Source of the DNA: Azospirillaceae bacterium
Lineage (GTDB): Bacteria; Pseudomonadota; Alphaproteobacteria; Azospirillales; Azospirillaceae
Assembly (NCBI GenBank): GCA_031291675.1
Contig: JARLIO010000045.1
Span: 1 to 64,000, forward strand
DNA: 64,000 bases
Reading direction: 5' to 3'
The notes under the pieces were generated by a model. That model saw only the letters and a program-made list of their open reading frames with translations, had not been told where the DNA came from and did not search any database. Each line of letters starts with the position of its first letter. The stretch's first letter is position 1. Shown in pieces: positions 1 to 64,000 of the stretch. Made by a program: the position numbers and the translations under genes.

Positions 1-47
1 CCCTATCTCATTCGCCGCGCCGTTGAATGCGCCACAATCACCTACGA

Positions 48-1055
48 TCAGATTGTCGCCGGGGCTATGGACAGTGGTGCTATCCGAAATCCGCGTATTC
101 CCGCAATGGTAGCCGCACCTGCCTTAGCCGGATAGGAAGACAGACGATAATACGAGAGGTTGTCTATACCCTTGAACGACAGCGTTGGCCCCAGTTCATT
201 ACCCTCCGCTGTATGATTATAGACGACATCGAGGATGACTTCGAGGCCGGCATCGTGAAACTGGGCCACCATTTCCTTGAACTCGCGAAGGCTGTTCGCA
301 CGATCCGCGGCATAGCGCGGATCCGGTGCGAAGAATCCGATCGAACTATAGCCCCAGTAATTCGTGAGTCCCTTTTCGAGGAGGGAGGCATCGTTGATGA
401 AGCTATGGACCGGCAGAAGCTCGATCGAGGTCACGCCAAGGGACTTCACCGCGTCAATCACGTCCTTGACGGCAAGGCCCGCATAGGTGCCACGGAGCGC
501 CTCCGGAACAGCCGGGTGGTTTTTCGTATAGCCGCGAACATGCAACTCGTACAGGATCGTCCGGTCCCATGGCACCGGATGCCGGTTCGGTTGTCCGCGC
601 CAATCAAAACCGGAATCGACGACAACGCTTTTCGGCATGAACCGTGCGCTGTCGCGTTCGTCGAAGCTCAGATCACCTTCCGCGGCGCCCAGCGTATAAC
701 CAAAAATCGCCGGGTCCCAGATCAGCTCCCCGATATGGGCTCTCGAATAGGGATCGAGTACGAGCTTGTTCGGATTGAAGCGATGTCCCGCGTCGGGTTC
801 GTAAGGCCCATGGACACGATAGCCATAAACCTGGCCAGGTCCAATGTCTGGCAACCAGCCATGGAAAATCTGATTGGTATATTCCGGCAGCGTGACTCGC
901 GCCAATTCGGTGGCGCCCGCCGGATCGAACAGACAAACCTCGACCTTCGTCGCGTGGGCAGAAAAGATCGCAAAATTGACACCTTTGCCGTCCCAGGTCG
1001 CGCCGCAGGGATGGGGCAGTCCTTCGCTGAGGCGCATTTTCAATTGATCGGTCAC
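48..1055 (-). pseudogene. glgX: Glycogen debranching enzyme GlgX, N-terminal part only
   Basis: The product would hydrolyse alpha-1,6 branches of glycogen. The chosen GTG start at 1055 follows a GGGAGGA ribosome site; upstream codons look non-coding. The N-terminal CBM48-like part (FAIFSAHATKVEVCLFD) and the start of the GH13 barrel, with conserved region I (DVVYNHTAEGNE), are clear. After YYRLSS, near position 140, the similarity stops and about 30 unrelated residues lead to a stop at 48. The family is about 700 residues; this reading frame gives 335 and lacks the catalytic Asp and Glu regions, so it should be inactive. It is either a genuine rearrangement or an assembly join. Neighbouring otsAB fit a storage-sugar locus. 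Confidence 0.65.
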
Positions 1056-1756
1056 ACAAGGATCCTCCCGATAAGCACAAAACGCGGCCGGAGGCTCGTC
1101 ACGAAACCGGCAGGACGCTGCGCAATCTCTGAATGAAATATTTCGTTTGACATGGATTTGACGGCAGAACGCTCCGGAAAAGATGCCGTGCTGCTGTGCG
1201 CAGATAGCCTGCCAGGACGCAAAACAGCCGGTTCGTGACTGCCAATCAACCATTTAGTGGCATTCGCGACACGATGGCAGCTTCGGAAACTACCTACAGT
1301 CCGGCGGACACGGTCGATGACGGCTGTTCCGCCGCCGATCCGCCGCGCGCGCCCGTCGCGTGTTCCGTGAACAAGCGGTCATCGCCGCCCATCGGGCGAT
1401 ATCAGCGCCGGAATTGCTGCGATGATTTCCAATGAAAATGCCGAAACTATAAATATAGAACAAGAATTATTTTCATTCTCCGGCCCGATATTGCGATTCC
1501 AACGTTTGCGGCTAACAACCGTGGCGGCTGCCGGTGATGGCAAAACTGAGTATTTTCCGAGTCTGCTTGATCGTCATCGGGGCCGGGTATTGTGACATCA
1601 GCGATGTAACGCGCTCAGAAAGCGGATCCTCAGGGTTTCCCGGACCTCGTGTCTTGCCACACGACGCCAAAAGCCATGGCATCCGCAAAGCCCGCGAAGC
1701 AGAAATAAATAACGCCGGCGTCATACCCGCCGCCCCAGGAGAAAGGCCTCCCCAAG
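1056..1756. other. Intergenic stretch, no gene seen
   Basis: About 700 bases separate the divergent glgX fragment and otsA. Short frames in it have no family resemblance or convincing ribosome site. The middle (around 1435-1500) is AT-rich and may hold promoters for both sides, but no specific element was identified. Confidence 0.5.
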
Positions 1757-3718
1757 ATGAGAATATATCCGTTAAACTCACCCGTCGTGGAGACAACGAC
1801 AAAAGAAAACATGCCACGCTGGAGACACTTTGGTAATGTCAGAGATAATATCATTTCGGCGGGTATTCTGATCGCGGTTGTCGGCCTGAGTGCTACGGTA
1901 TTTTCATCCTATTTCCCGCCCATTTCGGCACCCTGGTTCCATCTGGAACAGATCACGGCGGCGCGCGGGGCCCTGGCAGCGGCCCTGATCGCGCTCGCGG
2001 TGATCGTGCTGCGGCCCCTGACCAGGACGGTCTCATGGCACGGCATGACACGTGCCGTTGCCAGCGCCGGGGCGAAGAGGATACTCCCCGAGCGGGCGCC
2101 CCCCGGTTTGGTGCAAATCAGCCCGATCACCTGGGATGCGGGATTGCTCGGTGCGCTCACCGGGGCCAGGCGTCGGCCGGCCGATGACAGTCGGGTCCAA
2201 TGGACACCCAATACGTTGCGCATGATCCTGGAACATGAGCTGCCGGGCGCCGAGGTTCTGGTGGTTTCCAATCGGGAACCCTATATCCATAATCGTGGCG
2301 AGAACGGCATCACCGTGCAAATGCCGGCCAGCGGCCTCGTCGCCGCCCTGGAGCCGGTTACGATCGCCTGTGGCGGCACCTGGATCGCCTATGGCAGTGG
2401 ATCGGCCGACCGGGAAACCGTCGACGCCGATGACCGGCTGCAGGTCCCGCCGGCCAAACCGAGCTATACCTTGCGCCGGGTTTGGCTGTCGGAGGCCGAG
2501 GAGGATGGCTACTATTACGGCTTTTCCAATGAGGGGCTATGGCCACTATGTCATCTCGCCTTTGTCCGCCCCGCATTCCGCGAAAGTGACTGGACCTGCT
2601 ATCGCGAAGTCAACCGCCGCTTTGCCGATGTCGTCGTCGCCGAAGCCCGCAGTGCCAGTCCGATCGTTCTGGTCCAGGACTATCATTTCGCGCTGCTGCC
2701 CCGCCTGGTCCGGGAACGGTTGCCCGAGGCGACGATCATCACTTTCTGGCATATCCCGTGGCCGAATGCCGAAACCTTCAGCATCTGCCCGTGGCGCGAG
2801 GAGGTGTTGAAGGGAATGCTGGGCAGCTCGATCCTGGGATTCCATACCCAATTCCATTGCAACAATTTCATCGATTGCGTCGATCGGTTCCTGGAAAGCC
2901 GGATCGACCGCGAACACCAATCGATCACCTTTGGTGGCTGCGAAACCCTGGTGCGCCCCTATCCAATCTCGATCGACTGGCCCCCCAAAGGGATGGAGCA
3001 ACAAAGGCCGGTCGCCCAATGCCGCACGGCGGTTCATCAACGCTTCAAATTGCCCCCGGAGGTCCGGCTCGGGGTCGGAATCGAGCGGTTCGACTATACC
3101 AAGGGCATTCTCGACCGGATGAACGCCGTCGATCTTCTGCTGACCCGTCACCCCGAATGGTGTGGCCGCTTCACCTTCATCCAGGCGGCGGCACCCACCC
3201 GAACCAAGCTGACCGCCTATCAAACGCTCCAGGACGATGCCGTCGCCCTGGCCGCCGACATCAATCAGCGGCACGCCCATGATGGCGTTCCCGCGATCAT
3301 CCTGTCGATCCGTCACCATGAACCCGCGGAAGTGTTCGAACTTTATCGGGCGGCCGACATCTGCGTCGTCAGCAGTCTGCATGACGGCATGAATCTGGTT
3401 GCCAAGGAGTTCATTGCCGCCCGCGACGACGAACAGGGAGCCCTGGTGCTGAGCATGTTCGCCGGCGCAGCCAGCGAACTGCGCGAAGCGTTGATCGTCA
3501 ACCCCTATGATAACGAAGGGATGGCCCAGGCGTTCCACCAGGCTCTGCTGATGCCGCCGGACGAACAACGGGAACGGATGCATCTCATGCGTGATCTTGT
3601 CCGTGACAACAATGTCTATCGCTGGGCCGGCAAGATGTTGCTCGACGCCGCTCACATTCGCCGGCATGAGCGGGTCGATGGTCTCGATGCGGCCGGAGGG
3701 GACGATGCCCCGCAATGA
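1757..3718 (+). CDS. otsA: Trehalose-6-phosphate synthase with N-terminal membrane anchor
   Basis: GT20 enzyme joining UDP-glucose and glucose-6-phosphate to give trehalose-6-phosphate. Hallmarks include [39 protein letters not shown] and [12 protein letters not shown]. At 653 residues it is longer than the usual 450-500 because about 150 extra residues precede the catalytic domain. These contain two hydrophobic stretches (about residues 33-53 and 68-86), suggesting a membrane anchor. An internal ATG at 1811 is an alternative start. The 3' end overlaps otsB by 14 bases, so the two are co-translated. Role: osmoprotection or desiccation tolerance. Confidence 0.9.
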
Positions 3719-4493
3719 CCGGCCGGTTTTGCCGGAGGGACGCGCCCTGCTGCTTGACCCAGGCCGCTATGCGCTGTTTCTCGATATTGACGGCACGTTG
3801 CTCAACATCGTCCCGCATCCGGACGACGCCAAGGCATCGCCGGCGCTGATGAGGACACTGATTGCCCTGCGCGAGCGGCTGGCCGGAGCCTTGGCCCTGG
3901 TCAGCGGCCGTGACCTGCGCGACATCGACCGACTGTTCAAGGGCGGCGATTTCGATTGCGTCGGCAGCCACGGCCTCGAATGGCGCACGGCGACGGCGGG
4001 TCATGGCACCATCTCCTCCCCAACGCAGGCGCTGGACGGCGTCGCCGACGCGCTCTGCGCCGCCGCGGCGGCGATGCCGGGACTGATGATCGAACGCAAA
4101 CGATACAGCATCGCGCTGCATTATCGGGCGATCCCGGAACGACAGACAGAGACCGCGTCCCTGGCGCGCGCAGCCTTGGCCCTGATCGGTCCCGGTTTCC
4201 ATTTGCAAGCCGGCAAGGCGGTGATCGAACTCGTTCCCGCCACCGCCGGGAAGGGCAGCGCCATCCAGCGTCTGATGGCTATCGCGCCGTACCAGGGCCG
4301 CCTCCCGGTGTTCGTCGGCGACGACCTCACCGATGAAAGCGGCTTTGAGACCGTCAACCGGCTCAACGGTGTCACGATCCACATCGGCGGCAACGTGGCG
4401 ACCGCGGCGCATCATGTCCTCGCCACGCCCGCGGCGCTGCGGCACTGGTTGCGCCAAACCATCACAGAGCCAGCCGATCCCGCCCTGGGCTGA
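3705..4493 (+). CDS. otsB: Trehalose-6-phosphate phosphatase
   Basis: HAD-family phosphatase that converts trehalose-6-phosphate to trehalose. HAD motif I is FLDIDGTLL, and the late acidic motif is VFVGDDLTDESGFE. The start at 3705 lies inside the end of otsA behind GGAGGGGACG. The 262 residues match the family. It forms a two-gene operon with otsA. Confidence 0.92.
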   Translation: MPRNDRPVLPEGRALLLDPGRYALFLDIDGTLLNIVPHPDDAKASPALMRTLIALRERLAGALALVSGRDLRDIDRLFKGGDFDCVGSHGLEWRTATAGHGTISSPTQALDGVADALCAAAAAMPGLMIERKRYSIALHYRAIPERQTETASLARAALALIGPGFHLQAGKAVIELVPATAGKGSAIQRLMAIAPYQGRLPVFVGDDLTDESGFETVNRLNGVTIHIGGNVATAAHHVLATPAALRHWLRQTITEPADPALG

Positions 4494-4601
4494 GGTCGTG
4501 CAACACCGCGCCCCCGCCGTCATCGGGTCTGCGGGTGCTCACGCAGCGTGAGACATTGATCACCGCGGGCGCGGCAAGCAAATCCGTTCGCATCGGCGCG
4601 A

Positions 4602-5462
4602 TCAGGGGCGCGCGCTCGCGAGACTTCGCTGCAACTCGGTGTGGTAGCGCGCGATGGCGGTCATCACCGCCTCGGCGATGCCGCGGGCCCGGTCATCGAT
4701 CCCGGTCCAAACCGCACCCCGGACCCGGGGATCGACTTCGAGAAGCTTGACGCCCGCCGGCACTTCGGTGTCATCGCGGACAACACCCCGCAACGTGCCG
4801 TCAAACGGCGCGCCAACGGCGACACCGCCCAGATGACCCACGACGAAATCCTTGAAGATCCGGGAACCGATCTCGATCGCGGTGTGCCAGCGCCCGGACA
4901 CCGTCGCATAAACCAGGCGCTCGGCGCCACGATTGGCCAGAGGCGGGGCAACGCCGTCGGCTTCATCGGTGGTGCCGGTCTGAATGATCCGGATCGCCTT
5001 GGTCGGCCGGGTCTCGATCGCGACGTCGCAATTCTCCCCGGCCGAAAACCCGGGGCCGAGACCAATGGTAAATCGGGCAAGGCGCCGCAGGTCCGGCGTC
5101 GTCCGGTATTTCTGCATCCGGGCATCGACCAGAATATCGAGACTACCGAGCACGATCAGGTCGAGCATCCCCAGCCTGGTGATGATGACCTCACGCTGTT
5201 GTGCGAGCATCGCCAGGATCTCGAGACCAGTGTCACCCCGTTTCGCGGTGACCCCGGCAACGACGACCGGATCGTCGAACAGCGCGTCATGGAACGCCAT
5301 CTTTCGCCGGATTACCGGCGGCGACGGGTCGTGCGACAGAACAACGCCGTAGCCTCCCTTGTGGAGGTGAACCGCGACCGCCGAGGCAATCTCGTTGGTG
5401 CCGAGGATCACGGCAAAAGGGCGGGAAGAGCGGTGTCGCTGAGAGCCTTGCATCATGTTCAT
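4602..5462 (-). CDS. YqeB/EF2563-family molybdenum-hydroxylase accessory-like protein
   Basis: A 286-residue protein resembling the EF2563/YqeB family, known from selenium-dependent molybdenum hydroxylase clusters, where its function is unsettled. The N terminus is Rossmann-like (FAVILGTNEIASAVAVHL), and the middle and end (GLGPGFSAGENCDVAIETRP, TGIDDRARGIAEAVMTAI) match the family pattern. The ATG at 5462 follows AGAGGACC. It is the last of three minus-strand genes divergent from nifH, which suggests, but does not show, a role in molybdenum or sulfur handling for nitrogenase. No molybdenum hydroxylase gene is present in this window. Confidence 0.65.
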   Translation of the reverse strand: MNMMQGSQRHRSSRPFAVILGTNEIASAVAVHLHKGGYGVVLSHDPSPPVIRRKMAFHDALFDDPVVVAGVTAKRGDTGLEILAMLAQQREVIITRLGMLDLIVLGSLDILVDARMQKYRTTPDLRRLARFTIGLGPGFSAGENCDVAIETRPTKAIRIIQTGTTDEADGVAPPLANRGAERLVYATVSGRWHTAIEIGSRIFKDFVVGHLGGVAVGAPFDGTLRGVVRDDTEVPAGVKLLEVDPRVRGAVWTGIDDRARGIAEAVMTAIARYHTELQRSLASARP

Positions 5463-5509
5463 CGCGGTCCTCTGTGTCCGTCGCGTTTTGTCAGCAAAAT
5501 CCGTGCCGA

Positions 5510-6286
5510 TCATGCGGCGCGAGTCATACGACGCAGCAGAGCCAGGCAATCGAGGGTCGACGCCATGTCCAGGGCGGTAAAACCATCCAACGTCTCGGAG
5601 GTACGATCGGCGCCGGCCAGAAGCAGGCGTTCGACGACCACCGCCTTGCCCGCCGAGGCGGCATACATCAGCGGCGTTGCGCCATTGTCATTGCGATTGT
5701 CAACGTCGATCCCGGCCCCGATCAACGCGTCGATGACATCAAGATGATCCCCCACGCACGCCAGCCACAGCGCATTGTTGCCATCGTGGTTCCGCAGGTC
5801 GAGCACGGCGCCAACCGCAAACAGCCGGCGCACAATATCGAGTTCACCCCGTTGGCTCGCCCGCATCAACGGCGTTGTCCCGTTTTCGATCGCACCATTG
5901 ACATCGCCGCCGTGAAAGCCCTGAGCGGCGAGCCAACGCCGCAGCGGTTCGTCTATCACGGCGTCACCGGCTTGCGGCGGCCCTTTGCGCCAGGCCTCGT
6001 AGCCACCGTCCAGGCTGTACACCCGGGAGAAGCCAAAATCAGCGAACACCGAGGCGTATTCCTGGCTGGCGTAACCGTGATAGCAATAGATCAGGATCGG
6101 CGTGGTCCGTGGCGTGTCATCGACCACCGTCGACAGGTTGGCCATCGAGACATTCCAGGCGCCGGCGATGTGGGCGTCGGCGAAGGACCCGGCATCGCGC
6201 AGATCGAGGACCAGGACGTCGTCCCGCTCGAGGAGACGCCGAGCCTCGGTGGCATCGATCCGACGGAAGGGTGAACGCGGGGTCAT
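5510..6286 (-). CDS. Rhodanese domain fused to ankyrin repeats
   Basis: Residues about 8-100 form a rhodanese domain (LDLRDAGSFADAHIAGAWN, then YCYHGYAS with the persulfide-carrying Cys). Residues about 125-255 carry three or four ankyrin repeats (GTTPLMRASQRGELDIVRRL, GNNALWLACVGDHLDVIDAL, GATPLMYAASAGKAVVVERL). The ATG at 6286 follows GAGGAGC. It probably transfers sulfane sulfur while docked to a partner through the repeats. It lies between the receiver-like gene and the YqeB-like gene in a unit divergent from nifH, which suggests sulfur delivery linked to nitrogenase. Confidence 0.85.
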   Translation of the reverse strand: MTPRSPFRRIDATEARRLLERDDVLVLDLRDAGSFADAHIAGAWNVSMANLSTVVDDTPRTTPILIYCYHGYASQEYASVFADFGFSRVYSLDGGYEAWRKGPPQAGDAVIDEPLRRWLAAQGFHGGDVNGAIENGTTPLMRASQRGELDIVRRLFAVGAVLDLRNHDGNNALWLACVGDHLDVIDALIGAGIDVDNRNDNGATPLMYAASAGKAVVVERLLLAGADRTSETLDGFTALDMASTLDCLALLRRMTRAA

Positions 6287-6419
6287 CGTGGTTGCTCCTC
6301 GAAAGGGGTGTCTTGCCGGTCCGGATTGGCGGGTCAATCGATGATGCGGTGATGTCATCACGCCGGGATCGGTCGTCGCGGTCGTGGTCCCGGCCGTGGT
6401 CCGGGTCATCGACGCCCGG

Positions 6420-6854
6420 CTATTTGAAACGACCCAGGGTGACGATCGGGGCCGCGCCGCCGCGGCCGAGGATCGTGTCGACCTTCTTGCGAACCCCCTC
6501 GATGGTCAGCGGCTTGACCAGCGCGCCATGCGCACCGGCCTTCATGCCGTCGATCGCCGTCGCCTCCTCGGTCTTGTCGCAAACGATCAGAATTCGCACC
6601 TCGGGGAATTTCGCGGTGACTTCACCGATCAGACCGGGGCCGCGTTGCTTCAGGAACGAGACCCCCAACAGCAGGAGGTGCGGTTTGAGCCAGTCGGCGC
6701 CCTTCGCATAAGCCTCCTCCGGGGTCGCCAGTTCATGGGTCTCAATCTCGTCCTGCAACATGAACTGCAACGCGGCCCGCGTGATCTCGTCATGATCCAC
6801 CACGAAGACGCGGCGCTGATCGACCGCTTTCGACGTTTCAACACCGATCTGCAT
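6420..6854 (-). CDS. Atypical receiver-domain protein without phospho-acceptor Asp
   Basis: A 144-residue single-domain CheY-like fold. The acidic pocket (VFVVDHDE) and conserved lysine (LVKPL) are present, but the phospho-acceptor position, normally LLLD, reads LLLLGVSF, so the Asp is Gly. Phosphorylation as in ordinary response regulators is unlikely; a phosphorylation-independent protein-binding role is more plausible. It is the first gene of the minus-strand unit that shares its control region with nifH, with a sigma54-like promoter about 60 bases upstream. Confidence 0.8.
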   Translation of the reverse strand: MQIGVETSKAVDQRRVFVVDHDEITRAALQFMLQDEIETHELATPEEAYAKGADWLKPHLLLLGVSFLKQRGPGLIGEVTAKFPEVRILIVCDKTEEATAIDGMKAGAHGALVKPLTIEGVRKKVDTILGRGGAAPIVTLGRFK

Positions 6855-6912
6855 CTCGCCCCTCCGCTCCTGCTGCTGCCGACGCGCCGCGCCGTTTCGG
6901 TTTCAGTGTCCT

Positions 6913-6928
6913 AGCAAATTTTGTTCCG
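6913..6928 (-). promoter_or_regulatory. Candidate sigma54 promoter of the receiver/rhodanese/YqeB unit
   Basis: Read on the minus strand the site is CGGAAC-N5-TTGCT. The essential GG and GC dinucleotides are present with correct spacing; two positions of the -24 hexamer deviate from TGGCAC. It lies about 60 bases upstream of the receiver-like gene and about 70 bases from the nearer NifA site. Confidence 0.5.
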
Positions 6929-6995
6929 ATTGGCGGACGGCCCGCGCCGGAGGGCGCCGCAACCCGCGCCACGTGACAAAGACGGCGATCGGGAC

Positions 6996-7011
6996 TGTTT
7001 CATTTCCTACA
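6996..7011 (+). promoter_or_regulatory. NifA upstream activator site 1 of nifH
   Basis: Perfect TGT-N10-ACA, 132 bases upstream of the nifH -24 element. Because the motif is symmetric, it could also serve the divergent minus-strand promoter. Confidence 0.75.
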
Positions 7012-7055
7012 GCTCCCGGTCCGCCGGTATTGTTTCCTACAGCGGGCGCGCCCCC

Positions 7056-7071
7056 TGTAGGGTTCGGAACA
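7056..7071 (+). promoter_or_regulatory. NifA upstream activator site 2 of nifH
   Basis: A second perfect TGT-N10-ACA exactly 60 bases after the first. It is 72 bases upstream of the -24 element. Confidence 0.75.
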
Positions 7072-7142
7072 TCGCCCCGACCGGCCCCGAAACATCCCCC
7101 CTTTCCCTTAGCAATCAAGGCTCTAGCAAAAATCCCGCAACT

Positions 7143-7158
7143 TGGCACGCCGGTTGCT
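7143..7158 (+). promoter_or_regulatory. Sigma54 promoter of nifH
   Basis: TGGCAC-GCCGG-TTGCT is a full match to the -24/-12 consensus. The same 16 bases occur upstream of sufB at 45486. It implies a leader of about 150 bases before nifH. Confidence 0.92.
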
Positions 7159-7286
7159 GGACAGGGGATCGGAACGGCGAGTGAGGGCTGAGTGCACGTC
7201 GACGCGATGACGAGCGTTGTACTCCTTCCCAAGAACCGCGAGCCCGTTTCTGAGAGAGGAACAGTCTCGCGCGAGAAGCGCGGTAG

Positions 7287-8201
<915 letters not shown>

Positions 8202-8219
8202 GGCCAATTATCGGCCCCG

Positions 8220-8243
8220 CCGGCCCCTCGCAAGAGGGGCCGG
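8220..8243 (+). other. Hairpin between nifH and nifD
   Basis: A perfect 10-bp GC stem (CCGGCCCCTC / GAGGGGCCGG) closed by a GCAA loop, 18 bases after the nifH stop. There is no following T-run. It is better explained as an mRNA-stabilising or attenuating element that raises nifH relative to nifDK than as a terminator. Confidence 0.7.
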
Positions 8244-8294
8244 ATTCCGAACCCGGCACGGGCACGGCAACCCGGTTCATGCAAGGATAACATC

Positions 8295-9797
8295 ATGAGT
8301 GTGACGAAAACCGAGACTATCGCCGAAATCAAGGCACGTAACAAAGAGCTGATCAACGAGGTTCTGGCCGTCTATCCGGACAAGACCGCCAAGCGTCGCG
8401 CCAAGCATCTCAATGTTCATGAGGCCGGCAAATCCGATTGTGGCGTCAAGTCCAATCTGAAGTCGGTTCCCGGCGTCATGACAATCCGTGGTTGCGCCTA
8501 CGCGGGTTCGAAGGGCGTGGTCTGGGGTCCGATCAAGGACATGATCCATATCAGCCACGGCCCGGTCGGGTGTGGCCAGTATTCCTGGGCGGCGCGGCGC
8601 AACTACTATATCGGCACGACCGGGATCGACACCTTCGTGACGATGCAGTTCACCTCGGATTTCCAGGAAAAGGACATCGTCTTCGGCGGCGACAAGAAGC
8701 TCGCCAAGATCATGGACGAAATCCAGGAGCTGTTTCCGCTCAATAATGGCATTACGGTACAGTCCGAGTGCCCGATCGGCCTGATCGGCGACGACATCGA
8801 AGCGGTCTCCAAGGCCAAATCCAAGGAATATGGCGGCAAGACCATTGTGCCGGTGCGCTGCGAAGGCTTTCGCGGCGTGTCCCAGTCGCTGGGCCACCAC
8901 ATCGCCAATGACGCGATCCGCGACTGGGTCTTTGACAAGATCCCGGCGGACGCGGCGCCCCGGTTCGAGCCCACCCCCTATGATGTTGCGATCATCGGCG
9001 ACTACAATATCGGCGGCGACGCCTGGTCGTCGCGGATCCTGCTCGAAGAGATGGGCCTGCGGGTCATTGCACAATGGTCGGGTGACGGCAGCCTCGCCGA
9101 GCTGGAGGCAACGCCCAAGGCAAAGCTCAACGTGCTGCATTGCTATCGTTCGATGAACTATATTTCGCGTCACATGGAAGAGAAGTATGGGATTCCGTGG
9201 TGCGAATATAATTTCTTCGGTCCGTCCAAGATTGCAGAATCGCTGCGCAAGATCGCCAGCTTTTTCGACGACAAGATCAAGGAGGGCGCCGAACGCGTCA
9301 TCGCCCGCTATCAACCGCTGATGGACGCGGTGATCGCCAAATACCGGCCGCGCCTCGAAGGCAAGACCGTGATGCTGTTCGTCGGCGGACTCCGTCCGCG
9401 CCACGTCATCGGTGCCTACGAAGATCTCGGCATGGAGGTTATCGGCACCGGCTACGAATTCGGCCACAACGACGACTACCAGCGGACCGCCCAGCATTAT
9501 GTCAAGGACGGCACCCTGATCTATGACGACGTGACCGGCTACGAGTTCGAAAAGTTCGTCGACAAGATCCAACCCGACCTGGTCGGATCGGGCATCAAAG
9601 AGAAATACGTGTTCCAGAAGATGGGCGTGCCGTTCCGGCAAATGCACTCCTGGGACTACTCCGGTCCCTATCATGGCTATGACGGCTTCGCCATCTTCGC
9701 CCGCGACATGGACATGGCGATCAACTCGCCGGTCTGGAAGATGACCAGGGCACCGTGGAAAAGGGCCGCGCCGCCGTCCCTGATGGCCGCCGAATAA
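8295..9797 (+). CDS. nifD: Nitrogenase molybdenum-iron protein alpha chain
   Basis: Alpha subunit of the dinitrogenase heterotetramer, the site of N2 reduction. P-cluster cysteines are visible in [23 protein letters not shown] and [12 protein letters not shown]. The FeMo-cofactor ligands appear as the Cys in [10 protein letters not shown] and the His in [18 protein letters not shown]. The 500-residue length is typical of alphaproteobacterial NifD. It follows nifH by 93 bases and precedes nifK by 81 bases. Confidence 0.98.
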
Positions 9798-9878
9798 GTT
9801 TCCTCGCCCGGCCTTCCCCCCCTGGAGGAGGGCCAAAGAGCTCGAGATCGAGCGACGATCGCTGGAAGGACTTTCATC

Positions 9879-11438
9879 ATGACACAGAATGCGGAAAACG
9901 TGCTTGATCACCTCGAGCTCTTCCGCGGCCCGGAATACCAGCAGATGCTGGCGAACAAGCAGAAGATGTTCGAAAACCGTCGTGACCCGGCCGAGGTCGA
10001 GCGGATCCGGGAATGGGCCAAGACACCGGAATATCGCGAGAAGAACTTCGCCCGCGAGGCTCTGACCGTGAACCCGGCCAAGGCCTGCCAGCCGCTGGGC
10101 GCCGTGTTCGCGGCGGTCGGGTTCGAGGGCACCATCCCGTTCGTTCACGGCTCACAGGGGTGCGTCGCCTACTACCGCAGCCATTTCTCGCGGCATTTCA
10201 AGGAACCGAGCTCCTGCGTGTCATCGTCGATGACCGAGGACGCGGCGGTGTTCGGCGGCCTCAACAACATGGTCGACGGGCTGGCCAATACCTACGCCAT
10301 GTACAAGCCGAAGATGATTTCGGTGTCGACCACCTGTATGGCGGAAGTGATCGGCGACGATCTCAATTCCTTCATCAAGACCGCGAAGGAAAAGGGCTCG
10401 GTTCCGATGGAATTCGATGTGCCCTACGCCCACACCCCGGCCTTCGTCGGCAGCCACGTCACCGGCTACGACAATGTCCTGAAGGGCATTCTTGAACATT
10501 TCTGGGACGGCAAAGCCGGCACGGCGCCCAAGCTGGAGCGCGTCGCCAACGAGAAGATCAATTTCATCGGTGGTTTTGACGGCTACACGGTCGGCAATCT
10601 CCGTGAAGTCAAGCGGCTGCTGGGTCTGATGGGCGCCGAATACACCATCCTCGCCGACAACAGCGACATGTGGGACACCCCGACAGACGGCGAATTCCGC
10701 ATGTATGACGGTGGCACCACGCTCGAAGACGCCGCCAACGCGATCCATGCCAAAGCCACGATCTCGATGCAGGAATACTGCACCGAAAAGACCTTGCCGA
10801 TGATCGCGGCTCACGGCCAGGAGGTCGTATCCTTCAATCACCCGGTCGGGGTGGGTGGTACCGACGAATTCCTGATGGCGATCGCACGGATCACCGGTAA
10901 GGACATCCCCGAGGATCTGACCCGCGAACGGGGCCGCCTGGTCGATGCGATCGCCGATTCCAGCGCCCACATCCATGGTAAGAAATTCGCGATCTATGGC
11001 GATCCCGACCTGTGCCTCGGCCTGGCGCGTTTCCTGCTCGAACTTGGCGCCGAACCGACGCATGTCCTCGCCACCAATGGCAGCAAGGCCTGGGCGGAAA
11101 AGGTCCAGGCCCTGTTCGACAGCTCGCCGTTCGGCAAGAACTGCCACGTCTATCCCGGCAAGGATCTGTGGCATATGCGCTCGCTGCTGTTCACCGAGCC
11201 GGTCGATTTTCTGATCGGCAACACCTATGGCAAGTATCTCGAGCGCGACACCGGAACGCCGTTGATCCGGATCGGCTTCCCGATTTTTGATCGCCATCAT
11301 CACCATCGCTATCCGGTGTGGGGTTATCAGGGCGGGCTCAATGTCCTGGTCTGGATCCTCGACAAGATCTTCGATGAAATCGACCGGAACACCAACGTGC
11401 CGTCGAAGACCGACTACAGCTTCGACATCATCCGCTGA
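9879..11438 (+). CDS. nifK: Nitrogenase molybdenum-iron protein beta chain
   Basis: Beta subunit of dinitrogenase, which contributes half of the P-cluster. Ligand regions are [22 protein letters not shown] and [13 protein letters not shown]. The 519 residues and the N-terminal extension before the core match molybdenum NifK. It sits in the nifHDK operon and ends 111 bases before nifE. Confidence 0.98.
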
Positions 11439-11469
11439 CCAACCGGCCCCGGTCGGCCCGGCAATCCTG

Positions 11470-11498
11470 CCGACGGCCGTCCGGTGATCGGCCGTCGG
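11470..11498 (+). other. Hairpin between nifK and nifE
   Basis: A perfect 10-bp stem (CCGACGGCCG / CGGCCGTCGG) with a 9-base loop. There is no T-run and no sigma54 site before nifE. It may partly attenuate or stabilise the nifHDK transcript before nifEN. Confidence 0.6.
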
Positions 11499-11549
11499 AG
11501 ATGGCTCCGTTTCGGGTGTGGCCCTCAGCTTTGGTAAGGGGAGAGACGA

Positions 11550-13238
11550 ATGGATTCGCTATCCGCGACAATTCAAGCCGTTTTCAATGAACCAGGCTGT
11601 GGCAAGAACGCCAACAAATCGGCGGCCGAGCGCAAGAAGGGTTGTACCAAGCAACTGCAGCCCGGCGGCGCCGCGGGGGGATGTGCCTTCGACGGCGCCA
11701 AGATCGCCCTGCAGCCGCTGACCGACGTCGCCCATCTGGTCCATGGCCCGATCGCGTGCGAGGGAAATTCATGGGACAATCGCGGCGCAAAATCCTCAGG
11801 CCCGCAAATCTGGCGCACCGGCTTCACCACCGACATCAACGAAACCGACATTATTTTCGGCGGCGAGAAACGGCTCTACAAGGCGATCCGCGAGATCATC
11901 GAGAAGTACGATCCCCCTGCCGTTTTCGTCTATCAAACCTGTGTCCCGGCGATGACCGGGGACGATATCAACGCGGTGTGCAAGGCGGCCGCCGCCAAAT
12001 TCGGCAAGCCGGTGATCCCGGTCAACGCGCCCGGTTTCGTCGGGCCCAAGAATCTCGGCAACAAGCTCGCCGGTGAAGCCCTTCTGGAGCATGTGATCGG
12101 CACCGAAGAGCCAGACTATACTACACCCTACGACATCAATATCATTGGCGAATACAACCTGTCCGGTGAGCTGTGGCAGGTCAAACCGTTGCTCGACGAA
12201 CTCGGGATCCGGGTCCTGGCCTGCATCTCGGGCGACGGCCGGTACCACGATGTCGCCTCCTCCCACCGGGCGCGCGCCGCGATGATGGTCTGCTCCAAGG
12301 CCATGATCAATGTCGCCCGCAAGATGGAGGAACGTTATGGCATTCCGTTCTTCGAGGGATCGTTCTACGGCATCGGGGACTCCAGCGAGTCCCTGCGCGA
12401 ACTGGCCCGGCTGCTGGTTGAACGCGGCGCGCCCGACGACCTGATCGCCCGGACCGAGGCCGTGATCGCGCGGGAGGAGGCCCGGGCCTGGGCCGCCATC
12501 GAGCCCTTCAAGCCGCGCTTCAAGGGCAAGAAAGTCCTGCTGATCACCGGTGGCGTCAAGTCGTGGTCCGTCGTCGCCGCGTTGCAGGAGGCCGGATTGG
12601 AACTTGTCGGCACCAGCGTCAAGAAATCGACCAAAGAGGACAAGGAACGGATCAAGGAATTGATGGGCCAGGACGCTCATATGATCGAGGACATGACGCC
12701 GCGCGAAATGTACAAGATGCTGAAGGACGCGCGCGCCGACATCATGCTGTCGGGCGGCCGCTCACAGTTCGTCGCGTTGAAGGCGGCGATGCCCTGGCTC
12801 GATATCAATCAGGAGCGCCATCACGCTTATATGGGTTATGTCGGCATGGTCGAGCTGGTGCGACAGATCGACAAGACCCTGTTCAACCCAGTGTGGGAGC
12901 AGGTTCGCCGGCCCGCCCCCTGGGACGACGCGGCCCAAAACTGGCAGACCCGGGCGATGGCCCAGATGGCTGCGGAGGCCGCGGCCCTGGCCGCCGATCC
13001 GCAACGCGCCGAAGCGGCACGACGTTCCCGCAAAATCTGCCAGTGCAAGGCCGTCGATGTCGGAACCATCGAAGACGCGATCCGGGCATCGGCCCTGATC
13101 ACGGTCGAGGATGTCGGCCGGCATACCCAGGCCGGGAGCGGTTGCGGCGCCTGTTCAACGCGGATCGAGGAAATTCTTGCCGCGACGCCGAACCCGCCGG
13201 TCGCCACGGATCGGCTCCCTGTCATGGCCGCGGAGTGA
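11550..13238 (+). CDS. nifE: FeMo-cofactor scaffold NifE with C-terminal Bfd-like [2Fe-2S] domain
   Basis: NifE pairs with NifN as the scaffold on which the NifB cofactor is matured. Residues 1 to about 480 are a normal NifE ([56 protein letters not shown]). The extra C terminus, about residues 490-545, has the Bfd arrangement ([11 protein letters not shown] ... [15 protein letters not shown]), with paired Cys to bind a [2Fe-2S] cluster. Total length is 562 against about 470-480 for a plain NifE. The start at 11550 follows GGGGAGAGACGA. It is nine bases from nifN. Confidence 0.95.
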
Positions 13239-13247
13239 GATCGGATC

Positions 13248-14645
13248 ATGGCGACCGTCACCCTCAGCAAAAAGGCCTGCGCGGTCAACCCGCTCAAGAT
13301 GAGCCAACCGATCGGCGGCGCCCTCGCCTTCATGGGATTGCGCGGCGCGATGCCGCTGCTCCATGGCTCCCAGGGCTGCACCTCGTTTGGCCTGGTCCTG
13401 TTCGTGCGGCATTTCAAGGAGGCGATTCCGCTCCAGACCACCGCGATGAGCGAGGTCGCCACCGTGCTGGGCGGTCTGGAGAATGTCGAACAGGCCATTC
13501 TCAATATCTACAACCGAACCAAGCCGGAGATCATCGGGATCTGCTCGACCGGGGTCACCGAAACCAAAGGTGACGACGTTGAAGGCTATATCCGGCTGAC
13601 GCGTGCGAAATATCCGGTTCTGGCGAACTTTCCGATCGTCTATGTCTCGACGCCCGACTTCAAGGACGCGTTCCAGGACGGCTGGGGCAAGACCGTCGCC
13701 CGCATGGTCGAGGTCCTGGTCGAGGAACCGGGTGCCTTGTCGCGTCGGGATCCAAACCGGATCAATGTTTTGCCGGGATGCCATCTGACCCCGGGCGATC
13801 TCGACGCGCTGCGGACCATCATCGAGGATTTCGGCCTGACCGCCTCGTTCCTTCCCGACCTGGCCGGGTCGCTCGACGGGCATATCCCCGACGAGTTCAC
13901 GCCGACGACGATCGGCGGGATCGGCGTCGATGAGGTCGCGACGATGGGCGAGGCCAGTTGGACCCTGGCCGTTGGTGAGCAGATGCGCCGCGCCGCCGAG
14001 GCGATGACGGCAAAGACCGGCATTCCCTACCGGCTGTTCGATCGTCTGTGCGGGCTCGCGCCCAACGACGACCTCATGATGTTTCTCAGCGAAATCAGCG
14101 GCCGGCCGGTGCCCCGGAAATACCGGCGCCAGCGGGGCCAACTCGTCGACGCGATGCTTGACGGTCATTTCCATATCGGCGGCCGGCGGCTGGCGATCGG
14201 CGCGGAACCCGACCTGCTGTTCGACATCGCCGGCATGCTCCACGAAATGGGCGCACACGTGGTCGCCGCCGTGACCACGACCCAATCGCCCGTCCTGGAA
14301 CGCGTGGCCACCGACACGGTTCTGATCGGCGACCTCGAGGATCTCGAGGCGCTGGCGCGGCAGCACGACTGCGACCTTCTGATCACCCATTCCCATGGAC
14401 GTCAGGCGGCGGAACGGCTGGGGATCCCGTTCTTCCGCATGGGGCTGCCGATGTTCGACCGGCTGGGCGCCGGGCATCTGGTCTCGGTCGGCTACCAGGG
14501 GACCCGGGATCTGATCTTCGATATCGCCAATCTGGTCATCGCCGATGGCGAACAACACCATGAACCGACGCCCGACACCTGGCGTACCGGTAACGCGGCG
14601 CCCGTCGCCGGTGCCCCGCCTGCGCACCCTCACCCCTGTTGCTGA
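13248..14645 (+). CDS. nifN: FeMo-cofactor scaffold protein NifN
   Basis: Partner of NifE in the NifEN scaffold. The N-terminal signature is KACAVNPLKMSQPIGGALAF, followed by LLHGSQGCTSFGLVLFVRHF and ICSTGVTETKGDDVEGYI. The length of 465 is typical. It ends with a His/Pro-rich tail and is followed 12 bases later by nifX. Confidence 0.96.
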   Translation: MATVTLSKKACAVNPLKMSQPIGGALAFMGLRGAMPLLHGSQGCTSFGLVLFVRHFKEAIPLQTTAMSEVATVLGGLENVEQAILNIYNRTKPEIIGICSTGVTETKGDDVEGYIRLTRAKYPVLANFPIVYVSTPDFKDAFQDGWGKTVARMVEVLVEEPGALSRRDPNRINVLPGCHLTPGDLDALRTIIEDFGLTASFLPDLAGSLDGHIPDEFTPTTIGGIGVDEVATMGEASWTLAVGEQMRRAAEAMTAKTGIPYRLFDRLCGLAPNDDLMMFLSEISGRPVPRKYRRQRGQLVDAMLDGHFHIGGRRLAIGAEPDLLFDIAGMLHEMGAHVVAAVTTTQSPVLERVATDTVLIGDLEDLEALARQHDCDLLITHSHGRQAAERLGIPFFRMGLPMFDRLGAGHLVSVGYQGTRDLIFDIANLVIADGEQHHEPTPDTWRTGNAAPVAGAPPAHPHPCC

Positions 14646-14657
14646 AATGGAGTTGCC

Positions 14658-15053
14658 ATGAAAATCGCATTCGCGACACAGGACCTGAAACGGGTCGATG
14701 CCCATTTCGGCTGGGCCAAGAATATCGCCATCTATGAGATCGGCCCCGATGGCCATCAGTTCCTTGAGGCGGTGCCGTTCGACGGCGACCTCCAGGAGGA
14801 CGGCAATGAGGACAAGCTGGCGCCCAAGCTCGATGCAATCAAGGATTGCGCCATCCTCTACGTCGCCGCGATCGGCGGATCCGGCGCCGCGCGCGTCGTC
14901 GCCCAGAACATCCATCCGATGAAGGTCAGCCAGCCCGAGGCGATCGAGGACCTTTTGATCAAGCTGGAAGACGTCCTGAAGGGGACGCCGGCGCCCTGGC
15001 TGCGCAAGGCCCTGGCAAAGGGAAAAGAACGTTCACTCGACTTCGAGGATTGA
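14658..15053 (+). CDS. nifX: Nitrogenase cofactor carrier NifX
   Basis: Small protein that binds NifB-co and other precursors and passes them to NifEN. It has the NifX/NafY fold ([39 protein letters not shown]). The length of 131 matches the family. It follows nifN by 12 bases. Confidence 0.95.
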
Positions 15054-15061
15054 GGCAAAAT

Positions 15062-15532
15062 ATGGCTGACGTCGCAGAAATTCAACCGACCGAACCGGCC
15101 GTGGAATCGGCCTTCATCAAGGAACTCGTCAAGGTCTGGCGGGCCCAGGACACCCACGGCCACTGGGATGGCAAAGCGGATCTCGACCTGCTGGAGCCCT
15201 ATATTCTCGACAAGGCCGCGCGCCGCGCCCTGCCGATCATCGGGGATCCCGACCCCGAAACGCTGTGGCGGCTCGAGCTGTTCTTTAACGCGGTGGCGCT
15301 CTCGATCGAACGGGCGACCGGGGTCATGATCTCGCCAATGCTGAAAATGAGCCACGAGGGCTTCGGCCGCATGGTCCTGATCGGCGGTCGCCTGATCACC
15401 GTCAACAAGCAGCTGCGCGATGTTCATCGCTTCGGGTTCGACAGCCTCGCCAAGCTCGCCGAAGAGGGTGACAAATACGTCAAGGCCGGGATCGAGATGA
15501 TCAACAAGTTTCCCGACGTCGCCAATTTTTGA
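15062..15532 (+). CDS. NifX-associated protein, DUF269
   Basis: A 156-residue protein of the DUF269 family that almost always follows nifX; the exact function is unknown. Typical features are the N-terminal [20 protein letters not shown] and the central [25 protein letters not shown]. The start at 15062 is set by the tight spacing after nifX. Confidence 0.92.
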
Positions 15533-15547
15533 GGGAGATCCGCGATA

Positions 15548-15748
15548 ATGAGCGATGTGGCGACACTGAAGGCGGAAATCAAAAAGCTGTCGGCCAAGGC
15601 CATGCAGGCCAAGATGGACCTGCATGATCTGTCGGAGGAACTGCCGATCAATTGGCAGTCGATTCCCGACGTCGCCCGCCGGGCGCACCAGGCCTTCAGC
15701 GAATTGGAACTGAAACGCGCAGCCTTGAAGACTCTTGAAACCGTCTGA
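15548..15748 (+). CDS. Small nif-associated coiled-coil protein, DUF683 (CCE_0567 family)
   Basis: A 66-residue helical protein with heptad spacing (VATLKAEIKKLSAKAMQAKM ... AFSELELKRAALKTLE), matching DUF683, which co-occurs with nifX and DUF269 genes. Its function is unknown. It starts behind GAGGGAGATC, 15 bases after the DUF269 gene. Confidence 0.9.
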   Translation: MSDVATLKAEIKKLSAKAMQAKMDLHDLSEELPINWQSIPDVARRAHQAFSELELKRAALKTLETV

Positions 15749-15767
15749 CTTTCTGGGGAGAGGGAGC

Positions 15768-16082
15768 ATGCCGCACGCAACCCGGGACGGACGTTCCTGG
15801 CAGCCTGAGTTCCTGGTCGCGATCGACGCCAAGAAATGCATCGGCTGCGGCCGCTGTTTCAAGGTGTGCGGTCGCGCGGTGATGGTCCTCAAGGGCCTGA
15901 ATGACGAGGGGGAATTCGTCGCGCTGGATGACGACGAGGATGAGGAGATCGAGAAGAAGATCATGGTGATGAATGATGACGGCGCCTGCATCGGCTGCGG
16001 GGCCTGCGCCCGGGTCTGCCCGACTAATTGTCAGACCCACGCCGCCCAGGCGCCGGTGCTGTCGGCCGCCGGCGCGGACTGA
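15768..16082 (+). CDS. fdxB: Nif-specific ferredoxin III, 2[4Fe-4S]
   Basis: A 104-residue ferredoxin with two Cys clusters, CIGCGRCFKVCGRAV and CIGCGACARVCPTNC, separated by about 40 residues with an acidic stretch (DDDEDEEIEKK). This is the FdxB/ferredoxin III layout found downstream of nifX in alphaproteobacteria. The start at 15768 follows GGGGAGAGGGAG. It likely donates electrons during cofactor synthesis. Confidence 0.93.
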   Translation: MPHATRDGRSWQPEFLVAIDAKKCIGCGRCFKVCGRAVMVLKGLNDEGEFVALDDDEDEEIEKKIMVMNDDGACIGCGACARVCPTNCQTHAAQAPVLSAAGAD

Positions 16083-16088
16083 GCCGGC

Positions 16089-16712
16089 ATGGCCGCCGGT
16101 GCGGACGAAATCCATCACGCGCTGATGGCGACCTTCGACCGGTCGCGGCACGACGAACGCGACGGTCGTGTCGTCGCCGCGATCCTGGCCCTGGCGATGG
16201 TCGAGGCCGCCGGCAGCGACGCGGCGCTGTGCGAGGGTGTCGGGCTTGATGGTGCCCGGCTGCTGCGGCTGATCGGGGACCTGTTCCCCGGCGCCGCGGT
16301 GACCACGATGCCCGTCGCCGATTGCCGCGTCGCGGTCAGCGACGAGGAACAGTCATTGCGCGATATTCTGTGGATGTATGCGACGCCAGGCAGCGCGCTG
16401 GCGCGGGATCTGGCGGCGATGGTTGCCCGGCGCTGCGCCTGCCCGCACCATCTGTGGCAGGATCTGGGGCTGCGCGACCGCACCGAACTGTCGGGCCTGA
16501 TGCGGCGCCATTTTGCGGCGCTGGCCGAACGAAACCGCGGCGATATGAAGTGGAAGAAATTCCTGTACCGGATGATTTGCCGCGCCGAGGGCTTCTCCCT
16601 GTGCCTGGCCCCGGTTTGTTCGGAATGCAACGACTTCGCCGCCTGTTTCGGCGGCGAAGATGGCGAGTCCCTGCTGGCGCGGGTACGGGCGGTGTCGGAT
16701 ATCACGGCCTGA
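16089..16712 (+). CDS. nifQ: Molybdenum-delivery protein NifQ
   Basis: NifQ carries a [Mo-3Fe-4S] group and supplies molybdenum to NifEN/NifH. The C-terminal C-x4-C-x2-C-x5-C motif is visible (CLAPVCSECNDFAAC). The 207 residues fit the family. It is six bases after fdxB and the last gene of the nifH-nifQ run; the next genes are on the other strand. Confidence 0.95.
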   Translation: MAAGADEIHHALMATFDRSRHDERDGRVVAAILALAMVEAAGSDAALCEGVGLDGARLLRLIGDLFPGAAVTTMPVADCRVAVSDEEQSLRDILWMYATPGSALARDLAAMVARRCACPHHLWQDLGLRDRTELSGLMRRHFAALAERNRGDMKWKKFLYRMICRAEGFSLCLAPVCSECNDFAACFGGEDGESLLARVRAVSDITA

Positions 16713-16751
16713 GGCGGGTTCGAAAAATCGAGCGGAGACGTACCGCCGGGA

Positions 16752-17582
16752 TCAGCGCGACGGCGGCAAGATGGCGCCCAACACCGTATCGAGAGCCTCG
16801 AGATCCACGGACAGCGGACGTGACGGCCGAAACCGCTCGTGCAGCAGCGCTATTTGACCCCGGTAGAACCGCGCAAGACCATTGAGCGAATGGAGGATCG
16901 CCTCGGCGTCGTGACGCGGATAGGAAGCCGCCAACGCCACAAGAGCCTCCTCGCTGCCACGCTGCTCAAACTTGGCGAAAACAAGTGTTTCCGGCGTTCT
17001 TCCAAATAGCCAGTCATCAGCCTGTATGACGTATTGACGCAACTCATCCAACAGCATTTGAGCATATGCCAACTCCCCGCGTAAAGCGCGTCGGTATGTC
17101 TCATGCGTGGCCGCCAGCCCCTTGCTGATCGAAAAGTCGATGTCGTCTTCAGACACATCAAACCGTTGACCCGTCGATCGCTCGACTACAGATGCCACAA
17201 CGCCTGACGGATCATGCAGAATCTGGGTGGGAAGCGTGTACCATGGCGACGGCGTGAGATGGGCCTGGTCGAGGTAGAAGATGTCGATCTTACCGAAGGG
17301 CCTGAAGTGGGATACGCAGTGTTGCGCGCCTGGCACCCATTCGTTAAAGAGAAAACCCGGCCATGACTTGGTGATTTCGCGCCGCGCCGCGACGAACCGA
17401 GCATGGTCCTCCGGCCGCACCACGACACGCAGGTCAATATCCGACCAAACGTCGTCGCTGCGCGCCGCCAGTGACCCGCCCAGGAACACCGCCACAACGG
17501 CCGGATCAAGAGCGAACCTGCCCTCAGCGGTAGCGAGGAGCGTCCTGCGCGCTTCGACGAGCGTTTCTTCGTTCAAAGTCAT
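16752..17582 (-). CDS. Nucleotidyltransferase-domain protein
   Basis: A 276-residue protein with the Pol-beta nucleotidyltransferase signature FLGGSLAARSDDVWSDIDLR (GGS then DxD) near residues 30-50, and a helical C-terminal region. Aminoglycoside or other small-molecule adenylyltransferases share this layout, but the substrate cannot be told. The start at 17582 follows AGGAGG-N8. It converges on nifQ and is unrelated to nitrogen fixation, so with the next gene it is probably an insertion. Confidence 0.75.
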   Translation of the reverse strand: MTLNEETLVEARRTLLATAEGRFALDPAVVAVFLGGSLAARSDDVWSDIDLRVVVRPEDHARFVAARREITKSWPGFLFNEWVPGAQHCVSHFRPFGKIDIFYLDQAHLTPSPWYTLPTQILHDPSGVVASVVERSTGQRFDVSEDDIDFSISKGLAATHETYRRALRGELAYAQMLLDELRQYVIQADDWLFGRTPETLVFAKFEQRGSEEALVALAASYPRHDAEAILHSLNGLARFYRGQIALLHERFRPSRPLSVDLEALDTVLGAILPPSR

Positions 17583-17790
17583 CCCCTTATCCTCCTTCTC
17601 CGGCATCAAATTTGAAATGCCGCGGGAAGATCGCTCCGGGTCCGCGGCATTCGGCAATCCCAGGGGGATCAGACATTCCGCGCACAGGATTTCCCCAAGA
17701 TGGACGGCGCCAGCCTAGTGGGCAGCTAACGCGAACTGAGCCAAGGGATAAGCCGCCTTCGGCGCCGGTGAGCAGCGATCGTCGACAACA

Positions 17791-20700
17791 TCACCGCAGT
17801 TCTGGCTGATATACCCTTCGCCTAATTTCCAGTTCCTCGTTCCTTGGATGCTTAATATGCCATGCCATATGAAATAGCGACAGGTTTGGGTTAAAATAAG
17901 GATCGCCTTCTTCCAACAATTTCTTCCATTTTCTTAGAAAGTACGCGCTATCCTGCGGATGAGGATCTTCGGTACTTTTCCCTCTCGTGAGGGATTCATG
18001 GTGAACCAAACGCGCATATGGACAAAACAATACCCTATAGCCCTTTTCGACCACCTTTAGACATAAATCCACGTCACCAAATCCAACTGCAAGCCCCTCA
18101 TCAAAACCATCGATCGCCTCGAACGCCTCCTTGCTGATCAGAAGACAAGCCGCGGTCACGGCGGAGACTTCATGATTGACAATCAGACTGCCCCAATACC
18201 CGGGCTCCAATCCCTGTTTCGGCATCTCCATAAATTTGCCGAAATGCTCCGCCAGACCCATGGCACCAACGCATACACCGGCATGCTGGATAGTTCTTCG
18301 ATCAGGATAAAACAACTTAGCTCCGACCACTCCAATAGACGGCCGCTGCCCAGGTTCAACCATTCTCTCAAGCCAACCATCTTCAAATGCCTCAATGTCG
18401 TTATTGCAAAAAAGATAGTGAGAGTATTCTTTATTTAATTTTGCGACAGCAAAATTATTTATGGCGGAAAAATTGAACGGGCCTTCATACCGCAATATTT
18501 GAATTCTTTCCTTTAACGTATCAAAGTATTCAACGGACGAGACATCGTCAGATGCATGATCAATAAGCACAATATCAAACCTGACATTGTGCACCGTGGC
18601 TTCGATGCTCTGAATACATTGCCGAACCAAATCGCCATGGTTCTTGGTCGGAATGATGATCGCAACCTTAACGTTGTCTTGGAGTGGGTAACGCGTATCA
18701 AAAAAATTGAAACTTGGCCCATCAAGAACAGTCCCGTTTTCGCCGCATCGCTCCAGGTGTCGTGTCAGGACACTCCTCGAAATGTCCATGACCTGTTGCA
18801 TCTTCTGGTGTCCGGCAGAGTTCTTGTCGGTCCTCCAGCAATATAAAATCTCTGGAATATGTACAATACTTCTTGCCTTCTCGCTAGCACGCAAAATAAG
18901 GTCATAATCCTGCGATATCGACAGACTTTCATCGAAACCGCCGATGTCCGTCAAAAATTGGCGTCTAAAACCGAGCATGTGCACAATGTAGGGATGAGAT
19001 CGAAGCAACTCCGGAGAAAATGCAGGCCTGAAAGCATGCCCGATAACCGTCGTACCGTCTCCGGAAAGCAAGACCTCATCTGAATACAACATATCAGGAT
19101 TGTCAGTTTCGACGCACTCTGCCACCCTGAAAATCGCCTGCTCCTTGAGAAGATCGTCATGATCAAGCAGCACGACGAATGTGCCGGTAGCAAGGCGCAA
19201 GGCCATGTTTGACGCATGTGACACCCCCATATTCTTTTCTGCGAAATCCACTTTGATTCGTACATCCCGGGAACTGTACTCCTGCAAAACTCTTTTTGTT
19301 TGCTCCTGTGAAGATCCATCATCAACGATACAAAGTTCCCATACTGGATAGATCTGATCCAGTACAGATTGAATTGTTTTCCGAAGAACGTCCTCCGGTG
19401 TGTTATACGTTGGCATCAAAATAGAAATACGGGGATGATGAGCCATTCGCGTCAGTTTTTCGGCGAAGGCGTTTAGGCTGGTGGCTGTCAGCCTGTTGTT
19501 GAGAGTCGTCCAGTGTTGCTGATCTGAATGCATCTTATCCCATTGCAGATCCTGCACAATCCGCCGCTTCGTAGCCGTCCAGCCATGCCGATAGAAGTAG
19601 GATAGGCCGCGATAGATTCCGGTCTTATTATATCGTAGAGCGTGCCATAAGATCTGTATTTTTCCGATTTCTCGAATCTCGACCCCGGTTAGGCTGAAGC
19701 TGCCGGGTCCATCCATCGGATCGAGGCGCAACGCCTTGATATTGGCCGGCAGCGGAGTCACGATGTCGACTGAACCAGCGGTTATCGACGGTAGCGCGAG
19801 GACATGCTGCGGGGTGAACCCACTTCCAGTGTCGAAATAAAGAACAGGTGTGAGCGGCGATGATGCCTCGGGAACATTGAAGGAGATCCGGCTCCACCCC
19901 CCTGCGAGCGGAACGCTGCCAAGCCAGGATAGCAGAAAAGCAGGATCCTCTCCAGTGCTCACGAAGCGTTTGCCATCCTCTTCGAGGTCGTGTAACGGAC
20001 GTAATGCCAATGGGTACAGGCGATTGCGATGGAGCCCGCGCAAAAAGTGGACGAAAGTACCGAATTTTCGAACCGGCGCAGAAAATTTCCAGGAAGTTGA
20101 ATTATAAAGCGCAAGCAGGCGTTGATCACGATGCTCGACCACCGCTTGCCATTCGGTCAGGTCATGGCGCAAGCTTGCGATCACATCTTGGAGAACCAGG
20201 ATATCCTGGTCACGCTGCGTAACCGTCGCGGTGACCGCGGTAAGAGCGCTGCTCAGATCCTGATTACGGGTCGTCAGATGCTGAATATCCTGGTCACGCC
20301 GCGTAACTGTCGCGGCGGCGGCGGTAAGAGCGCTGCTCAAATCCTGATTATGGGCCGTCAGATGCTGAATATCCTGGTCACGCTGAGCGATCACGCCACG
20401 GAGGGCGGCAATATCCTGCGCATGCTCACTCGCAAGGCTACTCATCTGGCTTTCTTGTTTTTTGATCTCCTGCCGCTTGGCGTGAAGAAGGTCTTCGAGG
20501 TCCGCGGTCCGTTGGCCAAGCGCGGCGACATTTTCTGCCGTTGCCGGCGGATCCGAAATTCCGACACCATCGCTCCTGCCGATGGCTGCGCGGGTGGCTT
20601 CCAACCAGGCGAAACCGTAGCGACGGTCGGGTTCCAGGTGACAGCCTTCACCCCATTCGTTCCACGCATTGATAAAGACGAGGCGTTCGTCGCCGTCCTG

Positions 20701-21639
20701 TTCGCGACGGGTCCGCTCGATCGCCGTCTTCAACCAGCGCCGATAAGCTTCGGGGCTGGCGTTGATGGCCAGATGGGCGCGGCGACCATTTCGCGCGGTA
20801 TTATCCCAGGACGGCATGACGCCATGAAAACGCCGATAGGATGGCATCGCGCGCGTGGCAAAATCCTGAGCGACCGTTTCATAGTCATAGATCAAACCGG
20901 TGAAGTCGGGATCAAGATTTGTCGCCAGAAACGAGCTATCGGCGACATTTGCCGCGTTCGGGGGGAACTCACAGGCGCTGTCGAAGCCGATTTCGCCGGG
21001 ATCCCCCACGGAATTCGACGTACCAATCGATTCGACCCGGCACAAATAGAGGCTGGGAAGGCCGGCGGCCGCAGCCTCGGCACGCCAAATTGCCGCGGTC
21101 GCCGCCGGATCCGGCAGGAGCTGCGTGCGATAGACCAATACCAATGGCGCTCCTTTGACCCGGATATAACGCGGATCCTGGAGCGCCGGGATCAGGCCAC
21201 GGATCATGTCCCGATCGTTTTCTGGCGAATAATTCTGCTTGATCAGGATCTCGTGGTCTTGTCCATCCCAGCGCCGGGTCCAGTTCTCGTTGGCCCAACA
21301 GATACAGAACGGGAAATCGGGCTGCCCGGACGCCAGAACATCGTTGAAAGGTCGTTCCAGCAAGCGCTGGCCGCTAAAATTGTAGTGATAATAACAAAAC
21401 CCATGGATGCCATGTTGGCGGGCCAGCCGCGCCTGGGCTTCTCTTGCCTCAGGAAGACGAAGATCATAGAAACCGAGCGATCCGGGAAGCTGCGGCTGAT
21501 GATGCCCTTTAAATAGCGGCTTCGCCTCGGCGACCTTGGTCCATTCGGTGAAACCTTGTCCCCACCAGATGTCATTTTCCGGGATGGGATGGAACTGAGG
21601 CAGATAAAAGGCGATTAACCGGACATCGTCAGCCGTCAT
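17791..21639 (-). CDS. Large multidomain glycosyltransferase (WbsX-like + coiled coil + two GT2 domains)
   Basis: A 1282-residue protein. Residues 1 to about 350 resemble the WbsX/GH99-like domain (FYLPQFHPIPENDIWWGQGF, CWANENWTRRWDG). About 375-510 is a coiled coil holding a 28-residue repeat. About 560-660 looks like a beta-sandwich. The first GT2 domain is at about 735-960 (ISILMPTYNTPEDV, CIVDDGSS, LLDHDD) and the second at about 990-1240 (VAIIIPTKNHGDLV). It probably builds a surface polysaccharide. The 3' half is visibly richer in A/T than the nif genes around it, suggesting acquisition by transfer. Confidence 0.9.
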   Translation of the reverse strand: MTADDVRLIAFYLPQFHPIPENDIWWGQGFTEWTKVAEAKPLFKGHHQPQLPGSLGFYDLRLPEAREAQARLARQHGIHGFCYYHYNFSGQRLLERPFNDVLASGQPDFPFCICWANENWTRRWDGQDHEILIKQNYSPENDRDMIRGLIPALQDPRYIRVKGAPLVLVYRTQLLPDPAATAAIWRAEAAAAGLPSLYLCRVESIGTSNSVGDPGEIGFDSACEFPPNAANVADSSFLATNLDPDFTGLIYDYETVAQDFATRAMPSYRRFHGVMPSWDNTARNGRRAHLAINASPEAYRRWLKTAIERTRREQDGDERLVFINAWNEWGEGCHLEPDRRYGFAWLEATRAAIGRSDGVGISDPPATAENVAALGQRTADLEDLLHAKRQEIKKQESQMSSLASEHAQDIAALRGVIAQRDQDIQHLTAHNQDLSSALTAAAATVTRRDQDIQHLTTRNQDLSSALTAVTATVTQRDQDILVLQDVIASLRHDLTEWQAVVEHRDQRLLALYNSTSWKFSAPVRKFGTFVHFLRGLHRNRLYPLALRPLHDLEEDGKRFVSTGEDPAFLLSWLGSVPLAGGWSRISFNVPEASSPLTPVLYFDTGSGFTPQHVLALPSITAGSVDIVTPLPANIKALRLDPMDGPGSFSLTGVEIREIGKIQILWHALRYNKTGIYRGLSYFYRHGWTATKRRIVQDLQWDKMHSDQQHWTTLNNRLTATSLNAFAEKLTRMAHHPRISILMPTYNTPEDVLRKTIQSVLDQIYPVWELCIVDDGSSQEQTKRVLQEYSSRDVRIKVDFAEKNMGVSHASNMALRLATGTFVVLLDHDDLLKEQAIFRVAECVETDNPDMLYSDEVLLSGDGTTVIGHAFRPAFSPELLRSHPYIVHMLGFRRQFLTDIGGFDESLSISQDYDLILRASEKARSIVHIPEILYCWRTDKNSAGHQKMQQVMDISRSVLTRHLERCGENGTVLDGPSFNFFDTRYPLQDNVKVAIIIPTKNHGDLVRQCIQSIEATVHNVRFDIVLIDHASDDVSSVEYFDTLKERIQILRYEGPFNFSAINNFAVAKLNKEYSHYLFCNNDIEAFEDGWLERMVEPGQRPSIGVVGAKLFYPDRRTIQHAGVCVGAMGLAEHFGKFMEMPKQGLEPGYWGSLIVNHEVSAVTAACLLISKEAFEAIDGFDEGLAVGFGDVDLCLKVVEKGYRVLFCPYARLVHHESLTRGKSTEDPHPQDSAYFLRKWKKLLEEGDPYFNPNLSLFHMAWHIKHPRNEELEIRRRVYQPELR
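20201..20400 (-). repeat. 84-bp in-frame tandem repeat in the glycosyltransferase
   Basis: The block beginning ATATCCTGGTCACGC recurs at 20201, 20285 and 20369, a period of 84 bases. It encodes a 28-residue unit of the type DQDIQHLTxxNQDLSSALTA, four heptads of coiled coil. About 2.4 copies are present and copies differ by only a few bases. Confidence 0.85.
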
Positions 21640-22232
21640 AGGGCGCCCCGAACGCTAAAATCTCAGCTGTTGAAATGATCCACAGCATGCCGAACATTCA
21701 ACCGGCCACTTCTATAGCCGCCGCCGCCGCCGATTTCCACCGTTTTGATCGATCGTCAACCCGCGCATCGGGCTAAGGCGCCGGCTCGGGTTCCCCGCCG
21801 CCGGACCTCGCGAAGGAATTTCGCCACAGATCGCCCACAGGACCGTGAGTAAACCACTCGACCTATACCAGCCCGCGATGGAACCAGCCCATCCGGGCGC
21901 TTGGCGGGCGGGCACGGCGGCCCGCCCCACCGACAATCGCTACCGGCGATGTGTTAAGATCATTGCGGACTGGTATGATACCGCACGGGGCTGAATCTCG
22001 GCGAGATCCGGTGCTTTCTTGATACCGGTCGCGAGATCGAACGTTGCCTGCAGGTTCAGCCGGAATTCCTTGAACCCGGCGATCATGACCCGCCCGTGTC
22101 ATCCCGAGAAGCGTATCACGGCGAGATCCGAGAATGCCGGATGGTTCGGCCAAAGGATCATCAGCCGCTATAACAAGCCTCTGGCATACGGCCAGAATGG
22201 GCCCGTGAGCGGCATTCGGCGATCGCCTGACG
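21640..22232. other. Intergenic stretch, no gene seen
   Basis: About 590 bases between two minus-strand genes. It holds a short GCC run near 21718. No frame in it has a ribosome site with recognisable product, and no sigma54 site was found. Confidence 0.5.
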
Positions 22233-22547
22233 CTATTCGATCCCCTGCTCCCGGGCCTTCCGCATCGCCGCGATGCGGAAGCGCTCGTTGATCGCCGCCG
22301 GATCGGCCAGGATCTGCGTTTCCGCCTCCCTCAGCGCCGCCACAACCCGTTCGGCCTCTGCCCGGGCCAGGGGCACGCGGCCGGCCATATGGGTCGCGTC
22401 CGGCGCCACCTGCAGGATCGCCCGCTGGTTGGGATGCCCCGCGACCTCGATCAGTTCGAACGCCTCGAGCTTGCCGTCCAGGCAGATTGCCAGCCCGATG
22501 ACTTCGAGCCTGCGGCCGTCCTGGGTCGTCTTGATCAATGTCGCCAT
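22233..22547 (-). CDS. Conserved-looking small protein of unknown function
   Basis: A 104-residue acidic protein starting at an ATG behind GAGGGACACGTTG. An N-terminal beta-rich half (ATLIKTTQDGRRLEVIGLAI) is followed by a helical half with many Ala, Arg and Glu. I do not recognise the family. Codon use matches the nif genes. It lies 127 bases downstream of another unknown gene on the same strand and may share its transcript. Confidence 0.6.
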   Translation of the reverse strand: MATLIKTTQDGRRLEVIGLAICLDGKLEAFELIEVAGHPNQRAILQVAPDATHMAGRVPLARAEAERVVAALREAETQILADPAAINERFRIAAMRKAREQGIE

Positions 22548-22674
22548 CAACGTGTCCCTCTGCAACGGCGAGCCAACTGTCGCCGCCCTGGCCTCGCAAC
22601 CGGGCGGGGATCCGGTGCCCCACCGCGGAATGATCTCGTTGTCAGAAACCCGACAGTCGGCGCCGGTGGCCGTT

Positions 22675-23133
22675 TCAAAGGCTTTGGGGCAAGGGAAAAC
22701 CGGGCCGCGGCCGGCTGTCGTAATAGTCCGGCTGCTCCGGCCAGCCTCCCTCTGCGATGAAGCGAAACCGCGTCAGCCGAACCGGAGCACCGTTGGAGCA
22801 GGACACCTCGCCGAATTTGATCTCGCGGTCGCCCGGACCGGCCGAGAAATCGGCGACAACGGTGCCGTCGGCCCGACGCGCGCGGGCAAAACCGGGTGTC
22901 CCGACGCTGGATGCGGCGACCGGATTGGCGACGAACAGTGGCGTTTCAAACCCGTCGACCGCATCGCCGAATGCTGGCGACGCAAAGGTGAAAGTCGCCA
23001 ACACCCCGCTGCGATCGACGGGCAGATCGGCGGAAAACGGCCGGGCGACCGAATAGACGGTCAGGGTGCCGCCGTCCAGCAGCGCCTTGATTTCCGGGAG
23101 GCCAAAGGGGCCGAATGCCGAGGCGATATTCAT
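22675..23133 (-). CDS. Unknown 152-residue protein
   Basis: Starts behind a good AAGGAG site at 23133. It looks beta-rich (GVLATFTFASPAFG, VVADFSAGPGDREIKFGEVS) with no catalytic motif, signal peptide or membrane segment. The pattern faintly recalls small phage-type structural proteins, but this is a weak impression. It is divergent from the Rieske gene at 23299. Confidence 0.6.
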   Translation of the reverse strand: MNIASAFGPFGLPEIKALLDGGTLTVYSVARPFSADLPVDRSGVLATFTFASPAFGDAVDGFETPLFVANPVAASSVGTPGFARARRADGTVVADFSAGPGDREIKFGEVSCSNGAPVRLTRFRFIAEGGWPEQPDYYDSRPRPGFPLPQSL

Positions 23134-23298
23134 GTCGAACTCCTTACACTGATGCGCCCATACCGTTGGATGTCCCCGGAAGTATCAAAGTTCGTGCCAA
23201 TTGGCGCGCCGCGTGGCACCTCTCTGTGCGCGATTCTTGCATCGGCGCCACGGTCTGCTGACCGCGGCCCCGATGACCGCCTTGCAAGCGAGGGAAGA

Positions 23299-23706
23299 AT
23301 GAATACCAGCATCGCCTATGTCATTTGCGCGTTGAACGAGATTCCGAGCCAGAGGGCCCGGGGTTTTCATCTGATGCGCGTCGATGATGACGGCGTGGCG
23401 CGCCCCTGGCGGATCGTGGTCGTGCGCTGGGGACGGCAGGTGTTCGGCTACGTCAACAAATGCCCGCATGACGGCGTCAATCTGGATTGGGAGCGCGACC
23501 AGTTTCTCGACCCCAACGGCATCCGGCTGATCTGCGGCAAGCACGGCGCCCTGTTCGAACTGGGAACCGGCCGCTGCGTCGACGGCCCGTGCAAGGGCCA
23601 GGCGCTGCAGCCGGTCGCGCTCCACGTCCTCGATGGCGACATCTGCCTGGGCGGTGTGACGCTCGTCGAGGACGAAGATGACGGCTTGGATCCCGACGCC
23701 GACTAG
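23299..23706 (+). CDS. Rieske-type [2Fe-2S] ferredoxin
   Basis: A 135-residue protein with the Rieske ligand pair CPHDGVNLDW and CGKHGALFE (C-x-H ... C-x2-H). The start at 23299 follows GAGGGAAGA. It has the size and layout of a soluble Rieske ferredoxin and resembles the second Rieske gene in this window at 43047 (shared GPCKG, LCLxGVTLVED-type tail). It may serve as an alternative electron carrier in the nif region. A long upstream extension of the frame is not coding. Confidence 0.85.
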   Translation: MNTSIAYVICALNEIPSQRARGFHLMRVDDDGVARPWRIVVVRWGRQVFGYVNKCPHDGVNLDWERDQFLDPNGIRLICGKHGALFELGTGRCVDGPCKGQALQPVALHVLDGDICLGGVTLVEDEDDGLDPDAD

Positions 23707-23805
23707 AGCTGTTTCCGATCACGTTGGATCGGAAACAGCTCTAGATCTTTGTTTTGTCGCATTTTCTACGCCCAACCGGAACCCACTTGGTCGAAAAATG
23801 CTCTG
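23703..23805. repeat. Palindromic intergenic repeat (RIME-like), also a possible terminator
   Basis: Bases 23703-23744 form a perfect 18-bp inverted repeat (CTAGAGCTGTTTCCGATC, 6-base loop). A second smaller palindrome (GCATTTT ... AAAATGC) follows to about 23803. The two-palindrome structure and sequence match a class of mosaic intergenic elements I know from alphaproteobacteria such as rhizobia. It begins within the last codons of the Rieske gene and may also end its transcript. Confidence 0.75.
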
Positions 23806-23813
23806 ACCGGTGG

Positions 23814-24404
23814 TTATACCGGTCGGTTTTCGTTGCGGTTCTTGACCGGTCCCATCAAGGCGAGCCCCTGTTCGAAACTGATGGTCTCGTAGGCCGCGTC
23901 GAAACCGAGCGCCGCCTCGAGCACATGATCGAGCTTGCCGGCGGTATCGAGCTTTCTGATGTCATTCTTGTCGATGCTCAGCAGTTCGAGCATTTCTTTC
24001 CACACGGTGGATTCATCGCACGGCAGGACGAACAACGTGACCCCGTCCAGCGACAGCCGATACTTTGCCAGCAGGTCGATGTTATTGCAGAAGATGAAAT
24101 GTTTCCCCGTCGGGCTCAACAGGCCGCTCAGAACGTCCCGCATCGTGCCGAAATAGGCAAAGGAATGGACATAGCCGACCAGGATCGGAATGGTCGGTTC
24201 GTTTTCCTGAACGAAGGTCAAGACCTGTTCGATCGAAAAATCGGGCGGGCGTTTCTCGTCGGCGAGCTGCGCCTGGAATTTGAGGGCGATATCGCCCCGG
24301 AATCCGAACCGGCCGGGCCTGGTCGTCGGCGCCTTCAGAACGGCATTGAGGAGGCGCCCCTCCTGGTCGAGACGGCTGAGGGCAGTCTTCTCAATCGTTG
24401 TCAT
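23814..24404 (-). CDS. Unknown 196-residue protein under a divergent nif promoter
   Basis: Starts at 24404 behind GAGAGG. It looks like a soluble mixed alpha/beta protein (IPILVGYVHSFAYFGTMRDV, KHFIFCNNIDLLAKYRLSL) without a recognisable active site. I do not know the family. A sigma54-like site on its strand at 24491-24506 and a NifA site at 24595 suggest it is expressed with nitrogenase. It is divergent from the iscA-nifUSV operon. Confidence 0.7.
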   Translation of the reverse strand: MTTIEKTALSRLDQEGRLLNAVLKAPTTRPGRFGFRGDIALKFQAQLADEKRPPDFSIEQVLTFVQENEPTIPILVGYVHSFAYFGTMRDVLSGLLSPTGKHFIFCNNIDLLAKYRLSLDGVTLFVLPCDESTVWKEMLELLSIDKNDIRKLDTAGKLDHVLEAALGFDAAYETISFEQGLALMGPVKNRNENRPV

Positions 24405-24490
24405 TACAAACCTCTCACTTGCTGGGGGCCATCGCGCGCCGACGCGGGCCTTCGGAATTCGGCGCGCGCAATCGCATCGCAGGGGCGCCA

Positions 24491-24506
24491 TGCAAAGGCT
24501 TTGCCG
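24491..24506 (-). promoter_or_regulatory. Candidate sigma54 promoter of the 196-residue unknown gene
   Basis: Minus-strand reading CGGCAA-AGCCT-TTGCA keeps the essential GG/GC spacing with two deviations in the -24 hexamer. It lies 87 bases upstream of the start codon and about 90 bases from a perfect NifA site. Confidence 0.5.
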
Positions 24507-24594
24507 CGTCACGCCGCCACGGCGCGCGCCGTGCCAGGCCCCTGATGCGTTGAATGGCCCCGCCGATCCCGGCGATCGCGTGTGGAAGCGCACC

Positions 24595-24610
24595 TGTCGG
24601 AAAGCGGACA
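24595..24610 (+). promoter_or_regulatory. NifA upstream activator site of the iscA-nifUSV operon
   Basis: Perfect TGT-N10-ACA, 60 bases before the iscA -24 element and about 90 bases from the minus-strand candidate promoter. Its symmetry allows it to serve both. Confidence 0.7.
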
Positions 24611-24669
24611 CACGTCACAAAACCGACAGCCGGGACCGAAAACTGACGCGACATCAGCATGTTGAAGCC

Positions 24670-24685
24670 TGGCATGGCCCTTGCT
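24670..24685 (+). promoter_or_regulatory. Sigma54 promoter of the iscA-nifUSV operon
   Basis: TGGCAT-GGCCC-TTGCT differs from consensus only at the last base of the -24 hexamer. It is 59 bases upstream of the iscA-like start. Confidence 0.85.
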
Positions 24686-24743
24686 TCACAAGAGGCCGGA
24701 CAAAGTTGTCGGAAACCCTCTTCGGCAGTGATGGGAACAGGCG

Positions 24744-25064
24744 ATGATCAACATGACCAACAGCGCGCTGAATGCGGTACGGAGCGCGATCACCGGAGCG
24801 TCGGAGCCCGTCAGCGGCTTGCGCATCATGGTCGAGGCGGGCGGCTGTGCCGGCTACAAATACATGATGGGGCTCGTCGACAATGGCGAGCCTGATGACA
24901 CGGTCATCGAACGCGACGGCGTGAAAGTATTCGTCGACGCGAAAAGCCACGAACTGCTGGCCGGCACCACCGTCGACTTCGTCGTTGCGCTCGAAGGCTC
25001 CGGGTTCACCTTCGACAATCCCAACGCGCAATCGAGCTGCTCCTGCGGCAAGTCCTTCGGCTGA
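24744..25064 (+). CDS. Nif-type IscA/HesB iron-sulfur carrier
   Basis: A 106-residue A-type carrier with the three conserved Cys (GGCAGYKY and SSCSCGKSFG). In nif clusters this protein (often called IscA-nif) precedes nifU and nifS. The start at 24744 could also be 24753. It is the first gene of an operon behind a sigma54 promoter. Confidence 0.92.
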   Translation: MINMTNSALNAVRSAITGASEPVSGLRIMVEAGGCAGYKYMMGLVDNGEPDDTVIERDGVKVFVDAKSHELLAGTTVDFVVALEGSGFTFDNPNAQSSCSCGKSFG

Positions 25065-25134
25065 GACCGATTGGGATCCCCCCCCTTTCAACTCCCTCGA
25101 TTGACCGGGCGCGATCCGGAGAAACAGGAAAAAC

Positions 25135-25440
25135 ATGCTGGCCCAGACTGAGCAATCCGCCACCGAACAACCCGCGGAGGCGGCCTGCGGTGAGACAAAG
25201 TGGATCGAATTGATCAAGGAAGTCATTGACGAGGTCCGTCCCAATCTACGCCGGGATGGCGGCGACTGCGAGCTGGTCGGGATCGAGGGCAACAAGGTCA
25301 TGGTCAAGCTTTCCGGGGCCTGTGTCTTCTGCAAGCTCAGCAGTGCCACCCTGGAAGGGATTCAGGCGAAGATCGTCGAAAGGCTTGGCACGTTCGTGCG
25401 CTTGGTTCCGGTGATGGGTGGGGTCAAGGCGAGCCATTGA
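25135..25440 (+). CDS. nifU: NifU reduced to its C-terminal Nfu-like domain
   Basis: A 101-residue protein containing only the C-terminal domain of NifU (VRPNLRRDGGDCELVGIEGN, CVFCKLSS with the cluster-binding CxxC). The N-terminal IscU-like scaffold and the central ferredoxin domain of full NifU (about 300 residues) are absent. It begins with its own ATG and a short acidic leader, so it appears to be a natural short form rather than a broken gene. It lies directly before nifS. Confidence 0.9.
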   Translation: MLAQTEQSATEQPAEAACGETKWIELIKEVIDEVRPNLRRDGGDCELVGIEGNKVMVKLSGACVFCKLSSATLEGIQAKIVERLGTFVRLVPVMGGVKASH

Positions 25441-25470
25441 TCGGTGCGGTCCCCGGGTGGTTTCCCCGGC

Positions 25471-25525
25471 GACACGGCCCTGGCCGAGGACAGGAACGCG
25501 ACACGGCCCCGGCCGAGGACAGGAA
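25471..25525 (+). repeat. 29-bp tandem duplication upstream of nifS
   Basis: GACACGGCCCTGGCCGAGGA and its continuation recur at 25500 with one base changed (period 29). The second copy supplies part of the spacer and ribosome site of nifS. Confidence 0.85.
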
Positions 25526-25536
25526 TAGGTGATGCG

Positions 25537-26769
25537 ATGGGATCGATCTATCTCGACAACAACGCAACGACGCGCACCGACCCGGACGTGGTCGCGGCGA
25601 TGCTGCCCTACTTCACCGAGCAGTTCGGCAACGCGTCATCAACCCACGACTTCGGCGCCGGCGTCGGCGACAGTGTGAGAACCGCGCGGCGTGCCCTGCA
25701 GAAGCTTCTGGGCGCGGCGTTCGATCACGAGGTCATCTACACCTCGGGCGGGACGGAATCCGACAATGCCGCGATCCTGTCGGCCCTTGAAACCCAGGCC
25801 GGCCGGAGCGAGATCGTCACGACGACGGTCGAGCATCCCGCGATCCTGGCCCTGGCCGCGGATCTGGCGAAAACCCGCGGCATCAAGGTCCATTATATTG
25901 CGGTCGACCGGGACGGAAACCTCGATATCGACGCTTACCGCCGCGCCCTCGGCCCCCAAACCGCAATCGCATCGGTGATGTGGGCAAACAACGAGACCGG
26001 GACAATCTTTCCGGTCGAGACGCTGGCGACACTGGCTCACGAGGCCGGGGCGCTCTTCCATACCGACGCGGTGCAGGCGGCCGGGCGGATCCCGATCGAC
26101 CTCAAGGCCACGGCGATCGATATGCTGTCGCTGTCGGGACACAAGCTGCACGGACCCAAGGGAATCGGCGCGCTTTATGTCCGCAAGGGCACCCGGTTCA
26201 AGCCCCTGATCCGCGGCGGCCACCAGGAACGCGGGCGGCGCGCCGGCACCGAGAACAGCCCGGCGATCATCGGGCTGGGGAAGGCGGCCGAACGCGCCCT
26301 CACCCTGATGGACGAGACACAAACCCGCGTCCGCGGCTTGCGCGATCGGCTGGAACAGGGCGTGCTGCACCGGATCGGTCATTGTGTTGTCACCGGCGGC
26401 AGCCAAAACCGCCTGCCCAACACCACCAACATCGCTTTCGAGTATCTCGATGGTGAGGCGATCCTGCTTCACCTGAACCGGGCGGGAATCGCGGCGTCCT
26501 CGGGGTCGGCCTGCACCGCCGGATCGACCGAGCCCTCCCATGTCCTCCGCGCAATGGGCGTCCCCGCTTCGGCGTTGCACGGCGCGATCCGGCTGTCCCT
26601 GTCGCGAGACAATTCGGTCGCCGAGATCGATCGGGTCCTTGAGGTCCTGACCGGGATCATCGCCCGCCTGCGCGAAGCCTCGCCGGTCTGGCAGGACCGA
26701 AAGGGCCCGCCTGTGGCCGAATGGCGCGATCCACGCGCCCACGATATCGGAGTTCCGCAACATGTATGA
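25537..26769 (+). CDS. nifS: Cysteine desulfurase NifS
   Basis: PLP enzyme that converts cysteine to alanine and enzyme-bound persulfide for Fe-S cluster synthesis. Visible are [13 protein letters not shown] at the N terminus, the PLP lysine in [12 protein letters not shown], and the catalytic Cys in [17 protein letters not shown]. The 410 residues are normal. The ATG at 25537 is chosen since family similarity begins there. It overlaps nifV by eight bases. Confidence 0.95.
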
Positions 26770-27952
26770 CGGAATCGAACCCGCCATGTCCCTGGATCTG
26801 CCCCCGGTCGTCTTCAATGACACGACCCTTCGTGACGGCGAACAGGCCCCGGGTGTCGCCTTCAGCCTCGACGAAAAGCTCGCGATCGCCCGCAAGCTTG
26901 ATGCCGCCGGTGTCGACGAGATCGAGGCCGGTGTTCCGGCGATGGGTACCGCGGAGATCGAGGCGATCGCGGCCGTTGGCGAAGCCGTCCACCGCTCCGC
27001 GGTCATCGCCTGGTGCCGCATGACCGAAGCCGATGTCGACGCCGCGCTCCGCACCGGCCTGAAGCGGGTCAATTTGTCGGTCCCGGTGTCGGATCGGCAA
27101 ATCGCGGTGAAATTCGGTACCGATCGCACCGATGTCCTGAAACGGGTTCACCGCGTGGTGTCGTATGCCCGTGATCGCGGGCTGGCCGTCTCTGTCGGGG
27201 GCGAGGATTCCAGCCGCGCCCCGTTTGACTTTCTGCTGCGCATCGTCGCCGCGGCCGAAGAGGCCGGCGCGCATCGCTTTCGCTTTGCCGATACGCTGGG
27301 CGTGCTCGATCCCTTTGAAACGCATGCGATTTTCCGCCGCCTCTGCGCCGAGACCGACCTCGAGCTGGAATTCCACGGTCATGACGATTTGGGCATGGCA
27401 ACCGCCAACACCCTGGCCGCGGTCCGCGGCGGTGCGACCCATGTCAGCGTCTGCGTCCTCGGCCTCGGCGAGCGGGCGGGCAATGCCGCGCTTGAGGAAG
27501 TCGTCGCCGTTCTCGCCCGCGTCACCACCCGCAAGAGCGGAATCGACCTGACCCGGCTCACCGACCTGGCGGAGATGGTCGCTCGCGCGGCGGGCCGGCC
27601 GATCCCGGCGGCGAAACCGATCGTTGGTTCGGCCGTGTTCACCCACGAATCCGGGATCCATGTTTCCGGGTTGCTGCGCGATCCCGAAAGCTATCAGGCC
27701 CTGGATCCCGCCTGGTTTGGCCGTACCCGTCGGATCGTGCTCGGCAAGCATTCCGGCATGGCGGCGGTCGCCCACGCCCTGGCCGCGCTGGGACTGGAGA
27801 GCGACGAGCACAGGACAAGACGGGTGCTGGATCAGGTCCGGGCTGAGGCCGCCGCGCTCAAGCGCCCGATCGGCGACCTTGATCTCCTGCGGTTCTACGG
27901 GGCCGCCGGCCCGCAACCCGCCGGCGTTGCGGCAAACATCCCTCTGGGCTGA
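26762..27952 (+). CDS. nifV: Homocitrate synthase NifV
   Basis: Condenses acetyl-CoA and 2-oxoglutarate to homocitrate, the organic ligand of FeMo-co. The signature [17 protein letters not shown] and the metal-binding [16 protein letters not shown] are present. The 396 residues fit. Translation starts within the end of nifS behind GGAG; ATG 26786 is an alternative start. Confidence 0.95.
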
Positions 27953-27963
27953 GGATTGTGGCG

Positions 27964-28761
27964 ATGGCGGCGCGCGCTTCCCGACGGCAAGACCAACCGA
28001 ATGACGGTGCGACCTTCTGGGCGTTGGTCAGCGAGGATATCGGGTGCGTCAAGGCACGGGATCCGGCGGCCCGGCACGCCTTCGAAATCGCGCTGACCTA
28101 TCCCGGGGTCCATGCCGTGGTGTTCTATCGCTTGGCCAACCGGCTGTGGCGGCGCGGCCTGCGCTTCCCGGCACGCGTGTTGTCATGGTTCGGGCGCCTG
28201 GTGACCAATGTCGATATCCATCCGGGCGCCCGGATCGGCCGACGGTTCTTCATCGATCACGGTGCCGGGGTCGTGATCGGCGAAACCGCCGAGGTCGGCG
28301 ATGACGTCACGCTCTACCATGGTGTCACCCTCGGCGGCACCAGCTGGTCCCCGGGCAAACGCCACCCCACGATCGAAGCCGGTGTCCTGATCGGCGCCGG
28401 CGCCAAGATTCTCGGCCCGATCACCGTCGGCGCGGGCGCACGGATCGGCGCGAATTCCGTCGTCGTCGAGGACGTGCCGCCGAACATGACCGTCGTCGGC
28501 ATCCCCGGACGGATCGTGCGCGATATCCGGGATCGCCGCCGCACCGACGGCCGTATCGACCTCGAACATCACCTGATCCCCGATCCGGTGGGCGAAGCCC
28601 TGACCTTGCTGATCGACCGGATCGAATTCCTCGAAGCCCGGGTCAGCCATTTGCAAGGCCGGGTTCACCGCGGGGCTTCGCCGTCGCATCCCGTCATCCC
28701 GGCCCCGGTGGCACCGGCGGCCCGGGAGACGTCGCACGATTACGTCCCGTCGGTGATGTGA
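27964..28761 (+). CDS. cysE: Serine O-acetyltransferase, nif-linked
   Basis: Makes O-acetylserine, the precursor of cysteine used by NifS. It has the hexapeptide left-handed beta-helix ([38 protein letters not shown]). ATG 27964 is preferred over GTG 27958 because of spacing to GAGGA. The 265 residues fit. Position between nifV and nifW is the common nif-associated arrangement. Confidence 0.92.
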
Positions 28762-28782
28762 ACCCCTGAACCAGGAGCCTCT

Positions 28783-29142
28783 GTGGCCATGAGTGTACGC
28801 GACGAACTCGGACAACTTTCGACCGCGGAAGATTTCTTCACCAACCTCAACGTCCCCTTCGACACCAGGGTCGTCCAGGTCGCCCGCCTGCACATCCTCC
28901 GCCGGATGGGCCAGTATCTCAAGGGCAGCGAGAACGATGGCGCCTTCGACGGCCTGAGCGATGCAGAGGTCCGTGAGCTGTGCCGCGCCCATCTGGCACG
29001 GGCCTACCAGGACTTCGTCGAATCCTCGCCGATCCAGGAAAGGCTGTTCAAGGTCCATCGCGATGCGGTCGCGCCTAAACCCGCGGCGGAAAAGCCGTTC
29101 GTGGCGCTGACATCGATCGGGATGGCCCACAAGGCCCGGTGA
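28783..29142 (+). CDS. nifW: Nitrogenase-protective protein NifW
   Basis: A 119-residue protein with NifW features (LSTAEDFFTNLNVPFDTRVV, LHILRRMGQYL). It helps protect or mature the MoFe protein. The GTG at 28783 sits seven bases behind AGGAG; the ATG at 28789 is the alternative. It is the last gene of the iscA-nifUSV-cysE run. Confidence 0.9.
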   Translation: MAMSVRDELGQLSTAEDFFTNLNVPFDTRVVQVARLHILRRMGQYLKGSENDGAFDGLSDAEVRELCRAHLARAYQDFVESSPIQERLFKVHRDAVAPKPAAEKPFVALTSIGMAHKAR

Positions 29143-29148
29143 CAACAC

Positions 29149-29164
29149 TGTCGTGAAACCGACA
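29149..29164 (+). promoter_or_regulatory. NifA upstream activator site of fixABCX
   Basis: Perfect TGT-N10-ACA just after the nifW stop codon, 99 bases before the fixA -24 element. Confidence 0.7.
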
Positions 29165-29262
29165 AGCGCCCGCGGACGCTGTCGCAAACGCATCAGGACA
29201 GAAAAACCGCGCAAACAGCCGATGTTCACGTTTCTCCAGTGGTCAATCGACGTCGTTATCAC

Positions 29263-29278
29263 TGGCATGATACTTGCT
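29263..29278 (+). promoter_or_regulatory. Sigma54 promoter of fixABCX
   Basis: TGGCAT-GATAC-TTGCT with one deviation from consensus, 68 bases before the fixA start. Confidence 0.85.
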
Positions 29279-29345
29279 ATTTGATGCTGCACTTGACTCT
29301 AAACATCTCCGTTTTCTGGAGTCACTCCGGCGAAAGCACGAAGCG

Positions 29346-30200
29346 ATGCACATTGTCGTCTGCATGAAGCAGGTTCCGGATAGCGCGCAGATTCGCGTTC
29401 ATCCCGTGACGAACACCATCATGCGTCAGGGGGTCCCGACCATCATCAATCCCTATGACCTGTTCGCGCTGGAGGAGGCGATGCGCCTGCGCGACCAGTT
29501 TGGCGGCGAGGTGACGGTCCTGACCATGGGGCCACCGATGGCTGAGGACTCACTGCGCAAGGCGCTGACTTTCGGCGCGGACCGCGCGGTTCTCCTGACC
29601 GACCGCACCTTCGCCGGTTCCGACACCCTGGCGACCAGTTTTGCCCTGGCATCGGCGCTCAGCAAGATCGGGGAGGTATTCGGGCCCCCTTCCCTGGTCT
29701 TCACCGGCAAGCAGACGATCGACGGCGACACCGCCCAGGTCGGACCCGGGATCGCCAAGCGCCTGGCGCTGCACCAGTTGACCTATGTGGCGCGGATCGT
29801 CGCGCTGGATCCGGACGCGGCAACGATCACGGTCGAGCGCCGGGCGGAAGGCGGCATCCAGGTGCTGTCGACCCGTCTGCCGGCGCTGATCACGATGCTC
29901 GAGGGCGTCAATGAGATCCGGCGCGGCACACTGGAAAGTGCCTATCGCGCGGCATGCGCCGAGATCGTGATCTGGAACGCCGCGGCCGCGGGGATCGGCG
30001 ATCTTGGCAAATGCGGCCTGCGGGGCTCGCCGACCATCGTCAAGAAGGTGTTCGCGCCGTCGCCGCGCGCCGAGAAGGTCCAGCAATTGCCAACGGCCGA
30101 TCTGCCCGCCGAAGCCGTCGCCGAGTCCGTGATCCGTGAAATTTTCAAGCGCCAGCCGGCAATCGAAGGCGATCTCGTCCGCTTTTCCGCCGGGCAGTGA
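29346..30200 (+). CDS. fixA: Electron-transfer flavoprotein beta subunit FixA
   Basis: Part of the FixABCX complex, which bifurcates electrons from NADH to quinone and to ferredoxin or flavodoxin for nitrogenase. The start HIVVCMKQVPDS and the ETF-beta signature VFTGKQTIDGDTAQVGPGIA are clear. The 284 residues match FixA. The frame extends upstream past the sigma54 site, but ATG 29346 is the family start. Confidence 0.95.
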   Translation: MHIVVCMKQVPDSAQIRVHPVTNTIMRQGVPTIINPYDLFALEEAMRLRDQFGGEVTVLTMGPPMAEDSLRKALTFGADRAVLLTDRTFAGSDTLATSFALASALSKIGEVFGPPSLVFTGKQTIDGDTAQVGPGIAKRLALHQLTYVARIVALDPDAATITVERRAEGGIQVLSTRLPALITMLEGVNEIRRGTLESAYRAACAEIVIWNAAAAGIGDLGKCGLRGSPTIVKKVFAPSPRAEKVQQLPTADLPAEAVAESVIREIFKRQPAIEGDLVRFSAGQ

Positions 30201-30212
30201 GGAGGGTCGAAC

Positions 30213-31313
30213 ATGACCGAAGTGCCGAAGCAAGCTTCTGGACCGGCCGGCGGCCGTGCCAGCACCAAAAGGGAACTGCCTGAGCATTTCAAGGCCTACC
30301 GGCATGTCTGGGTTGTGGTCGAATGTGAACACGGTGTGGTGCACCCGGTATCCTTCGAACTGCTGGGGGAAGGCCGCAAGCTGGCCGACAAGCGCGAGGT
30401 CGAGCTTGCCGGGGTCGTACTGGGCAGCGATCCCGCGGCGATCGCCGCGGCGGCAACCGCCTGCTTCGAATATGGTGCCGATCGGGTCTACACCGTGACC
30501 GATCCCGCGTTGGCGCACTACCGCAACGAGGCCTATACCAAGGCGGTCACCGACCTCGTCAATAGCTACAAGCCCGAAATCCTGTTGCTGGGGGCGACGG
30601 CGTTTGGTCGCGACCTTGCGGGATCGGTCGCGACGACACTGCTGACGGGTCTTACCGCGGACTGCACCGCGTTGGCCATCGACGATGAGGGTTCGCTGGC
30701 GGCGACCCGGCCGACCTTCGGCGGTTCGCTGTTGTGCACGATCCTGACATTGAACTACCGGCCGCAGATGGCCACGGTGCGGCCGCGCGTCCTGGCGATG
30801 CCGGTGCGGCGACCGGGGCGCCACGGGCAGATTATCGAGCATCCCCTCAATCTCGCCGAGTCCGAGATCGTCACCAAGATCCTCCAGTTCATCGCCGACC
30901 GGGATTCGAACAAGGCCCAGCTCGCCTACGCCGATATCGTCGTTGCCGGCGGGCTGGGATTGCGCTCGGTCGAGAATTTCGAACGGGTCAAGGAGCTTGC
31001 GGCGGTGCTGGGGGCGGAATATGGCGGCTCCCGCCCCCTGGTGCAGAAAGGCTGGATCGCCGCCGACCGCCAGATCGGACAGACCGGCAAGACCATCCGT
31101 CCCAAACTCTATATCGCCGCCGGAATCTCCGGCGCGATTCAACACCGGGTCGGCGTTGAAGGGGCTGATCTGATCGTTGCGATCAATACCGATCCGAACG
31201 CGCAAATCTTCGACTTCGCCCATCTCGGGATCGTCGCCGACGCCGTCACCGTGCTGCCGGCACTGACCGTCGCATTCCGCAAGCACCTGTCGGTTAATCG
31301 TCTCGCGAGTTGA
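30213..31313 (+). CDS. fixB: Electron-transfer flavoprotein alpha subunit FixB
   Basis: Binds FAD together with FixA. The C-terminal ETF-alpha region is clear ([57 protein letters not shown]). The 366 residues are normal. It starts 12 bases after fixA. Confidence 0.95.
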
Positions 31314-31325
31314 AGGGAACCAACC

Positions 31326-32630
31326 ATGATCGAGCAGCGGTTTGACGCGATCGTCGTCGGCGCGGGCCCCTCGGGCAACGCGGCGGCCTATACCATGGCG
31401 ACGGCCGGGCTCAAGGTGCTCCAGTTGGAGCGCGGCGAGTATCCGGGATCGAAGAACGTCCAGGGCGCGATCCTTTACGCCAGCGCCCTGGAGAAGATCA
31501 TTCCCGACTTTCGGGATGATGCCCCCCTGGAACGGCATGTCATCGAACAGCGTCTGTGGACCATGGATGATGCCTCTCATGTCGGCGTCCATTACCGGTC
31601 ATCGGACTTCAACGAAGAGCGGCCAAACCGCTACACCATCCTGCGCGCCCAATTCGACAAATGGTTCAGCCGCCGGGTTCGCGATGCCGGTGCGATCCTG
31701 CTTTGCGAGACCACGGTCACCGAACTGCTGCGCGATCCGGCGGGACGGGTGATCGGGGTCCGGACCGACCGCGACGGCGGCACCGCCTTCGCCGATATCG
31801 TCGTCCTGGGCGAAGGGGTCAACGGCCTGGTCGGCCAACGCTCCGGCCTGCGCCCCGAACTCAAACCCGACAATGTGGCTTTGGCGGTCAAGGAGATGCA
31901 TTTCCTGCCGCGCGAAACCATCGAAAGCCGGTTCAACCTCAAGCAGGATGAAGGTGTCGTCATCGAAGCGATGGGGACGATCACGGCGGGAATGACCGGG
32001 ACCGCGTTCCTGTACACCAATCAGGAATCGATCTCGATCGGGATTGGCTGTCTCGTTTCCGATTTTGCCGAAAACCAGCAGACGCCCTACGGCCTGTTGG
32101 AGGCGTTCAAGAACCACCCCAGCATCAAGCCCCTGCTGGAAAACGCCGAATGCAAGGAATATGTCGCGCATCTGATCCCCGAGGGCGGTTACAACGCGAT
32201 CCCGGAGCTCTATGGCGACGGCTGGATCGTGGTCGGCGACGCCGGACAGTTCGTCAATGCGGTGCATCGGGAGGGATCGAACCTGGCGATGACCACGGGT
32301 CGCATCGCCGGTGAGACCATTGTCGCGCTGAAGCAGCGGCACCAGGCGATGTCCAAAGCAAATCTTGCGGAATATCGGCGGCGGCTCGACGAGACCTTCG
32401 TCATGAAAGACCTTAAGAAATACCGGAAAATTCCAGCGTTTCTTCACCGCAACAAGCAGATTTTCGGTCTTTATCCCAAGCTGTTCGCGGGCGCGGCCCA
32501 AACCTGGCTTCGCGTCGATGGGATCGACAAGCGAACCAAAGAGAAAGAGATCCTGAAATCGTTCCGCAAGGGCCGGACGTTACCCGGCCTGATCGGTGAT
32601 GCCTTCAACTTTGCGAGGTCGTGGCGATGA
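31326..32630 (+). CDS. fixC: FixC flavoprotein (ETF-quinone oxidoreductase-like)
   Basis: FAD protein of FixABCX that passes electrons towards quinone. The dinucleotide motif is [19 protein letters not shown], and the C-terminal flavin motif is [19 protein letters not shown]. The 434 residues fit. Its stop codon overlaps the fixX start (ATGA). Confidence 0.95.
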
Positions 32631-32953
32631 CAATGATAGCAAAAGCCGGGACAGCGGAGGCCGGCAGCGCCGGCATCAAGGTCGCGGACAAGCTTTTCCA
32701 GAACCGGTATCTCGTCGATGCGGGGCGCCCGCACATCAAGGTCCGTCCCCATGACAAACCGTCCAAGGCGCTCCTCTCCCTGACCCATACCTGCCCGGCG
32801 GGCTGCTACAGCCTCAACGATACCGGGCAGGTCGAGATCTCGGTTGATGGCTGCGTGGAATGCGGAACCTGTCGCGTCGTCACCGCCAAGACCGGCGAGA
32901 TCGAGTGGAACTATCCGCGCGGCGGTTTCGGCGTCCTGTTCAAGTTCGGGTAA
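32627..32953 (+). CDS. fixX: Ferredoxin-like protein FixX
   Basis: A 108-residue [4Fe-4S]-type subunit completing FixABCX ([11 protein letters not shown] and [11 protein letters not shown]). The ATG at 32627 overlaps the fixC stop. It ends 16 bases before a long G/C homopolymer block. Confidence 0.94.
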
Positions 32954-32969
32954 CGTTTGCAAGGGCGTC

Positions 32970-33406
<437 letters not shown>

Positions 33407-33628
33407 ATGTCCGCAGACATTACGCCGGCCGGAGAGGCAACCACCGCCGTCCAAGGGTATGTCGCCAAAGCCCTTGACGCCCTCAATGACTATCGCATCA
33501 GCGAGCACGACGTCTTCGTTAACCCCACTGAACGGCGCACATCTCTACTGGCAGCGCAAGATGCCATTTCTGCCGCGCTCATGGTGATGGATAGGACGAC
33601 TTGGCCGAACCGTACTGATGACAGCTAA
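33407..33628 (+). CDS. Small protein of unknown function
   Basis: A 73-residue, probably helical protein (VQGYVAKALDALNDYRISEH) with a strong ribosome site (AAGGAAGG, six bases before ATG). There is no Cys pair, signal or membrane segment. I do not recognise it. It stands alone between the homopolymer block and a 900-base gap. Confidence 0.55.
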   Translation: MSADITPAGEATTAVQGYVAKALDALNDYRISEHDVFVNPTERRTSLLAAQDAISAALMVMDRTTWPNRTDDS

Positions 33629-34256
33629 TTGTCACGATGTCATGGATGGCGTCCTTGGACACCGTCTGTATTGAGCGATCGTGAGCGTCAGGTCCGGGCG
33701 CGATCTTGATCGGCGACGGAAGCGAATAGCGCGGAAATCGGATTTCCGATCGTTTGCGTCAGTGGTTCTGCGGATGGCCTCTTGACTCAGCCTGCGGTCG
33801 GCATCGAACTATCATTTGTTCATGCGGCAGAGGATTTTACCGCCATTGCCGCCGTCGCTTGAATTGTCCCTTATCAATTTATCAATCTGGCGCCGACCGA
33901 AAAGACCGCGGCGTTGTCCCGCGCCCGGATCATCGCTGATCGGGCGACCCGTGGCAATCGTGAGACGTTCGATCGCGTGATGGCGACAATCGCGCCGGAA
34001 GCGCCGGGTAAACGCGACAAAATTCCGTAACGCGGAATGACGCACAAGAGGAAGCTCAGGTGCCGCTTCGGGATCGTGAAAATCCTCGCAATACCGGCTG
34101 ACCGGAAGACGGTGTTCGCGAACGTCCTGGAGATCTTGTCCGGGACGGCGCGCCGGCTTCATCCAACCCCCCGTCGGATGCGTCGGGCGCGACGCCGCCA
34201 CACCATCAAAGTCGGCAAATCCTGGAACCGACGTCCGCCATCCAACCATGGCCGTT

Positions 34257-34292
34257 GGTCGGAAACACGACAGCACTGTCGCAATTGCGACG
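34257..34292 (+). promoter_or_regulatory. Two imperfect NifA sites of the fdx-nifT operon
   Basis: GGT-N10-ACA at 34257-34272 and TGT-N10-ACG at 34277-34292 each differ from TGT-N10-ACA by one base. They are 20 bases apart and end about 110 bases before the -24 element. Confidence 0.45.
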
Positions 34293-34401
34293 GTGCGGAT
34301 TTGCGGCGAACCCGGCAAGGCACCGTGCAGATCACTCAGCCAGCCCGCTCCACGACAAAGACCAGGCGATCCCGTGGCCGATCCGCACCCAGCAAATGCG
34401 G

Positions 34402-34417
34402 TGGCACGGCGCTTGCT
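34402..34417 (+). promoter_or_regulatory. Sigma54 promoter of the fdx-nifT operon
   Basis: TGGCAC-GGCGC-TTGCT is a full consensus match, 120 bases before the ferredoxin start. Confidence 0.85.
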
Positions 34418-34536
34418 GTTCCCTCTGCGGCGGAATTCTGTCAGCACAACGGCACCCCGTTGATTTCAGCGTCAATTCCTTCGAAACAGAGATTGCTCGA
34501 ACAGCCAGGTGGCTTCCTCGAAGAAGGGAAAGGGTC

Positions 34537-34734
34537 ATGGCCTACAAGATCATCGCCTCGCAATGCACGAGTTGCAGTATCTGCGAGTTCGAGTGCCCGA
34601 ACGCCGCCATTTCCATGAAGAACGGCACCTTCGCGATCAATCCGAAGAAATGCACGGAATGCGAAGGACATTTCGACAGCCCCAAATGCGCCGAAGTTTG
34701 TCCGGTTCCCGAAACCTGTGTTCCAGCCCGTTGA
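34537..34734 (+). CDS. fdxN: 2[4Fe-4S] ferredoxin, FdxN type (copy 1)
   Basis: A 65-residue bacterial-type ferredoxin with [15 protein letters not shown] and CTECEG ... CAEVCP. It resembles the copy at 37843 (both begin with [10 protein letters not shown]). FdxN-type ferredoxins donate electrons to nitrogenase or NifB. The start at 34537 follows AAGGGAAAGGG. Which of the two copies deserves the name fdxN is uncertain. Confidence 0.88.
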
Positions 34735-34803
34735 CCCCCCCACCCCCGGACACCACGTCGCGGTCCCACCGCAGAAGTCCCACCAAGCGAAAGAGTTGCC
34801 GCG

Positions 34804-35019
34804 ATGAAAGTGATGATCCGTCGTTCGCCCGAAACCGGCCTGTCGATTTACGTCCCGAAGAAAGACCTCGAGGAACCGATTGTCGCGTTCGAGCACGAGA
34901 CATTGTGGGGCGGATGGATCCGCATCGCCAATGGCTGGGTCCTCGATTTGCCTGATCTGGCGGCCGACACCCCGTTGCCGATCACCGTCAATGCCCGCAA
35001 GCGCGGCGAAGAGGAGTAA
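34804..35019 (+). CDS. nifT: NifT/FixU family protein
   Basis: A 71-residue beta-rich protein with the family start [20 protein letters not shown] and [11 protein letters not shown]. Its function is unknown; it is common near nifB and nifZ. It lies 69 bases after the ferredoxin and five before the SIR2-like gene. Confidence 0.93.
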
Positions 35020-35024
35020 GCGAG

Positions 35025-35894
35025 ATGGATACCCCCCTGTCAGTGACGGATCTCATGGGTCTGACGGATGCGGAGACGGTTCTCACCGACCTCGGCAGCC
35101 GGATGCAGACCGGCACCCTCGTCCCCTATCTCGGTCCCGGTCTGGCGACGCTGGGCAACGCGGCGGTCCCCACGACGTTCGAGGCGCTTGCGGCCTTTTT
35201 CGCGGCCAAGGTCGCCCTGCCGCGCCGGGCCAAGGGCAATCCCTGGGCGGCGGCCCAGCATATCGAGAGCACGAAGCACCGCTCCACGGTTTCGGCGCTG
35301 ATGACCGAAGCCTTTCATTCACCGGTCGAACCGACAGCGTTTCACCACCATCTCGCGACCTTGCCGCTGCCGATGATCGTCGACACCTGGTACGACGGCG
35401 CCATGAGCGCGGCACTGGCCGCCCGCTTGGATTGGGGCGAAGTCCAGGGCATAACCCGGGCCGGCATTGGCGAAGACCGCTGGTATCGTTTCTATGATGC
35501 CGCCGGCCAGGAAGCCGACCGCACCGTGGCAGAGGCCTGGCGGACGGTTCTGTACAAACCCCATGGCAGTATCGTACCGGTGCGTAACTTTCTGATCTCG
35601 GACGCCGATTATGTCGAGGTTCTGACGGAGATCGACATCCAGACCCCGATCCCCGATATCGTCAAGGATCGACGCACCAATCGCGATTTCCTGTTCCTGG
35701 GCTGCCGGTTTCACGACCAGCTTCTGCGCACCTATGCCCGGCAGATCACCAAGCGTTCGGACGGGCAACGATACGCCGTCGTCGACCCCACGATCATGAC
35801 CCGCAACGAACTGAAATTCTTTCGGGCCCAGGGCATCACCCCGCTCGCGATCCCGCTGGACCGCGCCGTCGAGGTCCTGCTCGCCGCGCCGTGA
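35025..35894 (+). CDS. SIR2-like family protein in the nif cluster
   Basis: A 289-residue protein with a SIR2-type Rossmann layout: [14 protein letters not shown] at the N terminus in place of the usual GAGxS motif, YKPHGSIVP with a His, and a late [16 protein letters not shown] segment. It belongs to the SIR2-like family of NAD-binding proteins rather than the canonical zinc-containing deacetylases; no Cys4 zinc site is seen. Its position five bases after nifT and before nifB suggests a nif-related role such as NAD-dependent protein regulation. The activity is unknown. Confidence 0.8.
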
Positions 35895-35979
35895 CCCGAG
35901 CCGCCGCCACGCCGGAGACGATCCCGGCCGGTGCGCACTTGTCGTGTTTCCAACAGGGCCAAAGATTTCACGAACCCCC

Positions 35980-35995
35980 TGTCAGCAAAGCGACA
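35980..35995 (+). promoter_or_regulatory. NifA upstream activator site of nifB
   Basis: Perfect TGT-N10-ACA, 59 bases before the nifB -24 element. Confidence 0.7.
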
Positions 35996-36054
35996 GTCCT
36001 CGAAAAATCCTGTCAACCACCTGATTTTCAATGTTTCTTGGACTCATTCTCATT

Positions 36055-36070
36055 TGGCACACGAGTTGCT
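36055..36070 (+). promoter_or_regulatory. Sigma54 promoter of the nifB operon
   Basis: TGGCAC-ACGAG-TTGCT is a full consensus match, 102 bases before the nifB start. Confidence 0.88.
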
Positions 36071-36172
36071 GAACACGGGTTGGCAAAGACGTCACGAGAA
36101 TTCGATTCCCAGATTTCGGCGCCAGATTTTGGCGCCCGATTTTAGCGATTGAACCAAGAACGAGGAGCGGAG

Positions 36173-37735
36173 ATGCACGCGTCAACACAGCACGAAGGAA
36201 CCAATGTTGGTGCTATCACCAATCTTGAAGCGGCGCTGCAGCAGGCCGCCGAACACAAAGGGTGTGGCACGCAGGGCGGAAGCGGCAAAGCGAGTTGCGG
36301 ATCCGCGGCGGGTCAGGGCGACCTCCCGACCGAGATCTGGGAAAAGGTCAAGAACCATCCCTGCTACAGCGAAGAGGCGCATCACCATTACGCCCGCATG
36401 CATGTGGCGGTCGCCCCGGCCTGTAACATCCAATGCAATTATTGCAACCGGAAATATGATTGCGCCAATGAATCGCGCCCCGGCGTCGTCAGCGAGAAGC
36501 TGACCCCGGAACAGGCCGCCAAAAAGGTGCTGGCCGTCGCGTCGACCATTCCCCAGATGACGGTCCTGGGGATCGCCGGCCCGGGCGACCCGCTGGCCAA
36601 TCCCGAGAAGACCTTCAAGACATTCGCGCTGATTGCCGAGACCGCGCCCGATATCAAGCTCTGTCTGTCGACCAACGGGCTGGCCCTGCCCGACCATGTC
36701 GACACGATCGCCCGTTTCAACGTCGATCACGTGACCATCACAATCAACATGGTCGATCCGGAGATCGGGGCCAAGATCTATCCCTGGATCTTCTGGAAGC
36801 ACCGCCGCTACACCGGGGTCGAGGCCGCGCAGATCCTCACCGATCGCCAGCTCCAAGGGCTCGAAATGCTGACCGAGCGCGGCATTCTCTGCAAGGTCAA
36901 TTCGGTGATGATCCCCGGGGTCAACGACAAGCACCTGGTCGAAGTCAACCGCGCCGTCAAATCCCGCGGCGCCTTCCTGCACAACATCATGCCGCTGATC
37001 TCCGCGCCCGAGCACGGCACGGTGTTCGGCCTCACCGGCCAGCGGGGCCCGACCGCCCAGGAACTCAAGGCGCTCCAGGACAGCTGCGAGGGCGAGATGA
37101 ACATGATGCGGCACTGCCGGCAATGCCGCGCCGATGCCGTCGGTCTGCTCGGCGAAGATCGCAGCGCCGAATTCACCACCGACAAGATCATGGCGATGGA
37201 AGTCGACTACGACCTGGACGCGCGCAAGGCTTATCAGGCCAAGGTGGAGGAGGAACGGGTCGCCAAAGTCGCCGCCAAGCAGGAAGAGCTGTCGTCCCTG
37301 GCCGGCGAAATGAGCGACATCAAGCTCCTGGTCGCCGTCGCGACCAAGGGCTCGGGGCTGATCAACGAGCATTTCGGTCATGCCAAGGAGTTCCAGGTCT
37401 ATGAACTCTCGACCGCGGGCGCCAAGTTCGTCGGTCACCGCCGTGTCGATCTCTACTGTCAGGGCGGCTATGGCGAAGAGGACAGCCTGGAAACCATCAT
37501 CCGGGCCATCAATGATTGTCATGCCGTGTTCGTCGCCAAGATCGGCGGCTGCCCCAAGGCCGATCTGACCAACGCCGGAATCGAACCGGTCGACCAGTTC
37601 GCCCATGAATTCATCGAGAAATCGGCAATCGCCTGGTTCAAGGCCTACCTCGATCGGGTCAAGACCGGCGAAATCGCCCATATCGCGCGGGGGGACGCCG
37701 AAATCCGTCAGGGGGCGTTGACCGCCGCGGCCTGA
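36173..37735 (+). CDS. nifB: FeMo-cofactor biosynthesis radical SAM protein NifB
   Basis: Makes NifB-co, the carbide-containing 8Fe core of FeMo-co. The radical-SAM motif CNIQCNYC and its following sequence ([14 protein letters not shown]) are typical. The C-terminal third is a NifX-like domain ([20 protein letters not shown]). The 520 residues match fused NifB. The start at 36173 follows GAGGAGCGG. It heads a run of 13 closely spaced genes. Confidence 0.97.
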
Positions 37736-37842
37736 GAAACCGGCCGACCGAACCAACAGCGGGCCTCCCGATCCGCCTTTCACCCCACGCCCGGCTCGGG
37801 ATGTCCCGTTGTTCAACCGCAGTGAAACAGGAGAAAAAACCC

Positions 37843-38067
37843 ATGGCCTTGAAGATCATCGCCTCACAATGCACGAGCTGCTCGGCCTGTGAAGCGGAAT
37901 GCCCGAATGTCGCGATTTCCGAAAAAGGCGGGACCTTCGTGATCAATCCCAAGAAATGCACCGAGTGCATCGGTCATTTTGATGCTCCGCAATGTGCGGC
38001 CGTCTGTCCGGTCGACGACACCTGCGTGATCGATACCTCCTATCCGCGCTACCAAGCCGCCGTATAA
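37843..38067 (+). CDS. fdxN: 2[4Fe-4S] ferredoxin, FdxN type (copy 2)
   Basis: A 74-residue ferredoxin with [15 protein letters not shown] and CTECIG ... [11 protein letters not shown]. It follows nifB, the usual place of fdxN, whose product supports NifB maturation. The start at 37843 follows ACAGGAG. Related to the copy at 34537. Confidence 0.92.
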
Positions 38068-38078
38068 CGGAGCCCACC

Positions 38079-38408
38079 ATGAATTTCTCGATCACACCGG
38101 CGGCGGAAAAATTCATTCGCCTGATGCTGCGGGTCGACGGTGGCCCCGGCAGCGGCTTTCGCCTGGTGGTTAGTCCCGGCGGCTGTTCCGGACTGTCGGC
38201 GGACATCAGTGTCACCGCCGAGCCGAAACCGGGTGACGCCGTGGTCGAAAGCAACGGCGTGAAACTGTTCCTGCCGGCGGAGAGTCGCCTGCTGCTCGAT
38301 GGCGTGACCATCGACTTCACCGACACCGCGGCGAAAACCGGCCTGGTGTTCCACGACCCCAAGGCAACGTCGTGCCACGCGACGCCCGCGGTCGTCACGA
38401 TCCAATGA
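38079..38408 (+). CDS. HesB/IscA-like protein (second copy)
   Basis: A 109-residue A-type protein with GGCSG in the first Cys position, but the C-terminal CxC of true IscA is replaced by a single Cys (KATSCHATPAV). The binding site is therefore altered, as in many nif-linked HesB-like proteins. It starts 11 bases after the ferredoxin. Confidence 0.85.
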   Translation: MNFSITPAAEKFIRLMLRVDGGPGSGFRLVVSPGGCSGLSADISVTAEPKPGDAVVESNGVKLFLPAESRLLLDGVTIDFTDTAAKTGLVFHDPKATSCHATPAVVTIQ

Positions 38409-38429
38409 TCGCAAGAGGGTAAGGCCAAA

Positions 38430-38972
38430 ATGAGGGCTTCGCGAGGCCGCAGCGATCAGAACGCCGCCATGGTGCCGGATGCGGTTCTCACGAACGCCCT
38501 GTTGGGCGGCGGCCTGCCCGCGAAAGCCGAACGGCAGTTGCAGCTCGCCAGCCGCAACTATCACCGCGATGGCATCGCGGAAGGGCATCTCCGCCAGGCG
38601 CAGGCGATCGCGCCCGAGCACGCCGCGGTCCTGATCGGTCTCTACCGCTTCTATTTCTACAAGGGTCGGCTCGCCGACGCCCTGGACATCGCGCGGCTCT
38701 GTCTGGCCAAGGCCGCGCGCGACAGCAATTTCCCTGGCGATTGGCGGCTGGTCACGGCGGCCGACGCCGAGTTCGGCAGCTACGACAAGATGCTGCCGCG
38801 GTTCTATCTCTTTACCCTGAAAGGCTACGCCTATCTGCAGATGCGCCTTGGCAATATCGAGGAGGGACGTGCCGCGGCCGCAAAGCTTCTGGAACTCGAT
38901 CCCTCCGACAAGATCGGCGCTCAATTACTTCTCGATATTATCCAGAGAAGGGAACTGGACGATCATGAATGA
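38430..38972 (+). CDS. TPR-repeat protein
   Basis: A 180-residue helical protein with TPR-like pairs (EGHLRQAQAIAPEHAAVLIG, YKGRLADALDIARLCLAKAA, MRLGNIEEGRAAAAKLLELD). A mediator of protein contacts, probably in nitrogenase maturation; no specific partner is known. It overlaps the next gene by eight bases. Confidence 0.8.
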   Translation: MRASRGRSDQNAAMVPDAVLTNALLGGGLPAKAERQLQLASRNYHRDGIAEGHLRQAQAIAPEHAAVLIGLYRFYFYKGRLADALDIARLCLAKAARDSNFPGDWRLVTAADAEFGSYDKMLPRFYLFTLKGYAYLQMRLGNIEEGRAAAAKLLELDPSDKIGAQLLLDIIQRRELDDHE

Positions 38973-39750
38973 CATCGATGAAGCCCGGGACTGGCAAGGA
39001 AACGAATTCACCTGCGCCGGATGTCGCCATGAAGCCGCAGCCCCGGCGACCCGTTGCCAGTTGAAGCATGCCTGTGTCCAGGATCGCTATGCGCGACGGA
39101 TCGACCGCTTCTTCGATTGGAACCCGGAACTTGCCAATTCCTATGTCCGGCATCCCCATTTCGAGGTCCGGGCCATCGCCGCGAAACATGCCGATGTCTT
39201 CATGTTGCCGCCGTTGCTCGACGATCCCGACGAAACCGTCCGCTGGAACGCGGCACGCCGGCTGCCCAAACGCTATATCCTGCCCCTGCGCCAGGACCCG
39301 CATCGGGAAGTCCGGATCCGAATCGTCGGCTTGCTCGACGATGCCGAACTCGGGCCGCTGATGCTGGATCCGGACTACTATGTCCGTCTGGTTGTGGCGC
39401 GACGGATCGCCCCTTTCCACCTGACGCGGATGATCAATGACGATGAACCGGAGGTCCGCCGGGTTATCGCCCGTCGGGTCCCGTTCGACTGGCTGTTTCG
39501 CCTCATCGAGGATCCGGACCCCCTGGTCCGATTGGAAGTGGCAAAACGTCTGGCGCCCGATCTTCTGGTTCGCCTCAAGAGCGACCCGGACTGGCGGGTA
39601 CGGTTCGAAGCGGCAAGCCGGATCCCGTTCCCCCTGCTGGACCCGCTTGCCGACGATGACGACACCCTGGTGCGCGAGGCGGCGCGGGCCCGTCTGCCGG
39701 GCGGCCGGGATCCAATAAGGAACGACCAGATCAAGGAGACGGCACCATGA
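38965..39750 (+). CDS. 4Fe-4S leucine-rich-variant (LRV) repeat protein
   Basis: A 261-residue protein with an N-terminal Cys cluster (CAGCRHEAAAPATRC ... KHACVQDRYARRIDRFFDW) that fits the [4Fe-4S] site of the Azotobacter LRV protein. About eight LRV repeats of roughly 24 residues follow (VRWNAARRLP, VRRVIARRVP, VRLEVAKRLAP, VRFEAASRIP). Function unknown. It overlaps the TPR gene before and nifZ after, indicating translational coupling. Confidence 0.88.
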   Translation: MNDIDEARDWQGNEFTCAGCRHEAAAPATRCQLKHACVQDRYARRIDRFFDWNPELANSYVRHPHFEVRAIAAKHADVFMLPPLLDDPDETVRWNAARRLPKRYILPLRQDPHREVRIRIVGLLDDAELGPLMLDPDYYVRLVVARRIAPFHLTRMINDDEPEVRRVIARRVPFDWLFRLIEDPDPLVRLEVAKRLAPDLLVRLKSDPDWRVRFEAASRIPFPLLDPLADDDDTLVREAARARLPGGRDPIRNDQIKETAP

Positions 39751-40067
39751 GCAATATCGTTCGCGACAGCGATGTCGTCGAAATCTCCGAGCCCCCCTGT
39801 TTCACCTTCGGCGAAAAAGTCAGGGCCCGGCGCACCATTCGCAATGACGGGACCTATGCCGGCAAGGATATCGGCGAGGTCCTGGCGAAGAAAGGTGAGG
39901 AAGGCTATGTCATCAGCATCGGGACGTTCCTGCAGCAATTCTACATCTATGCCGTCGAGTTCATGGAGACCGGTAACCGCGTCGGCATGAAACGCAAGGA
40001 ACTCGATCGCGTCGAGCCGCGGGATATTGATCTCGACCTGCCGCTGCCGGGCAGTGTGTCGCCATGA
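39747..40067 (+). CDS. nifZ: Nitrogenase maturation protein NifZ
   Basis: A 106-residue SH3-like protein (FTFGEKVRARRTIRNDGTYA, KKGEEGYVISIGTFLQQFYI). NifZ aids P-cluster formation in the MoFe protein. It starts within the stop of the LRV gene (ATGA) and ends within the start of the next gene. Confidence 0.93.
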   Translation: MSNIVRDSDVVEISEPPCFTFGEKVRARRTIRNDGTYAGKDIGEVLAKKGEEGYVISIGTFLQQFYIYAVEFMETGNRVGMKRKELDRVEPRDIDLDLPLPGSVSP

Positions 40068-40303
40068 TCGAACCCCGCCTGCCCCGCTACCAATGGGGTC
40101 AACGCGTTCGCGCCGCAATCGACCTGCACAATGACGGATCCTACCCGGACCAGCCGGCGCTGGCGCTTCTGGTCGGCCAGGGCGAGCCCGGGGAAATCGT
40201 CCAGATCGGAACCCATACCGAGGCCAACCTGCCGGTCTACCTGGTCGAATTTGGCGACCGGCGGGTCGTCGGCTGTCTCGAAGAAGAGATCACACCGCTG
40301 TGA
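40064..40303 (+). CDS. Second NifZ-domain protein
   Basis: A 79-residue NifZ-like protein (YQWGQRVRAAIDLHNDGSYP, GEIVQIGTHTEANLPVYLVE). Some bacteria have one longer NifZ with two such domains; here the second is encoded separately with an ATGA overlap. It may form a heteromer with NifZ. Confidence 0.88.
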   Translation: MIEPRLPRYQWGQRVRAAIDLHNDGSYPDQPALALLVGQGEPGEIVQIGTHTEANLPVYLVEFGDRRVVGCLEEEITPL

Positions 40304-40360
40304 TCCCACAGGGTCTACCGCGGATCCACCCCCCAAATCTCCGCCTACGGAGCGCGCATC

Positions 40361-40732
40361 ATGGGCATTTCTATCGAAGCACCGATGGTGAAAACGGCGT
40401 CGCGGCCCGGGTACCAGCAACCGAACGACCTCGACCGCAAGCGTATCGAGCGGACTTTGAAGGCCCGCAAGCGCTATCGGTACGTTTCACCACGGGTCCT
40501 GCCCGTCCCTGGCGGTTACCGGATCGAGAGTCCGTGTTGTTCACGGAACATCGCCGGCGACGGTGCGGTCGTCGATGTCGCCCTGCTGACCTATCAAGAC
40601 GACTCAGGAAGCTGGACCCTGTACCGAAAGGATCATGCCGCCGGCGCCTGGGAATATCACAATAGCTACGGCCGTCTCATCGATCTTCTGGAGCAACTGA
40701 ACGTCGATCCGGATCGGAAGTTCTGGCAATGA
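40361..40732 (+). CDS. DUF3024-like nif-associated protein
   Basis: A 123-residue protein ending in a pattern close to DUF3024 (GSWTLYRKDHAAGAWEYHNS, then DPDRKFW). It also has a CC pair (SPCCSRN). Function unknown. The ATG at 40361 follows CGGAG. Family assignment is by memory of the C-terminal pattern only. Confidence 0.65.
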   Translation: MGISIEAPMVKTASRPGYQQPNDLDRKRIERTLKARKRYRYVSPRVLPVPGGYRIESPCCSRNIAGDGAVVDVALLTYQDDSGSWTLYRKDHAAGAWEYHNSYGRLIDLLEQLNVDPDRKFWQ

Positions 40733-40782
40733 ATTTGCATGGCTCCGGTTCGTATTCCTCAACCGATCTCGACGTCAGGTAA

Positions 40783-41058
40783 ATGATCATGGCAATAAGC
40801 CCGGACGATTTGCATCAGCTCGAAGCATTGCTGGCCGCCCCGGATGTTGGCGTCACCGCACTTGCGCAATTGCGCCTGCGCCTGCCCCATCTGTCGTGGA
40901 CGCGCTGCGACGCCTCGGATGTCGGCGAACCGCCGTTTCATGTCGTCGGTCGGTTCGACATTCATCTTGTCGACAGCACCGATCATTGCACGCGGATCAC
41001 CGCCGATCCGACCCGCGCGACCGGCGTCGTCCTGGCCCAGCGGAGCCACCCGTCATGA
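40783..41058 (+). CDS. Small nif-associated protein (DUF6129-like)
   Basis: A 91-residue protein resembling small genes often found in nif/rnf regions (LRLRLPHLSWTRCDASDVGE, FDIHLVDSTDHCTRITADP, ATGVVLAQ). Function unknown. ATG 40789 is an alternative start. Its stop overlaps the next start (ATGA). Confidence 0.65.
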   Translation: MIMAISPDDLHQLEALLAAPDVGVTALAQLRLRLPHLSWTRCDASDVGEPPFHVVGRFDIHLVDSTDHCTRITADPTRATGVVLAQRSHPS

Positions 41059-42263
41059 TCGCGCCCCAGGGCACGTCCGTCGCCGATCCGGCGGAGGCAT
41101 TTGCCACCGACGACGCCGATCAGACCTTCATCCCGCTGTCGGACCCCGATATCACGGCGGCCGAACTCGCCGCGGTCGACGCTGTCCTGCGCTCGTCGCG
41201 GCTGTCGGCCGGGCCGGTCGTCGAGAAATTCGAGGCGGCGTTCGCCGCCTATCTGGGCCGCCGCTATGCCGTCGCGGTGCCCAGCGGCACAATGGGCCTG
41301 TTGATCACCCTGGCGGCTTACGGCATCGGCCCCGGCGACGAGGTCATCGCGTCCCCCTATTCCTTCCGCGAGACGGCGCACGCCATCAGCCTGGCCGGTG
41401 CCCATCCGGTGTTCGCCGATGTCGACTATTGGGATGGCACCCTGGTTCCGGCCAAGACCGAGGCCCGCATCACCGCCAGGACGCGCGCCATCGTCGCCGC
41501 CAACACCAACGGACACCCCGCGGCGTGGCTGGCATTGCGGGCGTTGGCGACCAAGCACCGCCTGATCCTGATCGAGGACTCCACCGAGGCGATCGGCTCG
41601 AAATATCAGGATGCCCTGGTCGGAACCTTCGGCGACACCGCCGTGTTCGACTTCTCCCAGCCCTCGCCCCTGACCTGCGGCGAAGGCGGAATGGTCGTCA
41701 CCGACGATATCGACGCCGTGGTGGCGTTGCGGCGTTATCGCAGCCACCGGCTGGCGGAGCGGTCGTCCGTCGTCATCAGTGCCACCCCCCCCTACCAGGC
41801 GGGCATGAGCGATCTGGCGGCGGCACTCGGTCTGGCGCAACTGACACGCCTCGATGAAATCCTGGAAAGGCGCCGCACCATCGAGAATTTGTACTATAAA
41901 CACGTGCAATCTTTCGAGGGGATCAAGGATCCCTATGTCGCGCCGGATGTCACAGAAGTCAACTTTCTGTTCTACCTGGTCCATCTCGGGACGCGTTTTT
42001 CCAAATCAAGCCGGGATGCGATCATCGAGGATTTGCGGGTCGAACAGGTCGAGGCTGCTGCCTACTGTCATCCGCTTCACCTGCAGCGATATTATCTCGA
42101 ACGGGGGTACCGGCGCGGCGATTTCTTCGTCACGGAAAAAATCGCGGATCGCGCCGTGGCACTGCCGTTTCATACGCACCTGCCCGAGGACCAGATCGCG
42201 TTCATCGTCTCGACGATGAAAGACGCGTCGATCAATGTCGGCGCGGGGGCCGCGATCTATTGA
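41055..42263 (+). CDS. DegT/DnrJ/EryC1/StrS-family protein lacking the PLP lysine
   Basis: A 402-residue fold-type I aminotransferase homologue (VVEKFEAAFAAYLGRRYAVA, IEDSTEAIGSKY). In the family the PLP lysine lies five residues before GEGG; here the segment reads FDFSQPSPLTCGEGGMVV, so that position is Ser. Ordinary transamination is therefore unlikely. DegT-like genes are known in some nif clusters without a defined role. It overlaps the preceding small gene by four bases. Confidence 0.85.
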   Translation: MIAPQGTSVADPAEAFATDDADQTFIPLSDPDITAAELAAVDAVLRSSRLSAGPVVEKFEAAFAAYLGRRYAVAVPSGTMGLLITLAAYGIGPGDEVIASPYSFRETAHAISLAGAHPVFADVDYWDGTLVPAKTEARITARTRAIVAANTNGHPAAWLALRALATKHRLILIEDSTEAIGSKYQDALVGTFGDTAVFDFSQPSPLTCGEGGMVVTDDIDAVVALRRYRSHRLAERSSVVISATPPYQAGMSDLAAALGLAQLTRLDEILERRRTIENLYYKHVQSFEGIKDPYVAPDVTEVNFLFYLVHLGTRFSKSSRDAIIEDLRVEQVEAAAYCHPLHLQRYYLERGYRRGDFFVTEKIADRAVALPFHTHLPEDQIAFIVSTMKDASINVGAGAAIY

Positions 42264-42345
42264 ATTCGATCACCACATCGCAAACCGGGTCGCACAGGGC
42301 GACACGAAACCGGACGACACAGACCAGCGCAAGGAGTGAGCCACT

Positions 42346-42654
42346 ATGTCTCTGCTGACCATCATGCCATCGGGAAAATCCATCGAAGCCGGTGAGGGCA
42401 CCTCGCTGCTCGCGGCCATTCTCGCCGCCGACGTGGCCTTGACCCACAAATGCGATGGCAAGGCGGCCTGCGGCACCTGCCACGTCTTCGTTCACGAGGG
42501 CCGGAAGGGTCTGTCAAAAATCGCCCGGGTGGAAAATGAGAAACTCGATTCCATCGTCGGTGTCGGATCCAAATCCCGTTTGGCTTGCCAGGCCCTGATC
42601 CTGGGCACCGAGAACGTCAAGGTCGAGCTCCTGGGTTTCGGTTCCGGTTTCTGA
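42346..42654 (+). CDS. Plant/adrenodoxin-type [2Fe-2S] ferredoxin
   Basis: A 102-residue ferredoxin with CDGKAACGTCHVFV (C-x5-C-x2-C) and a later Cys in RLACQALI. Strong AAGGAG ribosome site. Probably an electron carrier expressed with nitrogenase, as for the FdxD-type ferredoxins of other diazotrophs. It follows the DegT-like gene. Confidence 0.88.
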   Translation: MSLLTIMPSGKSIEAGEGTSLLAAILAADVALTHKCDGKAACGTCHVFVHEGRKGLSKIARVENEKLDSIVGVGSKSRLACQALILGTENVKVELLGFGSGF

Positions 42655-42674
42655 CCTGGGGGAGGACAACGGCA

Positions 42675-42896
42675 ATGACAACCGATAGCATCCTGATCCA
42701 TGTCCGTTTCGCTCCCAACGGTGCGGTCGTCGAGATCGGCGAACGCCCGCCGACGATCAGCCCGCAGGACTGGTTCAACCTGTTGAGCCGCCAAGCCGCG
42801 AACCATTACCAGACCTTCGCGGGCGGGCGCGGCACCTTTCGGGTACCGCACCAACAGCTCCTGGACCTGTCGCAGCCGCAACAGGGAGAAAGCTGA
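42675..42896 (+). CDS. Small nif-associated protein of unknown function
   Basis: A 73-residue protein (ILIHVRFAPNGAVVEIGERP, SPQDWFNLLSRQAANHYQTF, GGRGTFRVPHQQL). The start at 42675 follows GGGGAGGAC. I recall similar small proteins in nif regions but no function. It sits between two redox proteins. Confidence 0.65.
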   Translation: MTTDSILIHVRFAPNGAVVEIGERPPTISPQDWFNLLSRQAANHYQTFAGGRGTFRVPHQQLLDLSQPQQGES

Positions 42897-43046
42897 CAAT
42901 CCGCCGGGACACATCCTGGCTGAACGCGACCGGGCCCGAAGGCCGGATCCAACGAAACCTTGACCGGACGGGGCGGCGCGGGTTCCGTGCCCGCCCCGTC
43001 CTCGCGGCTCCCCCTCAAACAGGGCCCCAATCAAAGAGGAAAAGAC

Positions 43047-43505
43047 ATGCCTGCAGGGACCGTCGAAGTCTTCGTCGTCTGCGCCGCCACGAGCATCGAG
43101 CCCGGCAGCGCCAAGGCCTTCAGCTTGTCGCGGGTCGATGCCGAGGGCCAGATCCGGCCTTTCGCGATCTTCATCGTGCGAACCCTGGCGGACGGATATT
43201 TCGGCTATGTCAACGCGTGCCCACACCAGGGCAGTTGGCTGAACTTCGGCGCCGGCACGTTCTTCGCCGCCGACCGGCGGCTTCTCGAATGCGGTCGCCA
43301 TCAAGCAAAATTCGAGATCGAGACCGGGCTGTGCGTCGCGGGTCCCTGCAAAGGCGAAAACCTTGAACCGGTCGCGATTGTCGTCATCGACGGCGAACTC
43401 TGCCTGTGCGGCGTCACGCTCGTCGAAGATCACGGCGGCCCCGATCCGTTCAGCGGCGTCGACGACGCCGACGAGACGATGGAAATCATGATTCATCCGG
43501 ATTGA
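43047..43505 (+). CDS. Rieske-type [2Fe-2S] protein (second copy)
   Basis: A 152-residue protein with ligand motifs CPHQGSWLNF and CGRHQAKFE. It is related to the Rieske protein at 23299, sharing GPCKG near the end of the cluster domain and a similar tail, plus a longer acidic C terminus. The start at 43047 follows AGAGGAAAAG. It probably carries electrons; partner unknown. Confidence 0.85.
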   Translation: MPAGTVEVFVVCAATSIEPGSAKAFSLSRVDAEGQIRPFAIFIVRTLADGYFGYVNACPHQGSWLNFGAGTFFAADRRLLECGRHQAKFEIETGLCVAGPCKGENLEPVAIVVIDGELCLCGVTLVEDHGGPDPFSGVDDADETMEIMIHPD

Positions 43506-43546
43506 AGGATGATCCTGTAATTTGACCGCAACGAAGGGAGTTGACG

Positions 43547-43942
43547 ATGGCGGATGGTGACGTGACGATCTCCTTGTTCGACCGGCTTGGCGGGGTGGTC
43601 ACCATCGACCGTCTGGTCGAGGACTTTTATCGCCGGATGGATACGCTGCCAGCGGCCGCAACGATCCGGGCGATGCACCCGCGCGACCTCGGTCCGACCC
43701 GACAGACGCTGAAGCAATACCTCACGGAGTGGAGCGGCGGACCCAAGCTTTATTCGGTCGAGAAAGGACACCCGCGTTTGCGCCAACGGCATATGGGGTT
43801 CGCGATCGGCAACGCCGAGCGCGATGCCTGGCTGCTGTGCATGCGCGGCGCGCTCGACGAAACCATCGCCGATGACGACACCCGGGCGGAGATCGATGCG
43901 GCCCTGACCAAACTCGCGGATTGGATGCGCAACCGGGCCTGA
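43547..43942 (+). CDS. Truncated haemoglobin (group II-like)
   Basis: A 131-residue globin (LFDRLGGVVTIDRLVEDFYR, KQYLTEWSGGPKLYS, RLRQRHMGFAIGNAERDAWL) with the proximal-His region RHMGFAIG and the distal Trp region WLLCM. ATG 43547 is six bases behind GGGAG. In the nif cluster it may bind O2 or NO to protect nitrogenase. It is the last gene of the run that starts at nifB. Confidence 0.85.
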   Translation: MADGDVTISLFDRLGGVVTIDRLVEDFYRRMDTLPAAATIRAMHPRDLGPTRQTLKQYLTEWSGGPKLYSVEKGHPRLRQRHMGFAIGNAERDAWLLCMRGALDETIADDDTRAEIDAALTKLADWMRNRA

Positions 43943-43953
43943 CAGCGTCCCGG

Positions 43954-44193
43954 TCACAGCGGGACGCCGAAGAAATCCTCGTCGGCGCCGCCCCAGGCTT
44001 TGTGCAAGGCCAGGGCATCGGACCATTTCGCGGCCTCCCCCGGGTCGGCGCCGCGATGGCTGATCCGCCCCTCGGGATTGCCGACGACCAGATAGCCTCG
44101 CGCGTTGCGGATGAAACGCTGAAGATCCTTGTTGTCCGTCGGACGGACGACGCAGCGCGGTACCGCGTCGATGAGAATGGTCATCGGCAACAC
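43954..44193 (-). CDS. Small unknown protein downstream of the dienelactone hydrolase
   Basis: A 79-residue protein (ILIDAVPRCVVRPTDNKDLQ, ARGYLVVGNPEGRISHRGAD). A GTG start at 44193 is preferred, eight bases behind AGGAGG. It follows the hydrolase gene by 31 bases, so probably the same transcript. I do not recognise it. Confidence 0.6.
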   Translation of the reverse strand: MLPMTILIDAVPRCVVRPTDNKDLQRFIRNARGYLVVGNPEGRISHRGADPGEAAKWSDALALHKAWGGADEDFFGVPL

Positions 44194-44224
44194 GGTTGCG
44201 TCCTCCTGTTCCGCCGGCGCCGCT

Positions 44225-44989
44225 TCAGTCCATCGGCGGCCCGAGATCGTCACCGCCCTTCTTTTTCTTCTTCTTCTCCGGCTTTTGCTGCAGGTAGATC
44301 CCGGCGTTTTTCAACACGATCGGTGGCTGGCCCGCGACGAATTGCGAGATCCAGGTCAGCGTCCGTTCCTCGGCGCTGCGGGCGGAATCCGCGTCATAAC
44401 TGTCGCGGTCGTCGCCGTTGAAACCGTGGCCGGCGGGATAGGAGAAGACGCTGACATCGGGCCGGTGGGCGCGAAACTGGGTCACGTCCTCGAACGGGAT
44501 CAGCAGATCACTTTCGCCAAAATGCAGCAGCGTCGGAACCCTGCGCTTTTCCCGATAGTCATCCACGATCCCGCCGCCGTAATAGCCGACGGCGCAGGCC
44601 AGGCCGGTGACCCGGTTGGAGGCGGTGTAGGCCAGATACCCACCCCAGCAATAGCCGATGATCGCGACCTTCCCCGCCTCGCTGACAGCATCGACCGCCG
44701 CCTGGATGTCAGCCAGGGATTCGGCCACACCGACCTGCCGGGCGAGCTCGAGACCCTCGGTCAGGCCGACATCGTCATAGCCGAGCACAACATCGGTCTT
44801 GACCCGATCGAACACCGCCGGCGCGATTGCGACATAGCCCTGTCGGGCGAAATCATCGACGATCTTGCGGATATGCGGGTTGACCCCGAACATCTCCGGA
44901 ACGACCACGATGGCCCCTTTGGCGGCGTCCGGCGGATCGGCCCGGTAGGCCGAGAAGGCGTGGCCGTCCTTCGCCGTCAGTGCAATCAT
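44225..44989 (-). CDS. Dienelactone hydrolase family protein
   Basis: An alpha/beta hydrolase of 254 residues with the nucleophile motif GYCWGGYLA (Cys), a following Asp region (HFGESDLLIP) and the His in YPAGHGFNGDD. The family hydrolyses lactones or carboxyl esters; the true substrate here is unknown. It ends with a run of six Lys (EKKKKKKGG). The start at 44989 follows GGAGGG. A sigma54-type promoter and a NifA site lie upstream on its strand, linking it to nitrogen fixation. Confidence 0.85.
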   Translation of the reverse strand: MIALTAKDGHAFSAYRADPPDAAKGAIVVVPEMFGVNPHIRKIVDDFARQGYVAIAPAVFDRVKTDVVLGYDDVGLTEGLELARQVGVAESLADIQAAVDAVSEAGKVAIIGYCWGGYLAYTASNRVTGLACAVGYYGGGIVDDYREKRRVPTLLHFGESDLLIPFEDVTQFRAHRPDVSVFSYPAGHGFNGDDRDSYDADSARSAEERTLTWISQFVAGQPPIVLKNAGIYLQQKPEKKKKKKGGDDLGPPMD

Positions 44990-45079
44990 GACACCCTCCA
45001 TGACATCCCCGATTCCTGGTTCATTCGAAACGATGGAAGGGCCGTCGAACGCGGTCCGCCATTACGAATAATTCCAGTA

Positions 45080-45095
45080 TGCAGATCGGGTGCCA
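45080..45095 (-). promoter_or_regulatory. Candidate sigma54 promoter of the dienelactone hydrolase unit
   Basis: Minus-strand reading TGGCAC-CCGAT-CTGCA: perfect -24 hexamer and one deviation in the -12 element, with GG/GC spacing kept. It lies about 90 bases before the start codon. Confidence 0.6.
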
Positions 45096-45201
45096 GACCA
45101 GAGATCCCGTCGTGATGCCCGCAAATCCGCCATCCGGCCGAAGCGGGCCCGCGGCCGACGATCCGCGGAGCCTCCAAAACAGCGGGTTCGCGAGCCGGGC
45201 T

Positions 45202-45217
45202 TGTCGGCATTGCGACA
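45202..45217 (-). promoter_or_regulatory. NifA site for the dienelactone hydrolase promoter
   Basis: Perfect TGT-N10-ACA about 107 bases upstream of the minus-strand -24 element and 269 bases from the sufB -24 element. Confidence 0.6.
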
Positions 45218-45368
45218 CAGACCGCCCGGGTTGCGATCGGCGACGGCGTTGCCATCGTGCGCCCCATGGTCGCGAACCGGCGCGGTCCCGCGCCATTTCC
45301 ACGGCTCCGACGCCGCGGCTGCGAGAACGACCCGCAGCCTCCAGACCGTGGCCGGTCATGAATCCGAC

Positions 45369-45384
45369 TGTCGGGTTTGCAACA
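45369..45384 (+). promoter_or_regulatory. NifA upstream activator site of the suf operon
   Basis: Perfect TGT-N10-ACA, 101 bases before the sufB -24 element. Confidence 0.7.
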
Positions 45385-45485
45385 TCGGCCAGGGACAAAA
45401 AGCCGGCGTCACAATCCAGCGTCAAAACCCGATTATCCCGTTGGTTGAAGGACATAAGGGATGTTTGTCCGACATCCCAGGCCGC

Positions 45486-45501
45486 TGGCACGCCGGTTGC
45501 T
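45486..45501 (+). promoter_or_regulatory. Sigma54 promoter of sufBCDSU
   Basis: TGGCAC-GCCGG-TTGCT, the same 16 bases as the nifH promoter, 38 bases before the sufB start. Confidence 0.92.
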
Positions 45502-45539
45502 TTCTCCCTGTTTCGAAATGACACGGTCTTTTCTTGAGA

Positions 45540-47075
<1,536 letters not shown>

Positions 47076-47139
47076 AAATACCCCGCTGCAAGGTGCCAAA
47101 CCGCGCCCACCGTCCCTCCCGCGATCGGCAAAGGTCCCC

Positions 47140-47901
47140 ATGAGCAACCTCCTCGAAATCCATGACTTGCGTGCCCGGACCCTCGGTGGTCGTGACATCC
47201 TCAAGGGAATCAATCTGACCATCGCGCCGGGTGAGGTCCATGCCATCATGGGCCCCAACGGTGCCGGCAAGAGCACCCTTTCCAGCGTGCTCGCCGGCAA
47301 GCCCGGCTATGAAGTCACGGGCGGCAGCGTGCTGTATCAGGGCCGCGACCTGCTGGCGCTTCCCGCCGATGCCCGGGCGCGCGAGGGGATCTTCCTCGCG
47401 TTTCAGTACCCGGTCGAAATCCCGGGTGTCAACAACACCTACTTTCTGCGGGCTGCGCTGAATGCCGGGCGCCGTCACCGCGGCGAACCGGAACTTGACG
47501 CCGCGCAATTCCTTAAGGCGGTCAAGGAAAAGCTCAAGCTGCTCGACATCAGCAGCGACCTGCTGCAGCGCCCGGTCAATGTCGGCTTCTCGGGCGGCGA
47601 GAAGAAACGCAACGAGATTTTCCAGATGGCGATGCTGGAGCCGCGGCTGGCCGTGCTCGACGAAACCGACAGCGGGCTCGATATCGACGCGCTGCGCGTC
47701 GTGTCGAACGGCGTCAATCGGCTGCGCGACCCGCAGCGCGCGATCGTCATGATCACACACTACCAGCGCCTGCTTGACTACATCGTCCCGGACCATGTTC
47801 ACGTCCTGAGCGACGGCCGGATCGTCGCCTCCGGCGACAAGACCCTGGCCGCGACGCTGGAGCAGACCGGTTACGCCCATCTCGACAGCGCCGCGGCATA
47901 G
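47140..47901 (+). CDS. sufC: Fe-S assembly ATPase SufC
   Basis: ABC ATPase of SufBC2D. Walker A is GPNGAGKST, the signature is FSGGEKKRNEI, Walker B is LAVLDETDSGLDID, and the H-loop His is in MITHYQR. The 253 residues are normal. It starts 64 bases after sufB. Confidence 0.97.
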   Translation: MSNLLEIHDLRARTLGGRDILKGINLTIAPGEVHAIMGPNGAGKSTLSSVLAGKPGYEVTGGSVLYQGRDLLALPADARAREGIFLAFQYPVEIPGVNNTYFLRAALNAGRRHRGEPELDAAQFLKAVKEKLKLLDISSDLLQRPVNVGFSGGEKKRNEIFQMAMLEPRLAVLDETDSGLDIDALRVVSNGVNRLRDPQRAIVMITHYQRLLDYIVPDHVHVLSDGRIVASGDKTLAATLEQTGYAHLDSAAA

Positions 47902-47915
47902 GGGGGCGGGATATC

Positions 47916-49256
47916 ATGACGATCAGCGAGCAGGTCGCACCCTTTGTCCGCGCATTTCGCACGGCCCCGGGCATCTCCGACGAACCGGAATGGCTGTGCG
48001 CCCACCGCGACGCCTCGATCCGCCACTTCGCGGCGACCGGTTTTCCGACACGCAGCGCGGAATCCTGGCGCTTCACCGACCTGCGACCGCTGACGGCGTC
48101 GCCGATTCTGCCGGCACCGGATGCGGTTCCCAATGCCTCGGAACGGGCACTTGCCGACCCGCCGCCTTCCGACCCGCCGCCTTCCGAATTGTCCGTTCCG
48201 ACCCATCGGATCATCCTGGTCAACGGCCGCTTCATCCCCAGGCTTTCCCGGATCGGGGCCCTGCCCCCCGGCGTCTGGCTTGGTTCCACGGCCGACACCG
48301 TCAAGGCGCGCCCCGGCCTGATTGCGGCAGCCTTCGACGCCAGCGAGATTGTCGGCTCGCAGCCCTTCGCCGCGCTCAACGCGGCGTTCTTCGCCGATGG
48401 CTTTGTCCTGGCCCTGGAACCCGGTGCGGTGCTTGAGACGCCGATCGAGGTGATCCATCTCGGCCGGACCGACACCCCGGTGGCGTTCCATCTGCGCAAT
48501 GCGATCATCGCCGGATCCGGCAGCCGGGCCACGGTGATCGAAAGCACCGAGGGTTCCGGCCCGGGCTGGACCAACGCGGTCACCGCCATCACCGTCGACG
48601 CTGACGCATCACTGCGCCATATCAGGATCCAGAACGACGGGAGCGAAGCGATCCATACGGCGCTGACGCGGGCAACCCTGGCCCGTGGCGCGCGCTATGA
48701 AAACTTCGCCCTGACCCTGGGCGCGCGCCTGTCGCGCCAGGACATTCAGGTCGCGCTCAGCGGCGAGGGCGCATCCGTGGCTCTGAATGGCGCCTATCTG
48801 CTGAGGGGGGAGCAGGAGGCAACCTTCGCCCCCCATGTCGATCATCAGGCACCCGGATGCCGGACCGACGAAGTGCTCAAAGGCGTGATGCAGGATCATG
48901 CCCACGGCGTGTTTCTCGGAACCATTGCCGTGCGTCCCGGCGCCGATCAGACCGACGCGCGACAGTTGAACCGCAATCTGCTGCTGAGTCCCTGGGCACA
49001 TGTCGACACCAAGCCCGAATTGGAGATCCTGGCGGACGATGTCAAATGCAGCCATGGTGCCACGGTCGGCAGCCTTGATGAAGCGGCGTTATTCTATCTC
49101 CAGGCGCGCGGCCTTGATGAGACCACGGCGCGGCACATGCTGATCGAAGCTTTCGCCGCCGACGTCATCGACACCGCCGCGTTGGGCGATATCCTCAGCG
49201 CCCCGTTGCGCCGGCATCTGCGGGACTGGCTCGGCCAGGTTGGCGGTGCCGCATGA
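47916..49256 (+). CDS. sufD: Fe-S assembly protein SufD
   Basis: Partner of SufB in the scaffold. Family features are RHFAATGFPTRSAESWRFTD at the N terminus and LSPWAHVDTKPELEILADDV plus KCSHGATVGSLDE at the C terminus. The 446 residues fit. A small direct repeat (PPSDPPPSE) lies near residues 87-95. It overlaps sufS by four bases. Confidence 0.94.
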   Translation: MTISEQVAPFVRAFRTAPGISDEPEWLCAHRDASIRHFAATGFPTRSAESWRFTDLRPLTASPILPAPDAVPNASERALADPPPSDPPPSELSVPTHRIILVNGRFIPRLSRIGALPPGVWLGSTADTVKARPGLIAAAFDASEIVGSQPFAALNAAFFADGFVLALEPGAVLETPIEVIHLGRTDTPVAFHLRNAIIAGSGSRATVIESTEGSGPGWTNAVTAITVDADASLRHIRIQNDGSEAIHTALTRATLARGARYENFALTLGARLSRQDIQVALSGEGASVALNGAYLLRGEQEATFAPHVDHQAPGCRTDEVLKGVMQDHAHGVFLGTIAVRPGADQTDARQLNRNLLLSPWAHVDTKPELEILADDVKCSHGATVGSLDEAALFYLQARGLDETTARHMLIEAFAADVIDTAALGDILSAPLRRHLRDWLGQVGGAA

Positions 49257-50515
49257 CGATGCTGGCACCGCTCCGGCCCGTGGCCGGCAACAGCTTCGAT
49301 GTCGCGTGGATCCGGCGCGAATTTCCGGTGTTTGAGCGAAATCCCGGCTTGGTTTTCCTCGACACCGCGGCGAGCGCCCAGAAACCGCGCAGCGTCATCG
49401 ACGGTATCGCCGAATTCTATCGCTCGGATTACGCCAACGTGCATCGCGGCGTCTATGGCCTGAGTGCGCGATCGACGGCACGCTTCGAAGGCGCCCGCGA
49501 AACGGTGCGCCGCTTCCTCAACGCCGCCGATGTCAGCGAGATCGTGTTCGTCCGCGGCGCAACCGAGGGCCTTAATCTGGTCGCCCAGTCCTGGGGCGCC
49601 ACGTTCCTGAAGCCGGGCGACCAGGTGCTGCTCTCGGCGTTGGAGCACCATTCCAATATCGTGCCCTGGCAGCAATTGCGCGATCGCCTCGGCCTGGAAC
49701 TGGTGATCGTGCCGCTCGACAGCAGCGGCGGGCTCGACGTTGCGGCGTTTGAACGGCTGCTCACCCCGCGGACCCGCCTGGTCGCAATCACCCATATCGC
49801 CAATGTCACCGGGCATGTGGTTCCCGCGGCCGCGCTGGTGCGGCTGGCGCACGCACGGGGCGCCAAGATCCTGCTCGACGGTTGTCAGGCGGTGCCGCGC
49901 CTTCCCGTCGACGTCCAGGCTCTCGATTGTGACTTCTACGTCCTGTCCGGCCACAAATGCTATGGGCCCACAGGCATCGGCGTCCTTTACGCAAAACGTG
50001 CGATCCTGGATGCCATGCCACCCTGGCAAAGCGGCGGCGACATGATCACCACCGTCACCTTCGAGCGGACAACCTACCAGGAGCCGCCACAACGGTTCGA
50101 GGCGGGCACGCCCGACATTTCCGGTGCCATTGGTTTGGCCCTGGCGCTCGACTTCATGGACCAGGTGGGCCGGACGACGATCCGCGATCACGAGCAGGCA
50201 TTGACCCGTTATGCCCGCGACCGCCTTGCCACGATGCCCGGCGTCAGTGTGGTCGGTGCCGGTTCGGAATGCCTGGGCGTGGTGTCGTTCACCGTCGACG
50301 GCGTGCACCCCCATGATCTCGCCACGATCTTCGACCAGAGCAATGTGGCGATCCGGGCCGGCCATCATTGTGCGCAACCTCTCATGGATACATTGGGATT
50401 GGCAGCGACGGCACGCGCTTCATTCGGCATCTATAGCGATGAAAGCGATGTCGACGCCCTGGTAACCGCGATCCGGGCGGCCCAGCGTCTGTTCGATCGG
50501 CCGGTTCAGGGCTAA
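49253..50515 (+). CDS. sufS: Cysteine desulfurase SufS
   Basis: Group II cysteine desulfurase. The PLP lysine is in VLSGHKCYGPTGIG and the catalytic Cys in RAGHHCAQPLMD. The N-terminal VFLDTAASAQKPRSVID is typical. The 420 residues fit. It supplies sulfur to SufU/SufBCD and is distinct from NifS at 25537. Confidence 0.96.
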   Translation: MTMLAPLRPVAGNSFDVAWIRREFPVFERNPGLVFLDTAASAQKPRSVIDGIAEFYRSDYANVHRGVYGLSARSTARFEGARETVRRFLNAADVSEIVFVRGATEGLNLVAQSWGATFLKPGDQVLLSALEHHSNIVPWQQLRDRLGLELVIVPLDSSGGLDVAAFERLLTPRTRLVAITHIANVTGHVVPAAALVRLAHARGAKILLDGCQAVPRLPVDVQALDCDFYVLSGHKCYGPTGIGVLYAKRAILDAMPPWQSGGDMITTVTFERTTYQEPPQRFEAGTPDISGAIGLALALDFMDQVGRTTIRDHEQALTRYARDRLATMPGVSVVGAGSECLGVVSFTVDGVHPHDLATIFDQSNVAIRAGHHCAQPLMDTLGLAATARASFGIYSDESDVDALVTAIRAAQRLFDRPVQG

Positions 50516-50541
50516 GGGTTTTTGCCTCAGGAGCGTTTGCG

Positions 50542-51006
50542 ATGGATCTACGCGAGCTGTATCAGGACATCATTCTCGACCACGGCCGCCACCCGCGAAA
50601 TTTCGGCGCACTGAGTGACGCCAGTCATTTTGCGCACGGCCACAATCCACTCTGCGGCGACAAGGTTACGATCTTCGTCAAGCTTGACGGGGACCGCATT
50701 GTCGAGGCCCGTTTCGAAGGTCACGGCTGCGCGATTTCCACCGCATCGGCCTCGCTGATGACCGAAGTCGTCAAGAACAAAACGCTGGCCGAGGCCGACG
50801 CGTTGTTCCAGAACTTCCACACCAAGGTCACCGGTGGCGAGCAGATCGCACTGCCGGCGGCCCTGGAGGACGATGGCGACCGGCTGGAACCGCTTGCCGG
50901 TGTCAAGTCCTACCCCGCGCGGGTCAAGTGCGCCACCCTGGCCTGGCATACTTTCGAAGCCGCGATGCATGCCGGCAGCATCGCCGCCGCTGTCAAGACG
51001 GAATAG
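50542..51006 (+). CDS. sufU: SUF sulfur-acceptor protein SufU
   Basis: A 154-residue IscU-like protein with the SufU pattern LYQDIILDHGRHPRNFG, NPLCGDKVTI, GHGCAISTASASLMTE and the final Cys in RVKCATLAWHTF. It accepts sulfur from SufS. Its presence may offset the missing N-terminal scaffold domain of NifU. Confidence 0.93.
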   Translation: MDLRELYQDIILDHGRHPRNFGALSDASHFAHGHNPLCGDKVTIFVKLDGDRIVEARFEGHGCAISTASASLMTEVVKNKTLAEADALFQNFHTKVTGGEQIALPAALEDDGDRLEPLAGVKSYPARVKCATLAWHTFEAAMHAGSIAAAVKTE

Positions 51007-51010
51007 ACCG

Positions 51011-51439
51011 ATGCACAGCGCCGATGATGGCCGGGGGTGCGACGACTTCGGCGCCGACACCACCCTGGTGGAACCGGGGGCCGTGAGCCGCGCCGGCTCG
51101 ACCGGTTCCGACGACCTTTCCGCGATTGCGGACAAACGCGTCCTGGAACAGGACGTCATTGAGGCAATGAAGACAGTCCACGATCCCGAGATTCCTGTCA
51201 ATCTCGTGGATCTCGGGCTGATCTATGATCTGACGATCAGCCCGGAGGGCCGGGTCGACATTGCGATGACCCTGACAACGCCGGCGTGCCCGGTCGCCGG
51301 CTCCCTGCCCGAACAGGTGCGCCACATCGTTTCGATGGTGCCTGGGGTCAGCGTCGTCCTCGTGACGCTGGTTTGGGATCCACCATGGACGCGCGATCGT
51401 ATGAGCGAAGTGGCGCAACTCGAGTTGGGATTTCTGTGA
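51011..51439 (+). CDS. SufT-like DUF59/MIP18 protein
   Basis: A 142-residue protein whose C-terminal 100 residues form a DUF59 domain (MKTVHDPEIPVNLVDLGLIY, TLTTPACPVAGSLPEQVR, VWDPPW). About 40 N-terminal residues are low-complexity. DUF59 proteins act in Fe-S maturation. It starts four bases after the sufU stop and ends the suf run. Confidence 0.88.
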   Translation: MHSADDGRGCDDFGADTTLVEPGAVSRAGSTGSDDLSAIADKRVLEQDVIEAMKTVHDPEIPVNLVDLGLIYDLTISPEGRVDIAMTLTTPACPVAGSLPEQVRHIVSMVPGVSVVLVTLVWDPPWTRDRMSEVAQLELGFL

Positions 51440-51492
51440 TCCGGGGTCTCCGGGCGGCCCGGCGGGAGCTCTGCCAACGGGTCGCCGGCAAT

Positions 51493-51508
51493 TGGTCCTT
51501 TTTTTGCT
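51493..51508 (+). promoter_or_regulatory. Possible sigma54 promoter of nifA
   Basis: TGGTCC-TTTTT-TTGCT keeps GG and GC with correct spacing; two bases of the -24 hexamer deviate. It is 46 bases before the nifA start. No perfect NifA site was found nearby, and the T-run may instead belong to a terminator. Confidence 0.4.
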
Positions 51509-51553
51509 AGGAGGGCGTGCAGACGAATCGCGTTTTGGTGACACGAGGATCTG

Positions 51554-53332
51554 GTGACCGTCATGACCATGAAAGCCGCGAGTTCGAACACACGCACGCC
51601 TGAGGCGGCCGAATCCCCCGGCGAAGGCCGGCGGGCCGCAGCGCTTTACGGTGTCTATGAAATCTCGAAGGTTCTGACGACGCCAGAACGGCTCGAAACG
51701 ACGTTGTCCACCGTGATGGCGCTGCTGGCCAGCTTTCTCGATATGCGCCACGGCCTGATCGCACTTCTGGATGATCAGGGCGATCCCGAAACGGTGATCG
51801 GTGCGGGTTGCAGCGATGCTGTCGCCCGCAATCAATTCGACCGACTTCCGGAAAGAGCCATTGGTCAGATCGTCGTGACCAAGATGCCGTTGGTCGTGAA
51901 CGATGTTACGATCGATCCCCGCTTTGTGGATTGGGAACCGCCACCGGCAGGACGGCGATGTTATTTCATTGGTGTTCCTGTCAGGGATCGCGACAGGGTC
52001 ATCGGAACGCTCACAATTGACCAGGATTACGACGAACACGCCGTGATTTCTGTCGATGAGACCGTCCGGTTCTTGACGATGGTCGCCAATCTCCTCGGGC
52101 AGACCGTGAGGCTGCAGCGCTTGATCCGAAGCGACCGGGAGCGCCTGGTCCGCGAGCAGCGGCGCCTCGAGAAGGCGCTCGAAACCCGGACCGGGAGCGA
52201 TCGCAGCCACAATGTCAACGGGATTCTCGGCGAGAGCGAGGCGATTCGCGCCGTGCTCAACAAGATCCGGATCGTGGCACCCAGCAATTCCTGGGTCCTG
52301 CTGCGCGGTGAGTCCGGGACCGGAAAAGAGTTGTTCGCCCAGGCGATCCACAGCCTGTCCGGGAACAAGAATGCCCCCTTTGTCAAGCTGAACTGTGCAG
52401 CATTGCCCGAAAGTGTGCTCGAATCTGAGCTTTTTGGTCACGAAAAAGGCGCTTTCACCGGTGCCGTGACGCAGCGCAAAGGGCGCTTCGAACTGGCCGA
52501 CGGTGGTACCCTGTTTCTTGACGAGATCGGCGAGATCTCACCGGCGTTTCAGGCCAAGCTGCTGCGCGTGCTGCAGGAGGGCGAATTCGAGCGCGTCGGC
52601 GGTACACGCACGCTCAAGGTCAATTTCCGTCTGGTCGCCGCCACCAACCGGAACCTCGAGGACGCGGTTCGGAGCGGTGAGTTCCGGGCCGATCTCTATT
52701 ACCGGATCAGCATCATTCCGATCACCCTCCCCCCACTGCGGGAACGTCCCGGTGACATCACGATACTCGCCCGCGAATTCCTGTATCGCTTCAACCAGGA
52801 GCATGGAAAGGTCCTGAACTTTTCCGACGAGGGCATGGCGATCCTGACCGCCTGCTGTTTCCCGGGCAACGTTCGTGAACTTGAGAATTGCGTGCGCCAT
52901 ACCGCAACACTGGCGGGCGGGACGCAAATCGTCGCCGACGATTTCGCCTGTCGCCATGACAGTTGCCTGTCATCCCTGGTCTGGCGCCACCCCGGGGCCA
53001 TGAAGAGCCGGGACACCTTCATTCCGCTGCCGATCCTGGGCTCGGTCAACACGACAGCGACGGTGGCGGCGGACAGCGCGCCCCGACCCCCGCGGGGTGC
53101 TGCGGTGCCGCAACCGCCGATACCAGATGGCGAGGAGATCCACAGCGCGCTCCTTGCCGGCGACAGCGACGTCGCGCTGACAGGAGACGACGATCCGGAG
53201 CGGGCCCGGTTGATCGACGCGCTGGAAAAAGCGGGCTGGGTTCAGGCCAAGGCCGCGCGCCTGCTCGGCCTTACGCCCCGCCAGATCGGCTACGCGCTGC
53301 TGAAACACCGGATCCCGATCAAGAGGTTCTAG
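51554..53332 (+). CDS. nifA: Nif-specific transcriptional activator NifA
   Basis: Sigma54 enhancer-binding protein that activates nif promoters. An N-terminal GAF domain spans about residues 30-205. The AAA+ domain spans about 220-460 (Walker [15 protein letters not shown] loop, [11 protein letters not shown]). A long Pro-rich linker follows, then a C-terminal HTH ([20 protein letters not shown]). Cysteines near residues 434-471 fit C-x11-C-x19-C-x4-C, the pattern of oxygen-sensitive NifA. The GTG start at 51554 is four bases from GAGGA; ATGs follow at 51563 and 51569. No nifL is present. Confidence 0.96.
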
Positions 53333-53649
53333 CCCCCGTGCGCGCAGGCGGAAACGGGTGGCGGCCCCCATGAGGCCGCTGGCCCCGGCCGGCATCGCGG
53401 CGCGCACAAACATCGAGGGCGCAAGCTGTCGAACGAATACCGCAACGGGAACAGGTGCCAGGGGCGATAAACCGGGACGGCGAACAGGATGAACCATGGG
53501 GGGGGCCCGGTGCGGGCCGGGAACCCATGATCGCCGCGGCCCTTGGCGTCGCGGCCCTTGGGGTCGCGGCCCTTGGCGTCGCGGCCCAGAGACCAGGAAT
53601 GGCGATCGCGAAAGATGAAGCCGGCGCGGCAACAGCCGCACGCTTCAGA
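53333..53649. other. Convergent intergenic region with a 15-bp tandem repeat
   Basis: GCGGCCCTTGGCGTC is repeated three times at 53536-53580 with one mismatch, then partly again. A GC stem without T-run occurs near 53359-53377. No gene is seen between the ends of nifA and glgP. Confidence 0.75.
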
Positions 53650-56196
53650 TCACCGCTGCCACAGGATTCGGGCGTCTTCGAGGGGAATCGTCTTATCATC
53701 GCCGCGCGGTGTCACCCGCACGGTGTAGTCCGCCGCGGGCCGGACTCCAGAAACCGCGGTCCGGTAAAACGTACCGCCGGGTACTCCCGCCCGCGGCGGA
53801 AGCAGCGTCATTTCCTGCCGCAGCGCGGCGCGGTCCCCGGCGCCGTTGGCGTAGAGTTCGACCCGTACGGTCTCGGGGGCCAAATCATTGAGATCGAGCC
53901 TCACCTCAAACACCTGCTGCGCGCCAGCGGTCTCAAGCTTCACGTCGCCGAAGCGGAGCCCGCGCCATTTCCGGTCCAGAAGATGCCGGCGATTGACGAT
54001 ATCGCCCCCCTTCTTGCCGTTGTCGGACGCGCGCTCGCGATAGGCCGAAGCGGCTGGCAAATAATATTGCTCGGTATAGTCCCGTACCGCGCGATTGGAC
54101 GAGAAGCGCGGCGTCAACCGTGCCATGCTTTCGCGCATCCGCGCCACCCAGGCGACGGGAATGCCAGCTTTGTCGCGGCTGTAGAACGCCGGAACCACCT
54201 CACGCTCCAGCAGGTCATAGAGCGCCTCGGCGTCGGCCGCGTCCTGGACCGGGTCGTCGCCATGTTCCTGGCCGTCGCCCAAGGCCCAGCCCACTTCGGG
54301 CGTATAGGCTTCCGCCCACCAGCCATCCAACACCGACAGATTGATGCCACCGTTGACCAGCACCTTCATGCCGCTGGTGCCGCTGGCTTCCCAGGGCCGG
54401 CGCGGCGTGTTGAGCCAGACATCAATGCCCTGCACCAGCCGTTCGGTCAGCAGCATGTCATGGTCACTGAGGAACATCACATGGCGGCGAACCTCAGGCC
54501 GCCGGATGAAACGCGTCCACTCCTGGATCAAGGCCTGTCCGGGGAGATCCGCCGGATGGGCCTTTCCCGCCATGATGAGTTGGACCGGACGCCGCGGATC
54601 GGTCAACAGGCGCAGCAGCCGCTCCGGGTTGTGCAATAGCAGGTTCGGCCGCTTGTAGGTCGCGAAGCGACGGGCAAAGCCGAGGGTCAACGTGTTGGGA
54701 TCGAGCAGATGCTTTGCATCCTCAACGGCGTCGGCCGCGGCGCCGGACGCGGCCAGTTCCCGGGACAATCGATCGCGCGCATAGTCGACCAGGGTGGTGC
54801 TCGCGGCGATGCGAAAATTCCACAGGGTCGCGTCGGAGACACCGCGAATGTCGTGTTCCAGGGCGTCGGTCGTCCCCAGCCAACGATCCTTGCTGCATGC
54901 CGCTGTCCAAAGTTCGTCCGCCGCCGCCGAGTCCCATGTCGGCATGTGGACGCCGTTGGTCACATGTCCGACCGGCACCTCATCCACTGGCCAGCGCGGG
55001 AAAAGCGACTGGAAGAGGTGCCGGCTCACCGTCTCATGCAACTGGCTCACGCCATTCACGGCCCCGCAACCACGGATCGCCAGATAGGCCATGTTGAAGC
55101 TCTCTGCCGGGTCGTTCGGATTCTCGCGACCCAGCGCCAGCAGATCATCGAGCGTGATACCGAGTTGGGTCCGGGCGTAACCGCCCAGGCATTGTTCGAT
55201 CAGGGCCGGGGTGAAACGATCGAAGCCGGCGGCCACCGCCGTGTGGGTGGTGAACAGATTGCCGACGCGCGTCACCGCCAAGGCGACCTCGAACGATTGT
55301 CCCGTCGCCTTCATGAAACTCCGTGCGCGTTCCAGCACGGCGAACGCCGCGTGTCCTTCATTCAGATGGCAGACTTCGGGTTCGATGCCGAGCGCGGCGA
55401 GCAACCGCCAGCCACCGATTCCCAGCACCAGTTCCTGCATGAGGCGCAGATAGGCGCCACCGCCATAAAGCGCGCCGGTGATTCCGCGATAGGGCGAAAA
55501 GTTCGCCGCATCATTGCTGTCGAGCAGGTAAAGCTTCGCTCTGCCAACCTGAACCTGCCAGACGCGCAGCCAGATCGGGTAACCCGGCAGATCGAGCTGC
55601 AGGCGCAACCATTCTCCGTTCGGGTGGCGTAACGGCGTGATCGGCAGTTGTCCGGGATCGTTATAGGGGAAGATGGCCTGTTGCGCCCCGTCGCGATCGA
55701 TCACCTGGCGAAAATAGCCTTGCTGGTACAGCAACCCCACGCCGATGACGGGAACGCCAAGGTCACTGGCGGCTTTGAGCTGATCGCCCGCGACATTGCC
55801 GAGGCCGCCGGAATAGATCGGCAAGGCCTCGCTCAACATGAATTCCATACTGAAATAGGCAATGCCCTTGAGCGGCGACCGGGGGTGGGCTTGCTGAAAC
55901 CACGCCGGTGCTGCGGCTGCGGTGCGCTTGGCCTGCACGAGATCGTCGACATGCTTGCGGAAGGCCGGCTCGACCAGCGCCTGCCGGAGTGTTTCCCGCG
56001 AGATCGTCCGCAGAACGACCCAAGGATTATTGGTAAAATCCCATAGTACGGGATCGAGTTGGCGCCACAGCCGATCGGCAGCGTGGTTCCACGACGAACG
56101 CATATCAAGGGCAAGCTCGGCCAGGGACTCGAATCCTTCGACATCCGACAATCGAAGATGGTCCCTCAGGTAATTCGCTGGTGTTTGTTCGCTCAC
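53650..56196 (-). CDS. glgP: Alpha-glucan phosphorylase
   Basis: GT35 enzyme that releases glucose-1-phosphate from glycogen or maltodextrin. The type with the N-terminal LAELALDMRSSWNHAADRLW belongs to the alpha-glucan phosphorylase (TIGR02094) branch. The PLP-lysine region is EASGTSGMKVLVNGGIN. The length of 848 is normal. It faces nifA and is unrelated to nitrogen fixation; it fits the storage-carbon theme of glgX and otsAB. Confidence 0.93.
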   Translation of the reverse strand: MSEQTPANYLRDHLRLSDVEGFESLAELALDMRSSWNHAADRLWRQLDPVLWDFTNNPWVVLRTISRETLRQALVEPAFRKHVDDLVQAKRTAAAAPAWFQQAHPRSPLKGIAYFSMEFMLSEALPIYSGGLGNVAGDQLKAASDLGVPVIGVGLLYQQGYFRQVIDRDGAQQAIFPYNDPGQLPITPLRHPNGEWLRLQLDLPGYPIWLRVWQVQVGRAKLYLLDSNDAANFSPYRGITGALYGGGAYLRLMQELVLGIGGWRLLAALGIEPEVCHLNEGHAAFAVLERARSFMKATGQSFEVALAVTRVGNLFTTHTAVAAGFDRFTPALIEQCLGGYARTQLGITLDDLLALGRENPNDPAESFNMAYLAIRGCGAVNGVSQLHETVSRHLFQSLFPRWPVDEVPVGHVTNGVHMPTWDSAAADELWTAACSKDRWLGTTDALEHDIRGVSDATLWNFRIAASTTLVDYARDRLSRELAASGAAADAVEDAKHLLDPNTLTLGFARRFATYKRPNLLLHNPERLLRLLTDPRRPVQLIMAGKAHPADLPGQALIQEWTRFIRRPEVRRHVMFLSDHDMLLTERLVQGIDVWLNTPRRPWEASGTSGMKVLVNGGINLSVLDGWWAEAYTPEVGWALGDGQEHGDDPVQDAADAEALYDLLEREVVPAFYSRDKAGIPVAWVARMRESMARLTPRFSSNRAVRDYTEQYYLPAASAYRERASDNGKKGGDIVNRRHLLDRKWRGLRFGDVKLETAGAQQVFEVRLDLNDLAPETVRVELYANGAGDRAALRQEMTLLPPRAGVPGGTFYRTAVSGVRPAADYTVRVTPRGDDKTIPLEDARILWQR

Positions 56197-56284
56197 GGCC
56201 GCTCCATCATCTGCGCGTTCGACACATATCCAGCCTGCTGTGAGGGATGCGAACCGTGCAGCACAGCGGAGATCGATTCCATCC

Positions 56285-57115
56285 TCACGTGCCCGACGGT
56301 TCCTCCCTCACCAGCGAGAGCGAAGGGATATCACCGGGGACGGGTGCGGCGCGGGATGTCTCGATAAGGTCGAGGAAGGGTTTGATGATGTCGATCGGCA
56401 TCGGAAAGATGATGGTGGAATTCTGTTCGGCGCCAATTTCCGTCAAGGTTTGCAGGTAGCGCAACTGCATGGCCGCCGGAACGCTCGCGAGGATCTGGGC
56501 GGCATTGACCAGGGTTTGGGAGGCCTGGAACTCCGCCTCCGCATGGATGATCTTGGCGCGGCGGTCCCGTTCCGCCTCGGCCTGTTTGGCGATTGCCCGG
56601 ACCATGTTTTCGGTGAGCTCGACGGTTCTGATCTCGACATTGCTGACCTTGATGCCCCAGGTTTCGGTTTGGGCATCCAGAATACTTTGAACGTCGGTAC
56701 TGAGCTTCTTTCGTTCGGAAAGCATCTCATCGAGCTCATGCTGCCCGAGTACCGCCCGCAGGGTCGTCTGGGCGAGCATGTTGGTGGCGGGCAGGTAGGA
56801 CTGAACGCGAATGATCGCCCGTTCCGGGTCAACAACGTTGAAGTAAACCACCGCATCGACCTTCATCGAGACGTTGTCATGGGAGATCACGTCCTGGGTC
56901 GGGATCTCGATGACGCGAATGCGCAAATCCACACGCACCATTTCCTGGACGAAGGGGATCATCAGGATCAGGCCCGGCCCTTTGACCTTCTCAAAGCGGC
57001 CCAGTGTGAAGACCACCGCCCGCTCATATTCGCGGAGAATTTTGACCGTCGCCGTGACCAGAATTCCGGCAACGAACAGGATGATCACGATGATAGACAG
57101 CGGAAAAAAGAACAT
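56285..57115 (-). CDS. Slipin/stomatin-like SPFH protein
   Basis: A 276-residue membrane protein with one N-terminal hydrophobic segment (PLSIIVIILFVAGILVTATV) and an SPFH domain (EYERAVVFTLGRF, GPGLILMIPFVQEMVRVDLR). A charged helical stretch (AKQAEAERDRRAKIIHAEAE) follows. It likely organises membrane microdomains or proteases. The usual NfeD partner gene is not adjacent. The start at 57115 follows AAAGGAA. Confidence 0.9.
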   Translation of the reverse strand: MFFFPLSIIVIILFVAGILVTATVKILREYERAVVFTLGRFEKVKGPGLILMIPFVQEMVRVDLRIRVIEIPTQDVISHDNVSMKVDAVVYFNVVDPERAIIRVQSYLPATNMLAQTTLRAVLGQHELDEMLSERKKLSTDVQSILDAQTETWGIKVSNVEIRTVELTENMVRAIAKQAEAERDRRAKIIHAEAEFQASQTLVNAAQILASVPAAMQLRYLQTLTEIGAEQNSTIIFPMPIDIIKPFLDLIETSRAAPVPGDIPSLSLVREEPSGT

Positions 57116-57339
57116 CCGGCTATTCCTTTCGGTGCGATGGTCAGGTGATGTCACACCGCCGCCGAGTCACGGTAGACTCGGAAACTACCTATTTCAAAAT
57201 CGCGCATGGGCGGGCCTGAGCCGGCGGGGTCGATTGAAAAGAAATCACCGCGAATGTTCGCCGGCGCAACAGCCGCGGCGGTGGCACGCCCCGGTTTCCA
57301 AACGGCTTGCTGTCCGGACCTGGCCGCGCGGCATCCGCG

Positions 57340-57575
57340 CGACGCGGGGGTTAATTCCGGGCTATTCCTCGCATCTGAACCCCATTGAGCGCCTCTGGGG
57401 GTTGAGGCACAAACCCCTCACCCACGACCGATGTTACCCTACCTGCGACGCCTTCTGCCAGCTCATGCCCGGCTTCCTGAAGAACGACGTCCCGCAAAAC
57501 TGGCACAATTTGTGCGAAAGCGTCACCGACAATTTTCGCGTGATTTCACCTGGAGATTTTCGGGTTCTCCCGTGA
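57340..57575 (+). pseudogene. IS630-family transposase remnant (C-terminal end)
   Basis: A reading frame here gives YSSHLNPIERLWGLRHKPLT and ends NWHNLCESVTDNFRVI. This is the characteristic C terminus of IS630 transposases around the last catalytic Glu (NPIE). The rest of the transposase and inverted repeats are absent, so it is a dead fragment of about 75 codons. Confidence 0.8.
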
Positions 57576-57713
57576 ACGGGGTCTATTGGGTCCCTCGAGT
57601 TGTTGCATTTGACCTTTCTGCATGGCATCGTCGAGGTCAACGTTTGTGGTGCCGTTCCCCCTGCCGCTCGGAGATGTGGCGAGCGATGCTTCCAACCCGG
57701 ATAGAGACCACCA

Positions 57714-57835
57714 TGCGTCCGCAGACGATTGACGACCCGGAAGGGCTGGCGCGGCAAATCCACCGGAAGGCTCCATCGGTAGCGCGGATTGTGTTTGTCT
57801 CGGATAATTTCAATGTTGTACATCCCGGGCGCGCC
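57714..57835 (+). pseudogene. Fragment of a cytidylyltransferase-like gene
   Basis: From ATG 57714 the frame reads IVFVSDNFNVVHPGR, close to the N-terminal nucleotide-binding motif of glycerol-3-phosphate cytidylyltransferase/RfaE-type enzymes (VSGNFNVLHPGH). The similarity is lost after about 40 codons and no complete domain follows. It probably belonged to the sugar operon downstream. Confidence 0.5.
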
Positions 57836-57963
57836 CCTGCGGTTTCCCCGGTCCCATGCGGCTGCCCACGGTCGACACCGTTGGAACAGTCCATCATGAC
57901 CCTGCGCCCCGACCTCCCCGTCAAACGGAAGGACCATGTCACGCGCATGGCCTCGGCGCCCCG

Positions 57964-58250
57964 GTGAAATATTGCATCATCGCCGGCCAAGATGACGTGA
58001 CCCGCCACATGATCCAAACCCGGGCCGATTTCGGGATCGACAGCTTCATCGTCATCACCTGTGCGGCGATGGCTTTCGGGGACGGACGCCATATCTGGGA
58101 GGTCCAACCACCGGGGCGCGCAGGCCGGCGCGTGTCAGGTCTCGCGGATCAGCAACAGGCCCGTGAATCCCGAGAACCGGATCCGCAAGATCGATGGGTC
58201 TGACCATGCCTATCATGCCGTCCGCCGCCGGTCTGGATCCCCGTTTCATT
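57964..58250 (+). pseudogene. Possible frameshifted gene fragment
   Basis: Two protein-like stretches lie in different frames: KYCIIAGQDDVTRHMIQTRA and onward through about 58105, and RISNRPVNPENRIRKIDGSD at about 58140-58215. This suggests one coding region with a frameshift. I do not recognise the family, so this is weak. Confidence 0.3.
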
Positions 58251-58550
58251 GAAATGACCAAAAACGGGATCGTCACGGTTCCCCACGAGAAGGTGCCCGA
58301 TCCACCGGGCCGTCATGCCAACGGCGTGGTCTGTTTCCTGGATCCGGAGGTCATTGCCGCGCTGGCCAAGCCAAATGTCAATTGCGGCACCGAGAGCAAT
58401 GCGATGCCTCTCGGGGGGATCCAGATCCTCGCCAATCGCAATTATCTTCGGCACATCGGAACGCCCGAAAGCCTGCAGCCGATGGACCAGGACTTCACCG
58501 GTCCCAACGACGTTGCCGTCATGCCCAAACAACAGGATTCGTCAGGATGA
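58206..58550 (+). CDS. Hypothetical protein of uncertain reality
   Basis: A 114-residue frame (DPRFIEMTKNGIVTVPHEKV, GGIQILANRNYLRHIGTPES) with no strong ribosome site. It overlaps the next gene's start by four bases (ATGA), as the other genes of the sugar operon do. Product unrecognised. Confidence 0.45.
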   Translation: MPIMPSAAGLDPRFIEMTKNGIVTVPHEKVPDPPGRHANGVVCFLDPEVIAALAKPNVNCGTESNAMPLGGIQILANRNYLRHIGTPESLQPMDQDFTGPNDVAVMPKQQDSSG

Positions 58551-59545
58551 GAACGCTGGTAACGGGCGGGGCTGGCTTTATCGGCAGCCATTTGGTGGAC
58601 CGTCTCCTGGCGGATGGTCACACGGTCGTGGTGATCGACAATTGCTCAACCGGACGGCTGGAGAACCTGGACCACCTCGGCAAGCCGGACGGGTTGACCG
58701 TCCATGTCGCCGACATCAATGATCCCGGCATCCGGCCGTTGTTCAAAGACGTCGATTGGGTGTTCCATCTGGCCGCCCTGGCTGACATTGTGCCCTCGAT
58801 CCAGATGCCCTTGCCATACCACCGGGCCAATGTCGATGGCACGGTTGCGGTGCTGGAATCGGCCCGCGCGGCGAACGTCAAGCGCTTCGTCTACGCGGCC
58901 TCGTCCTCCTGCTATGGTATTCCCGATACAGTCCCCACCCCGGAGACAGCCGAACTGCGGCCGCTGTATCCTTATGCCTTAACCAAAATGGTCGGCGAAG
59001 CCTATGTCCTGCACTGGGCTCAGACCTACAAACTGCCTGCAGTCGCCTTGCGCCTTTTCAATGTCTATGGGCCGCGCTCGCGCACCTCGGGAACTTATGG
59101 TGCCGTGTTCGGCGTGTTCCTGGCGCAGAAGCTCGCGGGTCATCCGTTCACGGTGGTCGGTGACGGCCGACAGACCCGGGATTTCACCTTCGTCACCGAT
59201 GTCGCCGACGCTTTCGTCACGGCAGCGGCCCATGACATTGTCGGCAGGACGATGAATGTGGGGTCAGGAAAGACTTACAGCATCAACCGTTTGATCGAAT
59301 TGTTGGGCGGTCCGGTGGTGCACATTCCCAAGCGGCCGGGGGAACCGGATACCACCTTTGCCGACACAACCCGTATCGAGACCTTGCTGGGCTGGCATGC
59401 CCATGTCGGACTGGAACAAGGCGTCCAGGCAATGCTGGATCATATCGATTATTGGCGTGCCGCACCGCTATGGACGGTGGCGCGGATTCAGGACGCCACC
59501 AGCGATTGGTTTAAATATCTGGGCAACACCGGCGATGGCGTCTGA
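58547..59545 (+). CDS. NAD-dependent sugar epimerase/dehydratase (SDR)
   Basis: Extended SDR of 332 residues: cofactor motif VTGGAGFIGSHLVDRLL, catalytic Ser in AASSSCYG and the Tyr-x3-Lys pair in YPYALTK. It is similar to UDP-glucose 4-epimerase or UDP-glucuronate epimerase. Substrate not determinable. First clearly intact gene of a six-gene sugar operon. Confidence 0.88.
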   Translation: MRTLVTGGAGFIGSHLVDRLLADGHTVVVIDNCSTGRLENLDHLGKPDGLTVHVADINDPGIRPLFKDVDWVFHLAALADIVPSIQMPLPYHRANVDGTVAVLESARAANVKRFVYAASSSCYGIPDTVPTPETAELRPLYPYALTKMVGEAYVLHWAQTYKLPAVALRLFNVYGPRSRTSGTYGAVFGVFLAQKLAGHPFTVVGDGRQTRDFTFVTDVADAFVTAAAHDIVGRTMNVGSGKTYSINRLIELLGGPVVHIPKRPGEPDTTFADTTRIETLLGWHAHVGLEQGVQAMLDHIDYWRAAPLWTVARIQDATSDWFKYLGNTGDGV

Positions 59546-59594
59546 GCGGCCGGCCCGGGTGGTGTTTCCAGGATCTTGAGTGGAGAACGCGAGA

Positions 59595-60596
59595 ATGACG
59601 CAGTCGCATGTCCTGGTCACCGGGGGCGCGGGTTATGTCGGGTCCGCGCTGGTACCGAAACTTCTGGCCGAGGGCCACAAGGTCACGGTGCTGGACCTGT
59701 ATCTTTATGGCGATGGCGTACGGATATTTCCGCTTTGCAACGACCATCCCGATCTCCGCCAGATCAAAGGGGACCTGCGCGATCGCGCGACGGTGCGGGC
59801 GGCCTTGGAGGGCGTCGACACGGTGATCCATTTGGCCTGCATCTCCAACGATCCCAGCTATGATCTGGATCCGGAACTGGGTCGTTCGATCAATTATGAC
59901 GCCTTTCGCCCCCTGATTCGCGATGCGAAGGCCGCCGGAGTCAAGCGTTTCATCTTCGCCTCATCGTCGTCGGTTTACGGGGTCAAGGACGTCCCCGAAG
60001 TGACCGAGACTCTGCCGCTGGAGCCGCTGACCGACTATTCGCGCTTCAAGGCTTTGTGCGAACAAGAGTTGCTTGATGAGCGAGAACCGGGTTTCGTCGT
60101 CTGCATCATCCGGCCATCCACCGTTTGCGGTTACGCGCCCCGCCAACGCCTGGACGTCGTCGTTAACATCTTTGCCAATCAGGCCGTCGGCACGGGCCGG
60201 ATCCGCGTCACCGGCGGCGCGCAGAAGCGGCCGAATATCCACATCGACGACATGAGCGCGGTTTATCTGCATTTGCTACGGCAACCCGACGAAAAGATCG
60301 ACGGTAAAATCTGGAATGCTGGCGATACCAACTATACGGTCGCGGACTTGGCCGCCCTCGTCCGCAAGGTGATCGGACCACAGGTCGAAATCGAGACGGT
60401 ACCGACCAACGATCCGCGCTCCTACCACGTCTCGGGGAAGAAAATTCGCGATGACATCGGGTTTGAACTGTCCCATACCATCGAGGAAGCCGTGAAAGGC
60501 GTTGCCGATGCCATCAGCGACGGACGCCTGATCGACCCGCTTAACAATCCACTCTATTTTAATATCAAGCAGATGCAATTGCTCAAGTTGAAATAG
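59595..60596 (+). CDS. NAD-dependent sugar epimerase/reductase (SDR)
   Basis: A 333-residue extended SDR with VTGGAGYVGSALVPKLL, ASSSSVYG and the YSRFK form of the Tyr-x3-Lys pair. ATG 59595 is nine bases behind GGAG. It is distinct from the preceding SDR and probably a later step of the same nucleotide-sugar route. Confidence 0.88.
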   Translation: MTQSHVLVTGGAGYVGSALVPKLLAEGHKVTVLDLYLYGDGVRIFPLCNDHPDLRQIKGDLRDRATVRAALEGVDTVIHLACISNDPSYDLDPELGRSINYDAFRPLIRDAKAAGVKRFIFASSSSVYGVKDVPEVTETLPLEPLTDYSRFKALCEQELLDEREPGFVVCIIRPSTVCGYAPRQRLDVVVNIFANQAVGTGRIRVTGGAQKRPNIHIDDMSAVYLHLLRQPDEKIDGKIWNAGDTNYTVADLAALVRKVIGPQVEIETVPTNDPRSYHVSGKKIRDDIGFELSHTIEEAVKGVADAISDGRLIDPLNNPLYFNIKQMQLLKLK

Positions 60597-61214
60597 ATGC
60601 GGATCGGAATCGACTTCGACAACACCATTGCCGGTTACGACGCGCTGTTCGCTCGTATCGGCACTGAGGCTGGCTGGCTGGAACCGGGGTTTCAGGGCCG
60701 CAAGAAGGCCGTTCGCGACCGCGTGCGGTTGTTGCCAAACGGCGAATGGTCCTGGATGACCATACAAGCCCAGGTCTATGGACCGCGCATGGCCGAGGCC
60801 TGCCTGATCGATGGCGTTGCGTCGTTTCTGGACGCGTGCCGGATCCATGGGCGCGAGGTGGTGATCGTCAGTCACAAGACGCGTTTTGCCGCCGCCGATC
60901 CGAATGGCATCGATCTGCGCCAGGCGGCGCTGAATTGGATGGAGGCACAGGGTTTCTTTCGTGCCGATGGCTTCGGTCTGGACCGGCGGAACGTCCATTT
61001 CGCGGACAGCCGTGTGGCCAAATGCACGTGCATCGGCAGGCTTGGCTGTACGCTGTTCATCGATGATCTGGAGGAAGTCTTCCGCGACCCGGCATTTCCT
61101 CCTGAGGTCGGCCGTTTCCTGTTCGATCCCGGCAATGCGTCATCGCCGGACATGCCATGGCGCGTTTTTTCCGACTGGGCTTCCCTGACAGAGGCGGCAT
61201 TGGCCTATGGATGA
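60597..61214 (+). CDS. HAD-superfamily phosphatase-like protein
   Basis: A 205-residue protein with HAD motif I (IGIDFDNTIAGYD), a Ser/Lys region (VVIVSHKTRFA) and a late acidic motif (FIDDLEEVF). Likely dephosphorylates a sugar-phosphate intermediate. It starts at the base after the previous stop codon. Confidence 0.8.
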   Translation: MRIGIDFDNTIAGYDALFARIGTEAGWLEPGFQGRKKAVRDRVRLLPNGEWSWMTIQAQVYGPRMAEACLIDGVASFLDACRIHGREVVIVSHKTRFAAADPNGIDLRQAALNWMEAQGFFRADGFGLDRRNVHFADSRVAKCTCIGRLGCTLFIDDLEEVFRDPAFPPEVGRFLFDPGNASSPDMPWRVFSDWASLTEAALAYG

Positions 61215-62229
61215 ATCCCTATGGGCACTCGCGGAAACCCTCGCCGGTGCGCCGCTGACCGATCTGGTGCCGCTGACCGGAGGCGCCAACAACCGCCTCT
61301 TCCGGATCGCGGATCGGCGTGGGCGGATATTCGCCCTCAAGGTCTATCGCCGGATGGCGCATGACCCCCGGGACCGTCTGGCGATTGAATTCGGCGCCCT
61401 GTCCTTCCTGCGGCAAAGGGCCGTGACCGTCGTGCCGGAGCCGGTGGCAATTGACGCGGAGCGTGGGGTCGCGCTTTACCAATGGGTCGAAGGGGACCCG
61501 GTGACCAAGCCGGGGGCGACTGACATCGACGCGGTTCTGCGCTTCGCCGACCAGCTGCGGGAAATGGGGACACACGAGGGCGCCGCGGTCTTGCCGGCGG
61601 CATCGGAAGCCTGTTTGTCCGCGCTGGAGATCGTGGAACAGATTGACCGCCGCTACCACCGCCTGGCTGAAGTGGCGGAGCGGAACCCGATCCTGGCCGA
61701 ATTCCTCATCGAACCGTTCAGCGAGACCCGCACCCGGGCGGTCGCGGTGGCACGAGACGGCTATGCCGCGCGGAAATGGGATTTTTCCGCAGCGCTGCCC
61801 CGGCCGCTTCAGGTTCTGAGCCCATCCGATTTCGGTTTTCACAACACGCTGCGGCGACCCGACGGCTCTCTCGTCTTTCTCGACTTCGAGTATTTCGGCT
61901 GGGATGACCCGGTCAGGCTGGTGGCTGACTTCCTGCAGCATCCGGCGATGCGGCTGGAGGAGGATCTGAGCGACCGGTTCGTCGCCGGAGCCCGGGGACT
62001 TTATGGCGCCGATCCCGGTTTCCTTGAAAGGCTTGATCTGCTGTTCCCCCTCATCGGCCTGCGCTGGTGCCTGATTCTCCTCAATGAGTTTCTACCCGAA
62101 CGATGGGCGGCGCGTCAGTTTGCCGGGATGTCGGACGATCGGCCGGTGGTCCTGGAGCGGCAATTGGCGAAGGCCCGCCGGAGGCTGACGGCGGTCGTGC
62201 GCACTCTTCCGGAATGGGGACGACGATGA
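61207..62229 (+). CDS. Aminoglycoside-phosphotransferase-fold kinase
   Basis: A 340-residue APH/choline-kinase-like protein: nucleotide-binding region GGANNRLFRIADRRGRIFAL, catalytic region SDFGFHNTL in place of HGDxxxxN, and the metal-binding FLDFEYFGWDDP. In a sugar operon it is more likely a sugar kinase than a resistance enzyme. It overlaps the HAD gene by eight bases. Confidence 0.82.
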   Translation: MDESLWALAETLAGAPLTDLVPLTGGANNRLFRIADRRGRIFALKVYRRMAHDPRDRLAIEFGALSFLRQRAVTVVPEPVAIDAERGVALYQWVEGDPVTKPGATDIDAVLRFADQLREMGTHEGAAVLPAASEACLSALEIVEQIDRRYHRLAEVAERNPILAEFLIEPFSETRTRAVAVARDGYAARKWDFSAALPRPLQVLSPSDFGFHNTLRRPDGSLVFLDFEYFGWDDPVRLVADFLQHPAMRLEEDLSDRFVAGARGLYGADPGFLERLDLLFPLIGLRWCLILLNEFLPERWAARQFAGMSDDRPVVLERQLAKARRRLTAVVRTLPEWGRR

Positions 62230-63074
62230 TCAATCATGACAAAGCACCGGATCAAGCCGAACCGATCGACCTTGATGAACGATCCCTCTACCTGCGGCGT
62301 CTCGTGATTCGCGGGCTGGAGGGCGGCGGACGGGGCCATATCGGTTCGTCCCTATCCCCGATCGAGATTCTCCGCGTGCTCTATGACGACATTCTGCGTT
62401 ACCGTGTCGACGAACCGGCATGGCTGCCACGGGACCGCCTGATCCTCAGCAAGGGACATGGCTGTCTGGCCCAGTATGCCCTGCTTGCCGACAAAGGTTT
62501 TTTCCCGCTGGCGACCCTCGACAGCTTCTGCCAGCAGCATTCGATCCTGGGGGGACATCCGGAAGCGGGCCAGATTCCCGGGATTGAGGTGTCAACGGGC
62601 GCGCTGGGGCACGGCTTGCCCGTCGCTGTTGGCATGGCCTTGGCGGCACGGATCGACAAACGCGACAACAAGGTCTGGGTGGTGATGGGCGACGGCGAGA
62701 CCAATGAGGGCAGCGTCTGGGAGGCGGCTCTATGTGCTGGCAAGCATCGTCTGTCCCGATTGGTGGCGATCGTCGATTACAACAAGCTGCAATCTTACGG
62801 TCCCACGGCCGAGGTCCAGGATATGGAACCGTTCGCCGACAAATGGCGGGCCTTCAATTTCGCGGTAACCGAGGTGGATGGGCACGACGTGGCGGCCCTG
62901 CGCCGTCTGTTCGCCGCGGTGCCTCTCGATCCCGGGAAACCAACGGCGATCATCTGCCATACCGTCAAAGGCAAGGGAATTCCTTTCGCCGAGGGTAAAG
63001 CCGAGTGGCACCACAAGGCCAAACTGCCGCCCGCCGATATCGACGCGCTGTATGCCTGTTTGGGGGGGCGCTGA
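62226..63074 (+). CDS. Transketolase, N-terminal subunit
   Basis: Thiamine-diphosphate-binding half of a split transketolase, 282 residues. It shows GHIGSSLSPIEILRVLYDDI, GHGLPVAVGMALAAR and the ThDP motif GDGETNEGSVWEA ... DYNKLQ. It starts in an ATGA overlap with the kinase gene. Split transketolases occur in unusual-sugar clusters. Confidence 0.93.
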   Translation: MINHDKAPDQAEPIDLDERSLYLRRLVIRGLEGGGRGHIGSSLSPIEILRVLYDDILRYRVDEPAWLPRDRLILSKGHGCLAQYALLADKGFFPLATLDSFCQQHSILGGHPEAGQIPGIEVSTGALGHGLPVAVGMALAARIDKRDNKVWVVMGDGETNEGSVWEAALCAGKHRLSRLVAIVDYNKLQSYGPTAEVQDMEPFADKWRAFNFAVTEVDGHDVAALRRLFAAVPLDPGKPTAIICHTVKGKGIPFAEGKAEWHHKAKLPPADIDALYACLGGR

Positions 63075-63077
63075 TCC

Positions 63078-63998
63078 ATGCGCCGGGCCGCTCTCGATAA
63101 AGTCCATGAACTGGCGCAGCGGGACCGGCGGGTCCTGTTCATCGGCTCCGACCTCGGCGCCGGCACCCTTGCGCCCATGCGGGCGGAATTTCCCGACCGT
63201 TGGTTCATGGAAGGAATTGCTGAAGCCAATATGATCGGCATGGCCGCCGGGCTGGCCATGGACGGCTTCGTTCCCTATCTCAACACCATCGCGCCTTTCT
63301 TCACGCGGCGCGCCAACGAACAGATCACCATCGACCTGTGCCTCCACAAGCTCCCGGTCCGTCTCATCGCCAGCGGCGGCGGCGTGGTTTATGCGCCCTT
63401 GGGACCAACACATCTGGCTGTCGACGACATTGCAACGATGCGCGTGCTGCCCAATATGGCGGTCGTTGCGGTTGCCGATGCCGCGGAAATGCGTCGCCTG
63501 ATGGATCAATCGCTGGAATGGCCCGGTCCGCTCTATATTCGTCTGGCCAAGGGCGGGGATCCAATCGTTTCCGATCCGGCAAGGGGCTTCACCATCGGCA
63601 AGGCGATCATCATGCGCGATCCGGGGACCGTGCTCCTGGTGACAACGGGCGTCATGTTGGGACGAGCCCTGGCGGCGGCTGATCTTTTGAAAGGCCAGGG
63701 GATCTCCTGTGGAATTTTGCACATGCATACGGTCAAGCCATTGGATAGCGCCGCGTTGCGTGATTACGCGGCCGGCGTTAATCTCGTCGTGACCATTGAG
63801 GAGCATAGCCTTATCGGCGGATTGGGCGGGGCGGTCGCCGAAACCCTGATGGATGCCGAGATCCGGCCGCCGTGTTTGCTGCGCCTGGCACTTCCCGATG
63901 CCTTTGCCGACGAGTACGGTTCGCAGGATACGATGTTGGAGGCGTTCGGGCTCGTGCCGCCGCAGATCGCAGCGGCGATCCGCCGGCGTCTCGGGTAA
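63078..63998 (+). CDS. Transketolase, C-terminal subunit
   Basis: Partner of the preceding gene, 306 residues. It carries the catalytic Glu region (FMEGIAEANMIGMAAGLAMD) and the C-terminal domain (LHMHTVKPLD, EEHSLIGGLGGAVAE). The gene ends just inside the window edge; the operon may continue beyond. Confidence 0.93.
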   Translation: MRRAALDKVHELAQRDRRVLFIGSDLGAGTLAPMRAEFPDRWFMEGIAEANMIGMAAGLAMDGFVPYLNTIAPFFTRRANEQITIDLCLHKLPVRLIASGGGVVYAPLGPTHLAVDDIATMRVLPNMAVVAVADAAEMRRLMDQSLEWPGPLYIRLAKGGDPIVSDPARGFTIGKAIIMRDPGTVLLVTTGVMLGRALAAADLLKGQGISCGILHMHTVKPLDSAALRDYAAGVNLVVTIEEHSLIGGLGGAVAETLMDAEIRPPCLLRLALPDAFADEYGSQDTMLEAFGLVPPQIAAAIRRRLG

Positions 63999-64000
63999 CA

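Follow-up and report, generated by a model that had tools for sequence, protein, structure and literature searches.

A predicted NifA/sigma54-controlled operon led by an aspartate-less receiver opposite nifH in an Azospirillaceae bacterium

Known relatives and the locus beside nifH

In Pseudomonas stutzeri A1501, genes for a NifO-like protein, a GlpE rhodanese and a glutaredoxin beside nifB-nifQ are upregulated 17- to 54-fold under N2 fixation (PMC2820453). This Azotobacter/Pseudomonas nifB-(fdxN)-nifO-nifQ-rhodanese-glutaredoxin group (PST1306-PST1302 in A1501) resembles the loci described here in its NifA/RpoN linkage, NifO-like protein, GlpE-type rhodanese and glutaredoxin; by contrast, it sits with nifB and nifQ rather than opposite nifH, and the five-gene set lacks an aspartate-less receiver, an ankyrin protein and a YqeB-like gene. 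The draTGB genes of Azospirillum brasilense occupy the region upstream of nifH and include one for a NifO-like protein, DraB (PMC5249018, PMC3169532), but they encode ADP-ribosylation control of NifH and include no receiver, rhodanese or YqeB. Related single components are also known. Receivers lacking the phosphorylatable Asp form the ALR class (PMC12632262), from which the protein studied here differs in being single-domain and tied to nifH. YqeB/EF2563 proteins (TIGR03309) act in the maturation of selenium-dependent molybdenum hydroxylases.

The locus lies in a window of 64,000 nucleotides, comprising positions 1 to 64,000 of contig JARLIO010000045.1 from an Azospirillaceae bacterium. As the initial annotation had read them, three genes point away from nifH: all three are on the (-) strand and nifH is on the (+) strand, with 462 bp between nifH and the receiver gene (Table 1). 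The genome holds one receiver copy and one YqeB copy, neither of which is found at its second, vnf-type nifH cluster.

Table 1. Genes and predicted control sites of the unit and of nifH in the window
Feature	Position	Strand	Description
YqeB-like gene	4602-5462	(-)	286 aa; alternative start ATG 5453; TIGR03309 1.3e-46
Sigma54 site before YqeB-like gene	5493-5508	(-)	CGGCACGGATTTTGCT; 0/100 shuffles match
Rhodanese-ankyrin gene	5510-6286	(-)	258 aa; Pfam Rhodanese 5.7e-18 and Ank_2 1e-20
Receiver gene	6420-6854	(-)	144 aa; single-domain aspartate-less (pseudo-)receiver; Pfam Response_reg 7.6e-11
Sigma54 -24/-12 site facing receiver gene	6913-6928	(-)	CGGAACAAAATTTGCT; 0/100 shuffles of region match
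NifA-type UAS, TGT-N10-ACA	6996-7011	none	exact match
Second NifA-type UAS, TGT-N10-ACA	7056-7071	none	exact match
nifH sigma54 promoter	7143-7158	(+)	TGGCACGCCGGTTGCT; 0 mismatches
nifH	7317-8201	(+)	first gene of divergent nifHDKENX operon; TIGR01287 above cut-off

Promoter architecture and its conservation

Both the two perfect TGT-N10-ACA sites and the facing sigma54-like site noted in the initial annotation are confirmed and exceed shuffle expectation; for TGT-N10-ACA, two exact matches are observed in the intergenic region against 0.03 expected from dinucleotide shuffles. The region combines TGT-N10-ACA with a correctly oriented -24/-12 element. From estimated start sites, the UAS lie at about -102/-162 relative to the receiver promoter and about -104/-164 relative to the nifH promoter. 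A further sigma54 site, missed at first reading and stronger than the receiver-facing one, stands 33 bp ahead of the start of the YqeB-like gene, in the 47-bp spacer that follows the rhodanese-ankyrin gene. In the window, the 700 bp upstream of this site contain no perfect UAS; there is one single-mismatch UAS (5566-5581), against 1.8 expected by chance.

Receiver loci from other genomes were collected with the N-terminal peptides MQIGVET[AS] and KAVDQRRV as seeds, a choice that in part selects for N-terminal conservation; of 119 loci, 80 were retained, in which Bradyrhizobium and Methylocystis are over-represented. At all 73 loci where nifH is visible, the receiver gene diverges from it, and in the other seven the contig ends no more than 450 bp from the receiver start. 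A receiver-facing sigma54 site is present in 70 of 70 testable intergenic regions (the window and 69 loci), and 68 of these contain at least one perfect NifA-type UAS (mean 1.76, compared with 0.05 by chance). The divergent arrangement with its NifA/sigma54 sites is kept in dozens of diazotrophs and, given these counts, control of the unit by NifA and sigma54 is near certain at the sequence level.

The gene itself is patchily distributed: most nifH-positive relatives lack it, and it occurs in 7 of 21 nifH-positive genomes of a family-weighted sample and in 2 of 12 of a class sample. The receiver of the window clusters with Parvibaculum (94/88 support), apart from members of its own family. Both observations would suit ordinary linkage, in which the genes travel along when a nif island is transferred horizontally and share no function. 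This explanation is very improbable, however, in view of the fixed position, the constant promoter architecture and the retention of receiver residues across Rhizobiales, Sphingomonadales, Rhodospirillales and one gammaproteobacterium.

The receiver and its partner proteins

In the receiver, the position aligned to the CheY Asp is occupied by Gly64, while Asp20/Asp22 and Lys114 are retained. Gly64 is found in 81 of 81 receiver sequences, and Methylococcus sp. EFPC2 likewise has Gly. The AlphaFold model (pLDDT 82) adopts a receiver fold and matches receiver structures, with FixJ and NtrX close in the structure search. The initial receiver-like reading is borne out, the protein being an aspartate-less receiver. 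A canonical response regulator is ruled out by the Gly at the Asp site in all sequences and by the architecture, a receiver only with no output domain. In the open-access literature, where absence is weak evidence, we found no published account of a receiver gene opposite nifH or of a nif-linked aspartate-less subgroup. The likeness to FixJ and NtrX, together with the adjacency of the gene to the main NifA targets, could indicate a transcriptional co-regulator, for example in NifA or FixJ/NtrC-type signalling, with the downstream genes as mere passengers of a strong promoter. Against this stand the lack of an output domain and of a phosphorylation site, the theme that the downstream partners keep in different genera, and the NifA-type promoter that the YqeB-like gene frequently has to itself; we consider this reading improbable.

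Neighbours were counted over the 72 loci whose downstream sequence spans at least 5 kb, on gene maps made with a codon-based caller and BLAST labels. The trio proposed in the initial annotation did not hold up as a conserved entity: receiver, rhodanese, ankyrin and YqeB occur together at only 4 of 72 loci, making this a minority arrangement, and the receiver alone is universal among the surveyed loci. The partners vary around one theme, comprising a NifO-like protein (TIGR01616, 49/72), SufT (41/72), ModD (8/72), SufB (8/72), rhodanese (21/72) or SufE, ankyrin and YqeB-like proteins. SufE appears where rhodanese is missing (14 loci) and the two are never found together (0/72), a switch that is largely confined to one clade (Methylocystis and close MAGs); the surveyed loci are not phylogenetically independent. 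Grx4, BolA and a 2Fe-2S ferredoxin are encoded on the opposite strand, and on both strands the commonest neighbours are Fe-S, sulfur and molybdenum genes. SufE in place of rhodanese, sufBCDS/U/T, Grx4 and BolA lend weight to the sulfur theme, as the NifO-like protein and ModD do to the molybdenum theme. In the gammaproteobacterium Methylococcus sp. EFPC2, a receiver-NifO-rhodanese-ankyrin set is divergent from nifH.

The rhodanese-ankyrin protein joins a Rhodanese domain (residues 12-101) and Ank_2 (residues 126-198) in one polypeptide. As in GlpE/RhdN-type single-domain rhodaneses, the C-Y-H-G active loop has an intact Cys (YCYHGYAS), and this loop is matched in 20 homologues. Unlike those enzymes, the protein is fused to ankyrin repeats and scores below the GlpE equivalog cut-off (NF001195; 85.6 bits versus 102). 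The same fusion is found at Xanthobacter, Azorhizobium, Acidiphilium, Methylocapsa and Bradyrhizobium loci. PADLOC returned only generic ankyrin-type matches, and a defence-system reading of the unit was set aside.

The YqeB-like protein is homologous to YqeB/EF2563 over the full TIGR03309 region, sharing with E. coli YqeB the motif G-x-x-C-x-x-x-I-E-T and with YqeB/EF2563 also a C-terminal segment. It nevertheless scores 159.1 bits against a curated cut-off of 220 (a Nitrospirillum homologue reaches 160.2), lacks an XdhC/CoxI domain, and is nif-linked with a sigma54 site. It is 54-68% identical to its nif-linked homologues. No selD match (TIGR00476) was found in this genome, which is 97.7% complete; Nitrospirillum relatives do carry selD. 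On the gene maps of the window and the nif-linked loci, no selD, yqeC or molybdenum hydroxylase genes adjoin the YqeB-like gene, whereas in alphaproteobacteria canonical copies are accompanied by selD- and yqeC-type genes, in one case also by xanthine-dehydrogenase-type genes. Since it misses the equivalog cut-off and no selD match was found in this genome, the protein is not a canonical selenium/molybdenum-hydroxylase factor; a selenium role in this organism was rejected on the same grounds and is unlikely for the protein. The AlphaFold model, built with 16 nif-linked sequences, was unusable (mean pLDDT 37), and by profile the C-terminus weakly resembles a stretch of the secretion-type membrane-fusion protein LipC (best E 0.02). 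Among the 72 loci, 15 carry the YqeB-like gene, 5 closely after the receiver or NifO gene and 10 with their own sigma54 site and UAS. Service to a selenium- or molybdenum-dependent hydroxylase, with nif adjacency incidental, would fit the TIGR03309 homology and the requirement for yqeB in selenium-dependent purine use by C. difficile (PMC11448449), but the low score, the genomic context and the recurrent, often separately promoted nif linkage leave it the least credible of the explanations considered.

Possible roles in nitrogenase assembly

Our preferred reading, held with moderate confidence, is that molybdenum nitrogenase is served here by an accessory operon under NifA/sigma54 control, which is headed by an aspartate-less receiver dedicated to nif and takes part in sulfur and molybdenum handling. 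The features behind it are the shared divergent promoter region and its conservation, the loss of the phosphoacceptor, the intact rhodanese Cys and the Fe-S, sulfur and molybdenum partners. By inference, the unit probably helps to provide nitrogenase with sulfur and molybdenum. The rhodanese-ankyrin protein would carry persulfide sulfur from NifS or SufS, its ankyrin repeats docking it on a partner. The YqeB-like protein may represent a selenium-independent branch of the molybdenum-cofactor chalcogen family that helps put sulfur on molybdenum, or holds Mo-S species, for FeMo-co or Fe-S assembly. Because Asp phosphorylation cannot switch it, the receiver is envisaged as a constitutive docking or adaptor protein. 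The unit might matter most under molybdenum or sulfur limitation or during rapid nitrogenase synthesis; given their counts (15/72 and 21/72), neither the YqeB-like gene nor the rhodanese is generally essential for nitrogenase. The scarcity of the receiver among nifH-positive relatives also weighs against the preferred reading.

The main rival remains a regulatory or protective role, in which the unit supplies neither sulfur nor molybdenum and instead tunes or protects nitrogenase post-translationally, through redox or oxygen state or NifH regulation, the receiver adaptor binding NifH or its regulators. Other family members have draT near nifH, in several cases at a distance of about 0.4 kb; in A. 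brasilense draTG is upstream of nifH and the NifO homologue DraB is third in draTGB; and draT is absent from Nitrospirillum species, which carry the receiver operon. A SagB-like nitroreductase at 17 of 72 loci, and the truncated haemoglobin and Rieske proteins also encoded in the EFPC2 operon, could likewise point to redox protection. Against this, draT coexists with the receiver operon in the present genome (draT lying on contig C52, away from nifH, with no draTGB beside nifH), so that neither replaces the other and the idea that the receiver operon stands in for draTG was rejected as a general rule; moreover, the commonest neighbours are those of Fe-S, sulfur and molybdenum metabolism. We regard tuning or protection as possible though unlikely.

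A more specific form of the preferred accessory-operon reading, put forward tentatively and somewhat more doubtful still, is a dedicated nitrogenase maturation complex: the aspartate-less receiver as scaffold, a sulfurtransferase (rhodanese-ankyrin, or ankyrin with SufE) bringing persulfide sulfur, and a selenium-free YqeB branch sulfurating or holding molybdenum for FeMo-co. If true, the chalcogen-on-molybdenum chemistry of YqeB/XdhC would extend from molybdenum hydroxylases to nitrogenase. How nitrogenase obtains its sulfur and molybdenum is known only in part, and minimal nif sets are being transferred to new hosts; a promoter-linked operon opposite nifH in many alphaproteobacteria, whose receiver has invariably lost its phosphorylation site, offers candidate genes that could improve nitrogenase assembly. 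With the unit, two broader questions can also be asked in a defined setting: what function pseudo-receivers have, and whether YqeB proteins work outside the selenium-dependent enzymes.

Promoter architecture of the unit

As the initial annotation had read them, three genes diverge from nifH on the minus strand, and both perfect NifA-type sites (TGT-N10-ACA) and the sigma54 site facing the receiver gene were confirmed in the receiver-nifH intergenic region of 462 bp. If transcription is taken to start ~12 bp beyond the -12 GC, the NifA-type sites fall at about -102 and -162 relative to the receiver start and about -104 and -164 relative to the nifH start, so that each promoter could use both. 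Another sigma54 site, absent from the earlier list, precedes the YqeB-like gene, which has no perfect upstream activating sequence (UAS) within 700 bp despite the strength of this site; the gene may be transcribed from both promoters. At the level of sequence, NifA/sigma54 control of the unit is near certain.

Features of the divergent unit and of the suf set
Feature	Position	Strand	Remark
nifH	7317-8201	+	gene from which the three minus-strand genes diverge
Receiver-domain protein gene	6420-6854	-	144 residues
Rhodanese-ankyrin gene	5510-6286	-	single polypeptide; rhodanese N-terminal, ankyrin repeats C-terminal
YqeB-like protein gene	4602-5462	-	
TGT-N10-ACA, perfect	6996-7011		receiver-nifH intergenic region
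TGT-N10-ACA, perfect, second	7056-7071		receiver-nifH intergenic region
sigma54 site of nifH	7143-7158	+	perfect
sigma54 site facing receiver gene	6913-6928	-	
sigma54 site before YqeB-like gene	5493-5508	-	33 bp from gene start; stronger than receiver-facing site
sufBCDS-sufU-sufT set with control region	45202-51439		inside nif region; genes at 45540-51439
sigma54 site of suf set	45486-45501		perfect
TGT-N10-ACA sites of suf set	45202 and 45369		

Exact TGT-N10-ACA occurs 16 times in the whole window against 5.5 expected, and these sites mark out several NifA-type control regions on the nif island. With a sigma54 site and two such sequences of their own, the suf genes, which lie away from the unit, also look NifA-controlled. 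Elsewhere, 16752-22233 has weak coding signal, with a 1282-aa open frame at 17791-21639(-); a frame on the opposite strand contains repeated peptide units.

Conservation of the receiver and its partners

Scanning 84,980 species genomes with the receiver alignment turned up 119 loci; the 80 retained represent Bradyrhizobium, Xanthobacter, Azorhizobium, Aquabacter, Parvibaculum, Methylocystis, Methylocapsa, Rhodoblastus, Roseibium, Acidiphilium, Acidocella, Nitrospirillum, Niveispirillum, Sphingomonas azotifigens, Novosphingobium and others. The receiver gene diverges from nifH in all 73 loci with a long enough contig; in the remaining 7 the contig stops <450 bp from the receiver start. Among the 70 intergenic regions that could be excised exactly (the window and 69 loci), every one carries a sigma54 site that is directed at the receiver gene and scores above no fewer than 97 of 100 dinucleotide shuffles. 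One or more perfect TGT-N10-ACA sites occur in 68 of these regions, with a mean of 1.76 versus 0.05 expected. A copy on a plasmid of Methylococcus, a gammaproteobacterium, has the same position and promoter elements. In a class sample of 385 genomes the receiver occurs in 2 of the 12 nifH-positive ones, and in a family-weighted sample of 59 in 7 of 21, in neither case outside them; it is thus nif-specific, not universal among diazotrophs. No description of the receiver-led operon was found in the open literature searched, where it appears undescribed.

In the receiver tree, the window copy clusters with Parvibaculum, apart from the family members Nitrospirillum and Niveispirillum. This is a hint of horizontal acquisition of the nif island, which the nifH tree is not strong enough to settle.

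Partners were counted within 8 kb downstream at the 72 loci where the sequence extends for 5 kb or more: NifO-like protein (TIGR01616; both copies tested exceed the cut-off) at 49, SufT at 41, ankyrin at 32, rhodanese at 21, SagB-like nitroreductase at 17, YqeB-like at 15, SufE at 14, and ModD and SufB at 8 each. BolA, Grx4 and a 2Fe-2S ferredoxin lie on the opposite strand. Of the trio, only the receiver is shared by all these loci. A rival reading is that linkage alone joins these genes. Rhodanese and SufE never share a locus: those with SufE have ankyrin and SufE genes behind the receiver, in the place that the rhodanese-ankyrin fusion takes elsewhere. This looks like a swap of sulfur carriers, mostly in one clade.

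Receiver and YqeB-like proteins

Aligned to solved CheY structures, the receiver has Gly at the phosphoacceptor position in 81/81 sequences; the acidic pocket (Asp20 in 79/81, Asp22 in 81/81) and Lys114 (81/81) are retained. Its AlphaFold model is a confident receiver fold (pLDDT 82), and the structures closest to it include FixJ, NtrX and CheY-type domains. The protein qualifies as a single-domain member of the aspartate-less receivers (terms of PMC12632262), and for that reason a constitutive docking or adaptor role, itself conjectural, would fit better than phosphorelay; a transcriptional role is a rival.

The YqeB-like protein scores 159 bits against a YqeB/EF2563 cut-off of 220 and is, by sequence, a true homologue below that cut-off. 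Genuine YqeB members are reported to be restricted to selD-positive genomes, the next homologues coming mostly from species without selD (PMC2276186); the window protein appears to fall in the second set. No selD was found in the window genome (97.7% complete), and with the low score a selenium link fails here. Canonical copies in other alphaproteobacteria, read by eye, have genes of the selD and yqeC types as neighbours, joined in one case by genes of the xanthine-dehydrogenase type, whereas no hydroxylase genes adjoin the window gene, which counts against the rival that its product serves a hydroxylase. At the 15 other nif loci that carry it, the gene closely follows the receiver or a NifO gene in 5 and is preceded by a sigma54 site of its own, with a perfect UAS upstream, in 10; it looks NifA-controlled in both cases. 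A plasmid of Methylocella tundrae encodes a nif-type YqeB-like protein with 57% identity. Around it, nif genes are absent to a distance of 9 kb, but genes for an ArsC/NifO-type protein, a truncated haemoglobin and a SagB-like dehydrogenase lie within ~6 kb, which suggests that these genes may also move jointly without nif.

A possible role in nitrogenase supply

As its sequence shows, the unit combines a common NifA/sigma54 promoter region, a receiver with no means of being phosphorylated at the usual site, a rhodanese whose active-site loop keeps its persulfide-type cysteine intact, and neighbours of sulfur, Fe-S and Mo type. NifS or SufS would be the source of the sulfur that the rhodanese-ankyrin protein carries; the YqeB-like protein would handle molybdenum or Mo-S, and the receiver would dock both on a nitrogenase assembly partner. 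Experimental support comes from relatives: in P. stutzeri A1501, N2 fixation raises the NifO-like, NifQ, GlpE rhodanese and glutaredoxin genes together, by 17- to 54-fold (PMC2820453), and NifO is tied to Mo distribution (PMC5249018). The sole NifO-like gene of the window genome (contig C30:42639-43016; TIGR01616, 173.8 bits) lies outside the nif region, and no nif gene adjoins it.

The strongest rival is that the unit controls nitrogenase post-translationally or protects it: draT lies near nifH in relatives (also PMC3169532), and NifO-like DraB is a member of the draT operon (PMC5249018). The window genome, however, retains draT at another location, so the receiver operon is not a simple replacement of the draT operon.

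Two further clusters in this genome were identified by eye. One (contig C47) carries a second nifH with vnfDGK-, vnfEN- and vnfA-type-looking genes, which makes a vanadium nitrogenase probable in this organism as well; the other (contig C95), nitrogenase-like, has a third NifH-like gene with partners resembling NifDK, together with a radical SAM protein, and is possibly of the methylthio-alkane reductase type. The receiver is absent from both, which fits a Mo-nitrogenase role without proving it. Sulfur and molybdenum supply to nitrogenase is plausible, if unproven, for an operon that is a new variant within a known class of nif accessory genes.
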